Positions 1 through 64,000 of a stretch of DNA of 64,000 bases are shown here, piece after piece (positions within the stretch are counted from its first letter, which is position 1; every line of letters starts with the position of its first letter). The position numbers and the translations under genes were made by a program. A model generated the notes under the pieces. The model saw only the letters and a program-made list of their open reading frames with translations, made no database searches and was not told where the DNA came from. Source of the DNA: Alloprevotella sp. Lung230 (GTDB lineage: Bacteria > Bacteroidota > Bacteroidia > Bacteroidales > Bacteroidaceae); NCBI RefSeq assembly GCF_014385435.1, contig NZ_JACSUD010000006.1, forward strand, positions 1 through 64,000, read 5' to 3'.

Positions 1-645
1 TTACTCTTAACCTTGCCAATGACGGTAACTCGTAGGTTCATTATGCAAAAGGCACGCCGTCACATCTTACGATGCTCCGACCGCTTGTAGGCGTACGGTT
101 TCAGGAACTCTTTCACTCCTCTGACAGAGGTGCTTTTCACCTTTCCCTCACGGTACTGGTACGCTATCGGTCTCTTACGAGTATTTAGCCTTGGCGGATG
201 GGCCCGCCGGATTCAGACAGGATTTCACGTGTCCCGCCCTACTCAGGATACTGCTATGCTTCATCAAAATTTCGAGTACGAGACTGTCACTCTCTATGGT
301 CGTTCTTTCCAAAACGTTCCTCTATCTTGATTGCTTGCAACAACGCAGTCCTACAACCCCAATCATGCCGAAACATCATTGGTTTGGGCTCTTCCCCGTT
401 CGCTCGCCACTACTGAGGGAATCATTATTATTTTCTTTTCCTACGGGTACTAAGATGTTTCAGTTCCCCGCGTTAGCCTCCCGCATTCGCGGGATGACAG
501 GCCTTCAACCTGCCGAGTTGTCTCATTCGGAAATCTTCGGATCAAAGGTCATTTGCACCTACCCGAAGCTTATCGCAGCTTATCACGTCCTTCATCGCCT
601 GTAAGAGCCTAGGCATCCACCGTACGCCCTTATTTACTTCATTGC
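1..645 (-). rRNA. rrl: 23S ribosomal RNA, 5' part (runs off window start)
   Basis: The reverse complement starts near 645 with the conserved 23S 5' segment: the GGATGCC block lies at about 610-616 and the GAAGGACGTGATAAGC block just beyond. It continues unbroken to the window edge, so only about the first fifth of the gene is present. The gene lies downstream of 16S and two tRNAs in normal rRNA operon order. The exact 5' end is estimated by similarity. All open frames in this stretch are spurious. Confidence 0.95.
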
Positions 646-649
646 CGAT

Positions 650-875
650 CAGTTGTTTAAAAAAACAACCATGGCGAATATACTTAAAGCTGTACTTGTG
701 TTACCTTTATAAGTTACTTAGATGATTTGCGAGTTGTTCAGTAAAGGGGTAAACCAATAAATCCGTAACAAGTACGATTCTATCGTCACCGTTCTACCCA
801 ACAACTCATCAACTTTGTTGCGTGTTCAATATGTCAAAGATCATTTGCTCTAACGATTCGTCTGAGCAGTAAGAG
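650..875 (-). other. Internal transcribed spacer between tRNA-Ala and 23S
   Basis: About 225 bases of AT-rich spacer. No gene or further tRNA is visible. It presumably contains the processing stem strand for 23S, but I could not pair it because the 3' end of 23S lies outside the window. Confidence 0.7.
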
Positions 876-949
876 TGGAGAATAACGGATTCGAACCGTT
901 GACCCCCTGCTTGCAAAGCAGGTGCTCTAGCCAGCTGAGCTAATCCCCC
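876..949 (-). tRNA. tRNA-Ala (anticodon TGC)
   Basis: The reverse complement folds as a 74-nt cloverleaf. The acceptor GGGGGAT pairs with ATTCTCC and the discriminator is A. The anticodon stem CCTGC/GCAGG carries the loop TTTGCAA, so the anticodon is TGC. The T arm has GGTTCGAATCC. The 3' CCA is not encoded. Its place in the 16S-23S spacer next to tRNA-Ile is standard for Bacteroidales rRNA operons. Confidence 0.97.
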
Positions 950-963
950 ATACAGTTACGAAG

Positions 964-1037
964 TAGTCCCAGGCAGATTTGAACTGCCGACCTCCACATT
1001 ATCAGTGTGGCGCTCTAACCAACTGAGCTATAGGACT
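964..1037 (-). tRNA. tRNA-Ile (anticodon GAT)
   Basis: A 74-nt cloverleaf on the minus strand. The acceptor AGTCCTA pairs with TGGGACT and the discriminator is A. The anticodon loop TGATAAT gives GAT. The T loop has GTTCAAAT. It lies 14 bases from tRNA-Ala in the 16S-23S spacer. Confidence 0.97.
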
Positions 1038-1182
1038 GGCAGAAATAATCAAACCTTGCGACCCTCGAACTGGAGTGCTCGGCTTCATCTTTCTCTTATA
1101 TTTCATAACAGTCTGCGAGAAGTACGCAGATACAACCATTATTCGTTGTACCTTATATCTACCAAAATAGGTTCGTCGCATT

Positions 1183-1200
1183 TCAGAAAGGAGGTGTTCT
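1183..1200 (-). repeat. Second copy of the 16S 3'-end motif in the rRNA spacer
   Basis: The plus strand reads TCAGAAAGGAGGTGTTC here, nearly the same 17 bases as at the real 16S 3' end (1267-1283). The two are 84 bases apart in the same orientation. In the precursor RNA this places a second anti-Shine-Dalgarno-like CACCTCCTTTCT shortly after mature 16S. It may serve in processing or pairing; see findings. Confidence 0.85.
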
Positions 1201-1268
1201 TTGTTAAGCCTTGACCTACGCTTACGCTACGGTCGAGCTGCTTAACCTTCACGCCACCTTTCATTTCC

Positions 1269-2798
<1,530 letters not shown>

Positions 2799-3060
2799 AA
2801 ATATAATAATTTGTTTGTTTCTCTGTCGTTGCTCAGAACCTATCCTTATATGAGTAGAATTGAACGGTACAATTTCATTTTACCCGAAACCTCGATTGCT
2901 CATTGCATTCGTTGTTTCATTGTTGATTGTTCCTTGTACTTCTCTACAATCTGTTATGTAATTCTTTCAAAGAGCATATTGCAATCTTTCCTTCCACACC
3001 GCCCACCTTGCGGCAGAGCGTATCGAAGTGAGCAAGATAACCTTGCGTCCCGATTGCGAG
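2799..3060 (-). other. rRNA operon leader
   Basis: The leader lies between the likely transcription start near 3056 and 16S. It is about 260 nt and AT-rich. No open frame is convincing. It probably holds the 16S processing stem and antitermination signals, which I could not delimit. Confidence 0.6.
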
Positions 3061-3062
3061 TG

Positions 3063-3094
3063 CAAAAGTACAACAAACTTCCGTTACCTCCAAA
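3063..3094 (-). promoter_or_regulatory. rRNA operon promoter
   Basis: On the minus strand a -33 TTTG (complement of 3091-3094) is followed after 20 bp by TACTTTTG (complement of 3063-3070). This fits the Bacteroidota consensus TTTG-N19-22-TAnnTTTG exactly. Transcription would start near 3056 and run toward 16S. Confidence 0.8.
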
Positions 3095-3299
3095 CAATCC
3101 CGCAGAAAAGTTTTCAAAAAAGTTCCAACACCGCGATTTTGATGCTTCTATTTGACAGAAATCACTCATAAGCTCAATTTCCCGTCCTTCGCTCCTCCCT
3201 CCCGCTTTCTGCCCCCTTTTGCCCCGATGTACATCCAAGAGCCACAAAACGGCATCTGAGCTAAATCCAAATCGGCCGTTAGACGGAATTGGGTTTATC

Positions 3300-3888
3300 T
3301 TTCGGCGGCATCGTTCCTCTGTGTCGTAGGGTGTATGTTGTCCCTGAACTGCGTGTGGGCTGCGGCATCCCCGGAGAGAGGGGGCAGACGTAGCACAGAA
3401 AAACTACCCCAAGGACAATCACAACCTCACCCATGCCGCAGGGCGCCCCCGAAGGGGGTATCTCTCAATAACCGTAGACGAGGAGGGCTTGCCCGACGAA
3501 CCTACGGAACGTCCAACATAGAAAAGAACGCCCCCGAAGGGGACGCACATCGGATGCAGGTAGATTGGTAGACAAGTAGACTGGTAGACAAGTAGACTGG
3601 TAGACAAGTAGACTGGTAGACAAGTAGACTGGTAGACTGGTAGATCAGCAGATGGGTAGACCATCGAATCACCTACCGGTGCAATATGGATGTCGTCTGA
3701 TATTCGCCCCCGTCGGGGACGCAGGGCTGTGTACGATTGTGTTCCGTAGGTTCGTCGGGCAAGCCCTCCGCACACTACGGCTATTGGGAGAAGCCCCCGT
3801 CGGGGACTCCGTGCGGCGTATGGACGCTGGTTTCGGCGGCATCGTTCATCTGTGTGGTATGGGCACATTGTCCCTCCCTTTCGCTTTC
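3300..3888. repeat. Repeat island: inverted and direct copies of a GTTCCGTAGGTTCGTCGG-type repeat
   Basis: No gene is seen in this stretch. A ~45-bp block starting TTCGGCGGCATCGTTC occurs at about 3302 and again at about 3832 as an imperfect direct repeat. Between them, GTTCCGTAGGTTCGTCGG occurs at about 3740-3757, and its reverse complement near 3494-3512. CGCCCCCGAAGGGG / GCCCCCGTCGGGG hairpin-like blocks flank each unit. A related unit lies at about 39420-39540. The pattern resembles intergenic REP-like elements, but I cannot name a family. Confidence 0.75.
3560..3660. repeat. Tandem 16-bp repeat (GTAGACTGGTAGACAA)
   Basis: There are four contiguous 16-bp units: 3560-3575 (one variant base), 3576-3591, 3592-3607 and 3608-3623. 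A degenerate run of GTAGACTG/GGTAGATC units continues to 3660. Each unit is itself two 8-mers of GTAGACTG/GTAGACAA type. There are no spacers, so this is not a CRISPR. A related short run lies at about 57850-57892. Confidence 0.9.
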
Positions 3889-3930
3889 TGCCCCTCATCC
3901 GCACCATTTTCCATCAGAGTGCGAAAAAAC

Positions 3931-4007
3931 CACATCAGAGATAAATCCTACTATCTCTGAGGTAGAAAAAACTACATCAGAGATAAATCCTACTACTTCA
4001 GAGGTCG
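3931..4007. repeat. Composite repeat copy A: AGAGGTAG module
   Basis: This stretch carries two direct repeats of CATCAGAGATAAATCCTACTA together with CTCTGAGGTAG and TTCAGAGGTCG. It is a degenerate version of the CTACCTCAGAGGTAG palindrome module that precedes the inverted-repeat element in all four copies in this window. Confidence 0.75.
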
Positions 4008-4034
4008 TCACCCTACACCACCCCACTTCCTCCC

Positions 4035-4285
4035 GCACGCGTGCGCGCATTACGCGCGCACTACACTATAATACCACGTTTTTTGCCTTCACTGCTTCAC
4101 CACCCACAGAAAAACACCTCACAACGACCTGATTTGCCTTTACGACCTTTGCTTTTCACCTCTATATCTTCACTCTTTCCCTTCACCTTTGCCTTCACCC
4201 CTATTCCCCTGATTTTCAACCCCTCTCACCCATCGGTGAAGGAGTGAAGGCAATTTGCAAGCACTAATAGTGTATACGCGCGTAG
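4035..4285. repeat. Composite repeat copy A: GCCTTCACC inverted-repeat element
   Basis: This ~250-bp element has imperfect terminal inverted repeats. The left end (about 4051-4100) runs from ACGCGCGCACTACAC to TTTTTTGCCTTCACTGC. The right end (about 4232-4285) runs from GGTGAAGGAGTGAAGGC to GTGTATACGCGCGTA. GCCTTCACC and CTTTTCACC repeats lie between. It has no coding capacity. The closest relatives are at 18138, 39111 and 63171. Confidence 0.8.
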
Positions 4286-4466
4286 AAGTGCAGGAGGATA
4301 TTTAAGCACGGAGACCTACCCATTTAGAGAGAGGTCAAGCGGAGAGGCCAAGCAGTGCAAATGTTAAATCCACGTTAAAATCAGGGATGAGTGGCTGTTT
4401 TGGAAGTCGAGATGTCTATATATAAACGAGAGCTATTTCTCACAGAACTTCTAAACACTTTTATTT

Positions 4467-5894
4467 ATGTTCAAAAATCTATTGTTTCGTGCGTTAGAAA
4501 TCAGTCTGGGTTGGCTGCTGGGTCAGTTGGAAAAGAAATGGAACAACCCTAAGCGGTATGCCGAGGAACAAGCGGCGCACCTTGCCACCCCAAACGAAGA
4601 AGCGGATACCACCGAAACCGAAAATTCCGAACGTAGTGCAGATGCTTCCCAAACTCAAGAGGAAGAGGAAACCAGCGATGATGAAGAGGGAGAGGCGGAA
4701 TGTCCGACACCTCCTTTGCCCCAGGAGCAACAAGAAAGGAAGCCGACCTCCCATCTCATCGGCCTGCACCAGCGTCTGCTCGCCCACCTGCAACAACACT
4801 ACGACCTGCGTTTCAACGTGCTGACTGAAGAGGCGGAGTTTCGTCCACGAGACAGCAACGAATCCTTCCGCACCATCGACCCGCCGGCGTTCAACACCCT
4901 CACCATCGGGGTGATTGACGAAGGCATCGGTGCTTGGAGCATTGATGTGGGGCGTCTGCTCCACTCTTCGCTCATCCCGAGTGTGCATCCCATCCGTGAG
5001 TATTTAGCGCATCTCCCGACTTGGGACGGACGCGATCGCGTCGGTGAACTGGCCCTGCGCGTTAGCGACAAAGAGGTATGGACATCGGGGCTGCGCATTT
5101 GGTTGCGTGCCCTCACCCTTCAATGGATGGGAGAGGAGCAAGCCACGGGAAACGCCCTCGTCCCGCTTCTGATGAGTCGCGAACAGGGGATGCGGAAGAG
5201 CACCTTTGTGCGTCTCCTGATGCCACCGGAGTTGATGCCCTACTTCACCGACAAGTTCGACCTCAGCAGTTCGGCCGGCATCGAACAGCGCATGGCGCGG
5301 CTGGGGCTCATCAGTCTGGACGAGTTCGACCGCTACACACCCCGACAGACTGCCATCCTCAAAAACCTTCTGCAACTCAAGCAGGTGAATCTCCGTCGCA
5401 GTTATCGGCAACAGTTGATGGCACTGCCGCGACTGGCCTCGTTCATCGCAACGAGCAACGAGCGGGAACTACTCACCGACCTGACGGGTTCGCGCCGCTT
5501 CCTCTGCATCGAAGTGACCGCCCCGATGGATTGCTCCCCCATCGAGCACGCCCAACTCTTTGCTCAACTGCAAGCGGAGGTGCTGGCGGGCGAGCGCACT
5601 TACCTCACCCATTCGGAGGAGGAGCGGCTTCAGCAACACAATCGGTCGTTCATGGTGCGCACGCCGGCGATGGAGGTGTTTTGGAAAGCCTTTCGCCGGG
5701 CTAAGTCCGATGAAGCGGTAGAACCGCTGACCGCAACGGAGATTTTCATCACGCTGCAGAGGGCTTTCCCGACTGCGCTCCGTGGATTGACTCCCAGCGG
5801 CTTCGGTCGACAGTTGCGCGGATTGGGGCTGCGTTGCTCCCACTCTAAGCATGGCAACTGCTATCGCGTGGTGGAGTGTAAGGAAAGTGAGTAG
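4467..5894 (+). CDS. VapE/VirE-type P-loop ATPase (primase-helicase-like), orphan
   Basis: 475 residues. Residues 40-95 are a low-complexity acidic linker. From about 95 onward the protein follows the virulence-associated E (VirE/VapE) family, with an ATPase core and a C-terminal domain like the DUF3874 region of Bacteroidota homologues. The P-loop is MSREQGMRKSTF at 236-247; the usual GxxGxGKS/T glycines at its first and sixth positions are both Arg. A Walker-B-like LISLDEFD sits at 281-288, a sensor-like ATSN at 328-331 and GSRRF at 341-345. Relatives usually sit in prophages or integrated elements and assist replication. Here it stands alone between a repeat island and xerC, with no phage, relaxase or integrase partner. 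ATP binding may be altered. Family moderately sure, role unknown. Confidence 0.75.
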   Translation: MFKNLLFRALEISLGWLLGQLEKKWNNPKRYAEEQAAHLATPNEEADTTETENSERSADASQTQEEEETSDDEEGEAECPTPPLPQEQQERKPTSHLIGLHQRLLAHLQQHYDLRFNVLTEEAEFRPRDSNESFRTIDPPAFNTLTIGVIDEGIGAWSIDVGRLLHSSLIPSVHPIREYLAHLPTWDGRDRVGELALRVSDKEVWTSGLRIWLRALTLQWMGEEQATGNALVPLLMSREQGMRKSTFVRLLMPPELMPYFTDKFDLSSSAGIEQRMARLGLISLDEFDRYTPRQTAILKNLLQLKQVNLRRSYRQQLMALPRLASFIATSNERELLTDLTGSRRFLCIEVTAPMDCSPIEHAQLFAQLQAEVLAGERTYLTHSEEERLQQHNRSFMVRTPAMEVFWKAFRRAKSDEAVEPLTATEIFITLQRAFPTALRGLTPSGFGRQLRGLGLRCSHSKHGNCYRVVECKESE

Positions 5895-5947
5895 GGAGTA
5901 TTGTTATCTTTCCCCTCTACTTCCCATAAACTCGCTCATCAAAGAGA

Positions 5948-5986
5948 CACCGCAATCAAGAGAGTTTAGCTCCTTTGATTGCGGTG
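5948..5986. terminator. Hairpin between convergent vapE-like gene and xerC
   Basis: A perfect 12-bp inverted repeat CACCGCAATCAA / TTGATTGCGGTG with a 15-base loop sits between two convergent genes. It has no strong T-tract, so it is a likely but not certain bidirectional terminator. Confidence 0.5.
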
Positions 5987-6057
5987 GTATTGTTGGGAAT
6001 AAACACGTCATTAGGCCAGGTCGGTTATATTCCGACAGACTGCAGAAGCGTACCGAT

Positions 6058-6978
6058 TTATCCCTCACTGTGTGGATGCGCTTTGGCATAGATTTCTTTC
6101 AGTTCGAGGTCGGGAATGTGGGTGTAGATGGCGGTGGTGTCCACTCGCTCATGCCCCAAAAGCTGCTGAATACTCTCCAGATTGGCGCCATGGGCGAGCA
6201 TCGCGGTGGCAAAACTATGGCGCAGAACGTGGGGCGAGCGCTTCTTCTGCGTGGTGACTGCTCCGAGGGTGGTGCGCACCATCTTCAAGAGGGCGCTGTA
6301 GGCGAGGCGGCGACAGCGCGGTGTCAGGAAGAGTGCGTGCGGTTCGTCAAGCACGGCATCGGCAAAGGTTTCTGCCCGATAGTCCAAGTAGGTCAACAGT
6401 GCCTGTCGAAGTTCTTCCCCAAAAGGAACGATGCGTTGCTTGTTGCCTTTTCCCGTCACACGAAGATGTGCTGCCCCGCGCGTCAGTTCCACATCGCCTG
6501 TGTTCAGTCCCAAGAGTTCGGCTGCCCGCACTCCGGTGTGATAGAGGAGGAGAAGGATGGTGCGGTCGCGCAGTCCGACGTAGTCGTCGGAGAATGGGTA
6601 GTGGTCGAAGAGACGGTCCATCTCATTTTCCTGCACGAAGGTGGGGAGGCGCTTGGGGGCTTTGGGGTTGCGCACAAGGCGTGCAGGGTCGACCAACACC
6701 CGCCCCTCTCGCAGGAGGAACTTAAAGAAGGAACGCAGCGAAGCGAGGGAGCGATTGATGGTGTTGGGGGCATAGCCGCGCTCACTCATCCACGCCACCC
6801 ATCGGCGCACGAGGGGCGTGTCGACCTGTTCCCACGTGAGGCCGGGGCGAAAGGCCGTGAGCACATCGGCACAGTCGGTGAGAGAGATGCGATAGGTGTC
6901 GCGGGTGCGGGGAGAGCAACCACGCTGATCTTGCATGTACAAGAGGAAATCGTCAATCCAGGGCTGGAGAGGAGACAT
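6058..6978 (-). CDS. xerC: Tyrosine recombinase XerC
   Basis: 306 residues, the usual size for XerC/XerD. It acts at the chromosome dif site to resolve dimers. The N-terminal core-binding domain covers about 1-105 and the catalytic domain the rest. The active-site set is complete: R151 (GVRAAEL), K177 (TGKGNKQ), H250 and R253 (HVLRHSF), H276 (LLGHERV) and nucleophile Y285 (IYTHI). The start MSPLQPW at 6978 is preferred over a longer frame, because the extra 22 residues look like leader. It follows rpsU by 78 bases. From memory, xerC and rpsU lie next to hpf and tuf in other Bacteroidales; here hpf and tuf are 31 kb away. A XerD-like role is not excluded. Confidence 0.9.
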   Translation of the reverse strand: MSPLQPWIDDFLLYMQDQRGCSPRTRDTYRISLTDCADVLTAFRPGLTWEQVDTPLVRRWVAWMSERGYAPNTINRSLASLRSFFKFLLREGRVLVDPARLVRNPKAPKRLPTFVQENEMDRLFDHYPFSDDYVGLRDRTILLLLYHTGVRAAELLGLNTGDVELTRGAAHLRVTGKGNKQRIVPFGEELRQALLTYLDYRAETFADAVLDEPHALFLTPRCRRLAYSALLKMVRTTLGAVTTQKKRSPHVLRHSFATAMLAHGANLESIQQLLGHERVDTTAIYTHIPDLELKEIYAKAHPHSEG

Positions 6979-7056
6979 GGGCGAATGAGTGTTGAAAAGA
7001 AAGCGTCGCCTCCTGCAGAAGAAGACGACGCTATGGCTGAGCAAAAAGACGATGAA

Positions 7057-7248
7057 TTAGTCTTGGTTGCGATGGAGTGCCTGAACATAGATGGCGTGTT
7101 CCATGGCAAGGCGCTTGCGTACGCTGGGCTTGTCGAACTGCTGACGACGACGGAGCTCCTTGTTCACACCGGTCTTTTCGAACTTTCTCTTGAACTTTTT
7201 GAGGGCGCGTTCAATGTTTTCGCCTTCCTTAACGGGTACTACAATCAT
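7057..7248 (-). CDS. rpsU: 30S ribosomal protein S21
   Basis: 63 residues, a normal length. It begins MIVVPVKEGENIERALKKF and is rich in basic residues (KRKFEKTGVNKELRRR). S21 binds the small subunit near the 16S 3' end and the platform. It is first in an apparent rpsU-xerC operon. A -7 element TACTTTTG (complement of 7302-7309) lies 54 bases upstream; no clear -33 is seen. Confidence 0.96.
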   Translation of the reverse strand: MIVVPVKEGENIERALKKFKRKFEKTGVNKELRRRQQFDKPSVRKRLAMEHAIYVQALHRNQD

Positions 7249-7504
7249 TGTAATGGTTTGATTTTATTGTTTTAATAGATATTTCGCACGTAATCAGGGT
7301 GCAAAAGTAAGCATTATTTCTCATTTGCAGGGCGTTTGAGAAATAAAAAATGAAGTTTTGACGTCGAAAACGTCATTTTTGCCATCTGCGGGATGGCTTC
7401 GTGAATGATGGGTGTAGGGTTAAGAAATGTCCGGGTGGGAGAAACCTCCTTTCTATTGAACGTCTATTGAAAAGATGGGGAGTGGTGAAAGCATGGGTGC
7501 AAGA

Positions 7505-8182
7505 CTATTGCAGAATGCGACGCGCTCCCACGTAGCGGCGGCTATAGTAAGCTTGTTTGGAGTCGTCGACTTTGATGCCGCTCGAACGACTGGCGTGGAT
7601 GAACTTGAAACTACGGCTGTCGGGATTGACTTCAGTAACGATGCCCACATGGCCGATGCTGCTTGAGCCACCGCGTGAGCCTCCGAAGAAGACGAGGTCG
7701 CCTTTCTTCAAATCGGCGACATCGGCCACGGGATTACCTTCGGTGTATTGACTGCGCGAGCTGCGCGTCAGGGCTATATTTTGCTGTTTGAAAACATAGT
7801 TGGTGAAACCGCTGCAATCGAAGCCCGAGGGACTGCTCTGTCCGCTGCGATAGGGGACGCCGAGGAAGCGCATGGCGGTGTTGATGAGCTGGTCGGCCAT
7901 ATTGCCTCTGCGGAGTTCGGAAGTGGCAGCCGCTTCGGCCAAATCGGCTTGATTGGCGGGATCGATGCGGAAAGAGGTGATGGCCTTGGCCAAGTTGATG
8001 ACTTCCAGCGAGGGTCGCGCGGCTTCGACACGCGCCTGCACAGGGAGAGTGTCACCTTCCAGCACCGCGGTGTAGTCGGCCACGTCCTGCTCGTATTTGG
8101 CCTGAAGTCCATTGACGTGGGAGGCGGCCATCCAGCCGGCCACCGCAACAACGGCAATGGCGATGATATGTTTTGTTCTCAC
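7505..8182 (-). CDS. NlpC/P60 family cell-wall peptidase, secreted
   Basis: 225 residues. The N-terminus is a basic stretch and hydrophobic helix (about 5-20), a signal peptide or membrane anchor. The C-terminal NlpC/P60 domain (about 97-225) has the catalytic Cys123 in GFDCSGFTNYVF, His178 in SIGHVGIV and a third polar residue His196 in FIHASRS. Such enzymes cut D-Glu to diamino-acid bonds in peptidoglycan stem peptides in the periplasm. The region between has no recognised domain. It is transcribed alone from its own promoter. Substrate bond is inferred from the family only. Confidence 0.88.
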   Translation of the reverse strand: MRTKHIIAIAVVAVAGWMAASHVNGLQAKYEQDVADYTAVLEGDTLPVQARVEAARPSLEVINLAKAITSFRIDPANQADLAEAAATSELRRGNMADQLINTAMRFLGVPYRSGQSSPSGFDCSGFTNYVFKQQNIALTRSSRSQYTEGNPVADVADLKKGDLVFFGGSRGGSSSIGHVGIVTEVNPDSRSFKFIHASRSSGIKVDDSKQAYYSRRYVGARRILQ

Positions 8183-8224
8183 AAGCGAAGGGGATTTTCG
8201 AGGTTAGAAAAACAAGATTCAGCG

Positions 8225-8255
8225 CAAATTTACGATTTTCCCACAAAACGACAAA
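8225..8255 (-). promoter_or_regulatory. Promoter of the NlpC/P60 gene
   Basis: Minus strand: TTTG (complement of 8252-8255), 19 bp, TAAATTTG (complement of 8225-8232). This matches the Bacteroidota promoter consensus and lies 43 bases before the start codon. Confidence 0.75.
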
Positions 8256-8338
8256 GACTGAAAGACAGAAATTTCCAGAAACGACACTTTCGGGGGTTAT
8301 GCAGATGTCATTTTTAGATTTCAACTGTCTTTCAGTCT
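8255..8338. repeat. 13-bp perfect inverted repeat upstream of the NlpC/P60 promoter
   Basis: AGACTGAAAGACA at 8255-8267 is repeated inverted as TGTCTTTCAGTCT at 8326-8338. The left arm touches the -33 box. It could form a long-looped hairpin at the 3' end of the sulfatase transcript, or be a paired operator. Confidence 0.7.
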
Positions 8339-8353
8339 TCCTCTCCAGCGATT

Positions 8354-9880
8354 TTAATTTTTCGCTTGAATGGGGTCGTCATATTGCTTTTGCAAGCGGA
8401 GCAATTCCTTGCGAAGTTGGCGTGTGATGCGCTCCATACCGGGCTTTCCGTACAAGTTGTGCATCTCGGTGGGGTCGTTCTGCAAATCGTAGAGTTCCCA
8501 AACGTCGATATCGTTGTAGAAGTGAATGAGTTTGTAGCGCTCTGTGCGCACACCGTAATGGCGCTTCACGGCATGTTCGGCGGGATACTCGTAGAAGTGG
8601 TAGTAGAGGCTCTTGCGCCAATTCTTGGGGTGTTCGCCACGGAGGAGCGGGAGAAGCGAGACACCTTGAATGTCGGCGGGAATGGGAGCGCCGGCAAGGT
8701 CGAGGAAAGTGGGGGTGTAGTCAATGTTCTGCACCATTTCCTTGATGTCGCCGCGCGCTTTCAACCCCTTGGGCAGGTGCATAAGCAGCGGGGTGGAAAG
8801 GCTCTCCTCGTACATGAAGCGCTTGTCGAACCATCCGTGTTCGCCCATATAGAAGCCTTGATCGGAGGTGTAGACGACGAGGGTGTTGTCGAGTAGGCCT
8901 TGGGCTTTGAGGTGGTCGAGCAGGCGACCGACATTGACGTCGAGGGTTTTCACCACCTTCGCATAGTCGCGCATGTAGCGCTGGAATTTGTATTCGGCCA
9001 AAGCTCGTCCGGTGAGATGGCGGCGGTTGAAATCGACGGCGAGCGAATCGTAGAAGTAGTCGTAGGCCGCACGCTCCTTTGTGTTCATCCGGCTGAGGAT
9101 GTCCAAATAGCCATCGGTGTACATGGTCTTATGATCGGGACGATAGATTTTGCAATCGTAGTCGAGCGTCATGTCTTTACCAATCTCCATTTCTGTGGCA
9201 CCGGCAGCGGTACGGCCGGCATAGTCGTCATAGAAATTGTCGGGAAGTTTGAACGTTACATCCTCATACTCGTGCAGATATTTGATTTCGGGCAACCAGT
9301 TGCGGTGGCAGGCTTTGTGATGGACGAAAAGCGCGAAAGGACGCGTCTTGTCGCGATCGTGATCCAACCAAGAGATGGCCTTGTCGGTGATGATATTGGT
9401 GAGGTAGCCCTTCTCCTGATATTGTCCTTTGGCATTGATGAAGCGAGGATTGTAGTAGTCGCCTTGTCCGGGGAGGATGTCCCAGTGGTCAAAACCCGTC
9501 GGGGTGCTGTGCAGGTGCCACTTTCCGATGATGGCGGTTTGATAGCCTGCGGCTTGCAGCAATTTGGGCATTGTTTGCTGCGAACCGTCAAAGATGCCAT
9601 GTTCGTTGTTGGTAAATCCGTTTTTGTGCGAATGCTTTCCTGTGAGCATGCAAGCACGCGAGGGCCCGCTCAGAGAGTTGGCCACATAAGAGCGGGTGAA
9701 GCGCACCCCATCCTGCGCCACTCGGTCGAGGTTGGGAGTGTGGATATTGCGCGTGTCGTAGGCCGAAAGCATTTGGGCGGTGTGGTCGTCGGTCATGATG
9801 TAGACGACATTGTAGCGCTGTTGTGCTGCAGAAATCATCGGCATCAAACCAGCTACAAGAGGAAGAAGTTTTGTTTTCAT
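8354..9880 (-). CDS. Secreted sulfatase (serine-type active site)
   Basis: 508 residues with an N-terminal signal peptide (about 1-20). The sulfatase fold is marked by the metal-binding DD at 31-32 (IMTDDHTA), and the sulfatase signature S71-G-P-S-R75 is followed by ACMLTGKHSH. The residue converted to formylglycine is therefore Ser71, so the enzyme needs the anaerobic radical-SAM maturase (anSME), which is not in the window. Later motifs include VYTSDQGFYMGEHGW and GHTGWHLH-like blocks. Such enzymes desulfate host glycans such as mucin or glycosaminoglycans, but the exact substrate cannot be read here. The start MKTKLLP at 9880 is chosen because it begins the signal peptide. It follows glmM across a hairpin. 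Confidence 0.92.
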   Translation of the reverse strand: MKTKLLPLVAGLMPMISAAQQRYNVVYIMTDDHTAQMLSAYDTRNIHTPNLDRVAQDGVRFTRSYVANSLSGPSRACMLTGKHSHKNGFTNNEHGIFDGSQQTMPKLLQAAGYQTAIIGKWHLHSTPTGFDHWDILPGQGDYYNPRFINAKGQYQEKGYLTNIITDKAISWLDHDRDKTRPFALFVHHKACHRNWLPEIKYLHEYEDVTFKLPDNFYDDYAGRTAAGATEMEIGKDMTLDYDCKIYRPDHKTMYTDGYLDILSRMNTKERAAYDYFYDSLAVDFNRRHLTGRALAEYKFQRYMRDYAKVVKTLDVNVGRLLDHLKAQGLLDNTLVVYTSDQGFYMGEHGWFDKRFMYEESLSTPLLMHLPKGLKARGDIKEMVQNIDYTPTFLDLAGAPIPADIQGVSLLPLLRGEHPKNWRKSLYYHFYEYPAEHAVKRHYGVRTERYKLIHFYNDIDVWELYDLQNDPTEMHNLYGKPGMERITRQLRKELLRLQKQYDDPIQAKN

Positions 9881-9901
9881 CGATAGAAGGAAAAACAAAT
9901 T

Positions 9902-9930
9902 CCCCTCCTCCTTTCAAGAAAGAGGAGGGG
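9902..9930 (-). terminator. Terminator of glmM
   Basis: The minus strand has CCCCTCCTCTTTC paired with GAAAGGAGGAGGGG (one bulge), followed by a T-rich run TTTGTTTTT. It lies just after the glmM stop and before the sulfatase start. Confidence 0.75.
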
Positions 9931-9948
9931 AAGTCGAGATGAGGTGGA

Positions 9949-11337
9949 TTAAATCATGGAGTAGGCCAAATCGACCAGTTGCTGTGCCAAAGCATCGGCC
10001 TCTTCTCGCGTGTGCGCTTCGGCATAAACGCGAATAATCGGTTCGGTGTTGGACTTGCGGAGGTGTACCCATTTGTCGGGGAAGTCGATTTTCACGCCAT
10101 CAATGTCCGTGACCTGCTGCTCTTTATAGATGTCTTTAATCTTTTGCAGCAGAGAGAAGATGTCGGTTTTGGGTTCGAGGTCGATGCGATTTTTGGAAAT
10201 GTAGTATTGCGGCAGACTGTCACGGAGTTCGGACGTCTTGCATCCCAACTTGGCTAAGTGGGTCAAGATGAGGGCAATTCCGACCAAAGCGTCGCGACCG
10301 GAATGGGCAGCGGGATAGATGACTCCGCCATTGCCTTCACCGCCAATCACAGCACCGGTTTCCTTCATCTTGCTCACCACATTGACTTCGCCTACAGCAG
10401 CGGGGGTGTAATTGCAGCCATACTTTTCGGTCACATCGCGCAAACCGCGAGTGGAAGAGAGGTTGCTCACGGTGTTGCCGGGCGTGTGCTGGAGCACATA
10501 GTCGGCAACGGCAACGAGGGTGTTTTCTTCGCCAAACATGGTGCCGTCTTCACACACCAATGCCAGACGATCGACATCGGGATCGACCACAAAACCGATG
10601 TCATGACGGCCACGGCGCATGACATTGCGGATTTCGCTCAGGTTTTCTTTGAGCGGTTCGGGATTGTGGGCAAAATCGCCAGTCGGTTCGCCATTGAGCA
10701 TCGTCACCTGTGTAACACCCAACTGCCCCAAGAGTTTGGGGATGATGATACCGCCTACCGAATTGACCGCATCGACAGCAACGGTGAAGTGGGCACGGCG
10801 GATGGCTTCGACATCGACCAGTTCCAAATCTTTCACCACTTCGATGTGGCGCTGGTCGTAGGTACGGTTGCGCACATGGCATCCCAGACTGTCGACATCG
10901 GCAAACTCGTAGTCGTCATTGTTGGCACAACGCACCACTTCGCCGGCTTCCTCGGGGGGAAGAAATTCGCCGCGTTCGTTCAAGAACTTCAAAGCATTCC
11001 ACTGGCGAGGGTTGTGACTGGCAGTCAGGATGATACCACCACAGGCGCTTTCCATAGTCACGGCAAGTTCGGTGGTGGGCGTTGTGGCCAAACCGATATT
11101 TACCACATCGAAGCCCATGCCCATCAAGGTACCGCAGGTGACACGTGCCACCATTTCGCCGGAGATACGAGCATCGTAGCCCACAACAATTTTACGACGG
11201 TACTTTCTGCTCACCACACGTTCGCGCAAACTGGCAAAGGCGGCTACCGATTTTGCGATGTCCACTGGGTTGAGCGTATCGCCAAGGCGGCCACCGATGG
11301 TGCCGCGAAATCCAGAGATTGATTTGATTAAGGTCAT
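9949..11337 (-). CDS. glmM: Phosphoglucosamine mutase
   Basis: 462 residues, typical of the alpha-D-phosphohexomutase family. It converts glucosamine-6-phosphate to glucosamine-1-phosphate for UDP-GlcNAc and peptidoglycan/LPS synthesis in the cytosol. The phosphoserine loop is TASHNP with Ser107, the metal loop is DPDVDRLA (about 255-262), the sugar-binding loop is GGEGNGGVIYP, and the phosphate-binding loop near the C-terminus is RKSNTEPIIRVY. The start MTLIKSISGFRG matches the family. A -7 element TAACTTTG (complement of 11397-11404) lies upstream. A phosphomannomutase activity cannot be excluded from sequence alone. Confidence 0.92.
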   Translation of the reverse strand: MTLIKSISGFRGTIGGRLGDTLNPVDIAKSVAAFASLRERVVSRKYRRKIVVGYDARISGEMVARVTCGTLMGMGFDVVNIGLATTPTTELAVTMESACGGIILTASHNPRQWNALKFLNERGEFLPPEEAGEVVRCANNDDYEFADVDSLGCHVRNRTYDQRHIEVVKDLELVDVEAIRRAHFTVAVDAVNSVGGIIIPKLLGQLGVTQVTMLNGEPTGDFAHNPEPLKENLSEIRNVMRRGRHDIGFVVDPDVDRLALVCEDGTMFGEENTLVAVADYVLQHTPGNTVSNLSSTRGLRDVTEKYGCNYTPAAVGEVNVVSKMKETGAVIGGEGNGGVIYPAAHSGRDALVGIALILTHLAKLGCKTSELRDSLPQYYISKNRIDLEPKTDIFSLLQKIKDIYKEQQVTDIDGVKIDFPDKWVHLRKSNTEPIIRVYAEAHTREEADALAQQLVDLAYSMI

Positions 11338-11470
11338 ATCACTTTATTTTTGCAAATTTTCTGTATAATACAGCCATAGGAGGCGTTAATTCGCAACAAA
11401 GTTACGATTTTCCGCTCATATATGCCGCTCAACACTTACGTTTTTTCAGAGAAAACACGCCTTTTCCCTA

Positions 11471-11508
11471 AAAAAGCGCAACAGACCACGAGGTTCTGCT
11501 GCGCTTTT
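11471..11508 (-). terminator. Terminator after the 141-residue hypothetical gene
   Basis: Minus strand: AAAAGCGCAGCAGA paired with TCTGTTGCGCTTTT and ending in a T6 run. It lies 26 bases after the stop codon at 11534. Confidence 0.85.
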
Positions 11509-11533
11509 GCATTTTATTGCAGTTCGACTGCAT

Positions 11534-11959
11534 TTACTGTCCTTTCTGAGCGGCTTCGAGGGCAGCCTTACCCGAAGGAGTTTGTGCATAGGCGTGATAG
11601 AAAGCTTCACGATAGAATTGCATCATCTTGAGAGACTTGGGCACGATGTCTTCCAAATCATAGTTTTCCGACAACACGCATTCCACACCCACCCAGACGA
11701 AATTGTCGGGATGAAGCGCTCCCTTGGCGGCCTTGGTTTGGAGATTGGCCATATTGAGGGCGGTCAGCACGTCTTGCTGTGTATTTTCTTCAGCTTTGAA
11801 GATTTGGGGGAAGAAGAGATTGTAGAACAACTCATCGTTTTCATCGCGAAGGTGGAGGAAATCGAGTGACTCAAACTTGAACTGGAGACCAAATTCGGTG
11901 CTCTCAGGGCAGAAACCTTCTTTTTTAAGGTATTCGAAAAGGGTGTCGCAAAAAGCCAT
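11534..11959 (-). CDS. Conserved-looking hypothetical cytosolic protein, 141 aa
   Basis: I do not recognise this protein. The start MAFCDTLFEYL at 11959 is preferred to the longer frame, because the promoter and leader occupy the extra codons. It is acidic, with no signal peptide or membrane segment. Its alternating layout (GLQFKFESLDFLHLRDENDELFYNLFFPQIF) suggests a small alpha/beta fold similar in feel to YbjN or secretion-chaperone-like domains. That similarity is an impression, not a match. It has its own promoter and terminator, so it is monocistronic. Confidence 0.75.
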   Translation of the reverse strand: MAFCDTLFEYLKKEGFCPESTEFGLQFKFESLDFLHLRDENDELFYNLFFPQIFKAEENTQQDVLTALNMANLQTKAAKGALHPDNFVWVGVECVLSENYDLEDIVPKSLKMMQFYREAFYHAYAQTPSGKAALEAAQKGQ

Positions 11960-12004
11960 AGTCAGATTGGTTTTTGAGTGGTTAGTAAATACTGATTTGT
12001 AGTG

Positions 12005-12036
12005 CAAAGATAGCAAAAGAATGTCAAGCTCCCAAA
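12005..12036 (-). promoter_or_regulatory. Promoter of the 141-aa hypothetical gene
   Basis: Minus strand: TTTG (complement of 12033-12036), 20 bp, TATCTTTG (complement of 12005-12012), 46 bases before the ATG. Exact fit to the consensus. Confidence 0.8.
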
Positions 12037-12255
12037 CTTTCTTCTACTTTTTTACGACAAAAATGCATCGGCAAGCCTCTTTCCACTGCCTTTTCGTCAG
12101 CGAAAAACGACAAAACGGCATTTTTATACCTTTGGCAAAGACGTTGCTCTATTGGGGACAAATCGGCGTTTACGGTCAGCCGAACGAGCTGCACCCCACA
12201 AGGCAGGAGCTTCGAGCACTGCCGTGACGAACGAACGTCTGTACAACAAATCAGT

Positions 12256-12308
12256 ATTCACCCTAAAAGCATAACGATATGAATTTTGACAAATTCACCC
12301 TAAAAGCA
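12256..12308 (+). repeat. 16-bp direct repeat straddling the clpB start codon
   Basis: ATTCACCCTAAAAGCA occurs perfectly at 12256-12271 (leader) and 12293-12308 (codons 5-10 of clpB), 37 bases apart. The ATG is between them. Confidence 0.9.
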
Positions 12309-14900
12309 CAAGAAGCCGTGCAGCACGCTCTTCAACGTGCTGCCGAATTGCACCACCAGGTCATCACACCCACGCATATATTATATGGTGTGCTGGACGT
12401 GGGCGAAAATGTAACACAATTTATCTTCGGGAAGGTGGGCGTCAACGAAAAGACGTTGCGCACCGCTGTGGACCACGAACTCCAATCGCTTGCTCGCGTG
12501 GAGGGAGGCGAGCCCTACCTGGACCGCGCAGCCAATGCAGTGCTGACCCAGGCGCAGGAGTTGGCGCGCAAAAATGGCGACCAATTCACCGCACTCGAAC
12601 CGCTCCTGCAAGCCTTGCTGGAGACACCAAGTACGGCCGCACAGATGCTCAAAGATGCAGGAGTGACAGCACAAGCGCTCACCAGCGCCATCGCCGAACT
12701 CCGCGGTGGACGCAAAGCGACCTCGGCCTCGAGCGAAGAAACCTACCAAGCCTTGGCAAAATATGCCCGCGACCTCGTAGCCGAAGCTCAAGATGGCAAA
12801 CTCGATCCGGTGATTGGACGCGACGACGAAATTCGGCGCGTGCTGCAAATCCTTTCGCGCCGTACGAAAAACAACCCCATCCTCATCGGCGAACCCGGCA
12901 CCGGAAAAACGGCCATCGTCGAGGGGCTCGCTCAGCGCATTGTGCGCGGTGACGTGCCCGACAATCTGCGCGACAAGCGTCTCTTCTCGCTCGACATGGG
13001 CGCACTCGTGGCCGGAGCAAAGTACAAAGGCGAATTTGAAGAGCGCCTGAAGAGTGTGGTCAACGAAGTCACCGCTGCCGAAGGGGGCATCATCCTCTTC
13101 ATTGACGAAATTCACACCCTCGTTGGAGCCGGAAAGAGCGAAGGCGCAATGGACGCTGCCAACATTCTCAAGCCTGCCTTGGCACGTGGCGAACTCCGCA
13201 GCATCGGTGCGACGACTTTGGAGGAATATCAAAAGTATTTCGAAAAGGACAAGGCTCTCGAACGTCGTTTCCAGACTGTATTGGTCGACGAACCGACACC
13301 GGAAGATGCCATTTCCATCCTCCGCGGACTGAAAGAGCGCTACGAAAATCACCACCGCGTGCGCATCCAAGACGATGCCTTGATTGCGGCCGTGACCCTT
13401 TCCCATCGCTACATCTCCGATCGTTTTCTCCCCGACAAGGCCATCGACCTGATGGACGAAGCGGCGGCAAAACTCCGTATGGAACGCGACTCGCAACCCG
13501 AACAGCTTGATGAAATTTCGCGCCGACGTCGACAACTGGAGATTGAGCGCGAAGCCATTCGCCACGAGGCAGATGCTGCCGCAGATGGCACTCACGATGC
13601 CAAACTCACCGCCCTCAATCAAGAAATTCAATCGCTTGAGGAAGAGGAAATGAGCCTGAAAGCCAAATGGGAGGGCGAGCGCGAAATCCTCACCCAAATC
13701 CAGAGCCACAAACAGGAAATCGAACAACTCAACTTTGAGGCCGATCGTGCCGAACGCGAAGGTGACTACGGTCGTGTGGCCGAAATCCGCTACGGCAAGG
13801 TGCAGCAACTCGAACAAGCCATTGCCGACCTTCAACAGCAGCTCCACGAGCGACAGGGAGCAGAGGCGATGGTCAAGGAAGAAGTGACGGCCGACGATAT
13901 TGCCGATGTGGTGAGTCGCTGGACGGGCATCCCCGTGACGCGCATGTTGCAGAGCGAACGCGAAAAACTCCTCACCCTCGAAGACGAACTCCACCGTCGT
14001 GTCATCGGGCAGGACGAAGCCATTGCCGCCGTGGCCGATGCTGTGCGCCGTTCACGCGCCGGACTGCAAGACCCCAAGCGCCCCATCGGCTCGTTCATCT
14101 TCCTCGGTTCCACAGGTGTGGGTAAGACGGAACTGGCCAAAGCGCTAGCCGAATGCCTCTTCGACGACGAAAACCTGATGACGCGCATCGACATGAGCGA
14201 ATACCAAGAGAAGTTCTCGGCCACACGCCTCATCGGAGCACCTCCGGGATATGTGGGCTATGACGAAGGTGGACAACTCACAGAGGCAGTACGCCGCAAA
14301 CCCTACTCCGTGGTGCTGTTCGACGAAATCGAAAAGGCGCACCCCGATGTGTTCAACATCCTCCTTCAAGTGCTGGACGACGGCCGCCTCACCGACAACA
14401 AGGGACGGACGGTCAACTTCAAGAACACCATCATCATCATGACGTCCAACCTCCTCACCGGCAAAGATGCTGAAGCCATGAGCGATGGAAGCGAAGCCAC
14501 GCGCGAACGTCTGGTGGCCGCGCTCACCCAGCCGCGCCTCTCGCCTTCGGGCACTCCCATCGCCGGCCTGCGCCCGGAGTTTGTCAACCGCATCGACGAC
14601 ATTCTCATGTTCACAGCCTTGAAGCGCAGCGAAATTGAGCAAATCGTACGCCTCCAAATCCGTAGCATCGCTCATCGCCTCGAAGAACAAGGCATCACGC
14701 TCCACGTCTCCGACGATGCCGTGAGCTTCATCGCTGCCGAGGGCTACGACCCCGACTATGGTGCTCGTCCTGTGAAGCGTGCCCTCCAGCGTCTCCTGCT
14801 CAACGACCTTTCGCGCGCCATCCTCGGCGGCCAAGTGACGCACCAACACCCCATCCTCGTCAAGAAGGAAGGCGATGCCCTCACCTTCGTCAACGAATAA
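12279..14900 (+). CDS. clpB: ClpB disaggregase (AAA+ chaperone)
   Basis: 873 residues, the usual ClpB length. It forms a cytosolic hexamer that extracts proteins from aggregates together with DnaK. Domains in order: N-terminal Clp-N repeats (1-145); first AAA+ domain with Walker [10 protein letters not shown] (about 206-214) and Walker [10 protein letters not shown]; the coiled-coil middle domain (about 410-525) that sets it apart from ClpA/ClpC; second AAA+ domain with GSTGVGKTE (about 608-616), [11 protein letters not shown] and the sensor-2 region GARPVKR; then the C-terminal D2-small domain. A possible -7 element TACCTTTG lies at 12127-12134. No CIRCE-type inverted repeat is seen upstream. 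Confidence 0.97.
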
Positions 14901-14927
14901 GGGGATCAGTACCTCTCTTTATTTCCC

Positions 14928-14970
14928 AAGAGGCCGTGTCAAAACCATTCGTTTTGCCGCGGCCTCTTTT
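14928..14970 (+). terminator. Terminator of clpB
   Basis: AAGAGGCCG ... AAAAC/GTTTT ... CGGCCTCTT followed by TTTT, 28 bases after the clpB stop codon. Confidence 0.85.
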
Positions 14971-15030
14971 GCGTACCATTTCCCTACGTTCCTCCCCACA
15001 GGTAAAACTCTTATCTGTATGCGAAGAAGG

Positions 15031-15071
15031 AAAAAAACGAGGAGGTGCTGCCCTGAGCAACACCTCCTCGT
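15031..15071 (-). terminator. Terminator of the methylmalonyl-CoA decarboxylase-type operon
   Basis: Minus strand: ACGAGGAGGTGTTG paired with CAGCACCTCCTCGT (14 bp with one G-U), then a T6 run (complement of 15031-15036). Confidence 0.9.
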
Positions 15072-15114
15072 GGGGTAAATCCGTGTACGCTCCCACTTGG
15101 GGAGCAAAAGCGCA

Positions 15115-15570
15115 TCAGCCGATGGTGACGAGCGTTGTGCCTTCCATCACGCTGTCGCCGGCAGCCACGCAGACGCCGGTGACGCTGCCGTCGCATTCGG
15201 CCGTGATGTTGTTTTCCATCTTCATGGCTTCGAGCACCACCACAGTTTCGCCTTTCTTCACGGCCTGACCGGCAGCCACCAGCACTTTGGTGACCACACC
15301 GGGCAGCGGTGCATTGATGGGCGTTCCGGCACCGGCAGCCCCCTTGGCCGCGGGAGCGGGTGCAGCAGCGGTGGGAGTGGGAGCAGGTGCAGCAGCGGCA
15401 GGTGCTACAGCAGCAGCGGCTTCGGGCAGGTCGCCTTCGGTGAGGGGAGTACCGAGGATTTCGACATCGAAGAGCACGCCGTTGACGTTCATCTTGGCCA
15501 CTTGTCCTTGGATGGATTCAATGGTCACGTCGTATTGTGCGCCATTGACATTGTAGCTATAGGTTCTCAT
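15115..15570 (-). CDS. Biotin carboxyl carrier protein of methylmalonyl-CoA decarboxylase / acyl-CoA carboxylase
   Basis: 151 residues. The C-terminal biotinyl domain (about 83-151) carries the biotin site EAMKMEN, with Lys117 the modified residue. An Ala/Pro linker (about 50-80) joins it to an N-terminal beta region (MRTYSYNVNGAQYDVTIE). The carrier swings CO2 between the carboxyltransferase and its partner. It is the last gene after the carboxyltransferase (15871-17424) and a 92-aa protein, with gaps of 9 and 12 bases, so these form one operon. In Bacteroidales the set takes part in succinate-to-propionate metabolism. No membrane beta subunit (sodium pump) is encoded next to it. Confidence 0.9.
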   Translation of the reverse strand: MRTYSYNVNGAQYDVTIESIQGQVAKMNVNGVLFDVEILGTPLTEGDLPEAAAAVAPAAAAPAPTPTAAAPAPAAKGAAGAGTPINAPLPGVVTKVLVAAGQAVKKGETVVVLEAMKMENNITAECDGSVTGVCVAAGDSVMEGTTLVTIG

Positions 15571-15579
15571 TGTGGAGTT

Positions 15580-15858
15580 CTATCGGTTTAAGTAGGAATC
15601 GTTGTTAAACTGGCGCGTGGGGTTGTTCCACGAGGTGCGCTTGTGGTCGAGGGTGATGACTTCGGTTTCTTCGTCGTGCACCTCCTCGATGTCGTATTGT
15701 GCGAGGGCGAGGCTGATGAGGCCAGCATAGATGGGCATACGCTCGGGCGCCGGCACGAAGGGAGCACCTTCTTCCTCGACGGCAGCGATGGTGCCGCGGC
15801 GCTCGTTGAACGTGATGCGCACGGCACGGCCGCCAAAGTTGTATTCAAATGTCTTCAT
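15580..15858 (-). CDS. Small protein of the methylmalonyl-CoA decarboxylase-type operon
   Basis: 92 residues, lying between the carboxyltransferase and biotin carrier genes with tight spacing, so it is certainly co-transcribed. It has no transmembrane helix, so it is not a classical OadG-like gamma subunit. It begins MKTFEYNFGGRAVRITFNE, a beta-strand pattern that recalls the start of the biotin carrier next to it (MRTYSYNVNGAQYDVTIE), and may be a related accessory or assembly subunit. Proteins of this size in this place are, from memory, common in Bacteroidales. Function not established here. Confidence 0.8.
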   Translation of the reverse strand: MKTFEYNFGGRAVRITFNERRGTIAAVEEEGAPFVPAPERMPIYAGLISLALAQYDIEEVHDEETEVITLDHKRTSWNNPTRQFNNDSYLNR

Positions 15859-15870
15859 TGTGCGAGGCGT

Positions 15871-17424
15871 TTAGAGGGGTACGTTGCCGTGCTTCTTGGC
15901 CGGACGCACTTCGAGCTTGGTTTCGAGTTGAGCCAAGGCGCGGCAAATGCGGAAACGTGTGTTGCGAGGCTCGATAACGTCGTCGATGTAGCCATATTCG
16001 GCCGCTTTGTAAGGGTTGGTGAAGAGGTCGTTGTACTCTTTCTCCTTTTGAGCGAGGAAGGCTTTGGGATCGGCTTCGTTTTTGGCGGCTTTGGCACTAA
16101 GAATAGCCACGGCACCGCTGGCACCCATCACTGCAATTTCGGCCGAAGGCCAAGCATAGTTGAGGTCGGTTTTGAGCTGCTTGCTGCCCATCACGATGTG
16201 GCTGCCGCCGTAACTCTTGCGGAGCGTTACCGTCACCTTGGGCACGGTGGCTTCACCATAGGCATAAAGGAGTTTTGCACCATGAGAGATGACCGCGTTG
16301 TACTCCTGACCCGTACCGGGGAGGAAGCCGGGGACATCGACGAGCGAAACGATGGGGATGTTGAACGAGTCGCAGAAGCGTACGAAGCGAGCAGCTTTGC
16401 GGCTGGCATTGACGTCAAGCACACCGGCATAGACTTTGGGTTGGTTGGCCACGATACCAACGCTTGCACCATTGAATCGGGCGAAACCCACGATGATGTT
16501 TTGGGCAAAATCGCGTTGTACTTCGAGGAATTCTCCATTGTCGACCACGGCGCCAATCACTTCATACATGTCGTAGGCCATGTTGGGATTGTCAGGAATA
16601 ATCTCGTTGAGACGGTCTTCCTTACGGGTGATGGGGTCGGTGCATTCCACACGAGGCGCACGCTCGTGGTTGTTTTGGGGCATATAGGAGAGCAGGCGGC
16701 GGATGAGGGCGGCAAACTCTTCTTCACTCTTGGCGGTGAAGTGAGCCACACCGCTTTTCTTTGAGTGAACGCTGGCACCACCGAGGTCTTCCTGGCTCAC
16801 GTCTTCACCCGTCACGGTTTTCACCACTTTCGGGCCGGTGAGGAACATGTAGGAGATGCCTTCGAGCATCACGATGAAGTCGGTGAGGGCGGGAGAGTAG
16901 ACGGCACCACCGGCACAAGGACCGCAGATACCCGAAATCTGGGGAACAACACCCGAGGCTTCGATGTTGCGTTGGAAGATGTTGGCAAATCCTGCCAAAG
17001 CATTCACACCCTCTTGGATGCGTGCACCGCCCGAGTCGTTCAGGCCGATGCAAGGTGCGCCCATCTTCATCGATTGGTCCATCACCTTGCAAATCTTTTC
17101 GGCCATTGTCTCCGACAGCGAACCGCCGTTGACGGTGAAGTCTTGGGCATAGACATAGACCAGACGGCCGTTGATGGTGGCGCTGCCGCACACCACGCCG
17201 TCGCCGAAGAATTGCTTCTTCTCCATGCCGAAGTCGTGGCAGCGATGGAGCTTGAACATGTCCATTTCTTCAAAACTGCCTTCGTCCACGAGCAGAGCGA
17301 TACGCTCACGAGCCGTGGCCTTACCTTTGGCGTGCTGCTTGTCGATGGCCACTTCGCCACCGCCGAGGCGTGCTTTCTCACGAAGCTCAACGAGCTGCTT
17401 GATTTTTTTCAGTTGTTCACTCAT
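15871..17424 (-). CDS. mmdA: Acyl-CoA carboxyltransferase (methylmalonyl-CoA decarboxylase alpha / propionyl-CoA carboxylase beta)
   Basis: 517 residues, the standard size. It transfers the carboxyl group between methylmalonyl-CoA or propionyl-CoA and the biotin carrier. Two crotonase-like carboxyltransferase halves are visible. The first has the oxyanion-type region [13 protein letters not shown] and [16 protein letters not shown]. The second has [21 protein letters not shown] and a C-terminal [18 protein letters not shown]. The start [11 protein letters not shown] at 17424 fits family N-termini; the upstream in-frame extension is leader. It is the first gene of a three-gene operon. A -7 element TAATTTTG (complement of 17487-17494) precedes it. 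Direction (decarboxylase or carboxylase) depends on partners not in the window. Confidence 0.92.
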
Positions 17425-17545
17425 ATTGTTGATGTGTTTTAGATCAAATGGCGCACACTGACAGAGAGTGTGCAATTTCTGCGCAGCAAAATTACTATTT
17501 TCTTTCGACCTACACAACACAAAGGAAAGGAAATGCTTCCTATTG

Positions 17546-17577
17546 TTTGTCCACTCCCGTATTTTTCTCTAATTTTG
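17546..17577 (+). promoter_or_regulatory. Promoter of the HIT-family gene
   Basis: TTTG at 17546-17549, 20 bp, TAATTTTG at 17570-17577; the ATG is 28 bases further. Exact consensus match. Confidence 0.8.
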
Positions 17578-17604
17578 CTACATCAACCCCTAAAACCTTA
17601 TTTT

Positions 17605-18003
17605 ATGTCTATTTTTAGTAAAATCGCTGCAGGAGAAATCCCTTCCTACAAGTGCGCCGAAAGCGAAAAGTTCTATGCCTTCCTCGACATCAATCCTCTC
17701 GCCAAAGGACACACCCTTGTCATCCCCCGCGAGGAAGTGGACTACATCTTCGACCTCGACGACGCCACACTGGCCGAGATGCACGTTTTCGCCAAGCACG
17801 TGGCCACAGCGCTCCGCAGTGTTGTGCCCTGCACCAAGGTCGGAATGGCGGTCATCGGACTCGAAGTGCCCCATGCTCACATCCACCTTATCCCCATCCG
17901 TGAGGAAGGCGACATGGATTTCCGCAAACCCAAACTCCAACTTCCAGCCGAGGAGATGCAGGCTTTGGCCGAGCAAATCTACGCTGCATTCCAGCAGCAA
18001 TAA
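17605..18003 (+). CDS. HIT-family nucleotide hydrolase/transferase
   Basis: 132 residues. The histidine triad is H90-A-H92-I-H94 in VPHAHIHLIPI. Upstream, FLDINPLAKGHTLVIPRE is the conserved N-terminal substrate-binding stretch. HIT (Hint-branch) proteins hydrolyse adenosine 5'-phosphoramidates or AMP-linked compounds in the cytosol. The start MSIFSKIAAGE at 17605 is the family start and follows the promoter, so the longer frame from 17470 is rejected. It ends in the hairpin at 18071, part of repeat copy B. Confidence 0.93.
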   Translation: MSIFSKIAAGEIPSYKCAESEKFYAFLDINPLAKGHTLVIPREEVDYIFDLDDATLAEMHVFAKHVATALRSVVPCTKVGMAVIGLEVPHAHIHLIPIREEGDMDFRKPKLQLPAEEMQALAEQIYAAFQQQ

Positions 18004-18046
18004 GTCCTTCTCGTGGGCAACTTTTGTCTCGCAGATCGTTTTTTCA

Positions 18047-18106
18047 CAACCTCAGAGGTAGTTTGATTTAGCTCAGAGATAGTTCCAACTACCTCTGAGC
18101 TTTTTT
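18047..18106. repeat. Composite repeat copy B: AGAGGTAG module, also a terminator
   Basis: CCTCAGAGGTAGTTTGATTTA is followed by GCTCAGAGATAGTT paired with AACTACCTCTGAGC (13 of 14 pairs) and T6. The second half makes a good intrinsic terminator for the HIT gene at 18071-18106. The same module precedes the inverted-repeat element in the other three copies. Confidence 0.8.
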
Positions 18107-18137
18107 CGTCCCGCTCTTTGAGTGGTCAAAACGCCAT

Positions 18138-18383
18138 CTCGCGCGCGTATACTCTACTGTGAATGTGTGTTTTTTGCCTTCACTGCCTTCACCCACGCAT
18201 GTAGCAGCCTCAAAATCAGCCCACTACGAGTGAACCACAAAAACAGGCATCCCTTCCCTCTTCGGTGAAGGCAAAAACGCCTTTGCCTTCACCCGTAATA
18301 CGCTGACTGACAGACAGATGAAGCACAAGGTGAAGGAGTGAAGGCAAAAAACACGTACTATATAGAGTGTATACGCGCGCGAG
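18138..18383. repeat. Composite repeat copy B: GCCTTCACC inverted-repeat element
   Basis: This is the clearest copy at 246 bp. The left end CTCGCGCGCGTATACTCTAC matches the inverse of the right end (GAGTGTATACGCGCGCGAG). Inside these, TTTTTTGCCTTCACT is matched by AGTGAAGGCAAAAAA. In the middle, GGTGAAGGCAAA (18264-18275) pairs with TTTGCCTTCACC (18282-18293). It ends 2 bases before the stop codon of the methyltransferase gene on the other strand. It has no coding capacity. Confidence 0.85.
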
Positions 18384-18385
18384 CA

Positions 18386-19114
18386 CTATTCCGCGTGCAC
18401 CAGCCGTGCCAGATAGGCAGTGGAATCGGGATCTCGGCGAAGCAGTTCGGCAGTGTAGCCGCAACGGTGTGCCTCCTCTGCGAGCGTGTCGAAGTCGATG
18501 TACAGCCAGTTGAAAGGACGGCCTTCCACCGCCCCGTAGCTCATGCGATAGTCCACCTCGCCATAGTAGCCCTCCACATCGGTGAGGTCGAGCCGGCCGT
18601 CCTCGTCTTCATAGAGATAGGCCAAGTCGCAGGCATCGGTGAGGACACAGCCACCGGGAGCGAGCAGGGCATCGAGGCGCGAGAAGAAAGCCGGGAGTTC
18701 GTTGAGCCCACCGCAGATGCCGAGGCCGTTCATCAGCAGTAGGATGGTGTCGAAGCCCGTCCCGAAGTCGTCCGTAAAGAAATCGGCCAATTGAACATTG
18801 CGCACGCCACGTTGGCGCATGGCGGCGACACAGCCGGGGCTTACGTCGATGGCGGTGACGTCATGGCCTTGCACCTGAAGCGGAAGTGCGTGGCAGCCGG
18901 CGCCCGCTCCGACATCCAGCACGCGCCCTCGGGCATAGGTCAGTGCGGCCCGCTCCGGCAGCGGCATCTCGGTCGGTGAGCGAAAGAGGTGGGGCACGGG
19001 GATTTCGTCATCTTCAAAAAGGGAAGAATGCACCTTGATGGAGGTGGCCCGCCCCGTCCGGAGATAGTCCAGAACGGCCTGCCCCATGGGGTCGTGTTGA
19101 GGGGAGAGTATCAT
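18386..19114 (-). CDS. SAM-dependent methyltransferase (class I)
   Basis: 242 residues from MILSPQHDPMG. The Rossmann methyltransferase core has motif I VLDVGAGAGC at 65-74, an acidic AdoMet-ribose position in VTAIDVSPG, and FDTILLLMNGLG at motif IV. It resembles the small-molecule methyltransferase 11/25 type; substrate unknown. A longer in-frame start at 19216 would add 34 residues, containing ATIHFEDLLKITTIHFENLL, a doubled motif encoded by the 73-bp repeat upstream. I take the shorter start, but translation from 19216 is possible. Repeat copy B abuts the 3' end of the gene. Confidence 0.85.
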   Translation of the reverse strand: MILSPQHDPMGQAVLDYLRTGRATSIKVHSSLFEDDEIPVPHLFRSPTEMPLPERAALTYARGRVLDVGAGAGCHALPLQVQGHDVTAIDVSPGCVAAMRQRGVRNVQLADFFTDDFGTGFDTILLLMNGLGICGGLNELPAFFSRLDALLAPGGCVLTDACDLAYLYEDEDGRLDLTDVEGYYGEVDYRMSYGAVEGRPFNWLYIDFDTLAEEAHRCGYTAELLRRDPDSTAYLARLVHAE

Positions 19115-19147
19115 AAGCAGGTTTTCAAAATGGATCGTAGTTATCTT

Positions 19148-19411
19148 AAGTAGGTCTTCAAAATGAATTGTAGCCATCTTACTCGTAGGATGTTCTCTAC
19201 TTTTAATTTCGAACACCTACATAACAGAAGCGTGTTGTCAAGAAGAAATGAAAAAACAGAAAGCGTGAACCACAGGTCGTGATTCACGCAAACAAAATTA
19301 CACAAAAAGAGGGAGGCAGCCAAACCTACGGACTATTAAGTAGGTACTCAAAAATCAATCGTAGTTATCTTCATCGTAAGATGTTCTCTACTTTTAATTT
19401 CGAACACCTAC
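19148..19411. repeat. Pair of ~73-bp direct repeats flanking a promoter
   Basis: R1 (19148-19220) and R2 (19338-19411) share AAGTAGGT.CTCAAAA and a long identical tail GATGTTCTCTACTTTTAATT followed by TCGAACACCTAC. A third partial copy of the left half lies at about 19113-19147. Between R1 and R2 lies a promoter reading toward the methyltransferase gene. They are probably members of a dispersed repeat. Confidence 0.85.
19263..19324 (-). promoter_or_regulatory. Promoter and leader hairpin of the methyltransferase gene
   Basis: Minus strand: TTTG (complement of 19321-19324), 20 bp, TAATTTTG (complement of 19293-19300). The transcript would start near 19287, almost exactly at a hairpin GCGTGAA ... 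TTCACGC (19263-19289). A 5'-terminal stem-loop of this kind often protects mRNA. Confidence 0.7.
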
Positions 19412-19469
19412 TTATTCCGATGTCCACTCGATGCAGACACCCCCGGAAGAGGCCGTAGGCAGAGGTTCA

Positions 19470-19643
19470 TCAGTCATTAAAATCGCTCCAGAGAGAGCTG
19501 CCGCCGGGTTCGTCCTTTCCATTAGAACAGGCAGGACCGGTAGCGGGATCTTCGCTGATACCGACACTGACGGAGCCGGCCAGAATGCTGCCTTCCATGT
19601 TCATGCGAATGACTTGAACGGTGGGTTTGATGTACATTTTCAT
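19470..19643 (-). CDS. 57-residue peptide of the Bacteroidales 'MKxYIKPxxxVxxM...LAGS' type
   Basis: This frame is short but convincing. It reads MKMYIKPTVQVIRMNMEGS, then ILAGSVSVG, an acidic/Gly-Pro stretch and the C-terminus SSLWSDFND, ending in TGA at 19470-19472. I recall many uncharacterised Bacteroidales peptides with the same plan: a basic start (KKYIKP), a V/I-rich strand, an LAGS-like Ala/Gly-Ser motif, an acidic variable tail, and W-D-x-D/N near the end. It starts 23 bases after the stop of the 1177-aa secreted protein, so it is probably co-transcribed with it. Function unknown. The layout resembles leader-plus-core secreted peptides, which is inference. Confidence 0.75.
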   Translation of the reverse strand: MKMYIKPTVQVIRMNMEGSILAGSVSVGISEDPATGPACSNGKDEPGGSSLWSDFND

Positions 19644-19665
19644 AGAGTTTGTTATTATTTGTTTA

Positions 19666-22600
19666 TTATTTATTTATGACTTTCTTTCCATTACCAAGGT
19701 AGACGCCTCGAGGCTGACCTTCGAGCGAAGTGCCGATGTAGCGGCCGTTGAGGTCGTAGTAGCGCACGGTGCCGTCGCGGTCGGTGGTTTCAATGGTGCG
19801 CAGACCGGTCACACTGCCATCGCCGAAGCGAATGGATAAGGCCTGAGTGGATCCGGAGGTTGAGGTCGTGATGTAGGCTCGATAAGCAGGAATCGCCACG
19901 TCGGCATTGCCGGCCGTCACCTTGTGCCAGATATTGTCGGATTGGAGGATGTAGGCGTTGGCAGCGGCAGCAGCGGCATTTTCCAAACTGTCTACCGTGC
20001 CCACAAAGGTATAACGGCCTATGGTAGTCTTCAAAGCCGTGGCATCAAAGGCTTTTACCTGAATGTCATTGCCCGAACGGGTTCCCAGTTCCTCGAGAAG
20101 GATGTAATAGGGATGATATGCCTCCAACTTACCCGTCACTTCCTTGAATCGGACAGTGGTTTCATCGCCGCCCGAGAGGGTGTAGGCTTTGAATCCCTGG
20201 ATGGGATACTCGAAAGGCAGACACATGGTGAAGCCGTGGTCGGAAATATTGGGGAATGTGCGATCGTCCTCCATTTTGACAGCTGTAAAGTCGATGCCGA
20301 TGGGTAAATACGATTGTTCTGAGAAGTAGAACTTATTGCATACCCACTTGGCCTTTTTCGTGTCATAATAGATATTATTCCCTCGGTTCGTATCGCTTTC
20401 TCTGTACAGGAGCGGACTTTCGCCGAGCTGCTGTGTCCAGTAGCATCGGTCTGTACGGTTGGCTTGCAAGAGTTTGGCCGCTTCACCGTTCTTGATCTGT
20501 TTCTCCGTGAGTTTCGTACCCTCCTGTGGTTGGCCGCAGGGGTTGAGATAGTAGCAGTTTTTGAGCGTGGCATTGGCAGCAAAGGTGTAGCAGCCTTCGT
20601 TGCCGGCGTTGTTCGTACCGACGTAAAGACAGTTGTTCAAGGTGCAGGTGCCGGTTTGGTCACATACAAAGCCGCCCATTGCTTTCTTGGCAGCATCCGT
20701 CATGGCGGTGATGCTGCCTTTGACGATGCAATCGGTGATTGTGAGCCGGGTATCTCGGTCATTAAACAAAACCATACCTGCCGCAGCGCTTTCTTTCACA
20801 TTGTTACGATTCGTGATCATCACATCGGTGGAGCAGCCTGAGAGGGTGGTTTCGCCTAATGCACCGGCAATCAGTCCGGACAAAATGGATTTATCGGAGG
20901 TGAGCTCTCCGATGACATGCAGATTCTTGATGGTGGCATTGCCCACCGATACGAATGGAGCCAAGATCTTGGCATCGCTTTCCCAACGGATAGAGAGTGT
21001 ATGCCCCTCGCCATCGAAGGTGCCCATGTAGGGATGATCCATGTCTCCCACCATTGCGATGTCCGTGTCGAGGTCGATGTCGGCCTTCAGTTTGGCCTTC
21101 AGTTTGCTTTCTCCGCCTTTCACACGATTGCAGAAACGCTTCCAATCGCTCGCATCCTTGATGAGAAGACATTCATCTTTGGGCTGCATCCAACGCAGGG
21201 TGGGATAGTCGTTGTTGACCTGTACCCAAACGTTCTCCATATCCCATCCGAGCGTAGTGGCATAGTGTGCGTAGGACTTGGCCGTGGCTTCGGTTACCTG
21301 CTGGCCGTTCTCGTCATTCGGATTGGTGTAGCGATTGGTGTAGGGGGAGCCGGGAGAACCGTAGAGGGTAGTCGCCAGCGTGTAGTTAGACTTCAAGGAG
21401 CAACCTCTTCCGGAAGTTTGAAGTAATGGATGAGTCCATTTTTGTACGCTAAAGATATGATCGGCTGCCACCATATTATGAGACAGTTGGGTGGGGACAG
21501 CGGTTGCATCTATCAACCCCAAGATACCGGAAGCGTGGAGCTCCTCGTTGTCCACCGTACCTCTGAAGAGGCAGCGTGTGAGAGTCAGTCCGGTACTGGT
21601 GCCCACCAGTCCACCAGCCTGATGTTCGTCCGATACGATTTTGGCCTTGGCCAGACAATCGGAAATGACAGTAGTTGCTTTCGATTCGCCGACGAAAGCA
21701 GCCACATGGTCATGGCCTCTTACGGAAGATTCCATCACGGCACACCGGCTGATCTCGGTGCTGACGGCAGTGCCCACGATGACACTCGTATTATAGGCTG
21801 CTCCGCTGAGCTCTACCCGGGCATCACGGAAACCGAGGTCGTAGATTTTTGCGTTCTCCGTGCGACTGAGGAAAGCCATGTTGTCGCGAGAGCCATGGAG
21901 TTTCATATTCAGAATCCAGTGCCCGTTGCCATTAATTTCTCCACTGAAGGAGGAAGTGCCTTGGGGAATGTTGATGCCGTTGAAATCCGTCCCTTTCAGG
22001 TCAATGTCGGCCATCAGTTTGGCTTTGACGGCATGCTGACCGTTCTCAATCATCTTGCCCCATAGTTTCAGCTGTCGGGCTGTGCTCAGCTCATAAATTC
22101 CCTCGGCATTGAGGGTCATGCTGGAGGGATCGATCTGACCGCAGACGGTGCAGATGCCATCCACATAGGTGTGTGCTCCGGTGGCAGGTACGACATTTGC
22201 TTTTCGGGTTGCCTCGCAGATGGAGCAGGTTTGCACCTCATATCCTTCTGCCACACATGTAGCAGCTACCGTGTTGGTGGTTTTCCATTTGTGGTTGTGC
22301 TTCTCCATGATCTTCAGTGCCAGTTCGCTCATCTGGAAATACACGCCATCTACGCTTTCGGTAACGGTGAAGCGATAGTACTGGTAAGCCGTTTCCGGAG
22401 GGGTTACGGGGAAGAAATAGGGATAGTAGTTCTTGTCCTGCATCACCTTGTCGTCCGTCTTACTGTCGATAGTCGTCCACGTCTGCTGGTCGTTGGAACC
22501 TTCCACCGTCCAGTCCTTGGGATTGCGCTCAGGAAATAAGCGGTTGTCATTACCTGTGGTGAATTGGTAGCCTGTGAGCTGGCAGGCCGACGTGGCTTTC

Positions 22601-23199
22601 ACTACTACTGTCTGGGGAGTCTTTCCCTCCCATTTCTCTCCGGTGTCACCATCCATTGCCTTGGCACTGCCCGACTCCAAAGTCATGCCGAAAGCAGCCG
22701 GCAGCAGCGCAAATTCGGAAAGCTGAAAAAGACGATTTTTCCGATCGTAAGACCGTGTTGAGTTCCTCTTAATCCAGAGCTTAAAGTACTTGTACTTCTG
22801 CTTGCTGTTGCAATACACCGTGTATTCGGTGAAGTTCTTGTCTTCAATGAGGTGATCTTCCTTCTGGTGGTAAATAACGTCCCACTGGGTCTTGTCATTA
22901 CTGCCGAAGATGGTATACTCCCCGGGAACGCGGCCACGGTCGTCAGAGTTGTCATTGGCCGTAGTCATCTTAAAGCCTTGGATGTAAGTGGCTTCGCTGG
23001 CTTCCAGCATCAGATAGCACTTATCCACCTCTTTGTTGGCTCCCTTGCACCATTTGGTGTTGAGATTTCTATCGAAGGCTTTCGCCGAGCCCTCTGCGTC
23101 GGTCCAGTCTGAACCTTCGATAGCGGTGAAAGTGACTTGGCCCATGACACTGATGCTGACCGCTATCAGTGCCATGAAAAAAGTAACTAATCTTTTCAT
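19666..23199 (-). CDS. Large secreted protein with two discoidin-like and GLUG-like regions
   Basis: 1177 residues. A signal peptide covers about 1-20 (MKRLVTFFMALIAVSISVMG). Two F5/8-type-C (discoidin-like) regions lie at about 25-165 and 170-295, each with WTDAEGSAKAFDRNLNTKW or AKAMDGDTGEKWEG followed by YTIFGSND/WTVEGSND. About 300-355 is Cys-rich (CSICEAT, CTVCGQID). About 375-900 repeats LMADIDLKG/LKADIDLDT, GEINGNGHW/GTFDGEGH and GGLVGTSTG, typical of GLUG/beta-helix surface proteins. The C-terminus (YYDLNGRYIG ... RGVYLGNGKKVINK) resembles the short tail of many Bacteroidales exported proteins. It likely binds sugars or matrix at the cell surface; no catalytic domain is seen. The 57-aa peptide gene follows. 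Confidence 0.85.
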   Translation of the reverse strand: MKRLVTFFMALIAVSISVMGQVTFTAIEGSDWTDAEGSAKAFDRNLNTKWCKGANKEVDKCYLMLEASEATYIQGFKMTTANDNSDDRGRVPGEYTIFGSNDKTQWDVIYHQKEDHLIEDKNFTEYTVYCNSKQKYKYFKLWIKRNSTRSYDRKNRLFQLSEFALLPAAFGMTLESGSAKAMDGDTGEKWEGKTPQTVVVKATSACQLTGYQFTTGNDNRLFPERNPKDWTVEGSNDQQTWTTIDSKTDDKVMQDKNYYPYFFPVTPPETAYQYYRFTVTESVDGVYFQMSELALKIMEKHNHKWKTTNTVAATCVAEGYEVQTCSICEATRKANVVPATGAHTYVDGICTVCGQIDPSSMTLNAEGIYELSTARQLKLWGKMIENGQHAVKAKLMADIDLKGTDFNGINIPQGTSSFSGEINGNGHWILNMKLHGSRDNMAFLSRTENAKIYDLGFRDARVELSGAAYNTSVIVGTAVSTEISRCAVMESSVRGHDHVAAFVGESKATTVISDCLAKAKIVSDEHQAGGLVGTSTGLTLTRCLFRGTVDNEELHASGILGLIDATAVPTQLSHNMVAADHIFSVQKWTHPLLQTSGRGCSLKSNYTLATTLYGSPGSPYTNRYTNPNDENGQQVTEATAKSYAHYATTLGWDMENVWVQVNNDYPTLRWMQPKDECLLIKDASDWKRFCNRVKGGESKLKAKLKADIDLDTDIAMVGDMDHPYMGTFDGEGHTLSIRWESDAKILAPFVSVGNATIKNLHVIGELTSDKSILSGLIAGALGETTLSGCSTDVMITNRNNVKESAAAGMVLFNDRDTRLTITDCIVKGSITAMTDAAKKAMGGFVCDQTGTCTLNNCLYVGTNNAGNEGCYTFAANATLKNCYYLNPCGQPQEGTKLTEKQIKNGEAAKLLQANRTDRCYWTQQLGESPLLYRESDTNRGNNIYYDTKKAKWVCNKFYFSEQSYLPIGIDFTAVKMEDDRTFPNISDHGFTMCLPFEYPIQGFKAYTLSGGDETTVRFKEVTGKLEAYHPYYILLEELGTRSGNDIQVKAFDATALKTTIGRYTFVGTVDSLENAAAAAANAYILQSDNIWHKVTAGNADVAIPAYRAYITTSTSGSTQALSIRFGDGSVTGLRTIETTDRDGTVRYYDLNGRYIGTSLEGQPRGVYLGNGKKVINK

Positions 23200-23556
23200 T
23201 TGGTTTTCATTTTGATTGGGATTAAAAATTAGGGGTATTGTTCTTTTTGCACCTCTGAAATCCTTCGTTTCATTTCGTGCGTATTCTCGTGCGTATCGAA
23301 AGGTGTCGCCAGCCCTTCCCTTTATTCATATCTCGTAGGAGTGGGAAAAACGTGAGACAAAAATACGAAGAAAGCAATAAGGTCGTCAAAAATCTTAGGA
23401 AAATCTCCTCGTTTTCAGCAAATTCGCACCCTAAAACCCCTAAAACATTCCCTAAAACACCCAAAAGAAGCCTTGAAAAAGCGAAAACAAATGCTTAACT
23501 TTGCAGTCATGTTGAACCTGTATTGATCCCATCTTAATTTCAACCCAAAAAGAAAC
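23200..23556. promoter_or_regulatory. Divergent promoter region
   Basis: The minus strand toward the secreted protein has TTTG (complement of 23387-23390), 21 bp, TATTTTTG (complement of 23358-23365), leaving a ~150-nt leader. The plus strand toward the LuxR-type regulator has CTTG (23472-23475), 20 bp, TAACTTTG (23496-23503). Between them a short run repeats CCTAAAAC four times (about 23431-23462). No gene is seen. Confidence 0.65.
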
Positions 23557-24627
23557 ATGACCTTCCTTCACACACTCCCTGAAAAGTTTAAATCCTTCCT
23601 ATGGTCACGCTCCGAGAATGCTCTGGGGCGCCACCAAATCATCGTCTATCTCTTGCACTCCGCACTCGTGTTTACGGTCATCACCGCTCAACTCTTGGGC
23701 GGAGGAGGCTCGCAAGAGGTGTTGCCTCGGGTGATGAGCGGCATCCATCTGGGAGCCTGCCTCATTGCCCTCTTGCTCTATCTCAAGCGCCGAATTGCGC
23801 TGCCGGTGGCTTTCTCGATCGTGACGCTCGTAGCACAAGCCACCATCGCGTGCCGCTTTGCCTATTTCGCTGAGACACGCCCTGACCACTTTCTGCAGCT
23901 CATACTGCTCAATCAGGTTACCTCGATTTTGGCAATAGTCTTTCTGGTGATGAGCTTCGTCAAATACACTCCTTTTGTCGTTGCCGCCATCAGCCTCACA
24001 ACTTATGGGAGTGTGGCCAAGTATCTTGGCGAGCCTTCACTCTGGAACGTCTTTATATTCTTTATCCTCGTAGAGGGCTTGCTCTGCCTACTGGGCGAAT
24101 TGCTGCGGCGCAACGTGAGGAATGTACAGACGGAGAACAGCGCACTGCAACATCGTGAGTCGACGCTGATGCGCGCCATCCGGCTCAACCCTGCCGAGGT
24201 GGAGGGCTACCTGCGGATGAGCCGTACTTCTGACCCTACGGAGGAGGATGTGGACCGGCTGTTTGAGATGCTCACCCCGGTGTCCCAACAGAACTTGATC
24301 AATGCGGTGCGCATCCACCTGAAACAGCACTTGATGGACGACTGCGACTTGGAAGAGATCTTCCCCTGCCTCACAAAATCGGAAATCCAAGTGGCTAAAC
24401 TCATCCTGGAAGGCAAGAAGCGCAGCGAAATGGCACTGTTGCTCGGCAAGACGGGCAACAACATTGATGTGGTGCGCACACACATCCGCAACAAACTGGG
24501 TGTGCAAAAGGAGGAGGACTTGCAGCGATTCTTGAAGGAAAGGGTGATGGAGGCGAAAAACAACAAAAGGAGAAAAAGCGAAGGGAAGAAAAAACAAATG
24601 CTTCCCTCCCTTCAAATCCTCTCGTAG
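23557..24627 (+). CDS. Membrane-anchored LuxR-type transcription regulator
   Basis: 356 residues. The N-terminal half has about five or six hydrophobic segments (about 27-47, 57-75, 79-100, 110-130, 134-155, 162-180), so the protein sits in the inner membrane. A helical linker follows. The C-terminal part (about 270-330) is a LuxR/GerE-like helix-turn-helix: LTKSEIQVAKLILEGKKRSE, then LLLGKTGNNIDVVRTHIRNKLGV. The last 25 residues are strongly basic. Similar membrane-bound HTH proteins occur in Bacteroidales near surface-protein genes. It is divergent from the 1177-aa protein and could regulate it, which is inference from position. Confidence 0.82.
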   Translation: MTFLHTLPEKFKSFLWSRSENALGRHQIIVYLLHSALVFTVITAQLLGGGGSQEVLPRVMSGIHLGACLIALLLYLKRRIALPVAFSIVTLVAQATIACRFAYFAETRPDHFLQLILLNQVTSILAIVFLVMSFVKYTPFVVAAISLTTYGSVAKYLGEPSLWNVFIFFILVEGLLCLLGELLRRNVRNVQTENSALQHRESTLMRAIRLNPAEVEGYLRMSRTSDPTEEDVDRLFEMLTPVSQQNLINAVRIHLKQHLMDDCDLEEIFPCLTKSEIQVAKLILEGKKRSEMALLLGKTGNNIDVVRTHIRNKLGVQKEEDLQRFLKERVMEAKNNKRRKSEGKKKQMLPSLQILS

Positions 24628-24912
24628 AGTTCTCTATCGGCAAGAAAAGTCGGAATTAAGTAGACATTCAGTAGACCATCAGTATCCCAACAAAAACAAG
24701 TCCGCCCCTAGAAAAAAGTTACGCTCACCAAAGAGAAACTATAAACCAAGGTTTGAATTACATCAACCAAGGTTTGGTTTATAGATTACTCCTGAACTTT
24801 TCAACTTTTCTTGCTGAAGCAACGAACTTCTTTCGGTAATGGGCCATGTCCATCCAAGTGCACACGTTCCAGATAGAAGCAGAAATCAGCGAGAAAATCT
24901 ATGGTTGGCATT
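24628..24912. other. Intergenic region with a short nested repeat
   Basis: No gene is seen. CTATAAACC (about 24747-24755) and GGTTTATAG (about 24775-24784) form an inverted repeat enclosing two direct copies of AACCAAGGTTT. It might be a regulator site or a weak terminator for the upstream plus-strand gene. Confidence 0.5.
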
Positions 24913-24914
24913 AC

Positions 24915-24956
24915 AAAAAAGAGGCCGCAGCATCAGGTGAATGATGCTACGGCCTC
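24915..24956 (-). terminator. Terminator of the rpoBC operon
   Basis: Minus strand: GAGGCCGTAGCATCA paired with TGATGCTGCGGCCTC (14 of 15 pairs), followed by T6 (complement of 24915-24920), 27 bases after the rpoC stop. Confidence 0.92.
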
Positions 24957-24982
24957 TTGTTGTGTGGCGCTAAAAAGAGAGA

Positions 24983-29248
<4,266 letters not shown>

Positions 29249-29348
29249 AACTTACTTGTATATTGTGTGTAAGAAAGATTCTTGTATAGCTTGCTGCGCA
29301 AAGGTGCGCTTGAGCGGTCAAGCGCCCTTTGCGACAGGGCAAAGCGTG

Positions 29349-32300
29349 TTAGTCGAGCGTGATGCTGAGTCCCAATCCGCGCAACTCGTGCAGAAGCACG
29401 TTGAGTGACTCGGGGATACCGGGCGTAGGCATGGGGTCGCCCTTGACAATGGCCTCGTAGGCTTTGGAACGGCCCGTAACGTCGTCGGACTTGATAGTGA
29501 GGATTTCTTGAAGCACGTGGCTGGCACCGAAGGCTTCGATGGCCCAGACTTCCATTTCTCCGAAACGCTGACCACCAAACTGTGCCTTACCACCGAGAGG
29601 TTGCTGCGTGATGAGAGAGTAAGGACCGATGGAGCGTGCGTGCATCTTGTCTTCCACCATGTGGCCGAGTTTGAGCATGTAGGTCACACCGACGGTGGCC
29701 TTTTGGTCGAACTGTTCGCCCGTAGCGCCATCGTAGAGCTGCGTTGCGCAGTAGCGCGGCAGACCGGCCTTGTCCGTCCACTCACACAAGTCTTCGAGGT
29801 GTGCACCGTCGAAGATGGGGGTGGCAAACTTCACTCCGAGCTTCTGACCGGCATAACCGAGAACGGCTTCAAACACCTGACCGATGTTCATACGCGAAGG
29901 CACACCGAGGGGGTTGAGCACGATGTCGACCGGCGTACCGTCGGCCAAGAAAGGCATATCTTCCTGGCGCACAATCTTCGACACGATACCTTTGTTACCG
30001 TGACGACCGGCCATCTTATCACCCACGCCAATCTTACGTTTCTTGGCAATGTAGACTTTCGCCATCTGGATGATGCCGCTGGGCAGTTCGTCCCCGATGG
30101 TGATGGCAAACTTTTTGCGCTTCAAGACGGCATCCATCTCGTTGTGCTTGCGCAAGTAGTTGATAACGAGGTCGCGTACCAAGTCGTCGATGCGCTCGTC
30201 GCCCGTCCAGTTGCAAAGTTCGAGTGCGGTGAAGTCGAGTGTTTGGAAGAGAGATTTCGAGAATTTCGCTCCCTTGGCAATCACTTCAGCACCGATGTTG
30301 TCTTTCACACCCATCGAAGTAAAGTCTTTGGTGAGTGCTACCAACTTATCGAGCATCATATCTTTGAGTGCTTCGGCTTCCTTTTCAAACTCATCGTCCA
30401 ACTTCTGGAGTTTCAGTTTGTCGGCGTTCTTTTCTGCACGTGAGATTTTGTGCACACGGCTGAAGAGGTGCTTATCAATCACCACACCCGAGAGCGAAGG
30501 ATTGGCTTTGAGCGAAGCGTCCTTGACATCGCCCGCCTTCTCGCCGAAGATAGCGCGGAGCAGTTTTTCTTCGGGAGTGGGGTCGCTTTCGCCCTTCGGA
30601 GTAATTTTACCGATGAGGATGTCGCCCGGCACAACGCGTGCACCGATGCGCACGATACCGTTTTCATCCAAATCGCGAGTAGCTTCTTCCGAAACGTTGG
30701 GAATGTCGTTGGTGAGTACTTCCATTCCGCGCTTCGTTTCGCGCACTTCGAGTGAATACTCATCCACGTGCACCGAAGTGAGGATGTCGTCACGCACCAT
30801 ACGTTCGTTGAGCACGATAGCATCTTCGTAGTTGTAACCCTTCCAAGGCATGTAGGCCACGAGGAGGTTGCGACCCAGAGCCAATTCACCGTTTTCAGTG
30901 GCATAACCTTCGGTAAGAATATCACCGGCCTTGACACGCTGACCCTTGTCGCAGATGGGGCGCAGGTCGATGGTCATGTTTTGATTGGTACGACGGAATT
31001 TGGGGATATTATATTCTACCGTAGCAGAATCAAACGACACAAATTCTTCATCCTCCGTGCGGTCGTAAGTGATGACAATCTTCGTGGCATCAACGTAGTC
31101 GATCACGCCATCGCGTTCGGCCGTAATCATCGTGCGGCTGTCTTCGCAGACCTGCTTTTCAATGCCCGTACCCACGATGGGGGCTTCGGAGCGGATGAGA
31201 GGCACAGCCTGGCGCATCATGTTCGATCCCATCAACGCACGGTGGGCATCGTCGTGTTCAAGGAAGGGAATGAGAGCAGCTGCAATCGACGCAATCTGCT
31301 GGGGAGCTACGTCCATCAAAGCCACTTCCGAGGGAGGTACAACAGGATAGTCGGCTTCCTGACGGCTTTTCACGGTCGTACGGATAAAGGAGCCATCGGG
31401 ATTCAGCGGTGCATTACCCTGACCGATGATTTTGTCTTCTTCTTCCTCAGCACTGAGGTAGACCACATTGTCGTTGTTCAGGTCGGCCTTGTAAATGTCA
31501 TTGCCATTGGCATCCTTCTCACCGCTGTTCTGAATGACGCGGTAGGGCGTTTCGATGAAGCCGAGGTCGTTGATTTTGGCATAAACGCAGAGCGAAGAAA
31601 TCAGACCAATGTTCGGACCTTCCGGGCTTTCAATCGGGCAGAGACGACCATAGTGGGTGTAGTGTACGTCACGCACCTCAAAGCCGGCACGTTCGCGCGA
31701 CAGACCGCCGGGACCCAGTGCCGAAAGGCGGCGCTTGTGGGTCACTTCGGCCAGCGGGTTCGTCTGGTCCATAAACTGCGACAACGCGTTCGTACCGAAG
31801 AAAGAGTTGATGACGCTCGAAATGGTTTTGGCGTTGATCAAATCAGTAGGAGTGAACACTTCGTTGTCACGCACATTCATGCGTTCGCGGATGGTGCGGC
31901 TCATACGTGCCAAACCGATGGAGAACTGGTTGGAAAGCTGCTCGCCCACCGTACGCACACGGCGGTTGGACAAGTGGTCGATGTCGTCCACGGTGGCCTT
32001 TGAGTTGATCAGCTCCACCAGATATTTGATAATCTCAATAATATCTTCACGCGTCAGCACCCGCACATCGGCTTCTGTGTCCAGACCCAACTTCTTGTTG
32101 ATACGATAGCGACCCACTTCGCCCAAGTCATAGCGCTTCTCAGAGAAGAAGAGGTTGTTGATGACTTCGCGAGCACCGGCATCGTCCGCCGGGTCGGCAT
32201 TACGCAGCAAGCGATAGATGTAGAGGACGGCTTCACGCTCCGACTTGGAGGTGTCTTTCTGCAGCGTGTTGAAGATGATGGAATAGTCGCTGCCCGAAGT

Positions 32301-33194
32301 CTCGGCATGGTGGAGGAGCACCAGCTCTACCCCACTCTCCAAGATACTCTGGATATTGTCTTCATCGAGGACGGTTTCGCGTTCCAGTACGACCTCCACA
32401 CGTTCGATGGAGAACACTTCGCCGGTGTCTTCATCGACAAAGTCTTCCGTCCAGGTTTTCACCACATTACCGGCCAACTTACGACCGATGGCCTTTTTCA
32501 AGTTGCTCTTGTTCACCTTGACTTCTTCCGCCAAGTTGAAGAGAGAAAGGATATCCTTATCTTCCTCAAAACCAATGGCACGAAGCAACGTGGTCACGGG
32601 CAACTTCTTCTTACGGTCGATGTAGGCATACATCACGTTGTTGATGTCCGTGGCAAACTCAATCCAGCTTCCCTTGAAAGGAATGATGCGCGCGCTATAC
32701 AGTTGCGTGCCGTTGGCGTGTACGCTCGATCCGAAGAAGACACCGGGCGAGCGGTGCAACTGCGACACGACAACACGTTCAGCACCATTGATGATGAACG
32801 TACCGTTGTCCGTCATGTAAGGGATCGGACCCAAGAACACACTTTGTTCCACCGTCTCAAAATCCTCGTGGTCGGAGTCACTACAAGAAAGTTTCAGTTT
32901 CGCTCTGAGAGGTACACTATACGTCAATCCACGCTCCAGGCACTCTTCGATGCTGTAACGCGGGGCGTCGATATAGTAGTCCAAAAACTCAAGTGTGTAG
33001 CTATTGCGAGAGTCCGTGATGGGGAAGTTCTCGGCAAACACCTTGTAGAGTCCGTCATTCTTACGCAAATTGTAAGGCGTGTCGAGTTGCAGGAACTCGC
33101 GGAACGACTTCAATTGGACATCGAGAAAATCGGGATAAGGCATCGGATTGTGCACCGATGCAAAATTGACTCGGTTGTTGATTACTTGGGACAT
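29349..33194 (-). CDS. rpoB: RNA polymerase subunit beta
   Basis: 1281 residues, the usual Bacteroidota length. It forms the polymerase active site with beta'. The rifampicin-binding region is readable ([20 protein letters not shown], then SALGPGG), with the Asp, His and Ser residues of sensitive enzymes in place. Conserved [11 protein letters not shown], the [17 protein letters not shown] lysine motif and the C-terminal [19 protein letters not shown] are all present. It lies 78 bases after a small membrane-protein gene rather than directly after rplL. Confidence 0.98.
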
Positions 33195-33272
33195 TCGATT
33201 GTCGTTTATTTCTTATTACGTTTTATTCAAGTGCGACCAAAGGCAGGTATCAGCCGCCATTGGCCAAGTGGG

Positions 33273-33536
33273 TTAGCAGTTAAGCACTCCGAACAATAGG
33301 GGAATCATTTCGTGGGTGACAAAACTGAAAACGCGACCAAACATACCTGGAAAGATATGTTTTCCGGTAAAGGTAAGCAACATGCCTATCACGCCTGCCC
33401 ATCCATACTGAGCCGCACCGGGCTGTTTGTTACGCTTTGAAAAATAAAGAATGAAACCCAACAGGGGAAAAAGCAGCGATAAGATGAGCAAAACGAAGCT
33501 CGGCCGCTGTTTTTTCTGTTCAAATTCAGTGTTCAT
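33273..33536 (-). CDS. Small hypothetical membrane protein between rplL and rpoB
   Basis: 87 residues from MNTEFEQKKQRPSF. A charged N-terminal tail is followed by two strongly hydrophobic helices (about 13-31 and 44-62), a hydrophobic C-terminal segment and a short charged KRNKQPG loop. The plan resembles small Bacteroidales membrane proteins such as DUF4190-like ones, but I do not recognise it for certain. It starts 35 bases after the T-tract of a terminator-like hairpin and shares the rpoBC transcript. No such gene is expected in this place in model bacteria. It may be a true gene or a chance frame, but codon use and topology favour a gene. Confidence 0.6.
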   Translation of the reverse strand: MNTEFEQKKQRPSFVLLILSLLFPLLGFILYFSKRNKQPGAAQYGWAGVIGMLLTFTGKHIFPGMFGRVFSFVTHEMIPLLFGVLNC

Positions 33537-33570
33537 AAGCCTTCTTTTTAGAGAGCAGGGAAATAGACGC

Positions 33571-33608
33571 AAAAAGGTTAAGAACCCTCTACCAGAGGAT
33601 TCTTAACC
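33571..33608 (-). terminator. Terminator or attenuator between rplL and rpoB
   Basis: Minus strand: GGTTAAGAA, with an inner CCTCT/AGAGG stem, pairs with TTCTTAACC and is followed by TTTTT (complement of 33571-33575). It lies 29 bases after the rplL stop. This is a well-formed intrinsic terminator inside an essential operon, so partial readthrough is expected. Confidence 0.82.
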
Positions 33609-33637
33609 GACCCTTTTCAGGGAATTATGACGTCGAA

Positions 33638-34012
33638 TTAAGCGAGTTCTACTTCAGCACCAGCTTCTTCGAGAGCCTTTTTGAGAGCTTCAGCTTCTTC
33701 CTTGCCTACGCCTTCCTTCAGCTTGCTGGGAACAGCGTCAACGAGGTCCTTAGCTTCCTTGAGGCCGAGACCGCAAGATTCCTTCACAGCCTTAACAACT
33801 TGGAGCTTTGCAGCACCGGCGCTCTTAAGAACAACGTCGAAAGAAGACTTTTCTTCAGCAGCAGCTGCACCAGCAGCAGCGGGACCAGCAACAGCAACAG
33901 CTGCAGCAGCGGGTTCAATACCGTATTCTTCCTTGAGGATGGTTGCGAGTTCGTTTACTTCTTTTACAGTAAGATTTACAAGTTCTTCTGCAATTGCTTT
34001 GATATCTGCCAT
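33638..34012 (-). CDS. rplL: 50S ribosomal protein L7/L12
   Basis: 124 residues. The N-terminal dimerisation domain ([20 protein letters not shown]), an Ala-rich hinge (about 36-52) and the C-terminal factor-binding domain ([20 protein letters not shown]) are all as expected. It forms the stalk that recruits translation GTPases. It follows rplJ by 72 bases. Confidence 0.98.
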
Positions 34013-34084
34013 TGTAGTAATTATTTATTTGTTTATAATTTGTCTGGGTAAATTGCCCTCTGGCAAGGGCGGTTTGAATTGAGA

Positions 34085-34606
34085 TTACTCGGGACGTTCG
34101 CCCAAAGTCTTCAGCACGCCGTGGATAGTCTGTCCGGCACCGGAGAGCGCAGAAATAACGTTCTTTGCGGGGCTTTGGAGGAGAGATACCACTTCGGCGA
34201 TAACCTCGTTTTTGCTTTTGATGGCGCAGAGGGCATCGAGTTGGTCTGCACCCACGTAGAAGCCTTCTTCAGCATAAGCAGCTTTCAGTGCGGGAACACC
34301 GCTATCCTTACCAGCTTCCTTAATCAACTTAGCAGGTACGTTGGCCACGTCACAGAACATGACTGCCGTGCTGCCCTTGAGGACGGGATACAGGGGAGAA
34401 TAATCGATTTCAGCAGCTTCAAATGCCTTTTCGAGGAGAGTATTCTTCACGACTACCATCTTCACGCCTTGTGCAAAGCACTTGCGGCGGAGGTCGCTCG
34501 TTTGCGCAGCGTTGAGGCCGGCCACGTTGACGAGGTAGAAGTGTGCGTATTCGTTGAGTTGTTCACCGAGCTTCTCGATGATAACGGCTTTATCTTCCTT
34601 TCTCAT
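34085..34606 (-). CDS. rplJ: 50S ribosomal protein L10
   Basis: 173 residues, the normal length. MRKEDKAVIIEKLGEQLNEY starts the RNA-binding domain, and the C-terminal helix (after about 135) binds L7/L12 dimers. It sits 17 bases after rplA. In other bacteria L10 with L7/L12 represses its own leader; the site was not resolved here. Confidence 0.97.
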   Translation of the reverse strand: MRKEDKAVIIEKLGEQLNEYAHFYLVNVAGLNAAQTSDLRRKCFAQGVKMVVVKNTLLEKAFEAAEIDYSPLYPVLKGSTAVMFCDVANVPAKLIKEAGKDSGVPALKAAYAEEGFYVGADQLDALCAIKSKNEVIAEVVSLLQSPAKNVISALSGAGQTIHGVLKTLGERPE

Positions 34607-34623
34607 GATTTTCTATTAAAAAA

Positions 34624-35322
34624 TTAAGCTTCTTCAATGGCCTTGGGATCAACCTTGACACCCTTGCTCATGGTAGAAGAAAGATAAATACTCTTGATGT
34701 AAGTGCCCTTGGCGGCAGTGGGTTTGAGCTTGATGATGGTGTTGATGAACTCCTTGGCATTGCCAATCATCTTGTCGGTGTCGAACGACACCTTACCGAT
34801 GGAAGCATGCACAATACCGGCCTTGTCGACCTTGAAGTCAATCTTACCTTGCTTCACCTCGCGGACAGCCTTGGCAACATCCATTGTCACAGTACCGCTC
34901 TTGGGGTTAGGCATCAGGCCACGAGGACCGAGCACACGACCGAGGGCACCGATTTTACCCATGATGGCAGGCATCGTGATGATCACATCAATATCGGTCC
35001 AGCCACCTTTGATTTTCTCGATATATTCGTCGAGACCTACATAGTCAGCGCCAGCTTCCTTAGCGGCAGCTTCCTGATCGGGAGTGCAGAGGCAGAGCAC
35101 ACGCACCGTCTTACCAGTACCATTGGGAAGCGAAACAACGCCACGAACCATTTGGTTGGCCTTACGGGGGTCTACACCCAAACGCACATCGATATCGAAG
35201 GAAGCGTCAAACTTGGTGGTGGTAATTTCTTTCACCAAGCTGCAAGCTTCTGCAAGAGAATAAGCCTTTCCTGCTTCAATCTTACCGGCTACCAACTTTT
35301 GATTCTTAGTAAGTTTACTCAT
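34624..35322 (-). CDS. rplA: 50S ribosomal protein L1
   Basis: 232 residues. Conserved blocks: [34 protein letters not shown] and [19 protein letters not shown]. It binds 23S at the L1 stalk and typically represses the rplK-rplA mRNA. It lies 25 bases after rplK. Confidence 0.98.
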
Positions 35323-35347
35323 TGTTCAAAAATTGAAGTGTTATACA

Positions 35348-35785
35348 TTAAGCGGGGAAGTCTCCTTTGACGGTGATACCCATGCTGCGTGCAGTACCAG
35401 CGACCAAGCGCATTGCGCTCTCCACAGTGAAGCAGTTGAGGTCGGGCATCTTGTCTTCAGCAATCGCACGTACTTGTTCCCAAGTTACCTCGGCAATCTT
35501 CGTACGGTTGGGCTGTGCAGAGCCACTCTTCTTCTTCGTAGCTTCGAGCAACTGAATTGCAACGGGGGGAGTCTTAACCTCAAAGGTAAAGGACTTATCG
35601 TTGTAGTAAGTGATAACTACGGGAAGTACCTTACCGGCTTTCTCCTGAGTTCTGGCGTTGAACTGCTTGCAGAAATCCATGATATTGATACCCTTAGAAC
35701 CGAGGGCGGGACCTACGGGAGGGCTAGGATTTGCAGCGCCACCTTTAATCTGTAATTTGATTAATCCAGCAACTTCTTTTGCCAT
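35348..35785 (-). CDS. rplK: 50S ribosomal protein L11
   Basis: 145 residues. The conserved Pro-rich stretch [20 protein letters not shown] and the C-terminal RNA-binding domain ([12 protein letters not shown]) are clear. It forms the GTPase-associated centre with 23S. It is the first of the ribosomal protein genes after nusG (gap 70 bases). Confidence 0.98.
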
Positions 35786-35855
35786 TTTGTTCTATTGTTT
35801 TGATTGATTTGTTGAGAAAGGTTCTTGTAGTGCCTGCGCACGTAACTGCGCGGCC

Positions 35856-36398
35856 TTACTCCTTCTCGATTTGCATAAACCCAAGTGTCAGCGGCTGAGC
35901 GCGGCCGAACACTTTGACAGAGACCGTAACCGTCTTCTTTTCGTCGTTGATTTCATCAACCACGCCGGAAAATCCGCTAAACGGTCCGTCTTTGACTTTG
36001 ACACTCTCGCCAACGGTGAAAGGAATGGGCACATCGATGGGCTCAGATTCGAGTTCATCGGCCTTACCTAAGATACGATTGACTTCGCTCGGACGCAGAG
36101 GGGTGGGATTGTCCATACCTCCTAAAAATCCAAGGCAGTTGGGAGTACTTCTGAGTTCATGAGCAATCTCGCCCACTAACTTTGCTTCTACAAGAACATA
36201 ACCCGGCAGATAGTTACGTTCCTTGACAACGCGTTTATTGCCTTGTACTTGGTAAACTTTCTCTGTCGGGATGAGCACTTGTGCTACAAAACCACCGAGC
36301 CGACCATTCTTGATTTCAGCATCGATGTACTCCTTTACCTTGGCTTCCTTTCCACTCACGGCACGCAGGACGTACCAATTCATTTCGATTTCAGCCAT
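35856..36398 (-). CDS. nusG: Transcription termination/antitermination factor NusG
   Basis: 180 residues. The N-terminal NGN domain (WYVLRAVSGKEAKVKEYI) carries the polymerase-binding region, and the C-terminal KOW domain has GESVKVKDGPFSGFSGVVDE. It travels with RNA polymerase and couples to Rho or S10. It is in the classic secE-nusG-rplK order with a 16-base gap after secE. Confidence 0.97.
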   Translation of the reverse strand: MAEIEMNWYVLRAVSGKEAKVKEYIDAEIKNGRLGGFVAQVLIPTEKVYQVQGNKRVVKERNYLPGYVLVEAKLVGEIAHELRSTPNCLGFLGGMDNPTPLRPSEVNRILGKADELESEPIDVPIPFTVGESVKVKDGPFSGFSGVVDEINDEKKTVTVSVKVFGRAQPLTLGFMQIEKE

Positions 36399-36414
36399 TT
36401 TGTTAAGGTGTTAA

Positions 36415-36600
36415 TTAGTGGTATATAAAACCCATGATCCACTCAAAAAACGTATCTTCCGCGAAGACCACAGCTGCAATGAGTATGGAAGCAAAGAGTA
36501 CAACAATTGCACTATGCGTCAACTCCTGACGAGTGGGCCAAGTGGTGTTATGCGCTAATTCTGAGTATGAATCCTTACAGTATTTAATGATACGATTCAT
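36415..36600 (-). CDS. secE: Preprotein translocase subunit SecE
   Basis: 61 residues with a single transmembrane helix (about 29-47), preceded by the amphipathic ELAHNTTWPTRQEL block typical of SecE. It is the short, one-helix form used outside Proteobacteria. The start MNRIIKYCKDS at 36600 is chosen; the longer frame would run into the tRNA-Trp gene. Confidence 0.94.
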   Translation of the reverse strand: MNRIIKYCKDSYSELAHNTTWPTRQELTHSAIVVLFASILIAAVVFAEDTFFEWIMGFIYH

Positions 36601-36618
36601 GTTCACTATTCGTTTGAG

Positions 36619-36691
36619 CACGGGAAGAGAGGCTCGAACTCCCGACACCTGGTTTTGGAGACCAGTGCTCTACCAACTGAGCTATTCCCGT
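36619..36691 (-). tRNA. tRNA-Trp (anticodon CCA)
   Basis: A 73-nt cloverleaf on the minus strand. The acceptor ACGGGAA pairs with TTCCCGT and the discriminator is G. The anticodon loop CTCCAAA gives CCA. It sits between tuf and secE, 18 bases before the secE start. Confidence 0.97.
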
Positions 36692-36694
36692 AGA

Positions 36695-36729
36695 GAAGGT
36701 TCCGAACTCCGGAGAGTCCGGAACCTTTC
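36695..36729 (-). other. Large hairpin between tuf and tRNA-Trp
   Basis: AAGGTTCCG ... CGGAACCTT with further internal pairing makes a near-palindrome of about 32 bases. It directly precedes the tRNA 5' end and has no T-tract, so RNA processing or a pause is more likely than termination. Confidence 0.6.
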
Positions 36730-36780
36730 TTGTTATGGAGAGATTCTCAAGGCGAGAATCACATTTCCGAGTAGCGGATC

Positions 36781-37962
36781 TTAGTCGAGGATTTCAGTGA
36801 TCTGACCAGAACCTACCGTGCGGCCACCTTCGCGGATAGCAAAGCGGAGACCCACGTTGAGGGCTACAGCGTAGATAAGTTCAACAGTGATTTCTACGTT
36901 GTCACCGGGCATTACCATTTCTACGCCTTCGGGGAGGTGAATTTCACCCGTGCAGTCCATCGTGCGGAGATAGAACTGAGGACGATACTTGTTACCGAAG
37001 GGAGTGTGACGACCACCTTCTTCCTTCTTGAGGACATAGATGGAAGCCTTGAACTTCTTGTGAGGCTTGATAACGCCGGGGTGAGTAATCACCATACCGC
37101 GCTTGATTTCAGTCTTATCGATACCACGGAGGAGGAGACCTACGTTGTCACCAGCTTCACCCTGATCAAGGAGCTTGCGGAACATTTCAACGCCGGTAAC
37201 CACCGACTTCTTGTCTTCACCGAGACCGAGAATCTGAACTTCATCACCAACCTTAACGACACCGGTTTCTACACGGCCAGTAGCAACAGTACCACGGCCA
37301 GTGATAGAGAACACGTCTTCAACAGGCATCAAGAAGGGCTTATCGCGGTCACGTTCGGGTTCTTGAATCCAAGTGTCAACAGCATCCATGAGCTTGAGGA
37401 TGCTTTCTTCCCACTGGGGAACACCATTCAAGCCACCGAGGGCAGAACCACGGATGATGGGAGTATCTTCTTCGAAGTCGTACTGAGAAAGGAGATCTTG
37501 CATATCCATTTCTACGAGTTCGAGCATTTCTTCGTCTTCAACCATGTCGCACTTGTTGAGGAACACAACGAGACGGGGCACGTTCACCTGACGAGCGAGA
37601 AGGATGTGCTCACGAGTTTGGGGCATAGGACCATCCGTAGCAGCAACTACGATGATAGCACCGTCCATCTGGGCAGCACCCGTTACCATGTTCTTCACAT
37701 AGTCGGCGTGACCCGGGCAGTCAACGTGAGCATAGTGACGATTGGCAGTTTCATATTCAACGTGCGAAGAGTTGATCGTGATACCACGTTCCTTTTCTTC
37801 AGGAGCATTGTCAATCTGGTCGAAAGACTTCACTTCGCAGAAACCATTCTTCGCGAGTACATGAGTAATAGCGGCAGTAAGAGTAGTCTTACCGTGGTCA
37901 ACGTGACCGATGGTACCAATGTTCACGTGCGGCTTGGTACGCTGAAATTGTTCTTTTGCCAT
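36781..37962 (-). CDS. tuf: Elongation factor Tu
   Basis: 393 residues. The G1 loop GHVDHGKT (19-26), the effector-region [15 protein letters not shown]3 DCPGHADY, G4 NKCD and G5 SAL are all present, with the beta-barrel domains 2 and 3 following. It delivers aminoacyl-tRNA to the ribosome. It is co-transcribed with three upstream tRNA genes, from the promoter at 38382-38412. Confidence 0.98.
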
Positions 37963-38052
37963 TGTATTGGTGTTTATTTGATTATAAAATTCTATTGAGA
38001 ATAAAAAAGACCGGAAATCTGTTTTTCACATCTCTCCAATCTCCTTAAAGAG

Positions 38053-38124
<72 letters not shown>

Positions 38125-38138
38125 AAGAAAATCTTGTG

Positions 38139-38211
38139 AGCGGAAGACGGGGCTCAAACCCGCGACCCCCAGCTTGGAAGGCTAGTGCTCTATCAACTGA
38201 GCTACTTCCGC
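38139..38211 (-). tRNA. tRNA-Gly (anticodon TCC)
   Basis: A 73-nt cloverleaf on the minus strand. The acceptor GCGGAAG pairs with CTTCCGC. The anticodon loop CTTCCAA gives TCC. It is 14 bases upstream of tRNA-Thr. Confidence 0.96.
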
Positions 38212-38232
38212 AAATCCCCATGAGGAGGAATG

Positions 38233-38315
38233 TGGGCAGTGATGGATTCGAACCACCGAAGGCGTAAGCCAGCAGATTTACAGTCTGCCCCATTTGGCCA
38301 CTCTGGTAACTGCCC
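38233..38315 (-). tRNA. tRNA-Tyr (anticodon GTA)
   Basis: 83 nt, class II with a long variable arm (CTGGCTTACGCCTTCGG). The acceptor GGGCAGT pairs with ACTGCCC and the discriminator is A. The anticodon loop TGTAAAT gives GTA. It is the first gene of the tRNA-tuf operon. Confidence 0.96.
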
Positions 38316-38381
38316 GTCATTGTGGGCATTCTATGCTCAACTTTTCAGCTGCGAGCAGTAGAAGCGTCCTCAATTCGGCTG

Positions 38382-38412
38382 CAAAGGTAAGCATAAAATT
38401 CAAACCCACAAA
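38382..38412 (-). promoter_or_regulatory. Promoter of the tRNA-Tyr-Gly-Thr-tuf operon
   Basis: Minus strand: TTTG (complement of 38409-38412), 19 bp, TACCTTTG (complement of 38382-38389), about 67 bases upstream of tRNA-Tyr. Confidence 0.8.
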
Positions 38413-38435
38413 TTTTTTCAACTCTTTTTTTCGCG

Positions 38436-38726
38436 CTACCCTCGATTTTCCTTATTTTCGCTGAGCTCGCGGCGGGCGATATCAACACAAAGGTCTACTG
38501 CCTCTTCAAAAGTATCGGCCACTTTCTCAGCGTGAATGGTCTTCCCGGGCAGGGTGAGGTGCAAACTGGCTTCTTTATTGTGTGCGGTTTCAGGTTTCAC
38601 GACTTTAAGGGTCAGTTCGCACGTTTGAATCTCCGCGTGCTTTTCGAACTTGGCCATTTTCTTGTCGATATAAGCCACGAGTTTTTCAGTGGCATTGAAA
38701 CGAATGGTTTGAAGTTTGAAATCCAT
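38436..38726 (-). CDS. hpf: Ribosome hibernation-promoting factor (HPF/RaiA family), short form
   Basis: 96 residues. It begins MDFKLQTIRFNATEKLVAYI and follows the S30AE/HPF fold, with basic and helix-forming blocks (KKMAKFEKHAEIQ, ASLHLTLPGKTIHAEK, FEEAVDLCVDIARREL). Such proteins bind the 30S decoding site and stop translation in starvation. There is no C-terminal dimerisation domain, so this is the short form. It lies upstream of the tRNA-tuf operon, as I recall for other Bacteroidales. Confidence 0.92.
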   Translation of the reverse strand: MDFKLQTIRFNATEKLVAYIDKKMAKFEKHAEIQTCELTLKVVKPETAHNKEASLHLTLPGKTIHAEKVADTFEEAVDLCVDIARRELSENKENRG

Positions 38727-39041
38727 AATGTCCTCCTTTTCTTAAATAAAGGTTTTGAAATTAGGTATTGTCTTCCCGAGGAATACACTCTCAAGGATTG
38801 ACAAGGCGAAAATAGAGATTTATTTCGAGACACGCAAATAATTTTCCGTTTTTCTTCAACCACAATGAGAAAAAACACAGAAAGGAAAACAAGGCATCCT
38901 GCCCTCCCCTCGTTCGTCCGGCTTCGGTTTTCTCCGCCGGAAGCCAGTGGGGCAAAAGTTCTCCCTCTTCCCAAAGGCCATCTTTTAAGTTTGCGCTGCC
39001 TCCTTCCCTTCCCAAAATTCGCCCTCCCCTTCCGGAAAATT
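38727..39041. other. Intergenic stretch upstream of hpf
   Basis: No gene or clear promoter was found. The stretch is C-rich toward 39040 and borders repeat copy C. Confidence 0.4.
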
Positions 39042-39102
39042 CTACCTCAGAGGTAGTTTTATTTTTCTCAGAGGTAGCAGCAACTACCTCAGAGGTAGTT
39101 TC
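39042..39102. repeat. Composite repeat copy C: AGAGGTAG module
   Basis: There are two perfect copies of the 15-bp odd palindrome CTACCTCAGAGGTAG (39043-39057 and about 39084-39098) with a half-site CTCAGAGGTAG between them. The spacing looks like a paired site for a dimeric protein. Confidence 0.85.
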
Positions 39103-39110
39103 CACTGCGC

Positions 39111-39360
39111 CTCGCGCGCGTACGCACTACAACTATGCAGCGTGCATTTTGCTTTCACTGCCTTCACCCTAGGGGGATTTCCCTCATCATCAGCGCTAAG
39201 TCGGAAGACGCGCGAGCACAAGTTTCCCCTTCTTCGGTGAAGGCAGCAGCGCCTTTGCCTTCACCCGCAATCCACTGAATGACAACACAATAAGCCAAGA
39301 GGTGAAGGATTGAAGGCAAAGAACACAAACTATATAGGGTATACGCGCGTGCGCGCGTAC
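39111..39360. repeat. Composite repeat copy C: GCCTTCACC inverted-repeat element
   Basis: 250 bp. The left end is CTCGCGCGCGTACGCACTAC; the right end is CTATATAGGGTATACGCGCG. Inside, TTTCACTGCCTTCACCC faces GGTGAAGGATTGAAGGC, and a central GGTGAAGGC ... GCCTTTGCCTTCACC pair is shared with copy B. No coding capacity. Confidence 0.85.
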
Positions 39361-39362
39361 AA

Positions 39363-39545
39363 GAGCCCTCCCACAACAGCCCTCACTTGCCGGCTTACCG
39401 ATGGGGGATGGTTTCCCGATGGGCGTTCCCTTCGGTATTGGACGTTCCGTAGGTTCGTCGGACTTCGCCTTCCTCGCCTACGGCTATTGAGAGAAAACCC
39501 CTTCGGGACCGTCCTGCGGCATTGTGCTTGCGGCGATGTAGCCCT
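39363..39545. repeat. REP-like repeat next to copy C
   Basis: It contains GACGTTCCGTAGGTTCGTCG, CCTACGGCTATTGAGAGAA and CCCCTTCGGGACCGTCCTGCG. All of these have counterparts at 3700-3812 near copy A. It is the third part of the composite repeat. Confidence 0.75.
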
Positions 39546-39574
39546 CTTCGGAAAATCCCGTGATGTTACCTTAC

Positions 39575-39617
39575 GACAAAGAGGACAACTCCACGCGATG
39601 AAGTTGTCCTCTTGGTT
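39575..39617 (-). terminator. Terminator of the sigma-54 activator-lptE-secG operon
   Basis: Minus strand: AAGAGGACAACTTC paired through an 11-bp core with AGTTGTCCTCTTT, 30 bases after the secG stop. The T-tract is short. Confidence 0.7.
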
Positions 39618-39646
39618 GATGACCGCAGATGGGCAGCAATGTATGG

Positions 39647-39982
39647 TTATTTTGCAGGCTGTGCCGGAGCCGCGGGAGCTGCAGGGGCTTGAACAGGCGT
39701 CTTGGCCGGAGCCGTGGGCGTACCCATATTGGTGACGATTTCGGAGGGATCACTCACTTCCTGATGGTCGAAGAAACTGCAAGCGACACTGAACACCACG
39801 AGTGCAGCAGCAAGAATCCAAGTAGCCTTCTCGATGAAGTCGGTGGTTTTGCGGACACCGAGCACGGAGTTGGCACCGGAGACATTGGAGGCGAGACCAC
39901 CACCTTTTGACTCCTGAACGAGGACCACGATGGCGAGAAGGATGGCCGTAATGACGGCGAGGATAACGAAAAGCGTGTACAT
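39647..39982 (-). CDS. secG: Preprotein translocase subunit SecG
   Basis: 111 residues. Two transmembrane helices (about 3-21 and 55-74) flank the conserved SecG loop ESKGGGLASNVSGANSVLGV. The C-terminus is a Pro/Ala-rich tail (APAKTPVQAPAAPAAPAQ), common in Bacteroidota SecG. It is part of the SecYEG channel in the inner membrane. The start MYTLFVILAV at 39982 is chosen; it nearly touches the stop of the upstream gene (39987). Confidence 0.93.
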   Translation of the reverse strand: MYTLFVILAVITAILLAIVVLVQESKGGGLASNVSGANSVLGVRKTTDFIEKATWILAAALVVFSVACSFFDHQEVSDPSEIVTNMGTPTAPAKTPVQAPAAPAAPAQPAK

Positions 39983-39986
39983 TGAT

Positions 39987-40727
39987 TTATGATTTGTGTT
40001 TATTATTGACAATGAGTTTGTGCAGAAAGCGGATTTGATCTGCAAAGTAAATGCTTTTTTTTGGATTATTCAAGTTTAACTTGGTGATAATTTCAAGCGC
40101 GCGCTCATAACGCCCCTGTTTGATGTAGATACGTGCCAAAGTCTCGGTGAAGCAACTCTCTTCGGGCTGCACACTGTCGGCATCGGGAGGGAGCAGGCTT
40201 TCAGGGCCTTGAGCATTGTTGTCGAGGACGATGCGCTCTTGTTTCTGGCCAATGAAAGTGTCGATGAGAGCGGTGGTTCGACTGTGGCCGACAGTCGGCG
40301 CTGTGGGGGTAGGCGTTCCCTCGCGGGCCTGAAGGAGGTAGGTCATGTAGTCGGCCGAAGGGTCGACCCTCACGCGGTGTTGTGGTGATTGCGCCGGTGT
40401 CTGGTTGAGGAAGGAGTCGATGAGCGAGGAGGTGCGATCGGCCTCAACAGTTGTGGCAGTCGGGCGCGGAGTGATGGTATGGGTGGCAGGCTGTATCTCG
40501 TAGTCGCCGGCGTGCACCATATTGAAGAGGAGACGGCGGTTGGGGAGATAGAGGGCGGCACGGCGAAGTTCTTGGTCGAACGAGGAGTCGTGGAGCAGAA
40601 AGAGATTTTTAAGAAAGAGCAACCTCGCCGCCTGAAAGCATGGAGACACCGCCACGAGTTTGCGGAGCTCGTAGAGGGTCTCTTCGTTGAGTTGTTCGGG
40701 ATGGTGAATCAGGTGGGCGATGTCCAT
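39987..40727 (-). CDS. Hypothetical protein with C-terminal TPR-like repeat, in lptE-secG operon
   Basis: 246 residues from MDIAHLIHHPEQLNEE. The N-terminal third is helical (LYELRKLVAVSPCFQAARLL). The middle is low-complexity Thr/Pro, with a repeated motif RTSSLIDSFL/RTTALIDTFI. The C-terminus (CFTETLARIYIKQGRYERAL) is one tetratricopeptide-like repeat. No signal peptide is seen. It occupies a conserved place between lptE and secG in Bacteroidales from memory. A scaffold role is likely; function unknown. Confidence 0.8.
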   Translation of the reverse strand: MDIAHLIHHPEQLNEETLYELRKLVAVSPCFQAARLLFLKNLFLLHDSSFDQELRRAALYLPNRRLLFNMVHAGDYEIQPATHTITPRPTATTVEADRTSSLIDSFLNQTPAQSPQHRVRVDPSADYMTYLLQAREGTPTPTAPTVGHSRTTALIDTFIGQKQERIVLDNNAQGPESLLPPDADSVQPEESCFTETLARIYIKQGRYERALEIITKLNLNNPKKSIYFADQIRFLHKLIVNNKHKS

Positions 40728-40767
40728 GCGGATGGGCGGTGCAGAGGGGTTGTGAGATGGAGGGAAG

Positions 40768-41316
40768 TCACCAGTCGGCAACGGTGGCGTTGAAAATTTG
40801 GTCGGAGATGTCGCGCAGGAGTTCGCGAACGAGTTGTTCCTGCACTTGCGCGAGTTGCAAGCGGGCGTCGTAAGGGGCTGTGGCAGAAAACTGCCGTTCC
40901 CAGCGCTGATTGGCTTTGCGGTTTTCGAAGCGGATGTTGACCGTCACGCGCAGTTGCACTTGGGAGGAGAAGCCATCGGCCGAGACAGACTTATTGAACT
41001 GATCGTAGCTGACAATCTCGCCGGCAAGGTGGAGGTCGCCACCGCGCTTGACGAGTCGCAGCCGCGTCTGGTTGGCATAGAGGTCTTGCAGTTGGTTGTT
41101 GAACATCGCCTCCATGGGTGCCCATCCGTAGGGGGCGCGATTGGGGAGGTGGTCAATCTGGATGGTCTTGATGAGGTCGTAGTTGAGGTTTGTCCCCGTA
41201 AACTTATAGCTGATGCTGCACGCGGTCCACAAGCCGACGGCAGCCAAGAGTACACCGAAGATGAGGGCGAAGCGCCGGAGTGTGGGGAAGAAAGAGGGAA
41301 GGCGGAAGGCAGACAT
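40768..41316 (-). CDS. lptE: LptE-family lipopolysaccharide assembly lipoprotein
   Basis: 182 residues. The N-terminal hydrophobic segment (about 15-32) ends in LWTACSISYKF, a lipobox-like Ala-Cys, so this is an outer-membrane lipoprotein. The body has the LptE/RlpB pattern (SYKFTGTNLNYDLIKTIQID, then NQLQDLYANQTRLRLVKRGG, LHLAGEIVSYDQ, and NIRFENRKANQRWERQF). It plugs LptD for LPS insertion into the outer membrane. The ORF can be read further upstream, but that region overlaps the sigma-54 activator in another frame. The start at 41316 lies 13 bases after that gene. Confidence 0.9.
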   Translation of the reverse strand: MSAFRLPSFFPTLRRFALIFGVLLAAVGLWTACSISYKFTGTNLNYDLIKTIQIDHLPNRAPYGWAPMEAMFNNQLQDLYANQTRLRLVKRGGDLHLAGEIVSYDQFNKSVSADGFSSQVQLRVTVNIRFENRKANQRWERQFSATAPYDARLQLAQVQEQLVRELLRDISDQIFNATVADW

Positions 41317-41329
41317 GCGGTGGGGAAGG

Positions 41330-42562
41330 TTAGAGGTCGTCGAGACCATATTCTTTGATCTTTCGATAGAGGGTGCGCTCGGAGATGCCGATTTGCTCTG
41401 CGGCTTGTTTGCGGTGTCCGTTGTGGCGCAGGAGGGCTTTGCGGATGAGTTCTTTCTCCACATCGTCCTTGGTGCGCAAGTCGTCGACGGCAGTGCCGTG
41501 GAAATCGTCGATGATTTCTTCGGCCTCATCAAGCGGCATAGCTGCAGAATCCGAGGCATGATAGGAGAGAAAAGCCGGCGTTGTGGGGTCGGAGGTAGGA
41601 GCGTGGTGGCGCTGTTGTTTGAGTTGCACCACCTCCGTGCGAAGCTTTTCCACCTCATGGCTGAGTTTGCTGATCATCTGGAAGATGAGTTCGCGGTCGG
41701 CATTGTAAGTCTCGCCGTTGGTCACGACCGGTGGATGGAGGGGAGTGCCCACCACCATCTGCGTGTGACTCGTGTCGGTGGGGATGAAGCGCGCCAGGAT
41801 GTCGGGCGTGATTTCGCGCTCATCAACGGTCACCGACATACTTTCGGCCACATTCTTGAGCTGGCGCACATTGCCCGGCCAGGAGTAGGAAAGCAGCAGT
41901 TGCTTGGCGGCCTCGTTGAGGCGCACGGGCGGAATGCCGTAGCGTTCGCTCATCTCAAGGGCAAACTTACGAAAGAGGATGTCGATGTCGCTGCCGCGCT
42001 CGCGCAAAGGCGGCATACTGATACTGATGGCCGCCAGACGATAGTAGAGGTCTTCGCGAAAGCGCCCTTCGGCAATGGCACGCGCCATGTCGACATTGGT
42101 GGCAGCGATGATGCGCACATTGGTGCGTTTCACCTCACTGGAGCCGACGGGGATGTATTCGCCCGTTTCGAGGACACGCAACAAGCGCACTTGCGTTTGG
42201 AGAGGCAGTTCGCCCACCTCGTCGAGGAAAAGCGTCCCGCCATCAGCGGCGGAGAAGTAGCCTTCGCGGCTGTCGACACTGCCCGTGAAAGCACCCTTGA
42301 CGTGGCCGAAGAGTTCGGAATCGATGGTACCGTCGGGGATGGCCCCGCAGTTGAGGGCCAGATATTTTTTGCCCTTGCGGCTGCCGGCATCGTGGATGAT
42401 GCGCGGGATGATTTCCTTACCGACACCGTTTTCGCCTTGAATGAGCACGGAGAGGTCTACCTTGGCCACTTTGAGCGCAATCTCCACCGCGCGATTGAGC
42501 GCATCGCAGTTGCCCACGACGCCATATCGCTGCTTGACGGCTTGAAGTTCTTTGAGTTGCAT
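41330..42562 (-). CDS. Sigma-54 interacting AAA+ transcription activator
   Basis: 410 residues with no N-terminal receiver domain, so it is not a classical two-component response regulator. Walker A is GENGVGKE (43-50) and the sigma-54 contact loop is GAFTGS (90-95), where the usual last Ala is Ser. Walker B is GGTLFLDE (109-116) and the arginine-finger region follows (FREDLYYRL). A linker with a coiled-coil segment (about 285-310, LSHEVEKLRTEVVQLKQQ) leads to a C-terminal Fis-type HTH (HNGHRKQAAEQIGISERTLY, about 380-400). It heads an operon with lptE, a TPR-like protein and secG, which suggests envelope-related control. The signal it senses is not visible. Confidence 0.92.
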   Translation of the reverse strand: MQLKELQAVKQRYGVVGNCDALNRAVEIALKVAKVDLSVLIQGENGVGKEIIPRIIHDAGSRKGKKYLALNCGAIPDGTIDSELFGHVKGAFTGSVDSREGYFSAADGGTLFLDEVGELPLQTQVRLLRVLETGEYIPVGSSEVKRTNVRIIAATNVDMARAIAEGRFREDLYYRLAAISISMPPLRERGSDIDILFRKFALEMSERYGIPPVRLNEAAKQLLLSYSWPGNVRQLKNVAESMSVTVDEREITPDILARFIPTDTSHTQMVVGTPLHPPVVTNGETYNADRELIFQMISKLSHEVEKLRTEVVQLKQQRHHAPTSDPTTPAFLSYHASDSAAMPLDEAEEIIDDFHGTAVDDLRTKDDVEKELIRKALLRHNGHRKQAAEQIGISERTLYRKIKEYGLDDL

Positions 42563-42778
42563 GAGAAAAAGAGGCTTTGAGGCGGACAGACTACCGCAAA
42601 ATGGAATTGCAAAGTTACGACTTATTTTCTGTTTGTGCGCGCTTTTGTGGATTTTTCCGAATGCCCTTTTGCCCTTTTTCTGTATTTTGTTAGAAGCAAG
42701 TGGGCTTTTGGGACGGATAAATGCAGTTTTCTCAACATTATTGTCTATATTTGCATATGTTGTTTTATCTCATCGAAT
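42563..42778. promoter_or_regulatory. Divergent promoter region of sigma-54 activator and fucosidase genes
   Basis: A TAACTTTG -7 (complement of 42610-42617) reads toward the activator. TATATTTG at 42746-42753 reads toward the fucosidase, 25 bases before its ATG. No ideal -33 was found for either. Confidence 0.5.
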
Positions 42779-44155
42779 ATGACGCACATTCATTCTTTTT
42801 GGAAAAACTTCTGTCTGCTGCTCCTGCTTGGTCTCCCTGGGGCAGTGTGGGCACAGAACACCCTCGGTCCTACCACTTCCGAAACGCCCGAACAGTTGGC
42901 AAAACGTATGGCGTGGTTTGCCGAGGCGAAACTGGGTATCTTCATCCATTGGGGGATTTATGCTGTGGACGGCGTGAGCGAAAGTTGGTCGTTCCACAAC
43001 AACTATCTGCCCTACGAAGCCTATATGCGGCAGTGCAAAGGCTTCACCGCGGCTCACTATCGCCCCAAGGAGTGGGTGGATTTGATTGCTGAAAGCGGAG
43101 CGCGCTACACCGTCATCACCACCAAACACCACGATGGTGTGGCGCTGTGGGACACGAAAGCATCGGCCCTCTCTGTGCCGAAAGCTACTCCGGCACGGCG
43201 CGATGTGCTCACGCCCTTTGTGGAAGAGGTGCGGCGACATCCGCAGTTGCACCTCGGACTTTACTACTCCCTACTCGACTGGTCGCATCCGGACTATCCC
43301 AACTTCACCCGCACCACCACGCGCTATGCCGTCAAGGATGACTCGGCACGATGGGGACGCTTCTGCCGCTTTAATTTTGCGCAACTCGAAGAACTCTCTC
43401 GTGCCTATCGCCCCGACCTGTGGTGGTTTGACGGCGATTGGGAACAGGATGCTGCCACCTGGCGCAGTGCCGACATCGTACATCTGCTGCGCCGCTATGC
43501 TCCCGACTGCATCATCAACAGCCGCATCCAAGGCTATGGCAACTATGCCACGCCGGAGCAGGGCGTACCGGTGGTGCGTCCCGAAGCGAAATACTGGGAA
43601 CTCTGCATGACGATGAACGACTCGTGGGGCTACCAGCCCACCGACCGCAACTACAAAACACCACAAATGCTCCTGCGCACCTACGTGGACTGCCTCTCCA
43701 ACGGAGGCAATCTCCTGCTCGACATCGCACCGCGCGCCGACGGAACCCTGCCGGAGGAGCAGGTGGACATCCTCAAAGTCTTCGGCCGATGGAACAGGAA
43801 GCACGCCGAAGCGGTCTACGCCACACGAGCCGGTATCCCGGCAGAGCACTTCCAAGGCTACTCAACGCTCAACGCTGCCGGCGACATCCTCTACCTCTAT
43901 CTCCCCTACCGCCCGAACGGCCCGATTGAGGTGAAAGGTCTGATGAACCGCGTGCACCGCGTTTGGGTGGTGGGCAATGGGGCGATGCTTCCTTATAAGG
44001 TGTACAACAAAAACTATTGGAACGATCTCCCCGGTAACCTCTACATCGACGTGCCCGACACGGTGCTCGACGAGAACATCACCGTGCTGGCGGTGCTCCT
44101 TGACGGCCCTTGCCGCCTCTATCGCGGTGAAGGAAAGGTGATTACCTCGAATTGA
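42779..44155 (+). CDS. Alpha-L-fucosidase, glycoside hydrolase family 29, secreted
   Basis: 458 residues. A signal peptide covers about 1-25 (FCLLLLLGLPGAVWAQ). The GH29 barrel is clear: KLGIFIHWGIYAV, the double His of TTKHHDG (117-118), LGLYYSLLDW, and the nucleophile Asp218 in DLWWFDGDW. The C-terminal part is a beta-rich domain. It removes L-fucose from host glycans such as mucins in the periplasm or at the surface. The start MTHIHSFWKN at 42779 is chosen because the upstream extension lies before the -7 box. The acid/base residue cannot be placed with certainty. Confidence 0.93.
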   Translation: MTHIHSFWKNFCLLLLLGLPGAVWAQNTLGPTTSETPEQLAKRMAWFAEAKLGIFIHWGIYAVDGVSESWSFHNNYLPYEAYMRQCKGFTAAHYRPKEWVDLIAESGARYTVITTKHHDGVALWDTKASALSVPKATPARRDVLTPFVEEVRRHPQLHLGLYYSLLDWSHPDYPNFTRTTTRYAVKDDSARWGRFCRFNFAQLEELSRAYRPDLWWFDGDWEQDAATWRSADIVHLLRRYAPDCIINSRIQGYGNYATPEQGVPVVRPEAKYWELCMTMNDSWGYQPTDRNYKTPQMLLRTYVDCLSNGGNLLLDIAPRADGTLPEEQVDILKVFGRWNRKHAEAVYATRAGIPAEHFQGYSTLNAAGDILYLYLPYRPNGPIEVKGLMNRVHRVWVVGNGAMLPYKVYNKNYWNDLPGNLYIDVPDTVLDENITVLAVLLDGPCRLYRGEGKVITSN

Positions 44156-44208
44156 CCAAACGATGTTGAACACGGGACATACTGCCCCTCCCCCTAAGCT
44201 TTCTCCGC

Positions 44209-45261
44209 ATGATACGACACACCTTGCTGCTCCTCGCACTCTCCCCTTTTTTCTCTTTTAGGCTCGCGGCAGAAGACGGCCTGCTGGCACGCTTCGCCCA
44301 CAAGCTCACCGAGCCGAAAGTCTATGCCTGCCGACCGACCCACGGCCCCATCACCATCGACGGTCGGCTCGATGAACCAGACTGGCAGCGGGCAGACCGC
44401 ACCGACCTGTTTGTAGACATTCAGGGCGAAGGGCATCCGCGGCCGAAATATGCCACCACGGCCCGGCTGCTGTGGGACGCCGACCACCTCTATATCGCTG
44501 CCACGCTCGAAGAGCCCAACGTCACAGCCCGGCTCCGGCAGCGCGACACCATCATCTGGAAGGAAAACGACTTTGAGGTGTTCCTCGACCCCGAGGGGCG
44601 CGGCATCGACTACTACGAGTGGGAAGTCAACGCCCGCAACACGATGATGGACCTCCTGCTCACGCACCCCTACCGAGCCGGCGGTGAGTTTCTCCTCTCG
44701 TGGAACTGCACGGGGCTGCGCCACGCGGTGCAGGTGGACGGCACGCTCAACGACAGCCGCGACATCGACCGCGGATGGACGGTGGAAATGGCCATCCCCA
44801 TCCGTTCGCTGCGCAAAAACTTCCGCAACACCGAAGGGGTGAAGGCGGGCGAAGTGTGGCGGCTCAACTTCTCGCGGGTGGAGTGGTTGCATCCCGAAGG
44901 CCCGGAGGAAAACTGGGTGTGGTCGCCCTGCGGAGAGATTGCGATGCACATGCCCGAGCGCTGGGGCTACCTTTGCTTCCTCAACGAGGGCGAAGCGCCG
45001 ACACTGCCGGCCCACCATGCGGAACGCCGCCTGCTCTGGGCGCTCTACTACGCTCAGGAGGCACACCGCGCCCGCACTGGGGCTTTTGCTGCTTCGCTCG
45101 CCGAGTTGGGGTGCACGGCGGCCGACCGCGGCACGCTCACGCCGGATGCTCGACTTTCGCTCGAAGCCACCGCCTCACGCTTCGTGCTTCGTGTCACGCA
45201 GTCCGACGGCCGCATCCTCTCGCTCGATGAGCGTGGGCAATGGGACGAACAAGCGCCTTAG
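44209..45261 (+). CDS. Secreted carbohydrate-binding CBM9-like protein
   Basis: 350 residues. A signal peptide covers about 1-21. The CBM9-like fold (about 35-265) shows PITIDGRLDEPDWQRADRT, LLWDADHLYIAATLEEPNV, FEVFLDPEGRG and WTVEMAIPIRSL, ending WGYLCFLNEG. The last 85 residues are an uncharacterised alpha/beta tail. It binds sugars and has no obvious catalytic residues. It is 53 bases after the fucosidase stop and probably cotranscribed. It may help hold glycan substrates at the cell surface, which is inference. Confidence 0.88.
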   Translation: MIRHTLLLLALSPFFSFRLAAEDGLLARFAHKLTEPKVYACRPTHGPITIDGRLDEPDWQRADRTDLFVDIQGEGHPRPKYATTARLLWDADHLYIAATLEEPNVTARLRQRDTIIWKENDFEVFLDPEGRGIDYYEWEVNARNTMMDLLLTHPYRAGGEFLLSWNCTGLRHAVQVDGTLNDSRDIDRGWTVEMAIPIRSLRKNFRNTEGVKAGEVWRLNFSRVEWLHPEGPEENWVWSPCGEIAMHMPERWGYLCFLNEGEAPTLPAHHAERRLLWALYYAQEAHRARTGAFAASLAELGCTAADRGTLTPDARLSLEATASRFVLRVTQSDGRILSLDERGQWDEQAP

Positions 45262-45274
45262 TCCACCACCGAAA

Positions 45275-45318
45275 CACGACATCGCCCTCAACACTGATCT
45301 GTTGAGGGCGATGTCGTG
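45275..45318. terminator. Bidirectional hairpin after the CBM9 and OmpA genes
   Basis: A perfect 18-bp inverted repeat CACGACATCGCCCTCAAC / GTTGAGGGCGATGTCGTG with an 8-base loop lies between convergent genes. No strong T-tract. Confidence 0.75.
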
Positions 45319-45361
45319 TGTGGGGAACGAGGCAAAGGCTTCCTCGAAAGAAAAAGGCGAA

Positions 45362-46549
45362 TCACTCGACGATAGTGCACACCGCAACGCGGTTCCACTC
45401 CGTTTTGGTGAACTCCTTCCCGACGCCGGCACCACGAGCGGTGATGCGTTCGGGCTGAATGCCATACTGAGCAATGAGGAGCGTCTTGACAATCTCCGCC
45501 CGCTGCTGCGCCATCTTGGCGTTGAGTTCCGCATCGCCATCGGGCGAAGCGTAGCCGCGGATGGTGAGGCGGGCGCGGGGATGGCGGTTGAGATAAGTGG
45601 CCAGGCGCTCCACGTTGGGAAACTGTACCGCATCGACCGTGGTACGGCCGGCGCGGAAAGTGATGATGCTTTCCAGCACCTTCTTCTCTTGCGGACGAAG
45701 CGCCACCCCCTCTCGACCTTGCGTAAGACTGTCGATTTCGGCTCCGACATTCTGCAACTGCGTTTGCAACTCGCTGATGCGCTGCTCCTGCTGTTCGAGA
45801 GCGCTCTTGAGGGTGGTGAGCGTGTCTTGCAGCGTCTTGTCGGTCGAGGCCGACCGGCGGTCGGGCACTTGCGGCAGTGCATCGGGCCCTATCGGTGCGG
45901 GCGGTGTCACAATCAGTGCCGGATGCCGGCCGCCGTGGCCGTTGCCGAAGTGGTAGGTCAGCCCGAGCAGCACCTGGATGTCAGCCTGGTTGATGTTGTA
46001 AGCCTCGTGGTGCTGAGCATCGGTGGAGCGCAGGTCGTAGAGGAGGGCGGGCTGAAGCACCAGACTCCAAGCGCGTTTCGCCCCAAGATTGAGGATAAAG
46101 TTGCCGCCCACCTTCGACACCAGATAGTTCTCATCGGTGAGCCGCTTCCGGTTGCGGAAGGTGTGTCCCCAACCGATGCCGAACTTCGTCTCAAACTCAA
46201 ACATCCGCGGCTGCCCCCGATAGCCACCAAAGAGGTTCATCAGGTTGAACTCTCCACCCATCAGCACCATCACCCGGTCGTAGAACGTGTGCTCCAGTCG
46301 CCGGTTGCCCTGGTAGCCGTCGCCCTCCACGAGGAAGCCGAGCACGGGCGTGAACTGCTTCTTCATCTTGAGCGAAAAGGAAGGTTTGACCAGCTCTCCA
46401 GTGAAAGAATAAACCGCAGGATGGTAGATCCCGCCGCTGAGCGTGACCGACCAGTTTTCCCACAGCTTGGGGGCGTAGGTGCCTTGCTGGGCAAGGGCCG
46501 GCCTCAGCAGGGCGAAGCACAGGGTGAGAAGGGCAAATCGTAGTTTCAT
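45362..46549 (-). CDS. Outer-membrane protein with OmpA-like peptidoglycan-binding domain
   Basis: 395 residues from MKLRFALLTL (an alternative start is two codons upstream at 46555). A signal peptide covers about 1-20. About 20-225 is a beta-barrel (repeated aromatic strands, VTLSGGIYHPAVYSF, GLTYHFGN). A Pro-rich linker and a heptad coiled coil (about 245-290, LQDTLTTLKSALEQQEQRIS) follow. The C-terminal OmpA domain (about 295-395) has LTIRGYASPDGDAELNAKMA and QRAEIVKTLL. It anchors the outer membrane to the cell wall. It has an ideal promoter at 46649-46680. Confidence 0.93.
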   Translation of the reverse strand: MKLRFALLTLCFALLRPALAQQGTYAPKLWENWSVTLSGGIYHPAVYSFTGELVKPSFSLKMKKQFTPVLGFLVEGDGYQGNRRLEHTFYDRVMVLMGGEFNLMNLFGGYRGQPRMFEFETKFGIGWGHTFRNRKRLTDENYLVSKVGGNFILNLGAKRAWSLVLQPALLYDLRSTDAQHHEAYNINQADIQVLLGLTYHFGNGHGGRHPALIVTPPAPIGPDALPQVPDRRSASTDKTLQDTLTTLKSALEQQEQRISELQTQLQNVGAEIDSLTQGREGVALRPQEKKVLESIITFRAGRTTVDAVQFPNVERLATYLNRHPRARLTIRGYASPDGDAELNAKMAQQRAEIVKTLLIAQYGIQPERITARGAGVGKEFTKTEWNRVAVCTIVE

Positions 46550-46648
46550 AATCATTTGTTTTGTCGTGAGAAAAAGAGCATTGGCCACACTTCGTGCCTT
46601 GCCCTCCAAGCCGCACCACCCCACCCAACCGGATAGGCAGCGGCACTG

Positions 46649-46680
46649 CAAAATTACATTTTGTCGCCCTAAAAACCAAA
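46649..46680 (-). promoter_or_regulatory. Promoter of the OmpA-family gene
   Basis: Minus strand: TTTG (complement of 46677-46680), 20 bp, TAATTTTG (complement of 46649-46656). It is divergent from the DUF3467 promoter 28 bases away. Confidence 0.85.
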
Positions 46681-46707
46681 TAAATTGTCAGATTTGGGCC
46701 GTTTTCC

Positions 46708-46738
46708 TTGGCTGTGTCGAGATTTAGCCCTACATTTG
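46708..46738 (+). promoter_or_regulatory. Promoter of the DUF3467 gene
   Basis: TTG at 46708-46710 (CCTTGG context), 20 bp, TACATTTG at 46731-46738. Confidence 0.7.
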
Positions 46739-46823
46739 CTACGCTATCCCGCCCCACCACTTCACTCCCTCGGAGGCGGCAACAACGACCATTATTCACT
46801 TCAAAAACATAAAAAACATCCCC

Positions 46824-47162
46824 ATGGAACAAGATCAAAACGCCCCTCAACAACTGCAAATCGAGCTCACCCCCGAAGTGGCCGGCGGCACCTACACCAA
46901 CCTGGCCATCATCAACCACAGCAACCAGGAGTTCGTCATCGACTTCATCGCCGCCCTCCCCGGCCTGCCCAAAGCCCGCGTGAGCGACCGCATGATTCTC
47001 ACCCCCGAGAGTGCCAAGCGCCTGCTCTTCGCCCTCCAGGACAACGTGGTGAAGTACGAACAGCAGTTCGGCACCATCGAGATGCCCGGTGCGCCTGCTC
47101 CCAAGGCCGATGGCATCGGCCGCACCGCCACGCCTTTCGGCATGGGCGAAGGCAACGCCTAA
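46824..47162 (+). CDS. DUF3467 family protein
   Basis: 112 residues. The pattern IELTPEVAGGTYTNLAIINH, SNQEFVIDFIAALPG, and ILTPESAKRLLFALQDNVVK fits the DUF3467 family, small soluble proteins of unknown role that are widespread in Bacteroidota and related groups. From memory the gene often lies just after rpoC; here it is about 22 kb away with its own promoter and terminator. No motif suggests an enzyme. Confidence 0.9.
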   Translation: MEQDQNAPQQLQIELTPEVAGGTYTNLAIINHSNQEFVIDFIAALPGLPKARVSDRMILTPESAKRLLFALQDNVVKYEQQFGTIEMPGAPAPKADGIGRTATPFGMGEGNA

Positions 47163-47192
47163 TCGCCCGCCGGTGCTCCTCGTTTCGGCACA

Positions 47193-47220
47193 GCCGTCCC
47201 ATTTGGGGCGGCCTTTTTTT
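47193..47220 (+). terminator. Terminator of the DUF3467 gene
   Basis: GCCGTCCC ATTT GGGGCGGC followed by T7, 30 bases after the stop. Confidence 0.85.
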
Positions 47221-47379
47221 ATGACTCTTCGAGCGGCCGAAAGTCCAGCAGCATCTTCTCAGACGTCTACAACATTTCTTCAACGGATGAAAATCAAATT
47301 TTCAACGCTTGAAAAAATCATTGTCTGAAACGAAGCGCCACGTCTGATATCGCCTCACTACACCGCCCCCAACAAAAGC

Positions 47380-47413
47380 GGCATCTGCATCGCCGAGAGG
47401 GGATGCAGATGCC
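47380..47413 (-). terminator. Probable terminator of the TonB receptor-HMA operon
   Basis: A perfect 12-bp stem GGCATCTGCATC / GATGCAGATGCC. On the minus strand it is followed by GCTTTTGTTG. It lies 74 bases after the HMA gene stop. Confidence 0.65.
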
Positions 47414-47486
47414 GAGAGAGGCAGGCCGAGGGAAAGGCCAGGGGGAAAAGGAGGAGGGGGATGCCGGACGGCAGGGAGCAGCGAGT

Positions 47487-47801
47487 CTACTTCTTGAGGA
47501 CTTTCTTGTCGCTGTCAGCTTCGACTTTGACAACTTCAGCCTTGTAGCCGAACTTCTTGAAGCCTGCTTGAAGGCGTTCGACATCGGTCTTGTCGGCGTC
47601 GAAGGTGACGGTGACGGTCTTGTCTTCGAGGTTGGTCTTCATTCGAGTGACGCCCTTTTCGTAGGCGATGTTGCGTTTCACTTTGCCTTCGCAGTTGATG
47701 CATACCATTTGTTCGACCTTGAAGATGACGGTTTTCAGGTCTTTGGCCGAAGCCACGCCGGCGATAAGGAGGGCGGCAAAGAGGAGGGAGATTCGTTTCA
47801 T
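47487..47801 (-). CDS. Periplasmic heavy-metal-associated (HMA) domain protein
   Basis: 104 residues. A signal peptide covers about 1-19 (MKRISLLFAALLIAGVASA). The HMA fold carries MVCINCEGKVKRN, the MxCxxC metal-binding motif, at about 33-38, and the C-terminal FKKFGYKAEVV is typical of the family. It binds Cu(I) or a similar soft metal in the periplasm. It starts 36 bases after a TonB-dependent receptor and is in its operon. This suggests a metal uptake or handling pair; metal identity is inference. Confidence 0.88.
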   Translation of the reverse strand: MKRISLLFAALLIAGVASAKDLKTVIFKVEQMVCINCEGKVKRNIAYEKGVTRMKTNLEDKTVTVTFDADKTDVERLQAGFKKFGYKAEVVKVEADSDKKVLKK

Positions 47802-47837
47802 TGTCTGGAAAAATGAGAGGGTTAGTGATGTTGTGAT

Positions 47838-49922
47838 TTATCGGTCAATGGTGTAGCGGAAGCCCACGTAGAGCATGGCACCATCGAGAGGTCCGTAGAC
47901 CATGGTGGGGTCGAATCGGTTGCCCCAGGGGTTGTGGGCGTCGATGATGGCGGCGGGTTGCTTATAGGCGGTGAGGTTTTCACCTCCGAGGTAGACAGCC
48001 CATCGGCGGAAGTTGCGGGTGATTTGTGCCGAGAGTTGGGGGTAGGCTTTGAAGCGTGGTGCCCAGGAGGGGCTTCCATCGGGCAGGAGGTAGGGGGTGG
48101 GCATGCGCCCTCCGCCGTTGAGCTGGAGGGTGGCATCCAGTTGCCAGCGTTCGAGGGGTGTGGCGTAGGAGGCAGTGAAGATGCCTTTGTAGCGGCTTTG
48201 GAGGGGCTTTTCGAGCCGTTGCGGTCCGCTGGGGAGGTCGTAGGTAGTGCGGACATCGGTGTGTCGGAAGGCAGCGGTGAGGGTAAGCCCGTCAAAGAAA
48301 GGATAGGAGGCTTCAATCTGGAACACCGAGGAGTAGCTACGCCCGTTGAGGGAATAGAAGCGGAGGAGCTGGGGGGAGGAGTCGAAGTCGGTGACAGCCT
48401 GACGGAGGAAGTCGGTGTAGTAGTATTCGCCGGTGAGGTTGAGCACGTGGTCGAAGAGGGGATATTTGAGCGTCAGGCTTGCCCCGTAGTTCCAGGCTTC
48501 TTCGCGCAAGTGGTCGTCGGCTATCTCCAGGCGTCGGGAGCCGGAGAGGTAGAAGTTGTTCTCCTCCAGCACGTGGGTGGTGCGGTAGCCTTTGCCGGCG
48601 GTGAGGCGGAGGGCAAGATGGCGCGAGGGCATCCACTTGAGGTGAGCACGAGGCGTGAGGAAGGTGCCGTAGAGGTTGCTGTGGTCGATGCGCAGGCCGC
48701 CCATGAGGGTGAAGACGCGGCCGAGCTGGTAGGTGTACTGGACGTAGGCGCCGGGGACGGTCTCGTGGGTGCGGCGTGCTCCGCCGTTGAGCCAGACGAT
48801 GCCGGTGGTGGGGAGAGTGCGCTCGTAGTGATCGTAGTTGAGGCTCGCTCCGACGGAGAGGGAATGGGCGGCGGTCCATTGGGTTTCGAACATGAGCGAA
48901 GCGTAGCCGTTGTGCTGCGTCACATCGTAGTTGCGACGTCCGAAGGCGGCGTCTTGGTCGTGGATGGAGCCGGAGAGGATGAGGGCGAGGTTGGATTGGT
49001 GGGTGTCGCCCAGCATGTAGGCGGTTTTGCCGAACGCCTCCACTCGCTTGGTATCGATGTGGATGAGGTAGGGGTTGAGAGGGCGCACGCCGTGATGGTC
49101 GACGATTTGTCCGCTTTCGCGCTTCTCGGTCAGTCCTTTGATGCCGAACTGCGAGAAGATGTGCCCGCCGCTGTAGGTCCAGCGGTTAAGGAGGTTGAAC
49201 TGTTCCTGCTTGGGCATGTCGGCAAATCCGTCGCCGTTGTCGTCGTGGGCGGTGAGATGTTTGTCGTAGTGGGCCAGCACCGTTGTGCCCCATCGGTGGT
49301 TGGGGCGGAGGGTGGTCTCGGCGTTGCCCTCGATGCGTCCGCGCATATCGGCATATCCGTTCACCGCGAGCCAGTTGGGGTATTTCTGGTGGGGTTTCTT
49401 GTACTCCACGTTGATTTGTCCCGTCACCGCCTCGTAGCCGTTTTTCACGCTCGATGCGCCTTTGCTCACCTGGATGCTTTCCATCCACTGTCCGGGAATG
49501 TAGCTCAGGCCATAGGGTTGCGCGGCGATGCGGAAGTTGGGCATGTTTTCCGTGAGCATCTGGACGTAGGTGCCGGCCAGCCCGAGCAGGCGGATTTGTC
49601 GTGCACCGGTAGCGGCGTCGCTGTAATTGACATCGACAGAGGGATTGGTCACAAAGCTCTCGCCCAGATTGCAGCACGCGGCCTTGGTGAGTTCGTGCAT
49701 GGAGAGCACCTGCGTGTTCTCCACATTGTCGAAGGAGCGATAGAGTCCGCGGCGTTTTGCCCGCACGGTGGTCTCTTTCAGAAGGACGTTTTGCTCCATC
49801 ACGTTGGGGGCAAGGGAGTCGGTCGGTGCAGCCGTCGCCGGCAGGTGTTCTTGCTGGGCTGCTGCACCGATTGTCACGGCGATGAGCGTTGCGAGGAGGA
49901 TGAGTCTTTGTCGTTGGTTCAT
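47838..49922 (-). CDS. TonB-dependent outer-membrane receptor
   Basis: 694 residues from MNQRQRLILLA, with a signal peptide (about 1-24). The TonB-box/plug region has RGLYRSFDNVENTQVLSMHE and RQIRLLGLAGTYVQMLTENM, with GASSVKNGYEAVTGQINVEY at the end of the plug. The rest is a 22-strand barrel ending in MLYVGFRYTIDR, an aromatic-rich outer-membrane sorting end. It lacks a SusC-type carboxypeptidase-like N-terminal domain. The downstream HMA gene suggests metal transport. A -7 element TACCTTTG (complement of 49950-49957) lies 28 bases upstream. The long plus-strand frame across this gene is a shadow. Confidence 0.9.
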   Translation of the reverse strand: MNQRQRLILLATLIAVTIGAAAQQEHLPATAAPTDSLAPNVMEQNVLLKETTVRAKRRGLYRSFDNVENTQVLSMHELTKAACCNLGESFVTNPSVDVNYSDAATGARQIRLLGLAGTYVQMLTENMPNFRIAAQPYGLSYIPGQWMESIQVSKGASSVKNGYEAVTGQINVEYKKPHQKYPNWLAVNGYADMRGRIEGNAETTLRPNHRWGTTVLAHYDKHLTAHDDNGDGFADMPKQEQFNLLNRWTYSGGHIFSQFGIKGLTEKRESGQIVDHHGVRPLNPYLIHIDTKRVEAFGKTAYMLGDTHQSNLALILSGSIHDQDAAFGRRNYDVTQHNGYASLMFETQWTAAHSLSVGASLNYDHYERTLPTTGIVWLNGGARRTHETVPGAYVQYTYQLGRVFTLMGGLRIDHSNLYGTFLTPRAHLKWMPSRHLALRLTAGKGYRTTHVLEENNFYLSGSRRLEIADDHLREEAWNYGASLTLKYPLFDHVLNLTGEYYYTDFLRQAVTDFDSSPQLLRFYSLNGRSYSSVFQIEASYPFFDGLTLTAAFRHTDVRTTYDLPSGPQRLEKPLQSRYKGIFTASYATPLERWQLDATLQLNGGGRMPTPYLLPDGSPSWAPRFKAYPQLSAQITRNFRRWAVYLGGENLTAYKQPAAIIDAHNPWGNRFDPTMVYGPLDGAMLYVGFRYTIDR

Positions 49923-50032
49923 GATAGCAATAGCTTTAGTTTTCGAGGGCAAAGGTACGCCTTTCCGAGAATAGGGCACTTACAGGATTTCCGGTATTAC
50001 TTACATTCCGCGCTTCGAAATGCGGGCACCAC

Positions 50033-50064
50033 CTTGGCCGGACGGGGAAAAGTGCTTACTTTTG
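50033..50064 (+). promoter_or_regulatory. Promoter of the WbqC-like gene, possibly leaderless
   Basis: CTTG at 50033-50036, 20 bp, TACTTTTG at 50057-50064. The ATG at 50070 is only 5 bases further, so transcription would begin at or very near the start codon. Confidence 0.65.
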
Positions 50065-50069
50065 CATGC

Positions 50070-50777
50070 ATGACTTACCTGCTCTCATCGGCCTATCTTG
50101 CGCCCGTCCACTACTACACCAAACTGTACAGTGGTTTCCCCATCGTCGAGGAACATTGCGACCACTACATCAAGCAGACCTACCGCAACCGCTGCATCAT
50201 CGCAGCGAGCGACGGCCCGCTCACCCTCACCATCCCCGTCGAGGGACGCCCCAAAAGCGAAGGTGGCACGTCCAAAACACCGATGCGCGACATCCGCATC
50301 TCCAACCACGGCCGCTGGCGCGCCCTCCACTGGCATGCGCTCGTTTCGGCCTATGAGAATAGTCCCTATTTCGAATTCTACGCCGACGACTTCGAGGAGA
50401 TTTACCGCAAGCCCTGCACCTTCTTGGTCGATTTCAACGCAGCGCTTCAGCAGTTGGTACTCGACCTGCTCAATCTCCGCCCCAACCTCCGCATCAATGT
50501 CGACCACTACCTTGATGTCCCTGCCGGCAATCTGCCGCCGGGTTCATCGCTCGCTGCACTTCCCTCTCCCGTTGCCCTCTCACCTCCCATTGTCGACTTG
50601 CGCGAACGCATCCGCCCCAAAGTCGATGCCGCCTTCGATGCAGAATTCCGCCCCAGGCCTTACTACCAGGTGTTTGCTGCGCGCCACGGATTTCTCCCCA
50701 ATCTCTCCATCGTCGACCTCCTCTTTAATATGGGCCCCGAAAGCCGCCTCATCCTGCGTCAAAGCTTAGTGCGCTGA
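50070..50777 (+). CDS. WbqC-like family protein
   Basis: 235 residues. The start MTYLLSSAYLAPVHYYTKLY and the blocks CDHYIKQTYRNRCIIA, LTLTIPVEGRP and IRISNHGRWRALHWHALVSA are typical of the WbqC-like family, whose members are linked to surface polysaccharide synthesis in some species and otherwise uncharacterised. An in-frame upstream continuation runs antisense through the TonB receptor, but the promoter at 50033 fixes the start near 50070. It ends at a strong bidirectional terminator shared with gdhA. Confidence 0.88.
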   Translation: MTYLLSSAYLAPVHYYTKLYSGFPIVEEHCDHYIKQTYRNRCIIAASDGPLTLTIPVEGRPKSEGGTSKTPMRDIRISNHGRWRALHWHALVSAYENSPYFEFYADDFEEIYRKPCTFLVDFNAALQQLVLDLLNLRPNLRINVDHYLDVPAGNLPPGSSLAALPSPVALSPPIVDLRERIRPKVDAAFDAEFRPRPYYQVFAARHGFLPNLSIVDLLFNMGPESRLILRQSLVR

Positions 50778-50829
50778 CGTCAGGGGAGACTCCATAAAGG
50801 CATTTCCCTCCGATCATCCCTCTTCTACC

Positions 50830-50883
50830 AATAACAAAAACGTGCCCATTGTCTTGTAGGACAATGGGCACGTTTTTGTTATT
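50830..50883. terminator. Bidirectional terminator between WbqC-like gene and gdhA
   Basis: A perfect 24-bp inverted repeat with a 6-base loop. The ends AATAACAAAAA / TTTTTGTTATT give T-rich runs on both strands. Confidence 0.92.
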
Positions 50884-50902
50884 GAAAGGAGGAAAGTCAG
50901 CA

Positions 50903-52240
50903 TTAGATGACGCCCTCGGCCAGCATGGCTTTGGCCACTTTCATAAAGCCGGCGATGTTGGCGCCCTTCACATAGTTGACGTAGCCATCGGACTGGGTGC
51001 CATATTGCAAGCAGGAGCGGTGGATGTTTTCCATGATGCCATGCAGGCGCTGATCCACTTCCTCGGCCGTCCAAGAAAGACGGGCAGAGTTTTGACTCAT
51101 TTCGAGTCCCGACACCGACACCCCGCCGGCGTTGGCGGCTTTTCCGGGAGCGTAGAGGATACGTGCCTCTTGGAAAACGCGGACGGCTTCGGGAGTGGAG
51201 GGCATATTGGCACCTTCGCTCACGGCCATCACGCCATTGGCCACAAGGGCGCGGGCATCGTCGCCGTCAATCTCGTTTTGCGTGGCCGAGGGGAGAGCAA
51301 TGTCGGCAGGGATGTGCCAAGGGCGTTTTCCTTCAAAGTATTGCGCCGTGGGATATTGCTCCACATACTCTCGGATACGGCCGCGATATTCGTTTTTCAG
51401 TTCCATCACGTAGTCGAGCTTTTCACGGTCGATGCCGTCGGGATCGTAGATGAACCCATCAGAGTCGGAGAGGGTGAGCACCTTGCCGCCCAGTTGGAGG
51501 GCTTTTTCGACGGTGTATTGCGCCACATTGCCCGAACCCGACACCAAGATGGTCTTCCCTTGGAGATTTTCACCGCGCGTTTTGAGCATTTCCATCAGGA
51601 AGTAGACGTTGCCGTAGCCCGTGGCTTCGGGGCGAATGAGGCTGCCGCCAAACTCAAGCCCTTTGCCGGTGAGGACGCCTTCAAACTGGTGGGTATATTT
51701 CTTGTAAGCGCCAAACATGTAGCCCACTTCGCGACCACCTACGCCGATGTCGCCGGCAGGTACGTCGCAATCGGCACCGATGTTGCGATAGAGTTCGAGC
51801 ATAAAGGCTTGACAGAAACGCATCACCTCGGCCGAACTCTTGCCGCGCGGCGAGAAATCCGACCCACCCTTTGCACCGCCCATCGGCAGCGTGGTGAGGG
51901 CGTTTTTGAAGGTCTGCTCGAAAGCGAGAAACTTGAGAATGCCGAGATTGACCGAACTGTGAAAGCGCAATCCGCCTTTGTAGGGACCGATGGCGTTGTT
52001 GTGTTGCACGCGATAGCCCATGTTGGTGCGGACGTTGCCTTTGTCGTCCGTCCATGTGACGCGGAAAGTGTAGATACGTTCCGGAATGCAAAGGCGCTCG
52101 ATGAGGTTGATGCGCTCAAATTCGGGATGCTTGTTGTATTCCTCTTCGATGGTGGTGAGTACCTCTTCGACGGCTTGGTGATACTCCGGTTCGTTGGGAA
52201 ATCGCTGTTTGAGTTCTTCCAAAAGGTGGGTAGCGTTCAT
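50903..52240 (-). CDS. gdhA: NAD(P)-specific glutamate dehydrogenase
   Basis: 445 residues, the hexameric GDH length. The substrate-binding block PYKGGLRFHSSVNLGILKFL, the catalytic region with Lys in LPMGGAKGGSDF, PAGDIGVGGREVGY and the nucleotide-binding VSGSGNVAQYTVEKALQLGG are all present. It makes glutamate from 2-oxoglutarate and ammonia in the cytosol. Coenzyme preference cannot be read with certainty; NADPH is typical for this form. It has a promoter near 52347-52378 and the terminator at 50830. Confidence 0.96.
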   Translation of the reverse strand: MNATHLLEELKQRFPNEPEYHQAVEEVLTTIEEEYNKHPEFERINLIERLCIPERIYTFRVTWTDDKGNVRTNMGYRVQHNNAIGPYKGGLRFHSSVNLGILKFLAFEQTFKNALTTLPMGGAKGGSDFSPRGKSSAEVMRFCQAFMLELYRNIGADCDVPAGDIGVGGREVGYMFGAYKKYTHQFEGVLTGKGLEFGGSLIRPEATGYGNVYFLMEMLKTRGENLQGKTILVSGSGNVAQYTVEKALQLGGKVLTLSDSDGFIYDPDGIDREKLDYVMELKNEYRGRIREYVEQYPTAQYFEGKRPWHIPADIALPSATQNEIDGDDARALVANGVMAVSEGANMPSTPEAVRVFQEARILYAPGKAANAGGVSVSGLEMSQNSARLSWTAEEVDQRLHGIMENIHRSCLQYGTQSDGYVNYVKGANIAGFMKVAKAMLAEGVI

Positions 52241-52346
52241 AGGATGTGGGGGATTTTAAGAAGGATGAAGGGGTGAGGATGCAGAGATTTCTTGCAATAT
52301 CCTTTCCATTTGCAATAAAAGCAGACTTTTATCTTTCCTTTGTTTG

Positions 52347-52378
52347 CGAAAGTAAGAGATTTTGTGGACAGGCGCAAA
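52347..52378 (-). promoter_or_regulatory. Promoter of gdhA
   Basis: Minus strand: TTTG (complement of 52375-52378), 20 bp, TACTTTCG (complement of 52347-52354), one base off the -7 consensus. The rest of 52241-52571 holds the divergent mdh promoter; no gene is seen. Confidence 0.65.
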
Positions 52379-52447
52379 TTCTCGTTGCGCAAAAGTGGAA
52401 AGTTCACGTTGTTTTTTTCTGAAAGGGGTCAAAAAAAGCGCTTTTGC

Positions 52448-52481
52448 TTTGTCGACGTGTAAAATGAAATGTGTAACTTTG
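52448..52481 (+). promoter_or_regulatory. Promoter of mdh
   Basis: TTTG at 52448-52451, 22 bp, TAACTTTG at 52474-52481; leader about 85 nt. Confidence 0.75.
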
Positions 52482-52571
52482 TACCCAGACAAGCGCTTGC
52501 CCGACCGATCACCGGAACGCGGCAGAGCAATAGTATGAATTTCAATTACTAATCTCAAAACAATACACCAA

Positions 52572-53564
52572 ATGGCTTTTTTAACTGACGAAAAACTCGT
52601 TATCGTAGGTGCAGCCGGTATGATCGGCTCGAACATGGTGCAGAGTGCCCTTATGATGGGTCTCACCTCCAATATCTGTCTTTTCGACGTGTTCTCTCCC
52701 GAAGGCGTTGCTGAGGAAATGCGTCAATGTGGCTTCAACGATGCCAACATCACCGCTACCACTGATGTGGCGGAGGCGTTCAAAGATGCCAAGTACATCA
52801 TCTCTTCGGGCGGTGCTCCTCGTAAGGAAGGCATGACACGTGAAGATCTCCTCGCCGGTAACTGCAAAATTGCCGAAGAACTCGGTAAGAACATCAAGAC
52901 CTACTGCCCCGATGTGAAGCACGTAGTCATCATCTTCAACCCTGCCGACCTCACAGGTTTGGTGACCCTCCTTTACTCCGGCTTGAAGCCTGGTCAGGTA
53001 ACGACCCTCGCCGGTCTCGACTCTACCCGTCTGCAAAGCGCCCTCGCTAAGAAGTTTGGCGTGATGCAAAACGAGGTGAAGGGTTGCGCTACTTATGGTG
53101 GTCACGGCGAACAAATGGCTGTGTTCGGCAGCGCTGTAGAAATTGCCGGCCGCAAGCTCACCGACATCATCGGTACTCCCGAATTCCCCGCTGAAGAATG
53201 GGAAGCCATGAAGACGGCTGTAACGCAGGGTGGTGCTGCCATCATCAAGCTCCGTGGTCGCTCTTCGTTCCAAAGCCCCTCTTACCTCTCGGTAGAAATG
53301 ATTCGCTCGGTGATGGGCGGTGCTCCTTTCAACTATCCCGCCGGAACTTACGTGAAGACCGACAAGTACAACCACATCATGATGGCGATGGACACCACAC
53401 TCGACAAGAACGGTTGCACGTTCCGTATGCCCGTGGGCACGGCCGAAGAAGTGGCTAAGTTGGATGCTTCTTACGCTCACCTCTGCAAGATGCGCGATGA
53501 ATTGGTTACGCTCAACATCGTTCCTCCCGTAGAAGAATGGAGCAAAATCAACCCCAACATCTAA
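52572..53564 (+). CDS. mdh: Malate dehydrogenase
   Basis: 330 residues. The Rossmann motif VGAAGMIGS is at the N-terminus and the acidic residue LFDVFSPEG ends beta 2. The substrate Arg is in SSGGAPRKEGMTREDL, and the catalytic His is in CATYGGHGEQMAVF. It interconverts malate and oxaloacetate with NAD and feeds the reductive branch toward succinate and propionate, which fits the methylmalonyl-CoA decarboxylase-type operon in this window. It belongs to the lactate/malate dehydrogenase superfamily; malate specificity is inferred from the family and organism group. Confidence 0.94.
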   Translation: MAFLTDEKLVIVGAAGMIGSNMVQSALMMGLTSNICLFDVFSPEGVAEEMRQCGFNDANITATTDVAEAFKDAKYIISSGGAPRKEGMTREDLLAGNCKIAEELGKNIKTYCPDVKHVVIIFNPADLTGLVTLLYSGLKPGQVTTLAGLDSTRLQSALAKKFGVMQNEVKGCATYGGHGEQMAVFGSAVEIAGRKLTDIIGTPEFPAEEWEAMKTAVTQGGAAIIKLRGRSSFQSPSYLSVEMIRSVMGGAPFNYPAGTYVKTDKYNHIMMAMDTTLDKNGCTFRMPVGTAEEVAKLDASYAHLCKMRDELVTLNIVPPVEEWSKINPNI

Positions 53565-53593
53565 TCGAGTCGATGACTTGTAACTGTAACAAC

Positions 53594-53634
53594 AAGCCCT
53601 CGCCACCCTATCAGTAGGTGGCGAGGGCTTTTTC
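53594..53634. terminator. Terminator between mdh and the glycan operon
   Basis: AAGCCCTCGCCACC / GGTGGCGAGGGCTT with a 9-base loop and T5 on the plus strand. It ends mdh and, in reverse, probably the convergent glycan operon. Confidence 0.9.
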
Positions 53635-53647
53635 ATCGTTTCGTGGT

Positions 53648-54526
53648 TTAAGCCAATTCCAATCGTTGTGCCAAAGCAATGGCAGTGGGGGCGTCAAACT
53701 TCCGAGCAAAAAGATGCGGTATCGCCATTAGTTCGTCGATATCGGCAGTCTGCCATACGTAAGGACGACCACGTGTCCAGTCAATGCGTCGCACCGTGCC
53801 TCGTTCAGGATCGTTTCGGTCGTAGATATTTTTGGCGAAGGGTGAGGCGGCAATGAGCGTCTGCTTGTAGATTTCGTCGGGAGCCAGCATGTGACGAAAC
53901 GTATGCTGAATCCACGTCTGTTGCTCCAGCAACCATGTTACGCAATCGTGGGTGAGGCTGCACCAATTAAATCCTTTGTAGAACTGCTGCTGTCGGTGGC
54001 GACGATAATTGATGATCTTTTGCGCAGCCAGCGATACGTTGCGCAAGGGTACGGTGAAACGATGACGCCATTTATGAGGAGCGCGTTTGAGATATTGCGT
54101 GAAGAGGTAGTAGCGATGAGTGCGGCGTTCGAGATCGCGTTGGTGAACTTCATCGTTCCAGAAACCAAGAAATTCTGTAGTGGGATGAGCATCAAAAAAT
54201 GCGTAAATTTCAGCCATGGGCTTGATGGGTAAATCCACGCCCGAAATCAGATGATAGTGGGCAAAGGGTCCGACTTGAAGTGCTTGTGCAAAGAGGCGCA
54301 ATTCGACTTCAATCTGTGAATAATCCCCCCAACTTACCCTCTGAGCCGGAGTGAGCAAGTGCAACTTGGCACGCGACAAAGGAGAGGGGGAAAGTACCGA
54401 TGGAAGGACTGAATTGCGTGGGTCGAGGTGGAGGAAGATTTCGTTGCGCTCATGGTCGAGCAATCGCAGGAGGGTGTGGAGCACCAGCGGTTCTTCGTGA
54501 GCGTAGATGAGAAAAGCGTGTTTCAT
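53648..54526 (-). CDS. Glycosyltransferase family 14-like (core-2/I-branching type)
   Basis: 292 residues from MKHAFLIYAHEEPLVL. GT14 traits: the N-terminal HAFLIYAHE, FLHLDPRNS, VSWGDYSQIEVELRLF, YHLISGVDLPIKPMAEIYAF and FYKGFNWCSLTHDCVTWLL, followed by LAPDEIYKQTLI. Members add beta-1,6-GlcNAc or similar sugars and act in the cytosol on lipid-linked glycans in bacteria. It is the last gene of the eight-gene operon, 16 bases after the previous gene. The acceptor is unknown. Confidence 0.88.
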   Translation of the reverse strand: MKHAFLIYAHEEPLVLHTLLRLLDHERNEIFLHLDPRNSVLPSVLSPSPLSRAKLHLLTPAQRVSWGDYSQIEVELRLFAQALQVGPFAHYHLISGVDLPIKPMAEIYAFFDAHPTTEFLGFWNDEVHQRDLERRTHRYYLFTQYLKRAPHKWRHRFTVPLRNVSLAAQKIINYRRHRQQQFYKGFNWCSLTHDCVTWLLEQQTWIQHTFRHMLAPDEIYKQTLIAASPFAKNIYDRNDPERGTVRRIDWTRGRPYVWQTADIDELMAIPHLFARKFDAPTAIALAQRLELA

Positions 54527-54542
54527 GAGTTGGACGAGAGGA

Positions 54543-55439
54543 TTAGGTTTCGGGATGGGCAGCAAACCAATCAGACATGGTGGTATCGGTGCGCAAAGCC
54601 CTCAACGTACGAAGCTGTTCCACAAGGTGGGTTCCGACCACGCGGTCGTACTCCTCATGGAGCCGACCTTGGCGATACAACTCGAGGAAATAGCGCCAAT
54701 GTTTGCCACCATGGCGAGAGGGATTGCGTTCGAGCTGTTCCCCACCATTCACCACCTTGCATACAAAAGCTTCGCGGCCGAGATGGTTGTAGTGGTAGAT
54801 GCGGATGTCGCTGTCTTTGCACCATCGGGGCAGCATCTTCACCTTATGGTTGCCCATCGAAATCTGCAAATACCCTTTGGCGCGATGCATCACTTTGTGC
54901 GGATGTGGGCCAAAGATACCATAGGGAGATAGGCCCAAAGCTTCGCGTTCGGCTGTTTCGTGGGCAGTCTCGCGCCATTCGGTGAAAGGAATGTCTTCCT
55001 CTGGTCGCATACCAATGACTTCACAGCGCAGCACATTGGCACGGAGGTGGGCAAGTTGAGTGTGGAAGTCGCCCGTTGGCGGATACCAAAATTCATCGCC
55101 GTCGGCATTGATAATCCAATCGGCTGCAAACTCGCGACGAGCCACATCAATCATACGGTCCACCCATTGTTTCTGTCGATAGTCGGTGCCTGTTTCGTGA
55201 ATGACGGCAAGCACCCAGCCCATTTGTCGATAGCGTTCAATGATGGCGGGTGTAGCATCGGTGGAGTTGTTGTCGGTGATAATAAACCCATCCACTCCCA
55301 TGGCGTGATGAAAGCGAAGGTTGTGTTCGAGCAATGTTTCTTCGTCCTTGACCAAGAGTGTCATAATGACGCGTGGATGAGGTATGGGGCGAAAAGCAGA
55401 AGGGAGATGCAGAAGGGCATTGAAGAGATTGCAAAGCAT
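54543..55439 (-). CDS. Glycosyltransferase family 2-like (Glyco_tranf_2_4 type)
   Basis: 298 residues from MLCNLFNALLHLP, which starts 4 bases after the upstream stop. The GT-A core is marked by VIMTLLVKDEETLLEHNLRF, FIITDNNSTDATP and INADGDEFWYP (the DxD motif). HYNHLGREAFVCKVVNGGEQ lies near the C-terminus. It is similar to glycosyltransferases of LPS or capsule clusters. Starts further upstream (55481, 55505) would overlap the previous gene. Confidence 0.88.
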   Translation of the reverse strand: MLCNLFNALLHLPSAFRPIPHPRVIMTLLVKDEETLLEHNLRFHHAMGVDGFIITDNNSTDATPAIIERYRQMGWVLAVIHETGTDYRQKQWVDRMIDVARREFAADWIINADGDEFWYPPTGDFHTQLAHLRANVLRCEVIGMRPEEDIPFTEWRETAHETAEREALGLSPYGIFGPHPHKVMHRAKGYLQISMGNHKVKMLPRWCKDSDIRIYHYNHLGREAFVCKVVNGGEQLERNPSRHGGKHWRYFLELYRQGRLHEEYDRVVGTHLVEQLRTLRALRTDTTMSDWFAAHPET

Positions 55440-55443
55440 ACAC

Positions 55444-56283
55444 TTACGATTGAGAAAGACGACGACGAGCCAAACGTTCATAGTTGGCTTGGCGCACTCG
55501 TTCACGCAAGCCGTTGGGAATGATATTGTTGAGTAGGGATTTCAGAAAGTCGCTCACCTTCATGCCCAGGTGCTGCAGTTGCCAACGTATGGTTTGATCG
55601 GCTCCGTTGATGCGCGCACACTCGCAGCGTACGGCATTCTTCTGTCGGCTCGAGATGCCGCTTTCGCTCTCAAAGATGGCGATGGGCAGGTCGAGATAGA
55701 CAAAGTGTGCTCCCTCATGATAAAGCTGATAGAAAAAAGCATAGTCGGCAGCAACTCGGTAGTGCAGATCGAAAGGGTGAGAAAGGGCTTGAAGACGGCG
55801 TACGAAGCAAGCCTGGTGGCAAAAGGCCATTCTCTGTTGTAGATAATCAATGGGTTTAGGTTTCATTTCCACTCTACCAAAACTTTTGTGCAGCCATACA
55901 TTGCCATAGATGACCGCACAATCATCGGAAAATGCATTTTCGGCAAAAGCCTGATGCACGATGTCGGGTTGTGAGAAACAATCGCCGGCATTCATAAAAC
56001 AAATCCATTCTCCCTTGGCCAAACCCACTCCTTTATTCATCGCATCGTAAATGCCTTGATCCGGCTCAGAAAGTGCGTGTAGTGCAAACCCACGTTGAGC
56101 ACATTGCTCTCGAATCCGCTCGATTTGTTGAGCAGTATCATCGGTCGAGGCTCCATCAATGATGATATATTCTATTGGTGCATAATTCTGCGCCAACACA
56201 GAAGCCGCAGTATTACAGAGGTCTACCGCTGCATTACGACATACGGTGATGACAGAAATGAGAGGAGAGGAAGAGACACACAT
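55444..56283 (-). CDS. Glycosyltransferase family 2
   Basis: 279 residues. The family 2 core is typical: SVITVCRNAAVDLCNTAASV, IIIDGASTDDT, SEPDQGIYDAMNKGVGLAKG, and the DxD-equivalent CFMNAGDCFS. YRVAADYAFFYQLY is the later conserved block. It resembles the WcaA-like enzymes of exopolysaccharide and LPS clusters. It is separated by 82 bases from the preceding GT-kinase gene and directly coupled to the next. Donor and acceptor unknown. Confidence 0.92.
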   Translation of the reverse strand: MCVSSSPLISVITVCRNAAVDLCNTAASVLAQNYAPIEYIIIDGASTDDTAQQIERIREQCAQRGFALHALSEPDQGIYDAMNKGVGLAKGEWICFMNAGDCFSQPDIVHQAFAENAFSDDCAVIYGNVWLHKSFGRVEMKPKPIDYLQQRMAFCHQACFVRRLQALSHPFDLHYRVAADYAFFYQLYHEGAHFVYLDLPIAIFESESGISSRQKNAVRCECARINGADQTIRWQLQHLGMKVSDFLKSLLNNIIPNGLRERVRQANYERLARRRLSQS

Positions 56284-56365
56284 AAAAAGAGGGGTAAATG
56301 TTGGCGAAGAGAGAAGAAATCATTGTGCAAGCCTTCTTAAGGATGGCTTCGTGCAATGAAGAGGA

Positions 56366-57844
56366 TTAAGGGGTAACAGCCGTTTCGTTGTCGGGCAACT
56401 GGTCTAAATAATCATTGAGCACTTGCAGGCAAACATCAACATCGGCATTTCGCACCGCAGCATAGCCCTCCACCAAGGGAAGCCGCCAGCTTTTGGGAGG
56501 ACGCAAAGCCGCAAGATTGAGTACTCCTCGTTCAGGAGAAAGCGTTCCTATGCGTAAACGATTGAGATCAATGAGTTCTACGGCGACACCTCCCGAAGTG
56601 ATGTCCCACAGCACATTTCCTCCCGAAAAATCTTTGTGCCACCATCCGTGGTCGTTCATTCGTGCTGCGGTCTCACCCACAGCATGAAGCACCTCCAGAA
56701 GTTGCGGTGTATCATCATTGAGATCACGGAAATTATAGCGCAGCATCGACTGCCGGCAAACGTAATAGCAGTGCCCGATGAAGAGTGTACTTCCTGTATC
56801 ACAAAAGCCAATAGGCTCAGGACTCCCTACACCTGCGGCACAAAACCACTCGGCATTGCGAAAGGAGCGAGCGGCTTTCGTCGCACGGAACCATCGATAG
56901 ACAAAGCGATTGAAACGATGGGGAAGGCAGAACTCTTTGACGACAAAGGCTTCGCCTTCGACCACGATGCGGCGGATGGCATTGCGGTTTTTGAAAATCT
57001 GCTCGCCGAGTTGCTCAAAGTTAAACGGCAGTTGGTCGACAAAGGAAAAAAGTTGTGGATAGTCTTCGGCAACTTTTGTTTTGCGGTAGCGGAAAGGGCG
57101 GGTAAAGAAGTTGATGCAGCGCGACCACGAGCGCATACGCCGCAACGGGCCACCCAGTTCGCGTTCGAAAAAGGCCGCGTGGCGGCGGTTGAGCATCTGA
57201 ATGACATGAGCATTGCGCTTACGATCGCGAAAACGCTTGGAGCCGCTCCGCACCCGATACCAATAGCCCACTTCGGGAAGTCGCACCACCTCGCCGCCGT
57301 CTTTGAGCATTGCTATCCAAAAATCCCAATCCTCGCGGGCTACCATCTCTTCACAGTAGCCGCCCACGCGGTCGAAGTCCGTACGGCGGTAGAGGGCACA
57401 GGCGGCGATGTGGTTGCGGCGCGCCAAGAGGTGGCGGTCGAAAGTAGGAAGTTGCCAAATGCCCTTGCGGGCACCGATAAACTCAATGGTAGGGCACACC
57501 AACTTCACTTCGGGCTGCGCTTCGAGTACAGCCACGGCATCGCTCAAGAAGTGAGGTGCCAGCAAGTCGTCGGCGTCGTGGGGGAAGATGTACTTTCCCT
57601 TCGATTCCTTCACCGCCCGATTGCGCGCTCGGCAAGGGCCGGCATTCTCTTGACGGAAGAGGTGTACGCGCTGGTCGTTGTCCACAAAGGATTGTGCGAT
57701 GTCTACCGACTTGTCCGTCGATCCATCGTCCACCAATATCACCTCAAAGTGGGGATAGGTGGAGGCCAACACGGATTGGAGCGTTTCGGCAAGAAACGAC
57801 TCCATATTATATATAGGGATGATAACGGATACGAGGGGGGGCAT
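56366..57844 (-). CDS. Bifunctional glycosyltransferase 2 / LPS-kinase-like fusion
   Basis: 492 residues with two domains. Residues 1-230 are a GT2 domain (VSVIIPIYNMESFLAETLQS, VDDGSTDKS at 39-46, DAD at 90-92 in PHDADDLL, and ED at 171-172). Residues 265-485 follow the WaaP/KdkA/InaA type of sugar kinase fold: Lys303 in AFVVKEF, the catalytic loop H403-K-D405-F-S-G-G-N410, and the metal-binding D426 in LIDLNRL. The protein could thus add a sugar and phosphorylate the product or the inner core of LPS. The two halves are joined by an Arg-rich linker. It lies in the glycan operon between GT genes. The reaction is inference; the two folds are seen. Confidence 0.85.
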   Translation of the reverse strand: MPPLVSVIIPIYNMESFLAETLQSVLASTYPHFEVILVDDGSTDKSVDIAQSFVDNDQRVHLFRQENAGPCRARNRAVKESKGKYIFPHDADDLLAPHFLSDAVAVLEAQPEVKLVCPTIEFIGARKGIWQLPTFDRHLLARRNHIAACALYRRTDFDRVGGYCEEMVAREDWDFWIAMLKDGGEVVRLPEVGYWYRVRSGSKRFRDRKRNAHVIQMLNRRHAAFFERELGGPLRRMRSWSRCINFFTRPFRYRKTKVAEDYPQLFSFVDQLPFNFEQLGEQIFKNRNAIRRIVVEGEAFVVKEFCLPHRFNRFVYRWFRATKAARSFRNAEWFCAAGVGSPEPIGFCDTGSTLFIGHCYYVCRQSMLRYNFRDLNDDTPQLLEVLHAVGETAARMNDHGWWHKDFSGGNVLWDITSGGVAVELIDLNRLRIGTLSPERGVLNLAALRPPKSWRLPLVEGYAAVRNADVDVCLQVLNDYLDQLPDNETAVTP

Positions 57845-57894
57845 AATTACGAATCTACGAACCTACCAATTTACTAATCTACCAGTCTACTCCC

Positions 57895-58611
57895 TCAGAT
57901 TTTATCAAACCCTTTCGTCCACTTTCTCCAATAGTATTTCAGTGGATTGGTGTATTTGAGTTGCTTCCACGGTCTACTGCCGTGAGGGCGATGAAGTACG
58001 GTCTGTTGGCACAACAAATAGTTGTGCAGGCCGGCCGCCAACGAGGCGTGCGAAATGGTGACGTCAAACCAGTTTTTGCCCGCATCTAAGTTGTTGAAGT
58101 CAAAGGCGCGGAGCAGTTGGGGAGTGAGCAGAGAGCAGCAGAACGAGCAGTGCTTTTTGATGTCCACCTCACGGCCTTCCCAACCTCGGGCGTAGAGGTA
58201 AGGGTAATTGATGGCCTCTTGCTCATCTACGGTCACGGCTGCCACGATACCGCTGTCGGCATGACGCTGTGCAGCATCATAGAGGGATTGTAGGGTGTGC
58301 GGTTTTACCGTCACGTCGCTTTCCACGATGAGCAAACCCGCATCGGCTTCGAGTGCCAAGCGCTGACAGCGTTGCAGTACGAGCAGATAGTTGGGAGAAG
58401 GGTGGTCGGTGAGTGTCGCCAAATCGATGACTTCAACGCCCAATCGTGCGGCTTCGCGGTGGAGGCGCTCCGTGTTTTCGGGCGTGGAGAAATCGTTGTA
58501 GAGGGTGTAGGTGTAAGGCACGTCCAGTTGCGATGCCACCACGGCTTCCATCGTTTCGATGGTGCTGTCGATGCTGTCTTTGACGGGCGTGATGATGTGG
58601 AGGGAGTCCAT
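57895..58611 (-). CDS. Glycosyltransferase-like protein (GT2-type fold)
   Basis: 238 residues from MDSLHIITPVKDSIDS. GT-A pattern: HIITPVKDSIDSTIETMEA, YTLYNDFSTPENTERL, and LIVESDVTVKP, a DxD-like ESDV. The C-terminal KQLKYTNPLKYYWRKWTKGF is strongly basic and may bind membrane. It starts 10 bases after the metallophosphoesterase gene in the same operon. Its specificity is unknown and the family assignment is less firm than for its neighbours. Confidence 0.8.
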   Translation of the reverse strand: MDSLHIITPVKDSIDSTIETMEAVVASQLDVPYTYTLYNDFSTPENTERLHREAARLGVEVIDLATLTDHPSPNYLLVLQRCQRLALEADAGLLIVESDVTVKPHTLQSLYDAAQRHADSGIVAAVTVDEQEAINYPYLYARGWEGREVDIKKHCSFCCSLLTPQLLRAFDFNNLDAGKNWFDVTISHASLAAGLHNYLLCQQTVLHRPHGSRPWKQLKYTNPLKYYWRKWTKGFDKI

Positions 58612-58621
58612 GAGGTCGATA

Positions 58622-59992
58622 TTATTGAAGGCCCTTTTTTCGTTTGTAGTCGGCAATGCGCGCTGCAAACTGAGCATCTTTTTTATTGCCGGGGCGAGGC
58701 GTAAATTCCAATCGTTCGGGAATGTGGCGAGCGCGGTCGATGAGAGTGGGATGGTCGTGTTCGCCTTTCACCAAATCCACCGCATCGTAAAGTTGCTGGG
58801 TCTGGGCGTCGTAAGTGCGCATGGAGAGTGTGTCGCCATGGATGGTGATTTGCTGATAGTATTGCGTGCCGGTACCGAAGCGGTCGAAGCGGTCGCTGAA
58901 CTCAATGCGGTAGTGCTTGGGCGAACAGTGGCTCACGGTGAAGATGGGCGGACGCGCTTCGCCTTTGGGGCCGTGTTGCGTCATGCGAGCATAAGCGTGT
59001 TCGTGTCCTTGCAGCACCAAGTCGGCATTGTCGTTGAGGACATCGCCAAAGGCCAAACGCTGCATGAGGTTGTTGCTGCCCGACTTGGCGGAATAGATGG
59101 GATGATGGAGCACCACGATGTTCCAACGAGCCGGCTTCTCCTTCATCTTTTGTTCCAACCAGTTGCGTTGGGTGTAGAGGAACGGTAGTTCGCGGTTGGA
59201 GTCGAGCAGATAGAGTTGTGCGTCGTGGTAAGGGAGGTTGTACACCTGATTTTCGCCCACCATCGAGCGCAGGAAATAGGGGAAGGTGAGGGAAAAACGG
59301 CGTTCGAGTTTGCGAATCGGATATTTGAGATACTCGTGGTTGCCGGTACACACCAAGGTGGGGAGGGTTTGAGCAATAGAGTCAATACTGTGGAAGGTTT
59401 CTGCCCAAAACGCATCGGTGGGGCGCTCACAGAGGTCGCCGCCAAAAACAACAAATTCCGTTTCGGGATGTGCCTTCCAAGCCTCACGCACCAAGCGGTT
59501 GGAGATGCCGCCAATGCTGTCCTGCACATCACCGAAATAGAGGAACGAAAAGCGACCCGGCTTGTCGACATCCCCGGAGGGCATGGAGAAATGATACCAA
59601 GGCGAGGACTGTTCGTTCGTGACGGCACGATAGCGGTATTGGTGTCCCGGTTGCAGTTTTTCTATCGCCACGTGATAGAAAGCCGTTTTCCCACTGCGCG
59701 AGGCAAAAACTTCGCCTTCGGCCGGCAGACAAACGGCCTCGTCATGACCGGAAGCATCCATCAGTTCAAGATAGGAGGTGTGCAGCACACTGTCGGCCTG
59801 CCAACTCACCATGCGCGACAGCGGGCCGTCGTTGCCAAAGGTGAGGAGGACGCGATGCGGTGTGGGGGCTGTGGTATAGGGGGCTTCGGGCGGATTGCCG
59901 AACCAAACACCCCAGCGCACGTAGCACAGAATGCCCAATCCCGCCACGAGCAGGGACAGAATGGAGAGAGAAATCTTGTTTTTGCGTTTCAT
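58622..59992 (-). CDS. Membrane-anchored metallophosphoesterase (purple acid phosphatase-like)
   Basis: 456 residues. An N-terminal signal anchor covers about 8-25. A fibronectin-like beta domain (about 40-140) precedes the calcineurin-like domain, as in purple acid phosphatases. All five metal motifs are present: GDVQD (154-158), GGDLCE (184-189), GNHE (217-220), LHHP (295-298) and GHEHAYAR (329-336). It faces the periplasm and removes phosphate from phosphomonoesters. It lies between an LtaS-like transferase and glycosyltransferases with 10-base gaps, so it may trim phosphate from a glycan or lipid carrier; the substrate is inference. Confidence 0.9.
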   Translation of the reverse strand: MKRKNKISLSILSLLVAGLGILCYVRWGVWFGNPPEAPYTTAPTPHRVLLTFGNDGPLSRMVSWQADSVLHTSYLELMDASGHDEAVCLPAEGEVFASRSGKTAFYHVAIEKLQPGHQYRYRAVTNEQSSPWYHFSMPSGDVDKPGRFSFLYFGDVQDSIGGISNRLVREAWKAHPETEFVVFGGDLCERPTDAFWAETFHSIDSIAQTLPTLVCTGNHEYLKYPIRKLERRFSLTFPYFLRSMVGENQVYNLPYHDAQLYLLDSNRELPFLYTQRNWLEQKMKEKPARWNIVVLHHPIYSAKSGSNNLMQRLAFGDVLNDNADLVLQGHEHAYARMTQHGPKGEARPPIFTVSHCSPKHYRIEFSDRFDRFGTGTQYYQQITIHGDTLSMRTYDAQTQQLYDAVDLVKGEHDHPTLIDRARHIPERLEFTPRPGNKKDAQFAARIADYKRKKGLQ

Positions 59993-60002
59993 GTGCTGTA
60001 AT

Positions 60003-61982
60003 CTAATGTGAAGGATGTGAGGAGCGTTTCCATACCATTTGGTCGGTGGTCATACGCTGCATGTAGCTTTGGATGATGGCTTTGAGCCGGCGCTCCATCG
60101 CGGCCTGTTCGGGGACGCGGCCCACGAGGTTGTGCTGCCCCATCCAGTCGTTGCGGAAATTGTAGATGCTCTTCGTCTTCGTACCGTCGAAGGCCAAAAC
60201 GTAATCTCCCTGGGCAAAAAGGTAAATGCCGTTGTAGTAGGCCACTTCGTAGTTGTCTTTGGCCGGAGTGTGGATGAGGTCGGTGCCGAAAGCGATGTAG
60301 GGCTTGTCGTAGCCAAGGTAGCCCAACACGGTGGGCATGATGTCGATTTGCTTGGCAATGCCTGCACGGTGCTCTTTGGGCAGTTCTCCCGAGGGATCGA
60401 AGAAAACGATGGGCACGGAGAAGACGCCGAGCGGTGTTTGGTATTCCGGATGGTCGGAAAGGCTGGTGTGGTCGGCGGTGAGCACAAACAGCGTGTTCTT
60501 ATACCAAGGTTGGCGGCGGGCAGTGGCAAAGAAGGCGCGCAAGGCGTTGTCGCTGTAGCGCACACAGCGATTGAGCGGATTTTTGCCTTCCTGCGGATAC
60601 CGCTCCTCCTGACCTTCGGGCACTTTGTAGGGGGCGTGGGAAGAGGCGGAGAACAGCGCCGTCATGAAAGGTTGGCGAAAGTCGCTCATCTTTTGGGCGT
60701 AAAATTGAAAGAAAGGCTCGTCCCAAATCGCCCAAGTACCGTCGAAATCAGCATCGCCGCGGAAACGCTTGTCGGCATTGAACTCTGTGCGGCCATAGTA
60801 CTCCCCGAAACCGGTGGCTTTGGCAAAGGCTTGAAAACCCATTGAGCCATTGGCCGCCCCATGGAAGAAGGCGGTGTGATAGCCCTTCGTACGCAGTTCG
60901 CCGGCCAATCCGCTCAGATGGTTGAGCGAAGCGGGCGTGAGGAAAAAGGGTTCGACAAACATCGGGATGGACGACAGCACCGAGGGCATGCCGTCAATGC
61001 TTTTGCGTCCGTTGCTAAACGAGTATTCAAACGTGAGGCTTTCCTGCATCAGTGAGTCGAGGAAAGGGGTATAGCCTTTGTAGCGACCTCCGTCGAGGTG
61101 GGGGTTGAGCCAACCGCTGTTTTCCTTTCCGAAACTTTCGAGGATGAACACCACAACATTTTTCGACCGAAACGCCTCGCCTGCCGTGGGGTGATGCACA
61201 GGCGAATAGAGGGTGTTCATCTCCTGCGCTGTCATATATTTCGGGTCGACAAAGGCCGTCTTATTGACGGTGCGAATGAGCGAAAAGGGCGTGTTCAAAA
61301 TCAAGGCCGCTTCCGAAGGCTGGTTCACATATTGGTTGGCGTTGCTCAACGTGATGGGGCGCACAGCCGTGGTGAAACCGCCACGCATGCCCGCCACACA
61401 AAGCGGTGCAAAGAGGCCGAGTGCGAGCGTTTGCACAGCATAGTAGCGCCAGGTCGGTCGCCGATTGTCGCTGTGGGGATGGACGTAGAGGCGCACCAGC
61501 AACGCAATCAGCGCCACGCCCAGCAGGACGAGATACCAGTGGCTCAGCACTTCCTTACCCACGATGCTTGCGATGTTGCCTTCATGGCTGAACTCGCTGA
61601 ACACCGACATCGTCGTGCGCCGACCGGTATACTTGAAATAGACGGCATCACCGAGGTTCACCACCACCGCGAGGGCATTGACGAGGAGGAAAAGTCCTTT
61701 GGCCGTTCCTTGCCATACCGCCTGCCGCTTCCAGGGGAGTGGCAGGAGCATGAGGAGGGCATAGAGCGCATTGGTGTAGAGGATGGCGGAAGTGTCGAAA
61801 AAAAGTGTGCCCGTCCAAGCCTCTACCTTGTCCAACTGCGCAAAGTGAGGAGCATAGGCGCCCCAATTTTCCCACAGGAACACCACGCGGCAGAGGGCGT
61901 AGAGAAGATACACCCACACAAGATTGACGAGAAAAGCCAAGGGGAAAGACCATGCGCCGGCGCGCACTTGAAGTTGTTGCAT
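60003..61982 (-). CDS. LtaS-like membrane sulfatase-fold phosphotransferase
   Basis: 659 residues. Five transmembrane helices lie in the first 205 residues (about 12-34, 65-82, 95-115, 148-166, 182-200). An extracytoplasmic sulfatase-fold domain follows from about 265 (NVVVFILESFGKENSG with Glu282, then SFSNGRKSIDGMPS with a Ser in the nucleophile region, LTADHTS, and GHNLV-like C-terminal blocks). Relatives move phosphoglycerol or phosphoethanolamine to glycans or lipids. The nucleophile is usually Thr; here the site looks like Ser328, so which reaction it carries out is open. It follows an HD gene and leads the phosphoesterase. Confidence 0.85.
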   Translation of the reverse strand: MQQLQVRAGAWSFPLAFLVNLVWVYLLYALCRVVFLWENWGAYAPHFAQLDKVEAWTGTLFFDTSAILYTNALYALLMLLPLPWKRQAVWQGTAKGLFLLVNALAVVVNLGDAVYFKYTGRRTTMSVFSEFSHEGNIASIVGKEVLSHWYLVLLGVALIALLVRLYVHPHSDNRRPTWRYYAVQTLALGLFAPLCVAGMRGGFTTAVRPITLSNANQYVNQPSEAALILNTPFSLIRTVNKTAFVDPKYMTAQEMNTLYSPVHHPTAGEAFRSKNVVVFILESFGKENSGWLNPHLDGGRYKGYTPFLDSLMQESLTFEYSFSNGRKSIDGMPSVLSSIPMFVEPFFLTPASLNHLSGLAGELRTKGYHTAFFHGAANGSMGFQAFAKATGFGEYYGRTEFNADKRFRGDADFDGTWAIWDEPFFQFYAQKMSDFRQPFMTALFSASSHAPYKVPEGQEERYPQEGKNPLNRCVRYSDNALRAFFATARRQPWYKNTLFVLTADHTSLSDHPEYQTPLGVFSVPIVFFDPSGELPKEHRAGIAKQIDIMPTVLGYLGYDKPYIAFGTDLIHTPAKDNYEVAYYNGIYLFAQGDYVLAFDGTKTKSIYNFRNDWMGQHNLVGRVPEQAAMERRLKAIIQSYMQRMTTDQMVWKRSSHPSH

Positions 61983-62048
61983 AATCGTTTATGGTTTCTT
62001 ACAAAAAGGGAGACACCCGATTGTGTTAGGCGGAGAAAGGAGAAAGCT

Positions 62049-62699
62049 TTAAGGCTCCAATCCGGGTGCAGTGTGCTCAATGATACTTGCAGCAAGTCCG
62101 TCGGCACACTGGATAAGGCCGCAAAGGGGATGATTTTTGCGCGCCTCGTTGATGTTCGACTTCGCTTCGGGACTTTGGAACGCCAAGTCCCAAGCGCCCA
62201 TGTGCCAACGGATAGCGAGCATCTCCTCATCACGGAGTTGCAAACCGGAGAGCAGGAGCATGATGACGGATTTTTCGCCGTGTCCCATCGGGAAACCGCT
62301 GAAATCGACGTCGTAAGAATCGTATTCTTCCCACGCCGTGTTGGCAGCATTGCGGCGGCGCTTCACCACAGGTTTGTAGATTTCGGCCTTGTTCACATCG
62401 TGGAGTAAGGCACAGAGGATGACACTGTCTTTGCGCAGTACGCTCTTCAAGTCCGGCCGCCGGCGGTGCATCATTTCCATCAATTCGAGGGCGGTGTGGC
62501 ACACGTTGAGCGAATGTTGCACCAGTCCACCGGGCGTGCAGAGGTGAAAGCGCGTAGAGGCCGGCGCTTCGAAAAACCCCAAGTTTTCGAGGTCTTCAAT
62601 GACATATTCCACGCCCTCGCGTTCGGTGGAGCGAAGCAGTTGGCAAAACTCAGCCTTATGATCGGCGCAGAGATCCGCGGTCAGATTTCCTAAATTCAT
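62049..62699 (-). CDS. HD-domain phosphohydrolase
   Basis: 216 residues. The HD motif is LLHDVNK (99-105), with a preceding His in GLVQHSLNV (about 61) and later MGHGEKS and IRWHMGAWD blocks that complete the metal site. Such proteins hydrolyse nucleotides or phospho-compounds in the cytosol. It is the first gene of the long minus-strand operon, 66 bases before the LtaS-like gene. A -7 element TAACTTTG (complement of 62773-62780) lies 74 bases upstream. Its link to glycan synthesis may be only positional. Confidence 0.85.
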   Translation of the reverse strand: MNLGNLTADLCADHKAEFCQLLRSTEREGVEYVIEDLENLGFFEAPASTRFHLCTPGGLVQHSLNVCHTALELMEMMHRRRPDLKSVLRKDSVILCALLHDVNKAEIYKPVVKRRRNAANTAWEEYDSYDVDFSGFPMGHGEKSVIMLLLSGLQLRDEEMLAIRWHMGAWDLAFQSPEAKSNINEARKNHPLCGLIQCADGLAASIIEHTAPGLEP

Positions 62700-63048
62700 A
62701 ATTGCACATTTCCATCGAAAGCCTCTTGATACCAGCCTTTGCTTTCGGGCTTAACAAACATAGTTGATGCTGCAAAGTTAGTGAATTTTTGTGGGAAATA
62801 CCGCAGTTTGTCCAAAAAAGCAGATTTCTCGCATCGGTACATCCTTCCACTGCCTCAAGCTCCCCTCCCCTCGCTGCATCAGCGCCCATCCTGTTCCGCA
62901 ACATCTCCGAAGAAGAAGGTCTCTTTTTGAAGGAACAGATGGCAGGAAAAAGGCCTTATCTTTTCATATATAGCCTTCTCAACCGCGAAATCAGCCACCA
63001 TCTCTCCACTTTAACTTGGATTTAACATTTCTGGGAGAGAGGGGTGCG
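62700..63048. other. Intergenic region upstream of the glycan operon
   Basis: It contains the putative -7 for the HD gene at 62773-62780 and no convincing gene; small open frames here have no codon or start support. Repeat copy D begins at 63050. Confidence 0.5.
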
Positions 63049-63049
63049 T

Positions 63050-63106
63050 CTACCTCAGAGGTAGTTTTTTCCAGCTCTGAGGTAGTTGAATTTAGCTGGG
63101 AAGTAG
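63050..63106. repeat. Composite repeat copy D: AGAGGTAG module
   Basis: One CTACCTCAGAGGTAG palindrome (63050-63064) is followed by GCTCTGAGGTAGTTGAATTT and a degenerate GGGAAGTAG. Same order as in copies B and C. Confidence 0.8.
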
Positions 63107-63170
63107 AAAAATGGGCTTCCCTCGAAAGTTGGATGACGCGATTGTGAGGGTGCGTTTCCTCCTTTTTGTG

Positions 63171-63375
63171 CTCGCGCGCGTATATACTACACGATAGGCT
63201 GTGTTTTTTGCCTTCACTGCCTTCACCGATGTGGAGTATTGGTGAAGGGAGGTGAAGGGAGAATGTTTCTTTGCCTTCACCTTTAATCATCTCATAGTCA
63301 GCGGGCTGCAATAAGCAGTGAAGGCGTGAAGGATAAAAACAAGAACTATTGTAGGGACGCGCACGCGTGCGCGAG
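63171..63375. repeat. Composite repeat copy D: GCCTTCACC inverted-repeat element
   Basis: 205 bp, somewhat shorter than other copies. The left end is CTCGCGCGCGTATATACTAC; the right end is ACGCGCACGCGTGCGCGAG. TTTTTTGCCTTCACTGCC faces AGTGAAGGCGTGAAGG. The inner GGTGAAGG/CCTTCACC motifs recur several times. No coding capacity. Confidence 0.82.
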
Positions 63376-63394
63376 GAAATCAAGAGTAGGGAAT

Positions 63395-63470
63395 CCGATG
63401 GGCCGTCCCTACGGCATCGGGCTTACGCTGATGTGTCCTCTTCGGAGGTGTCCTGCGGCATAGCTATCAC
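63395..63470. repeat. REP-like repeat next to copy D
   Basis: CCGATGGGCCGTCCCTACGG, CTTCGGAGGTGTCCTGCGGC and related blocks resemble the unit at 39405-39540. It is degenerate. Confidence 0.6.
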
Positions 63471-63671
63471 ATGAATCCAGATATATCCCACGGAGAAACA
63501 CACACCAGTTTCAGCACGTTTTTGGCATCTACATCTGTGATTTTAGGCTAAAAAGTGCCTTTTGTGATGCCGTAAATAGCACTTTTCGTTCAAAAGATAG
63601 CAAAAATGTTACATGAACGATTTTTGGTATATCTTGATACGTTTGTAACGGCGATAGTATCTACGTTTGCG

Positions 63672-63679
63672 TACTTTTG
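63672..63679 (+). promoter_or_regulatory. -7 promoter element before the last gene
   Basis: TACTTTTG, 43 bases before the ATG at 63723. The nearest TTTG upstream (63642-63645) is 26 bases away, longer than normal, so the -33 is uncertain. Confidence 0.5.
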
Positions 63680-63722
63680 CTGCATCAAAACCACAACTAC
63701 AATCCCCCTAACCTCCAGAGTT

Positions 63723-64000
63723 ATGAAAAAGACTGCTCTTCCCGCCCTGCGCCTCGGCGCTATCTTGTTTACCGCGATGTTGAGTGCTTCGGTCGCCCAT
63801 GCGCAATCGGAGAATTCTAAATCCAACAAAGAAGAAGGCAACCGCAACGTGATGCTCAATGCGGCCAGTGCCAACGGCCCGCGCGAAATCCAAATCGGTC
63901 TGCCCTCGGCCGATGTCAATGTCCTTGAAAATGGTCTGCCTGTGACTTATGCCACCAATCCCCACAGCGTCAACAGCAACTGGCGCTCCGACGCGAGTCT
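63723..64000 (+). CDS. Probable TonB-dependent receptor, N-terminal part (runs off window end)
   Basis: 93 residues are present. A signal peptide covers about 1-27 (LGAILFTAMLSASVAHA). It continues NVMLNAASANGPREIQIGLP, then SADVNVLENGLPVTYATN, a pattern I recall from plug domains of Bacteroidales outer-membrane receptors that start without a carboxypeptidase-like domain. The gene continues beyond 64000, so length and ligand are unknown. It could also be another outer-membrane family. Confidence 0.6.
   Translation, partial: MKKTALPALRLGAILFTAMLSASVAHAQSENSKSNKEEGNRNVMLNAASANGPREIQIGLPSADVNVLENGLPVTYATNPHSVNSNWRSDAS

Follow-up and report, generated by a model that had tools for sequence, protein, structure and literature searches.

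A probable two-domain enzyme of LOS/LPS-core assembly, glycosyltransferase and kinase in one chain, from Alloprevotella sp. Lung230

In Alloprevotella sp. Lung230, one gene encodes a GT2 glycosyltransferase joined to a kinase of the Kdo/WaaP family. It lies at 56366..57844 on the minus strand of the stretch of DNA analysed here (the window, 64,000 nucleotides), and its product is probably a bifunctional, two-domain enzyme of the LOS/LPS core. A probability of about 0.55 is given to the explanation as a whole, which includes a single fusion followed by losses. Both sets of catalytic residues are intact, and the locus is equivalent to that of stand-alone LOS-core kinases. Both families are known, and it is their pairing that seems to be undescribed: a search of the open-licence PMC literature by title and start of abstract, with subscription papers outside its scope, found no description of a GT2-Kdo/WaaP kinase fusion, in agreement with a preliminary description of this DNA that took the pairing to be undescribed in Bacteroidales. 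The excerpt consulted of a review that draws on UniProt to survey bifunctional protein kinases does not contain the string 'glycosyl' (PMC9138534), and that of PMC10331486 holds nothing on a GT2-kinase fusion family.

The gene and its two halves

The reading frame extends from an ATG at 57844 to a stop codon ending at 56366 and encodes 492 amino acids. Reading of 56366-57844 on the plus strand was rejected, frame 1 being stopped after 13 codons. A 413-residue open frame on the plus strand (56636-57877) overlaps the fusion gene in the opposite direction and is probably a shadow frame.

The N-terminal half (residues 1-241, the domain itself covering about 3-241; 57122..57844, minus strand) was assigned to the GT2 family from its Pfam match, an AF2 model and structure comparison. 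In hmmscan searches of the fusion protein against Pfam, PF00535 (Glycos_transf_2) matches residues 6-135 with 122.6 bits, against a cut-off of 23.3. The DxD-like motif D90-A-D92 (57569..57577, minus strand) and the triplet E171-D172-W173, which we take to be the metal/nucleotide and the catalytic residues of GT2 enzymes respectively, are kept in the alignment of all 19 fused copies. The nearest named relatives of this half are from Bacteroidota. In the full-length AF2 model each block within residues 1-200 has a pLDDT of more than 85, with dips and uneven values thereafter. The GT half has a GT-A fold by comparison with 2z86, to which 239 residues align with Z 27.4 and an rmsd of 2.5 A. This structure is the GT domain of the chondroitin polymerase K4CP, which has the GT-A fold in common with the GT half, differs in being without a kinase, and presumably contains two GT domains.

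The C-terminal half (residues 258-475; 56420..57073, minus strand) follows a junction of residues 242-257 (57074..57121, minus strand). PF06293 (Kdo/WaaP) matches residues 314-433 with 30.3 bits, above its cut-off of 21.3, so that a single chain carries both families, as stated in the preliminary description. The ATP-site lysine K303 (56936..56938, minus strand) and D426 of the D-L-N-R motif (DFG equivalent; 56567..56569, minus strand) are present in 62 of 62 kinase rows, and the histidine and aspartate of the catalytic loop H403-K404-D405 (56630..56638, minus strand) in 19 of 19 fused copies. K303, H403-K-D405, N410 and D426 are intact, as the earlier reading has it, and K303, H403, D405, N410, D426 and R429 are invariant in the 19 fused copies. 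A catalytically dead or merely regulatory kinase half could be imagined from the kinase tree, in which the kinase domains of the Lung230 gene and its two nearest relatives are set apart by a long branch (1.06, with a further 1.15 leading to the Lung230 gene); against such complete conservation of the catalytic residues this is scarcely credible.

Structure prediction, proposed at the outset for both folds, bore out the GT half and left the kinase half at low confidence: pLDDT is below 50 over residues 240-473 in the full-length model, for which the alignment contained seven GT-only relatives, and the kinase half modelled alone reaches a mean of 33.8. The low confidence is explained by the alignment, which supplied almost no relatives of this half. 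A profile built from 22 kinase relatives has WaaP of P. aeruginosa (6dfl) as its best solved chain, with an E-value of 7.4e-07, and the predicted kinase-like fold rests on profile matches of this kind.

Two other identities were considered for the kinase and rejected. The aminoglycoside-phosphotransferase family (APH, PF01636) scores 23.5 bits against a cut-off of 23.2, only 0.3 over it, and among solved structures the relatives' profile matches WaaP best. The KdkA equivalog NF002475 has a cut-off of 142 bits and scores 22.3; what KdkA and the kinase half have in common is, we presume, the broad family PF06293.

Across the junction, S241 and F276 lie 35 residues apart in 14 of the 19 fused copies and 35-37 apart in 17 of them; the exceptions are one copy with 41 and the poorly aligning L085 with 16. 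As full-length fused copies recur in 19 separate, unrelated assemblies, a chance or assembly join can be excluded.

Occurrence of the fused gene

The search profile was built from an alignment of six fused proteins and applied to samples of the genus (58 genomes), order (393), family (399) and phylum (395). In the last three, strict thresholds were applied and no more than a few candidates were scored per genome, so that their counts are lower bounds. The fusion is present at full length in 13 of the 58 genus genomes, in at least five of the 393 genomes of the even order sample (G000, G162, G265, G165 and G302; in G302 a single frame gives two adjacent matches) and in at least two of the 395 phylum genomes (G000 and G162); the family sample added at least two new ones (G908 and G1078) among its 399 genomes. 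The order and family samples together added six fusion genomes to the 13 of the genus sample, three other families among them, and the compared set consists of 19 fused copies from four families. A search for the domain architecture, as suggested in the preliminary description, thus shows that the pairing recurs and is not unique to the Lung230 genome. Among 296 phylum genomes the Lung230 fusion was the sole kinase found within a frame of more than 325 amino acids, a count that is a lower bound. Virus contigs searched for the kinase and for the fusion gave no relatives of either.

The kinases related to the fusion fall into two groups, K1 and K2, the latter comprising the fused kinases and a set of stand-alone ones. 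Within the genus, 13 genomes carry the fusion and 15 a stand-alone K2, with zero overlap (hypergeometric 0.012, a value that ignores relatedness). Neither form was found in 30 of the 58 genomes at the threshold used, many of these genomes being incomplete, and G004 has a diverged kinase that falls below the threshold.

The Lung230 genome itself contains two PF06293 matches at E <=0.001, namely the fusion and a stand-alone K1 kinase on contig C10, which is 28% identical to the fusion over residues 261-476. This K1 gene (L114 910-1629) adjoins a formate-tetrahydrofolate ligase and lies outside any GT cluster. In G067 (L107 7174-10134) a K1 kinase, the partner gene GT2x described below and the fusion stand in one row, which links K1 to the fusion locus. 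A single phosphorylated Kdo is mentioned for B. vulgatus (excerpt of PMC8003790), and K1 may be the kinase for such a single Kdo phosphate.

Gene neighbourhood and the separate halves

All the neighbours described here lie on the minus strand. Directly upstream of the fusion is GT2x (57895..58677), whose PF00535 score of 19.6 bits is below the cut-off of 23.3; it belongs to a conserved GT2-like family that, although it falls under the Pfam threshold, regularly accompanies fused as well as stand-alone kinases. Directly downstream of the fusion is a WcaE-like GT2, assigned by family search (55444..56283), followed by a GT2_4-type glycosyltransferase (54543..55505, PF13704) and a GT14 Core-2/I-branching-like glycosyltransferase (53648..54565, PF02485), the last two of which recur near fused and stand-alone kinases. 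Upstream of GT2x are genes for a purple-acid-phosphatase-like metallophosphoesterase (58622..59992; PF00149, PF16656) and an LtaS/sulfatase-type membrane transferase (60003..61982, PF00884). These two are found together at five of the 19 fusion loci (Lung230, G005, G033, G062 and G064) and possibly represent a further step of phosphate decoration. An HD-domain protein (62049-62699, PF01966) has counterparts of 78-83% identity near the GT2x/kinase locus of G025, G075 and G077 and near that of G022, where the kinase stands alone.

GT2x is upstream on the same strand at 17 of 19 fusions (it is missing at those of G001 and G065) and at 17 of 24 stand-alone K2 loci, and at none of the seven K1 loci examined. 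One further stand-alone K2 locus has it downstream, and the upstream sequence covered for G006 is limited to 645 bases. Between GT2x and the kinase match there are 35-121 bases at 14 of these 17 stand-alone K2 loci, as against 762-911 bases at 16 of the 17 fusion loci, and it is the GT half that fills the wider gap. Two of the exceptional loci, those of G069 and G016, have a Glf-like gene between GT2x and the kinase, recognised by eye and matched by search.

The GT half also occurs without the kinase. It stands alone beside GT2x in three loci, from Porphyromonadaceae UBA2751, Paludibacter and Parapedobacter, and the kinase profile found no match in these three genomes; in a fourth genome with a stand-alone GT (L041) a kinase lies elsewhere and there is no GT2x match at the GT. 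Since each half can occur alone at an equivalent locus, the two are separable and obligate coupling is not needed; they probably act in the same pathway. The same facts, that both halves are found alone beside their partner GT2x and that three of the four genomes with a stand-alone GT are without such a kinase, are what would be expected if each half had an acceptor of its own, inner-core Kdo or heptose for the kinase and a position further out for the GT, with the fusion tying together only their expression and location. Such an arrangement is rather unlikely, because the junction hardly varies in length (35 residues in 14 of 19) and the fusion persists across four families, which suggests, without proving it, more than loose tethering.

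At many stand-alone K2 loci the surroundings of the kinase are of another kind. Of 24 stand-alone K2 genes, 13 have Glf (UDP-galactopyranose mutase) nearby and 18 have an extra GT2 of about 300 amino acids; neither gene is near any of the 19 fusions. Genome by genome, the extra GT2 is present in 14 of the 58 genus members, all of which have Glf (itself found in 17 of the 58), and it is in none of the 13 fusion genomes of the genus, two of which (G074 and G077) carry Glf elsewhere. Because all 14 genomes with this GT2 carry Glf and no fusion genome has it, the extra GT2 is a good candidate for a galactofuranosyltransferase. Located beside the kinase, it would take the place of the fused GT. The mutual exclusion was rejected as strong statistics, since the loci with both Glf and the extra GT2 come nearly all from one clade and amount to approximately one event. 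For that clade, the largest of the stand-alone kinases, we infer that a separate putative galactofuranosyltransferase and Glf stand beside the kinase instead of the GT half.

Origin of the fusion

The kinase tree was calculated from 62 rows, of which 20 are K1 and 42 are K2 (19 fused and 23 alone), and K1 and K2 separate with support of 100/96. The stand-alone K2 rows nest among the fused ones, with five changes of label, and a topology forcing the fused rows into one clade was rejected (p-AU 9e-06). The earliest-branching K2 rows, of families f108 and f42, are fused. Trees that have no sure root do not separate gain from loss; nesting of the stand-alone kinases among the fused ones, with a near-constant junction in the latter, suggests one old fusion and then repeated loss of the GT half.

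A tree of the GT half was made from 42 rows, the 19 fused ones and the 23 nearest stand-alone GTs, picked after a quick tree of 111 rows. Four stand-alone GTs fall among the fused GTs, one of them (L039) as sister to the fused L083 at 99/94, and a single fused clade is weakly rejected (p-AU 0.02). Both features would be expected if independent fusions had occurred repeatedly, although the absence of a single fused GT clade would also fit loss of the kinase. Repeated fusion is an unlikely history, given that the domain order is the same throughout, the partner gene is the same in most loci, the junction is of nearly the same length, and the first-branching K2 rows are fused. With one old fusion preferred, the stand-alone K2 kinases, likely of the BT3364 type discussed below, would be descendants that lost the GT half.

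Known systems and proposed function

The LOS cluster BT3362-BT3380 of B. thetaiotaomicron begins with a heptosyltransferase, a GT and a putative LPS kinase, and deletion of BT3362 and BT3364 was not achieved (excerpt of PMC5850320). The same source gives the putative LPS kinase as BT3363 in one place and as BT3364 in another. A stand-alone K2 locus from a 5.6-Mb single-contig family genome, comprising GT9, an LpxL-type acyltransferase, Glf, GT2x, K2, GT2, GT2_4, GT14 and GT4, resembles this cluster in its GT9, LpxL-type, Glf and GT genes (as far as the excerpt of PMC5850320 describes it). BT3364 is annotated as an LPS kinase, belongs to a LOS-core cluster and, like the stand-alone K2 genes, comes after a GT gene and before a row of GTs; gene order and description together point to K2 being the BT3364 type. 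The fusion kinase in turn belongs to the same clade and the same type of locus as stand-alone K2, according to the kinase tree and the adjacency of GT2x. The difference is that BT3364 is described as a separate kinase gene, with no GT domain reported in the excerpt of PMC5850320.

The heptose(I) kinase WaaP/RfaP (6dfl) is the closest solved relative by profile, and its HxD and D-L-x-R motifs align with those of the fusion; it differs in standing alone and in having DLHR where the fusion has DLNR. WaaP variants at K51, H161, D163, D188 and R191 gave no growth, and at the position of N171 of protein kinase A a difference is reported for WaaP, whereas the corresponding N410 is kept in the fusion kinase (excerpt of PMC6147952).

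A kinase and a GT on the same polypeptide have a precedent in ORF6 of Klebsiella O7, with methyltransferase, kinase, coiled-coil and GT2 modules, the kinase of which resembles AmiN weakly and differs from that of WbdD (excerpt of PMC11231755). By analogy with WbdD and the O7 protein, the kinase half could act as a chain terminator, capping a glycan extended by the GT. This is very improbable for the fusion: those systems carry a methyltransferase and a coiled coil and serve the O-antigen, not the core, while the fusion protein has no methyltransferase family match at E <=1, its short junction would not accommodate a long coiled coil, and the K2 locus examined is of the LOS-core type.

The likely role, judged from domains and locus, is that a single polypeptide adds one LOS-core sugar and phosphorylates the core. 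Both reactions would occur at the cytoplasmic face of the inner membrane. There the GT half would transfer one sugar from a nucleotide sugar to the core as it grows, while the kinase half would transfer phosphate from ATP to one of the core sugars. The most likely target would be the sugar that the GT half has added or one adjoining it, and sugar and negative charge would then be installed jointly. The preliminary description's suggestion, that a single acceptor is glycosylated and phosphorylated in one step, would be a stricter coupling than the separable halves call for.

Implications for the LOS core

The LOS of Bacteroidales is one of the most abundant glycolipids in the gut. To our knowledge, the assembly of its core is hardly assigned in these organisms, and BT3364 itself is only 'putative'. 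In this context the natural fusion suggests which glycosyltransferase belongs with the BT3364-type kinase, and it leads to a direct hypothesis on the sequence in which the core is put together. A wider and tentative proposal, more doubtful than the explanation given above, is that the LOS-core kinase of many Bacteroidales, the kind that resisted deletion in B. thetaiotaomicron, descends from a fusion coupling the addition of a core sugar to the phosphorylation of that sugar. Lineages that lost the GT half would then have put a galactofuranosyltransferase and Glf in its place, the core switching between two sugar-plus-phosphate modules while the kinase stayed. The analysis marks two such alternative modules, the fused GT2 on the one hand and the putative galactofuranosyltransferase with Glf on the other, and the LOS of organisms carrying one or the other could be compared by mass spectrometry.
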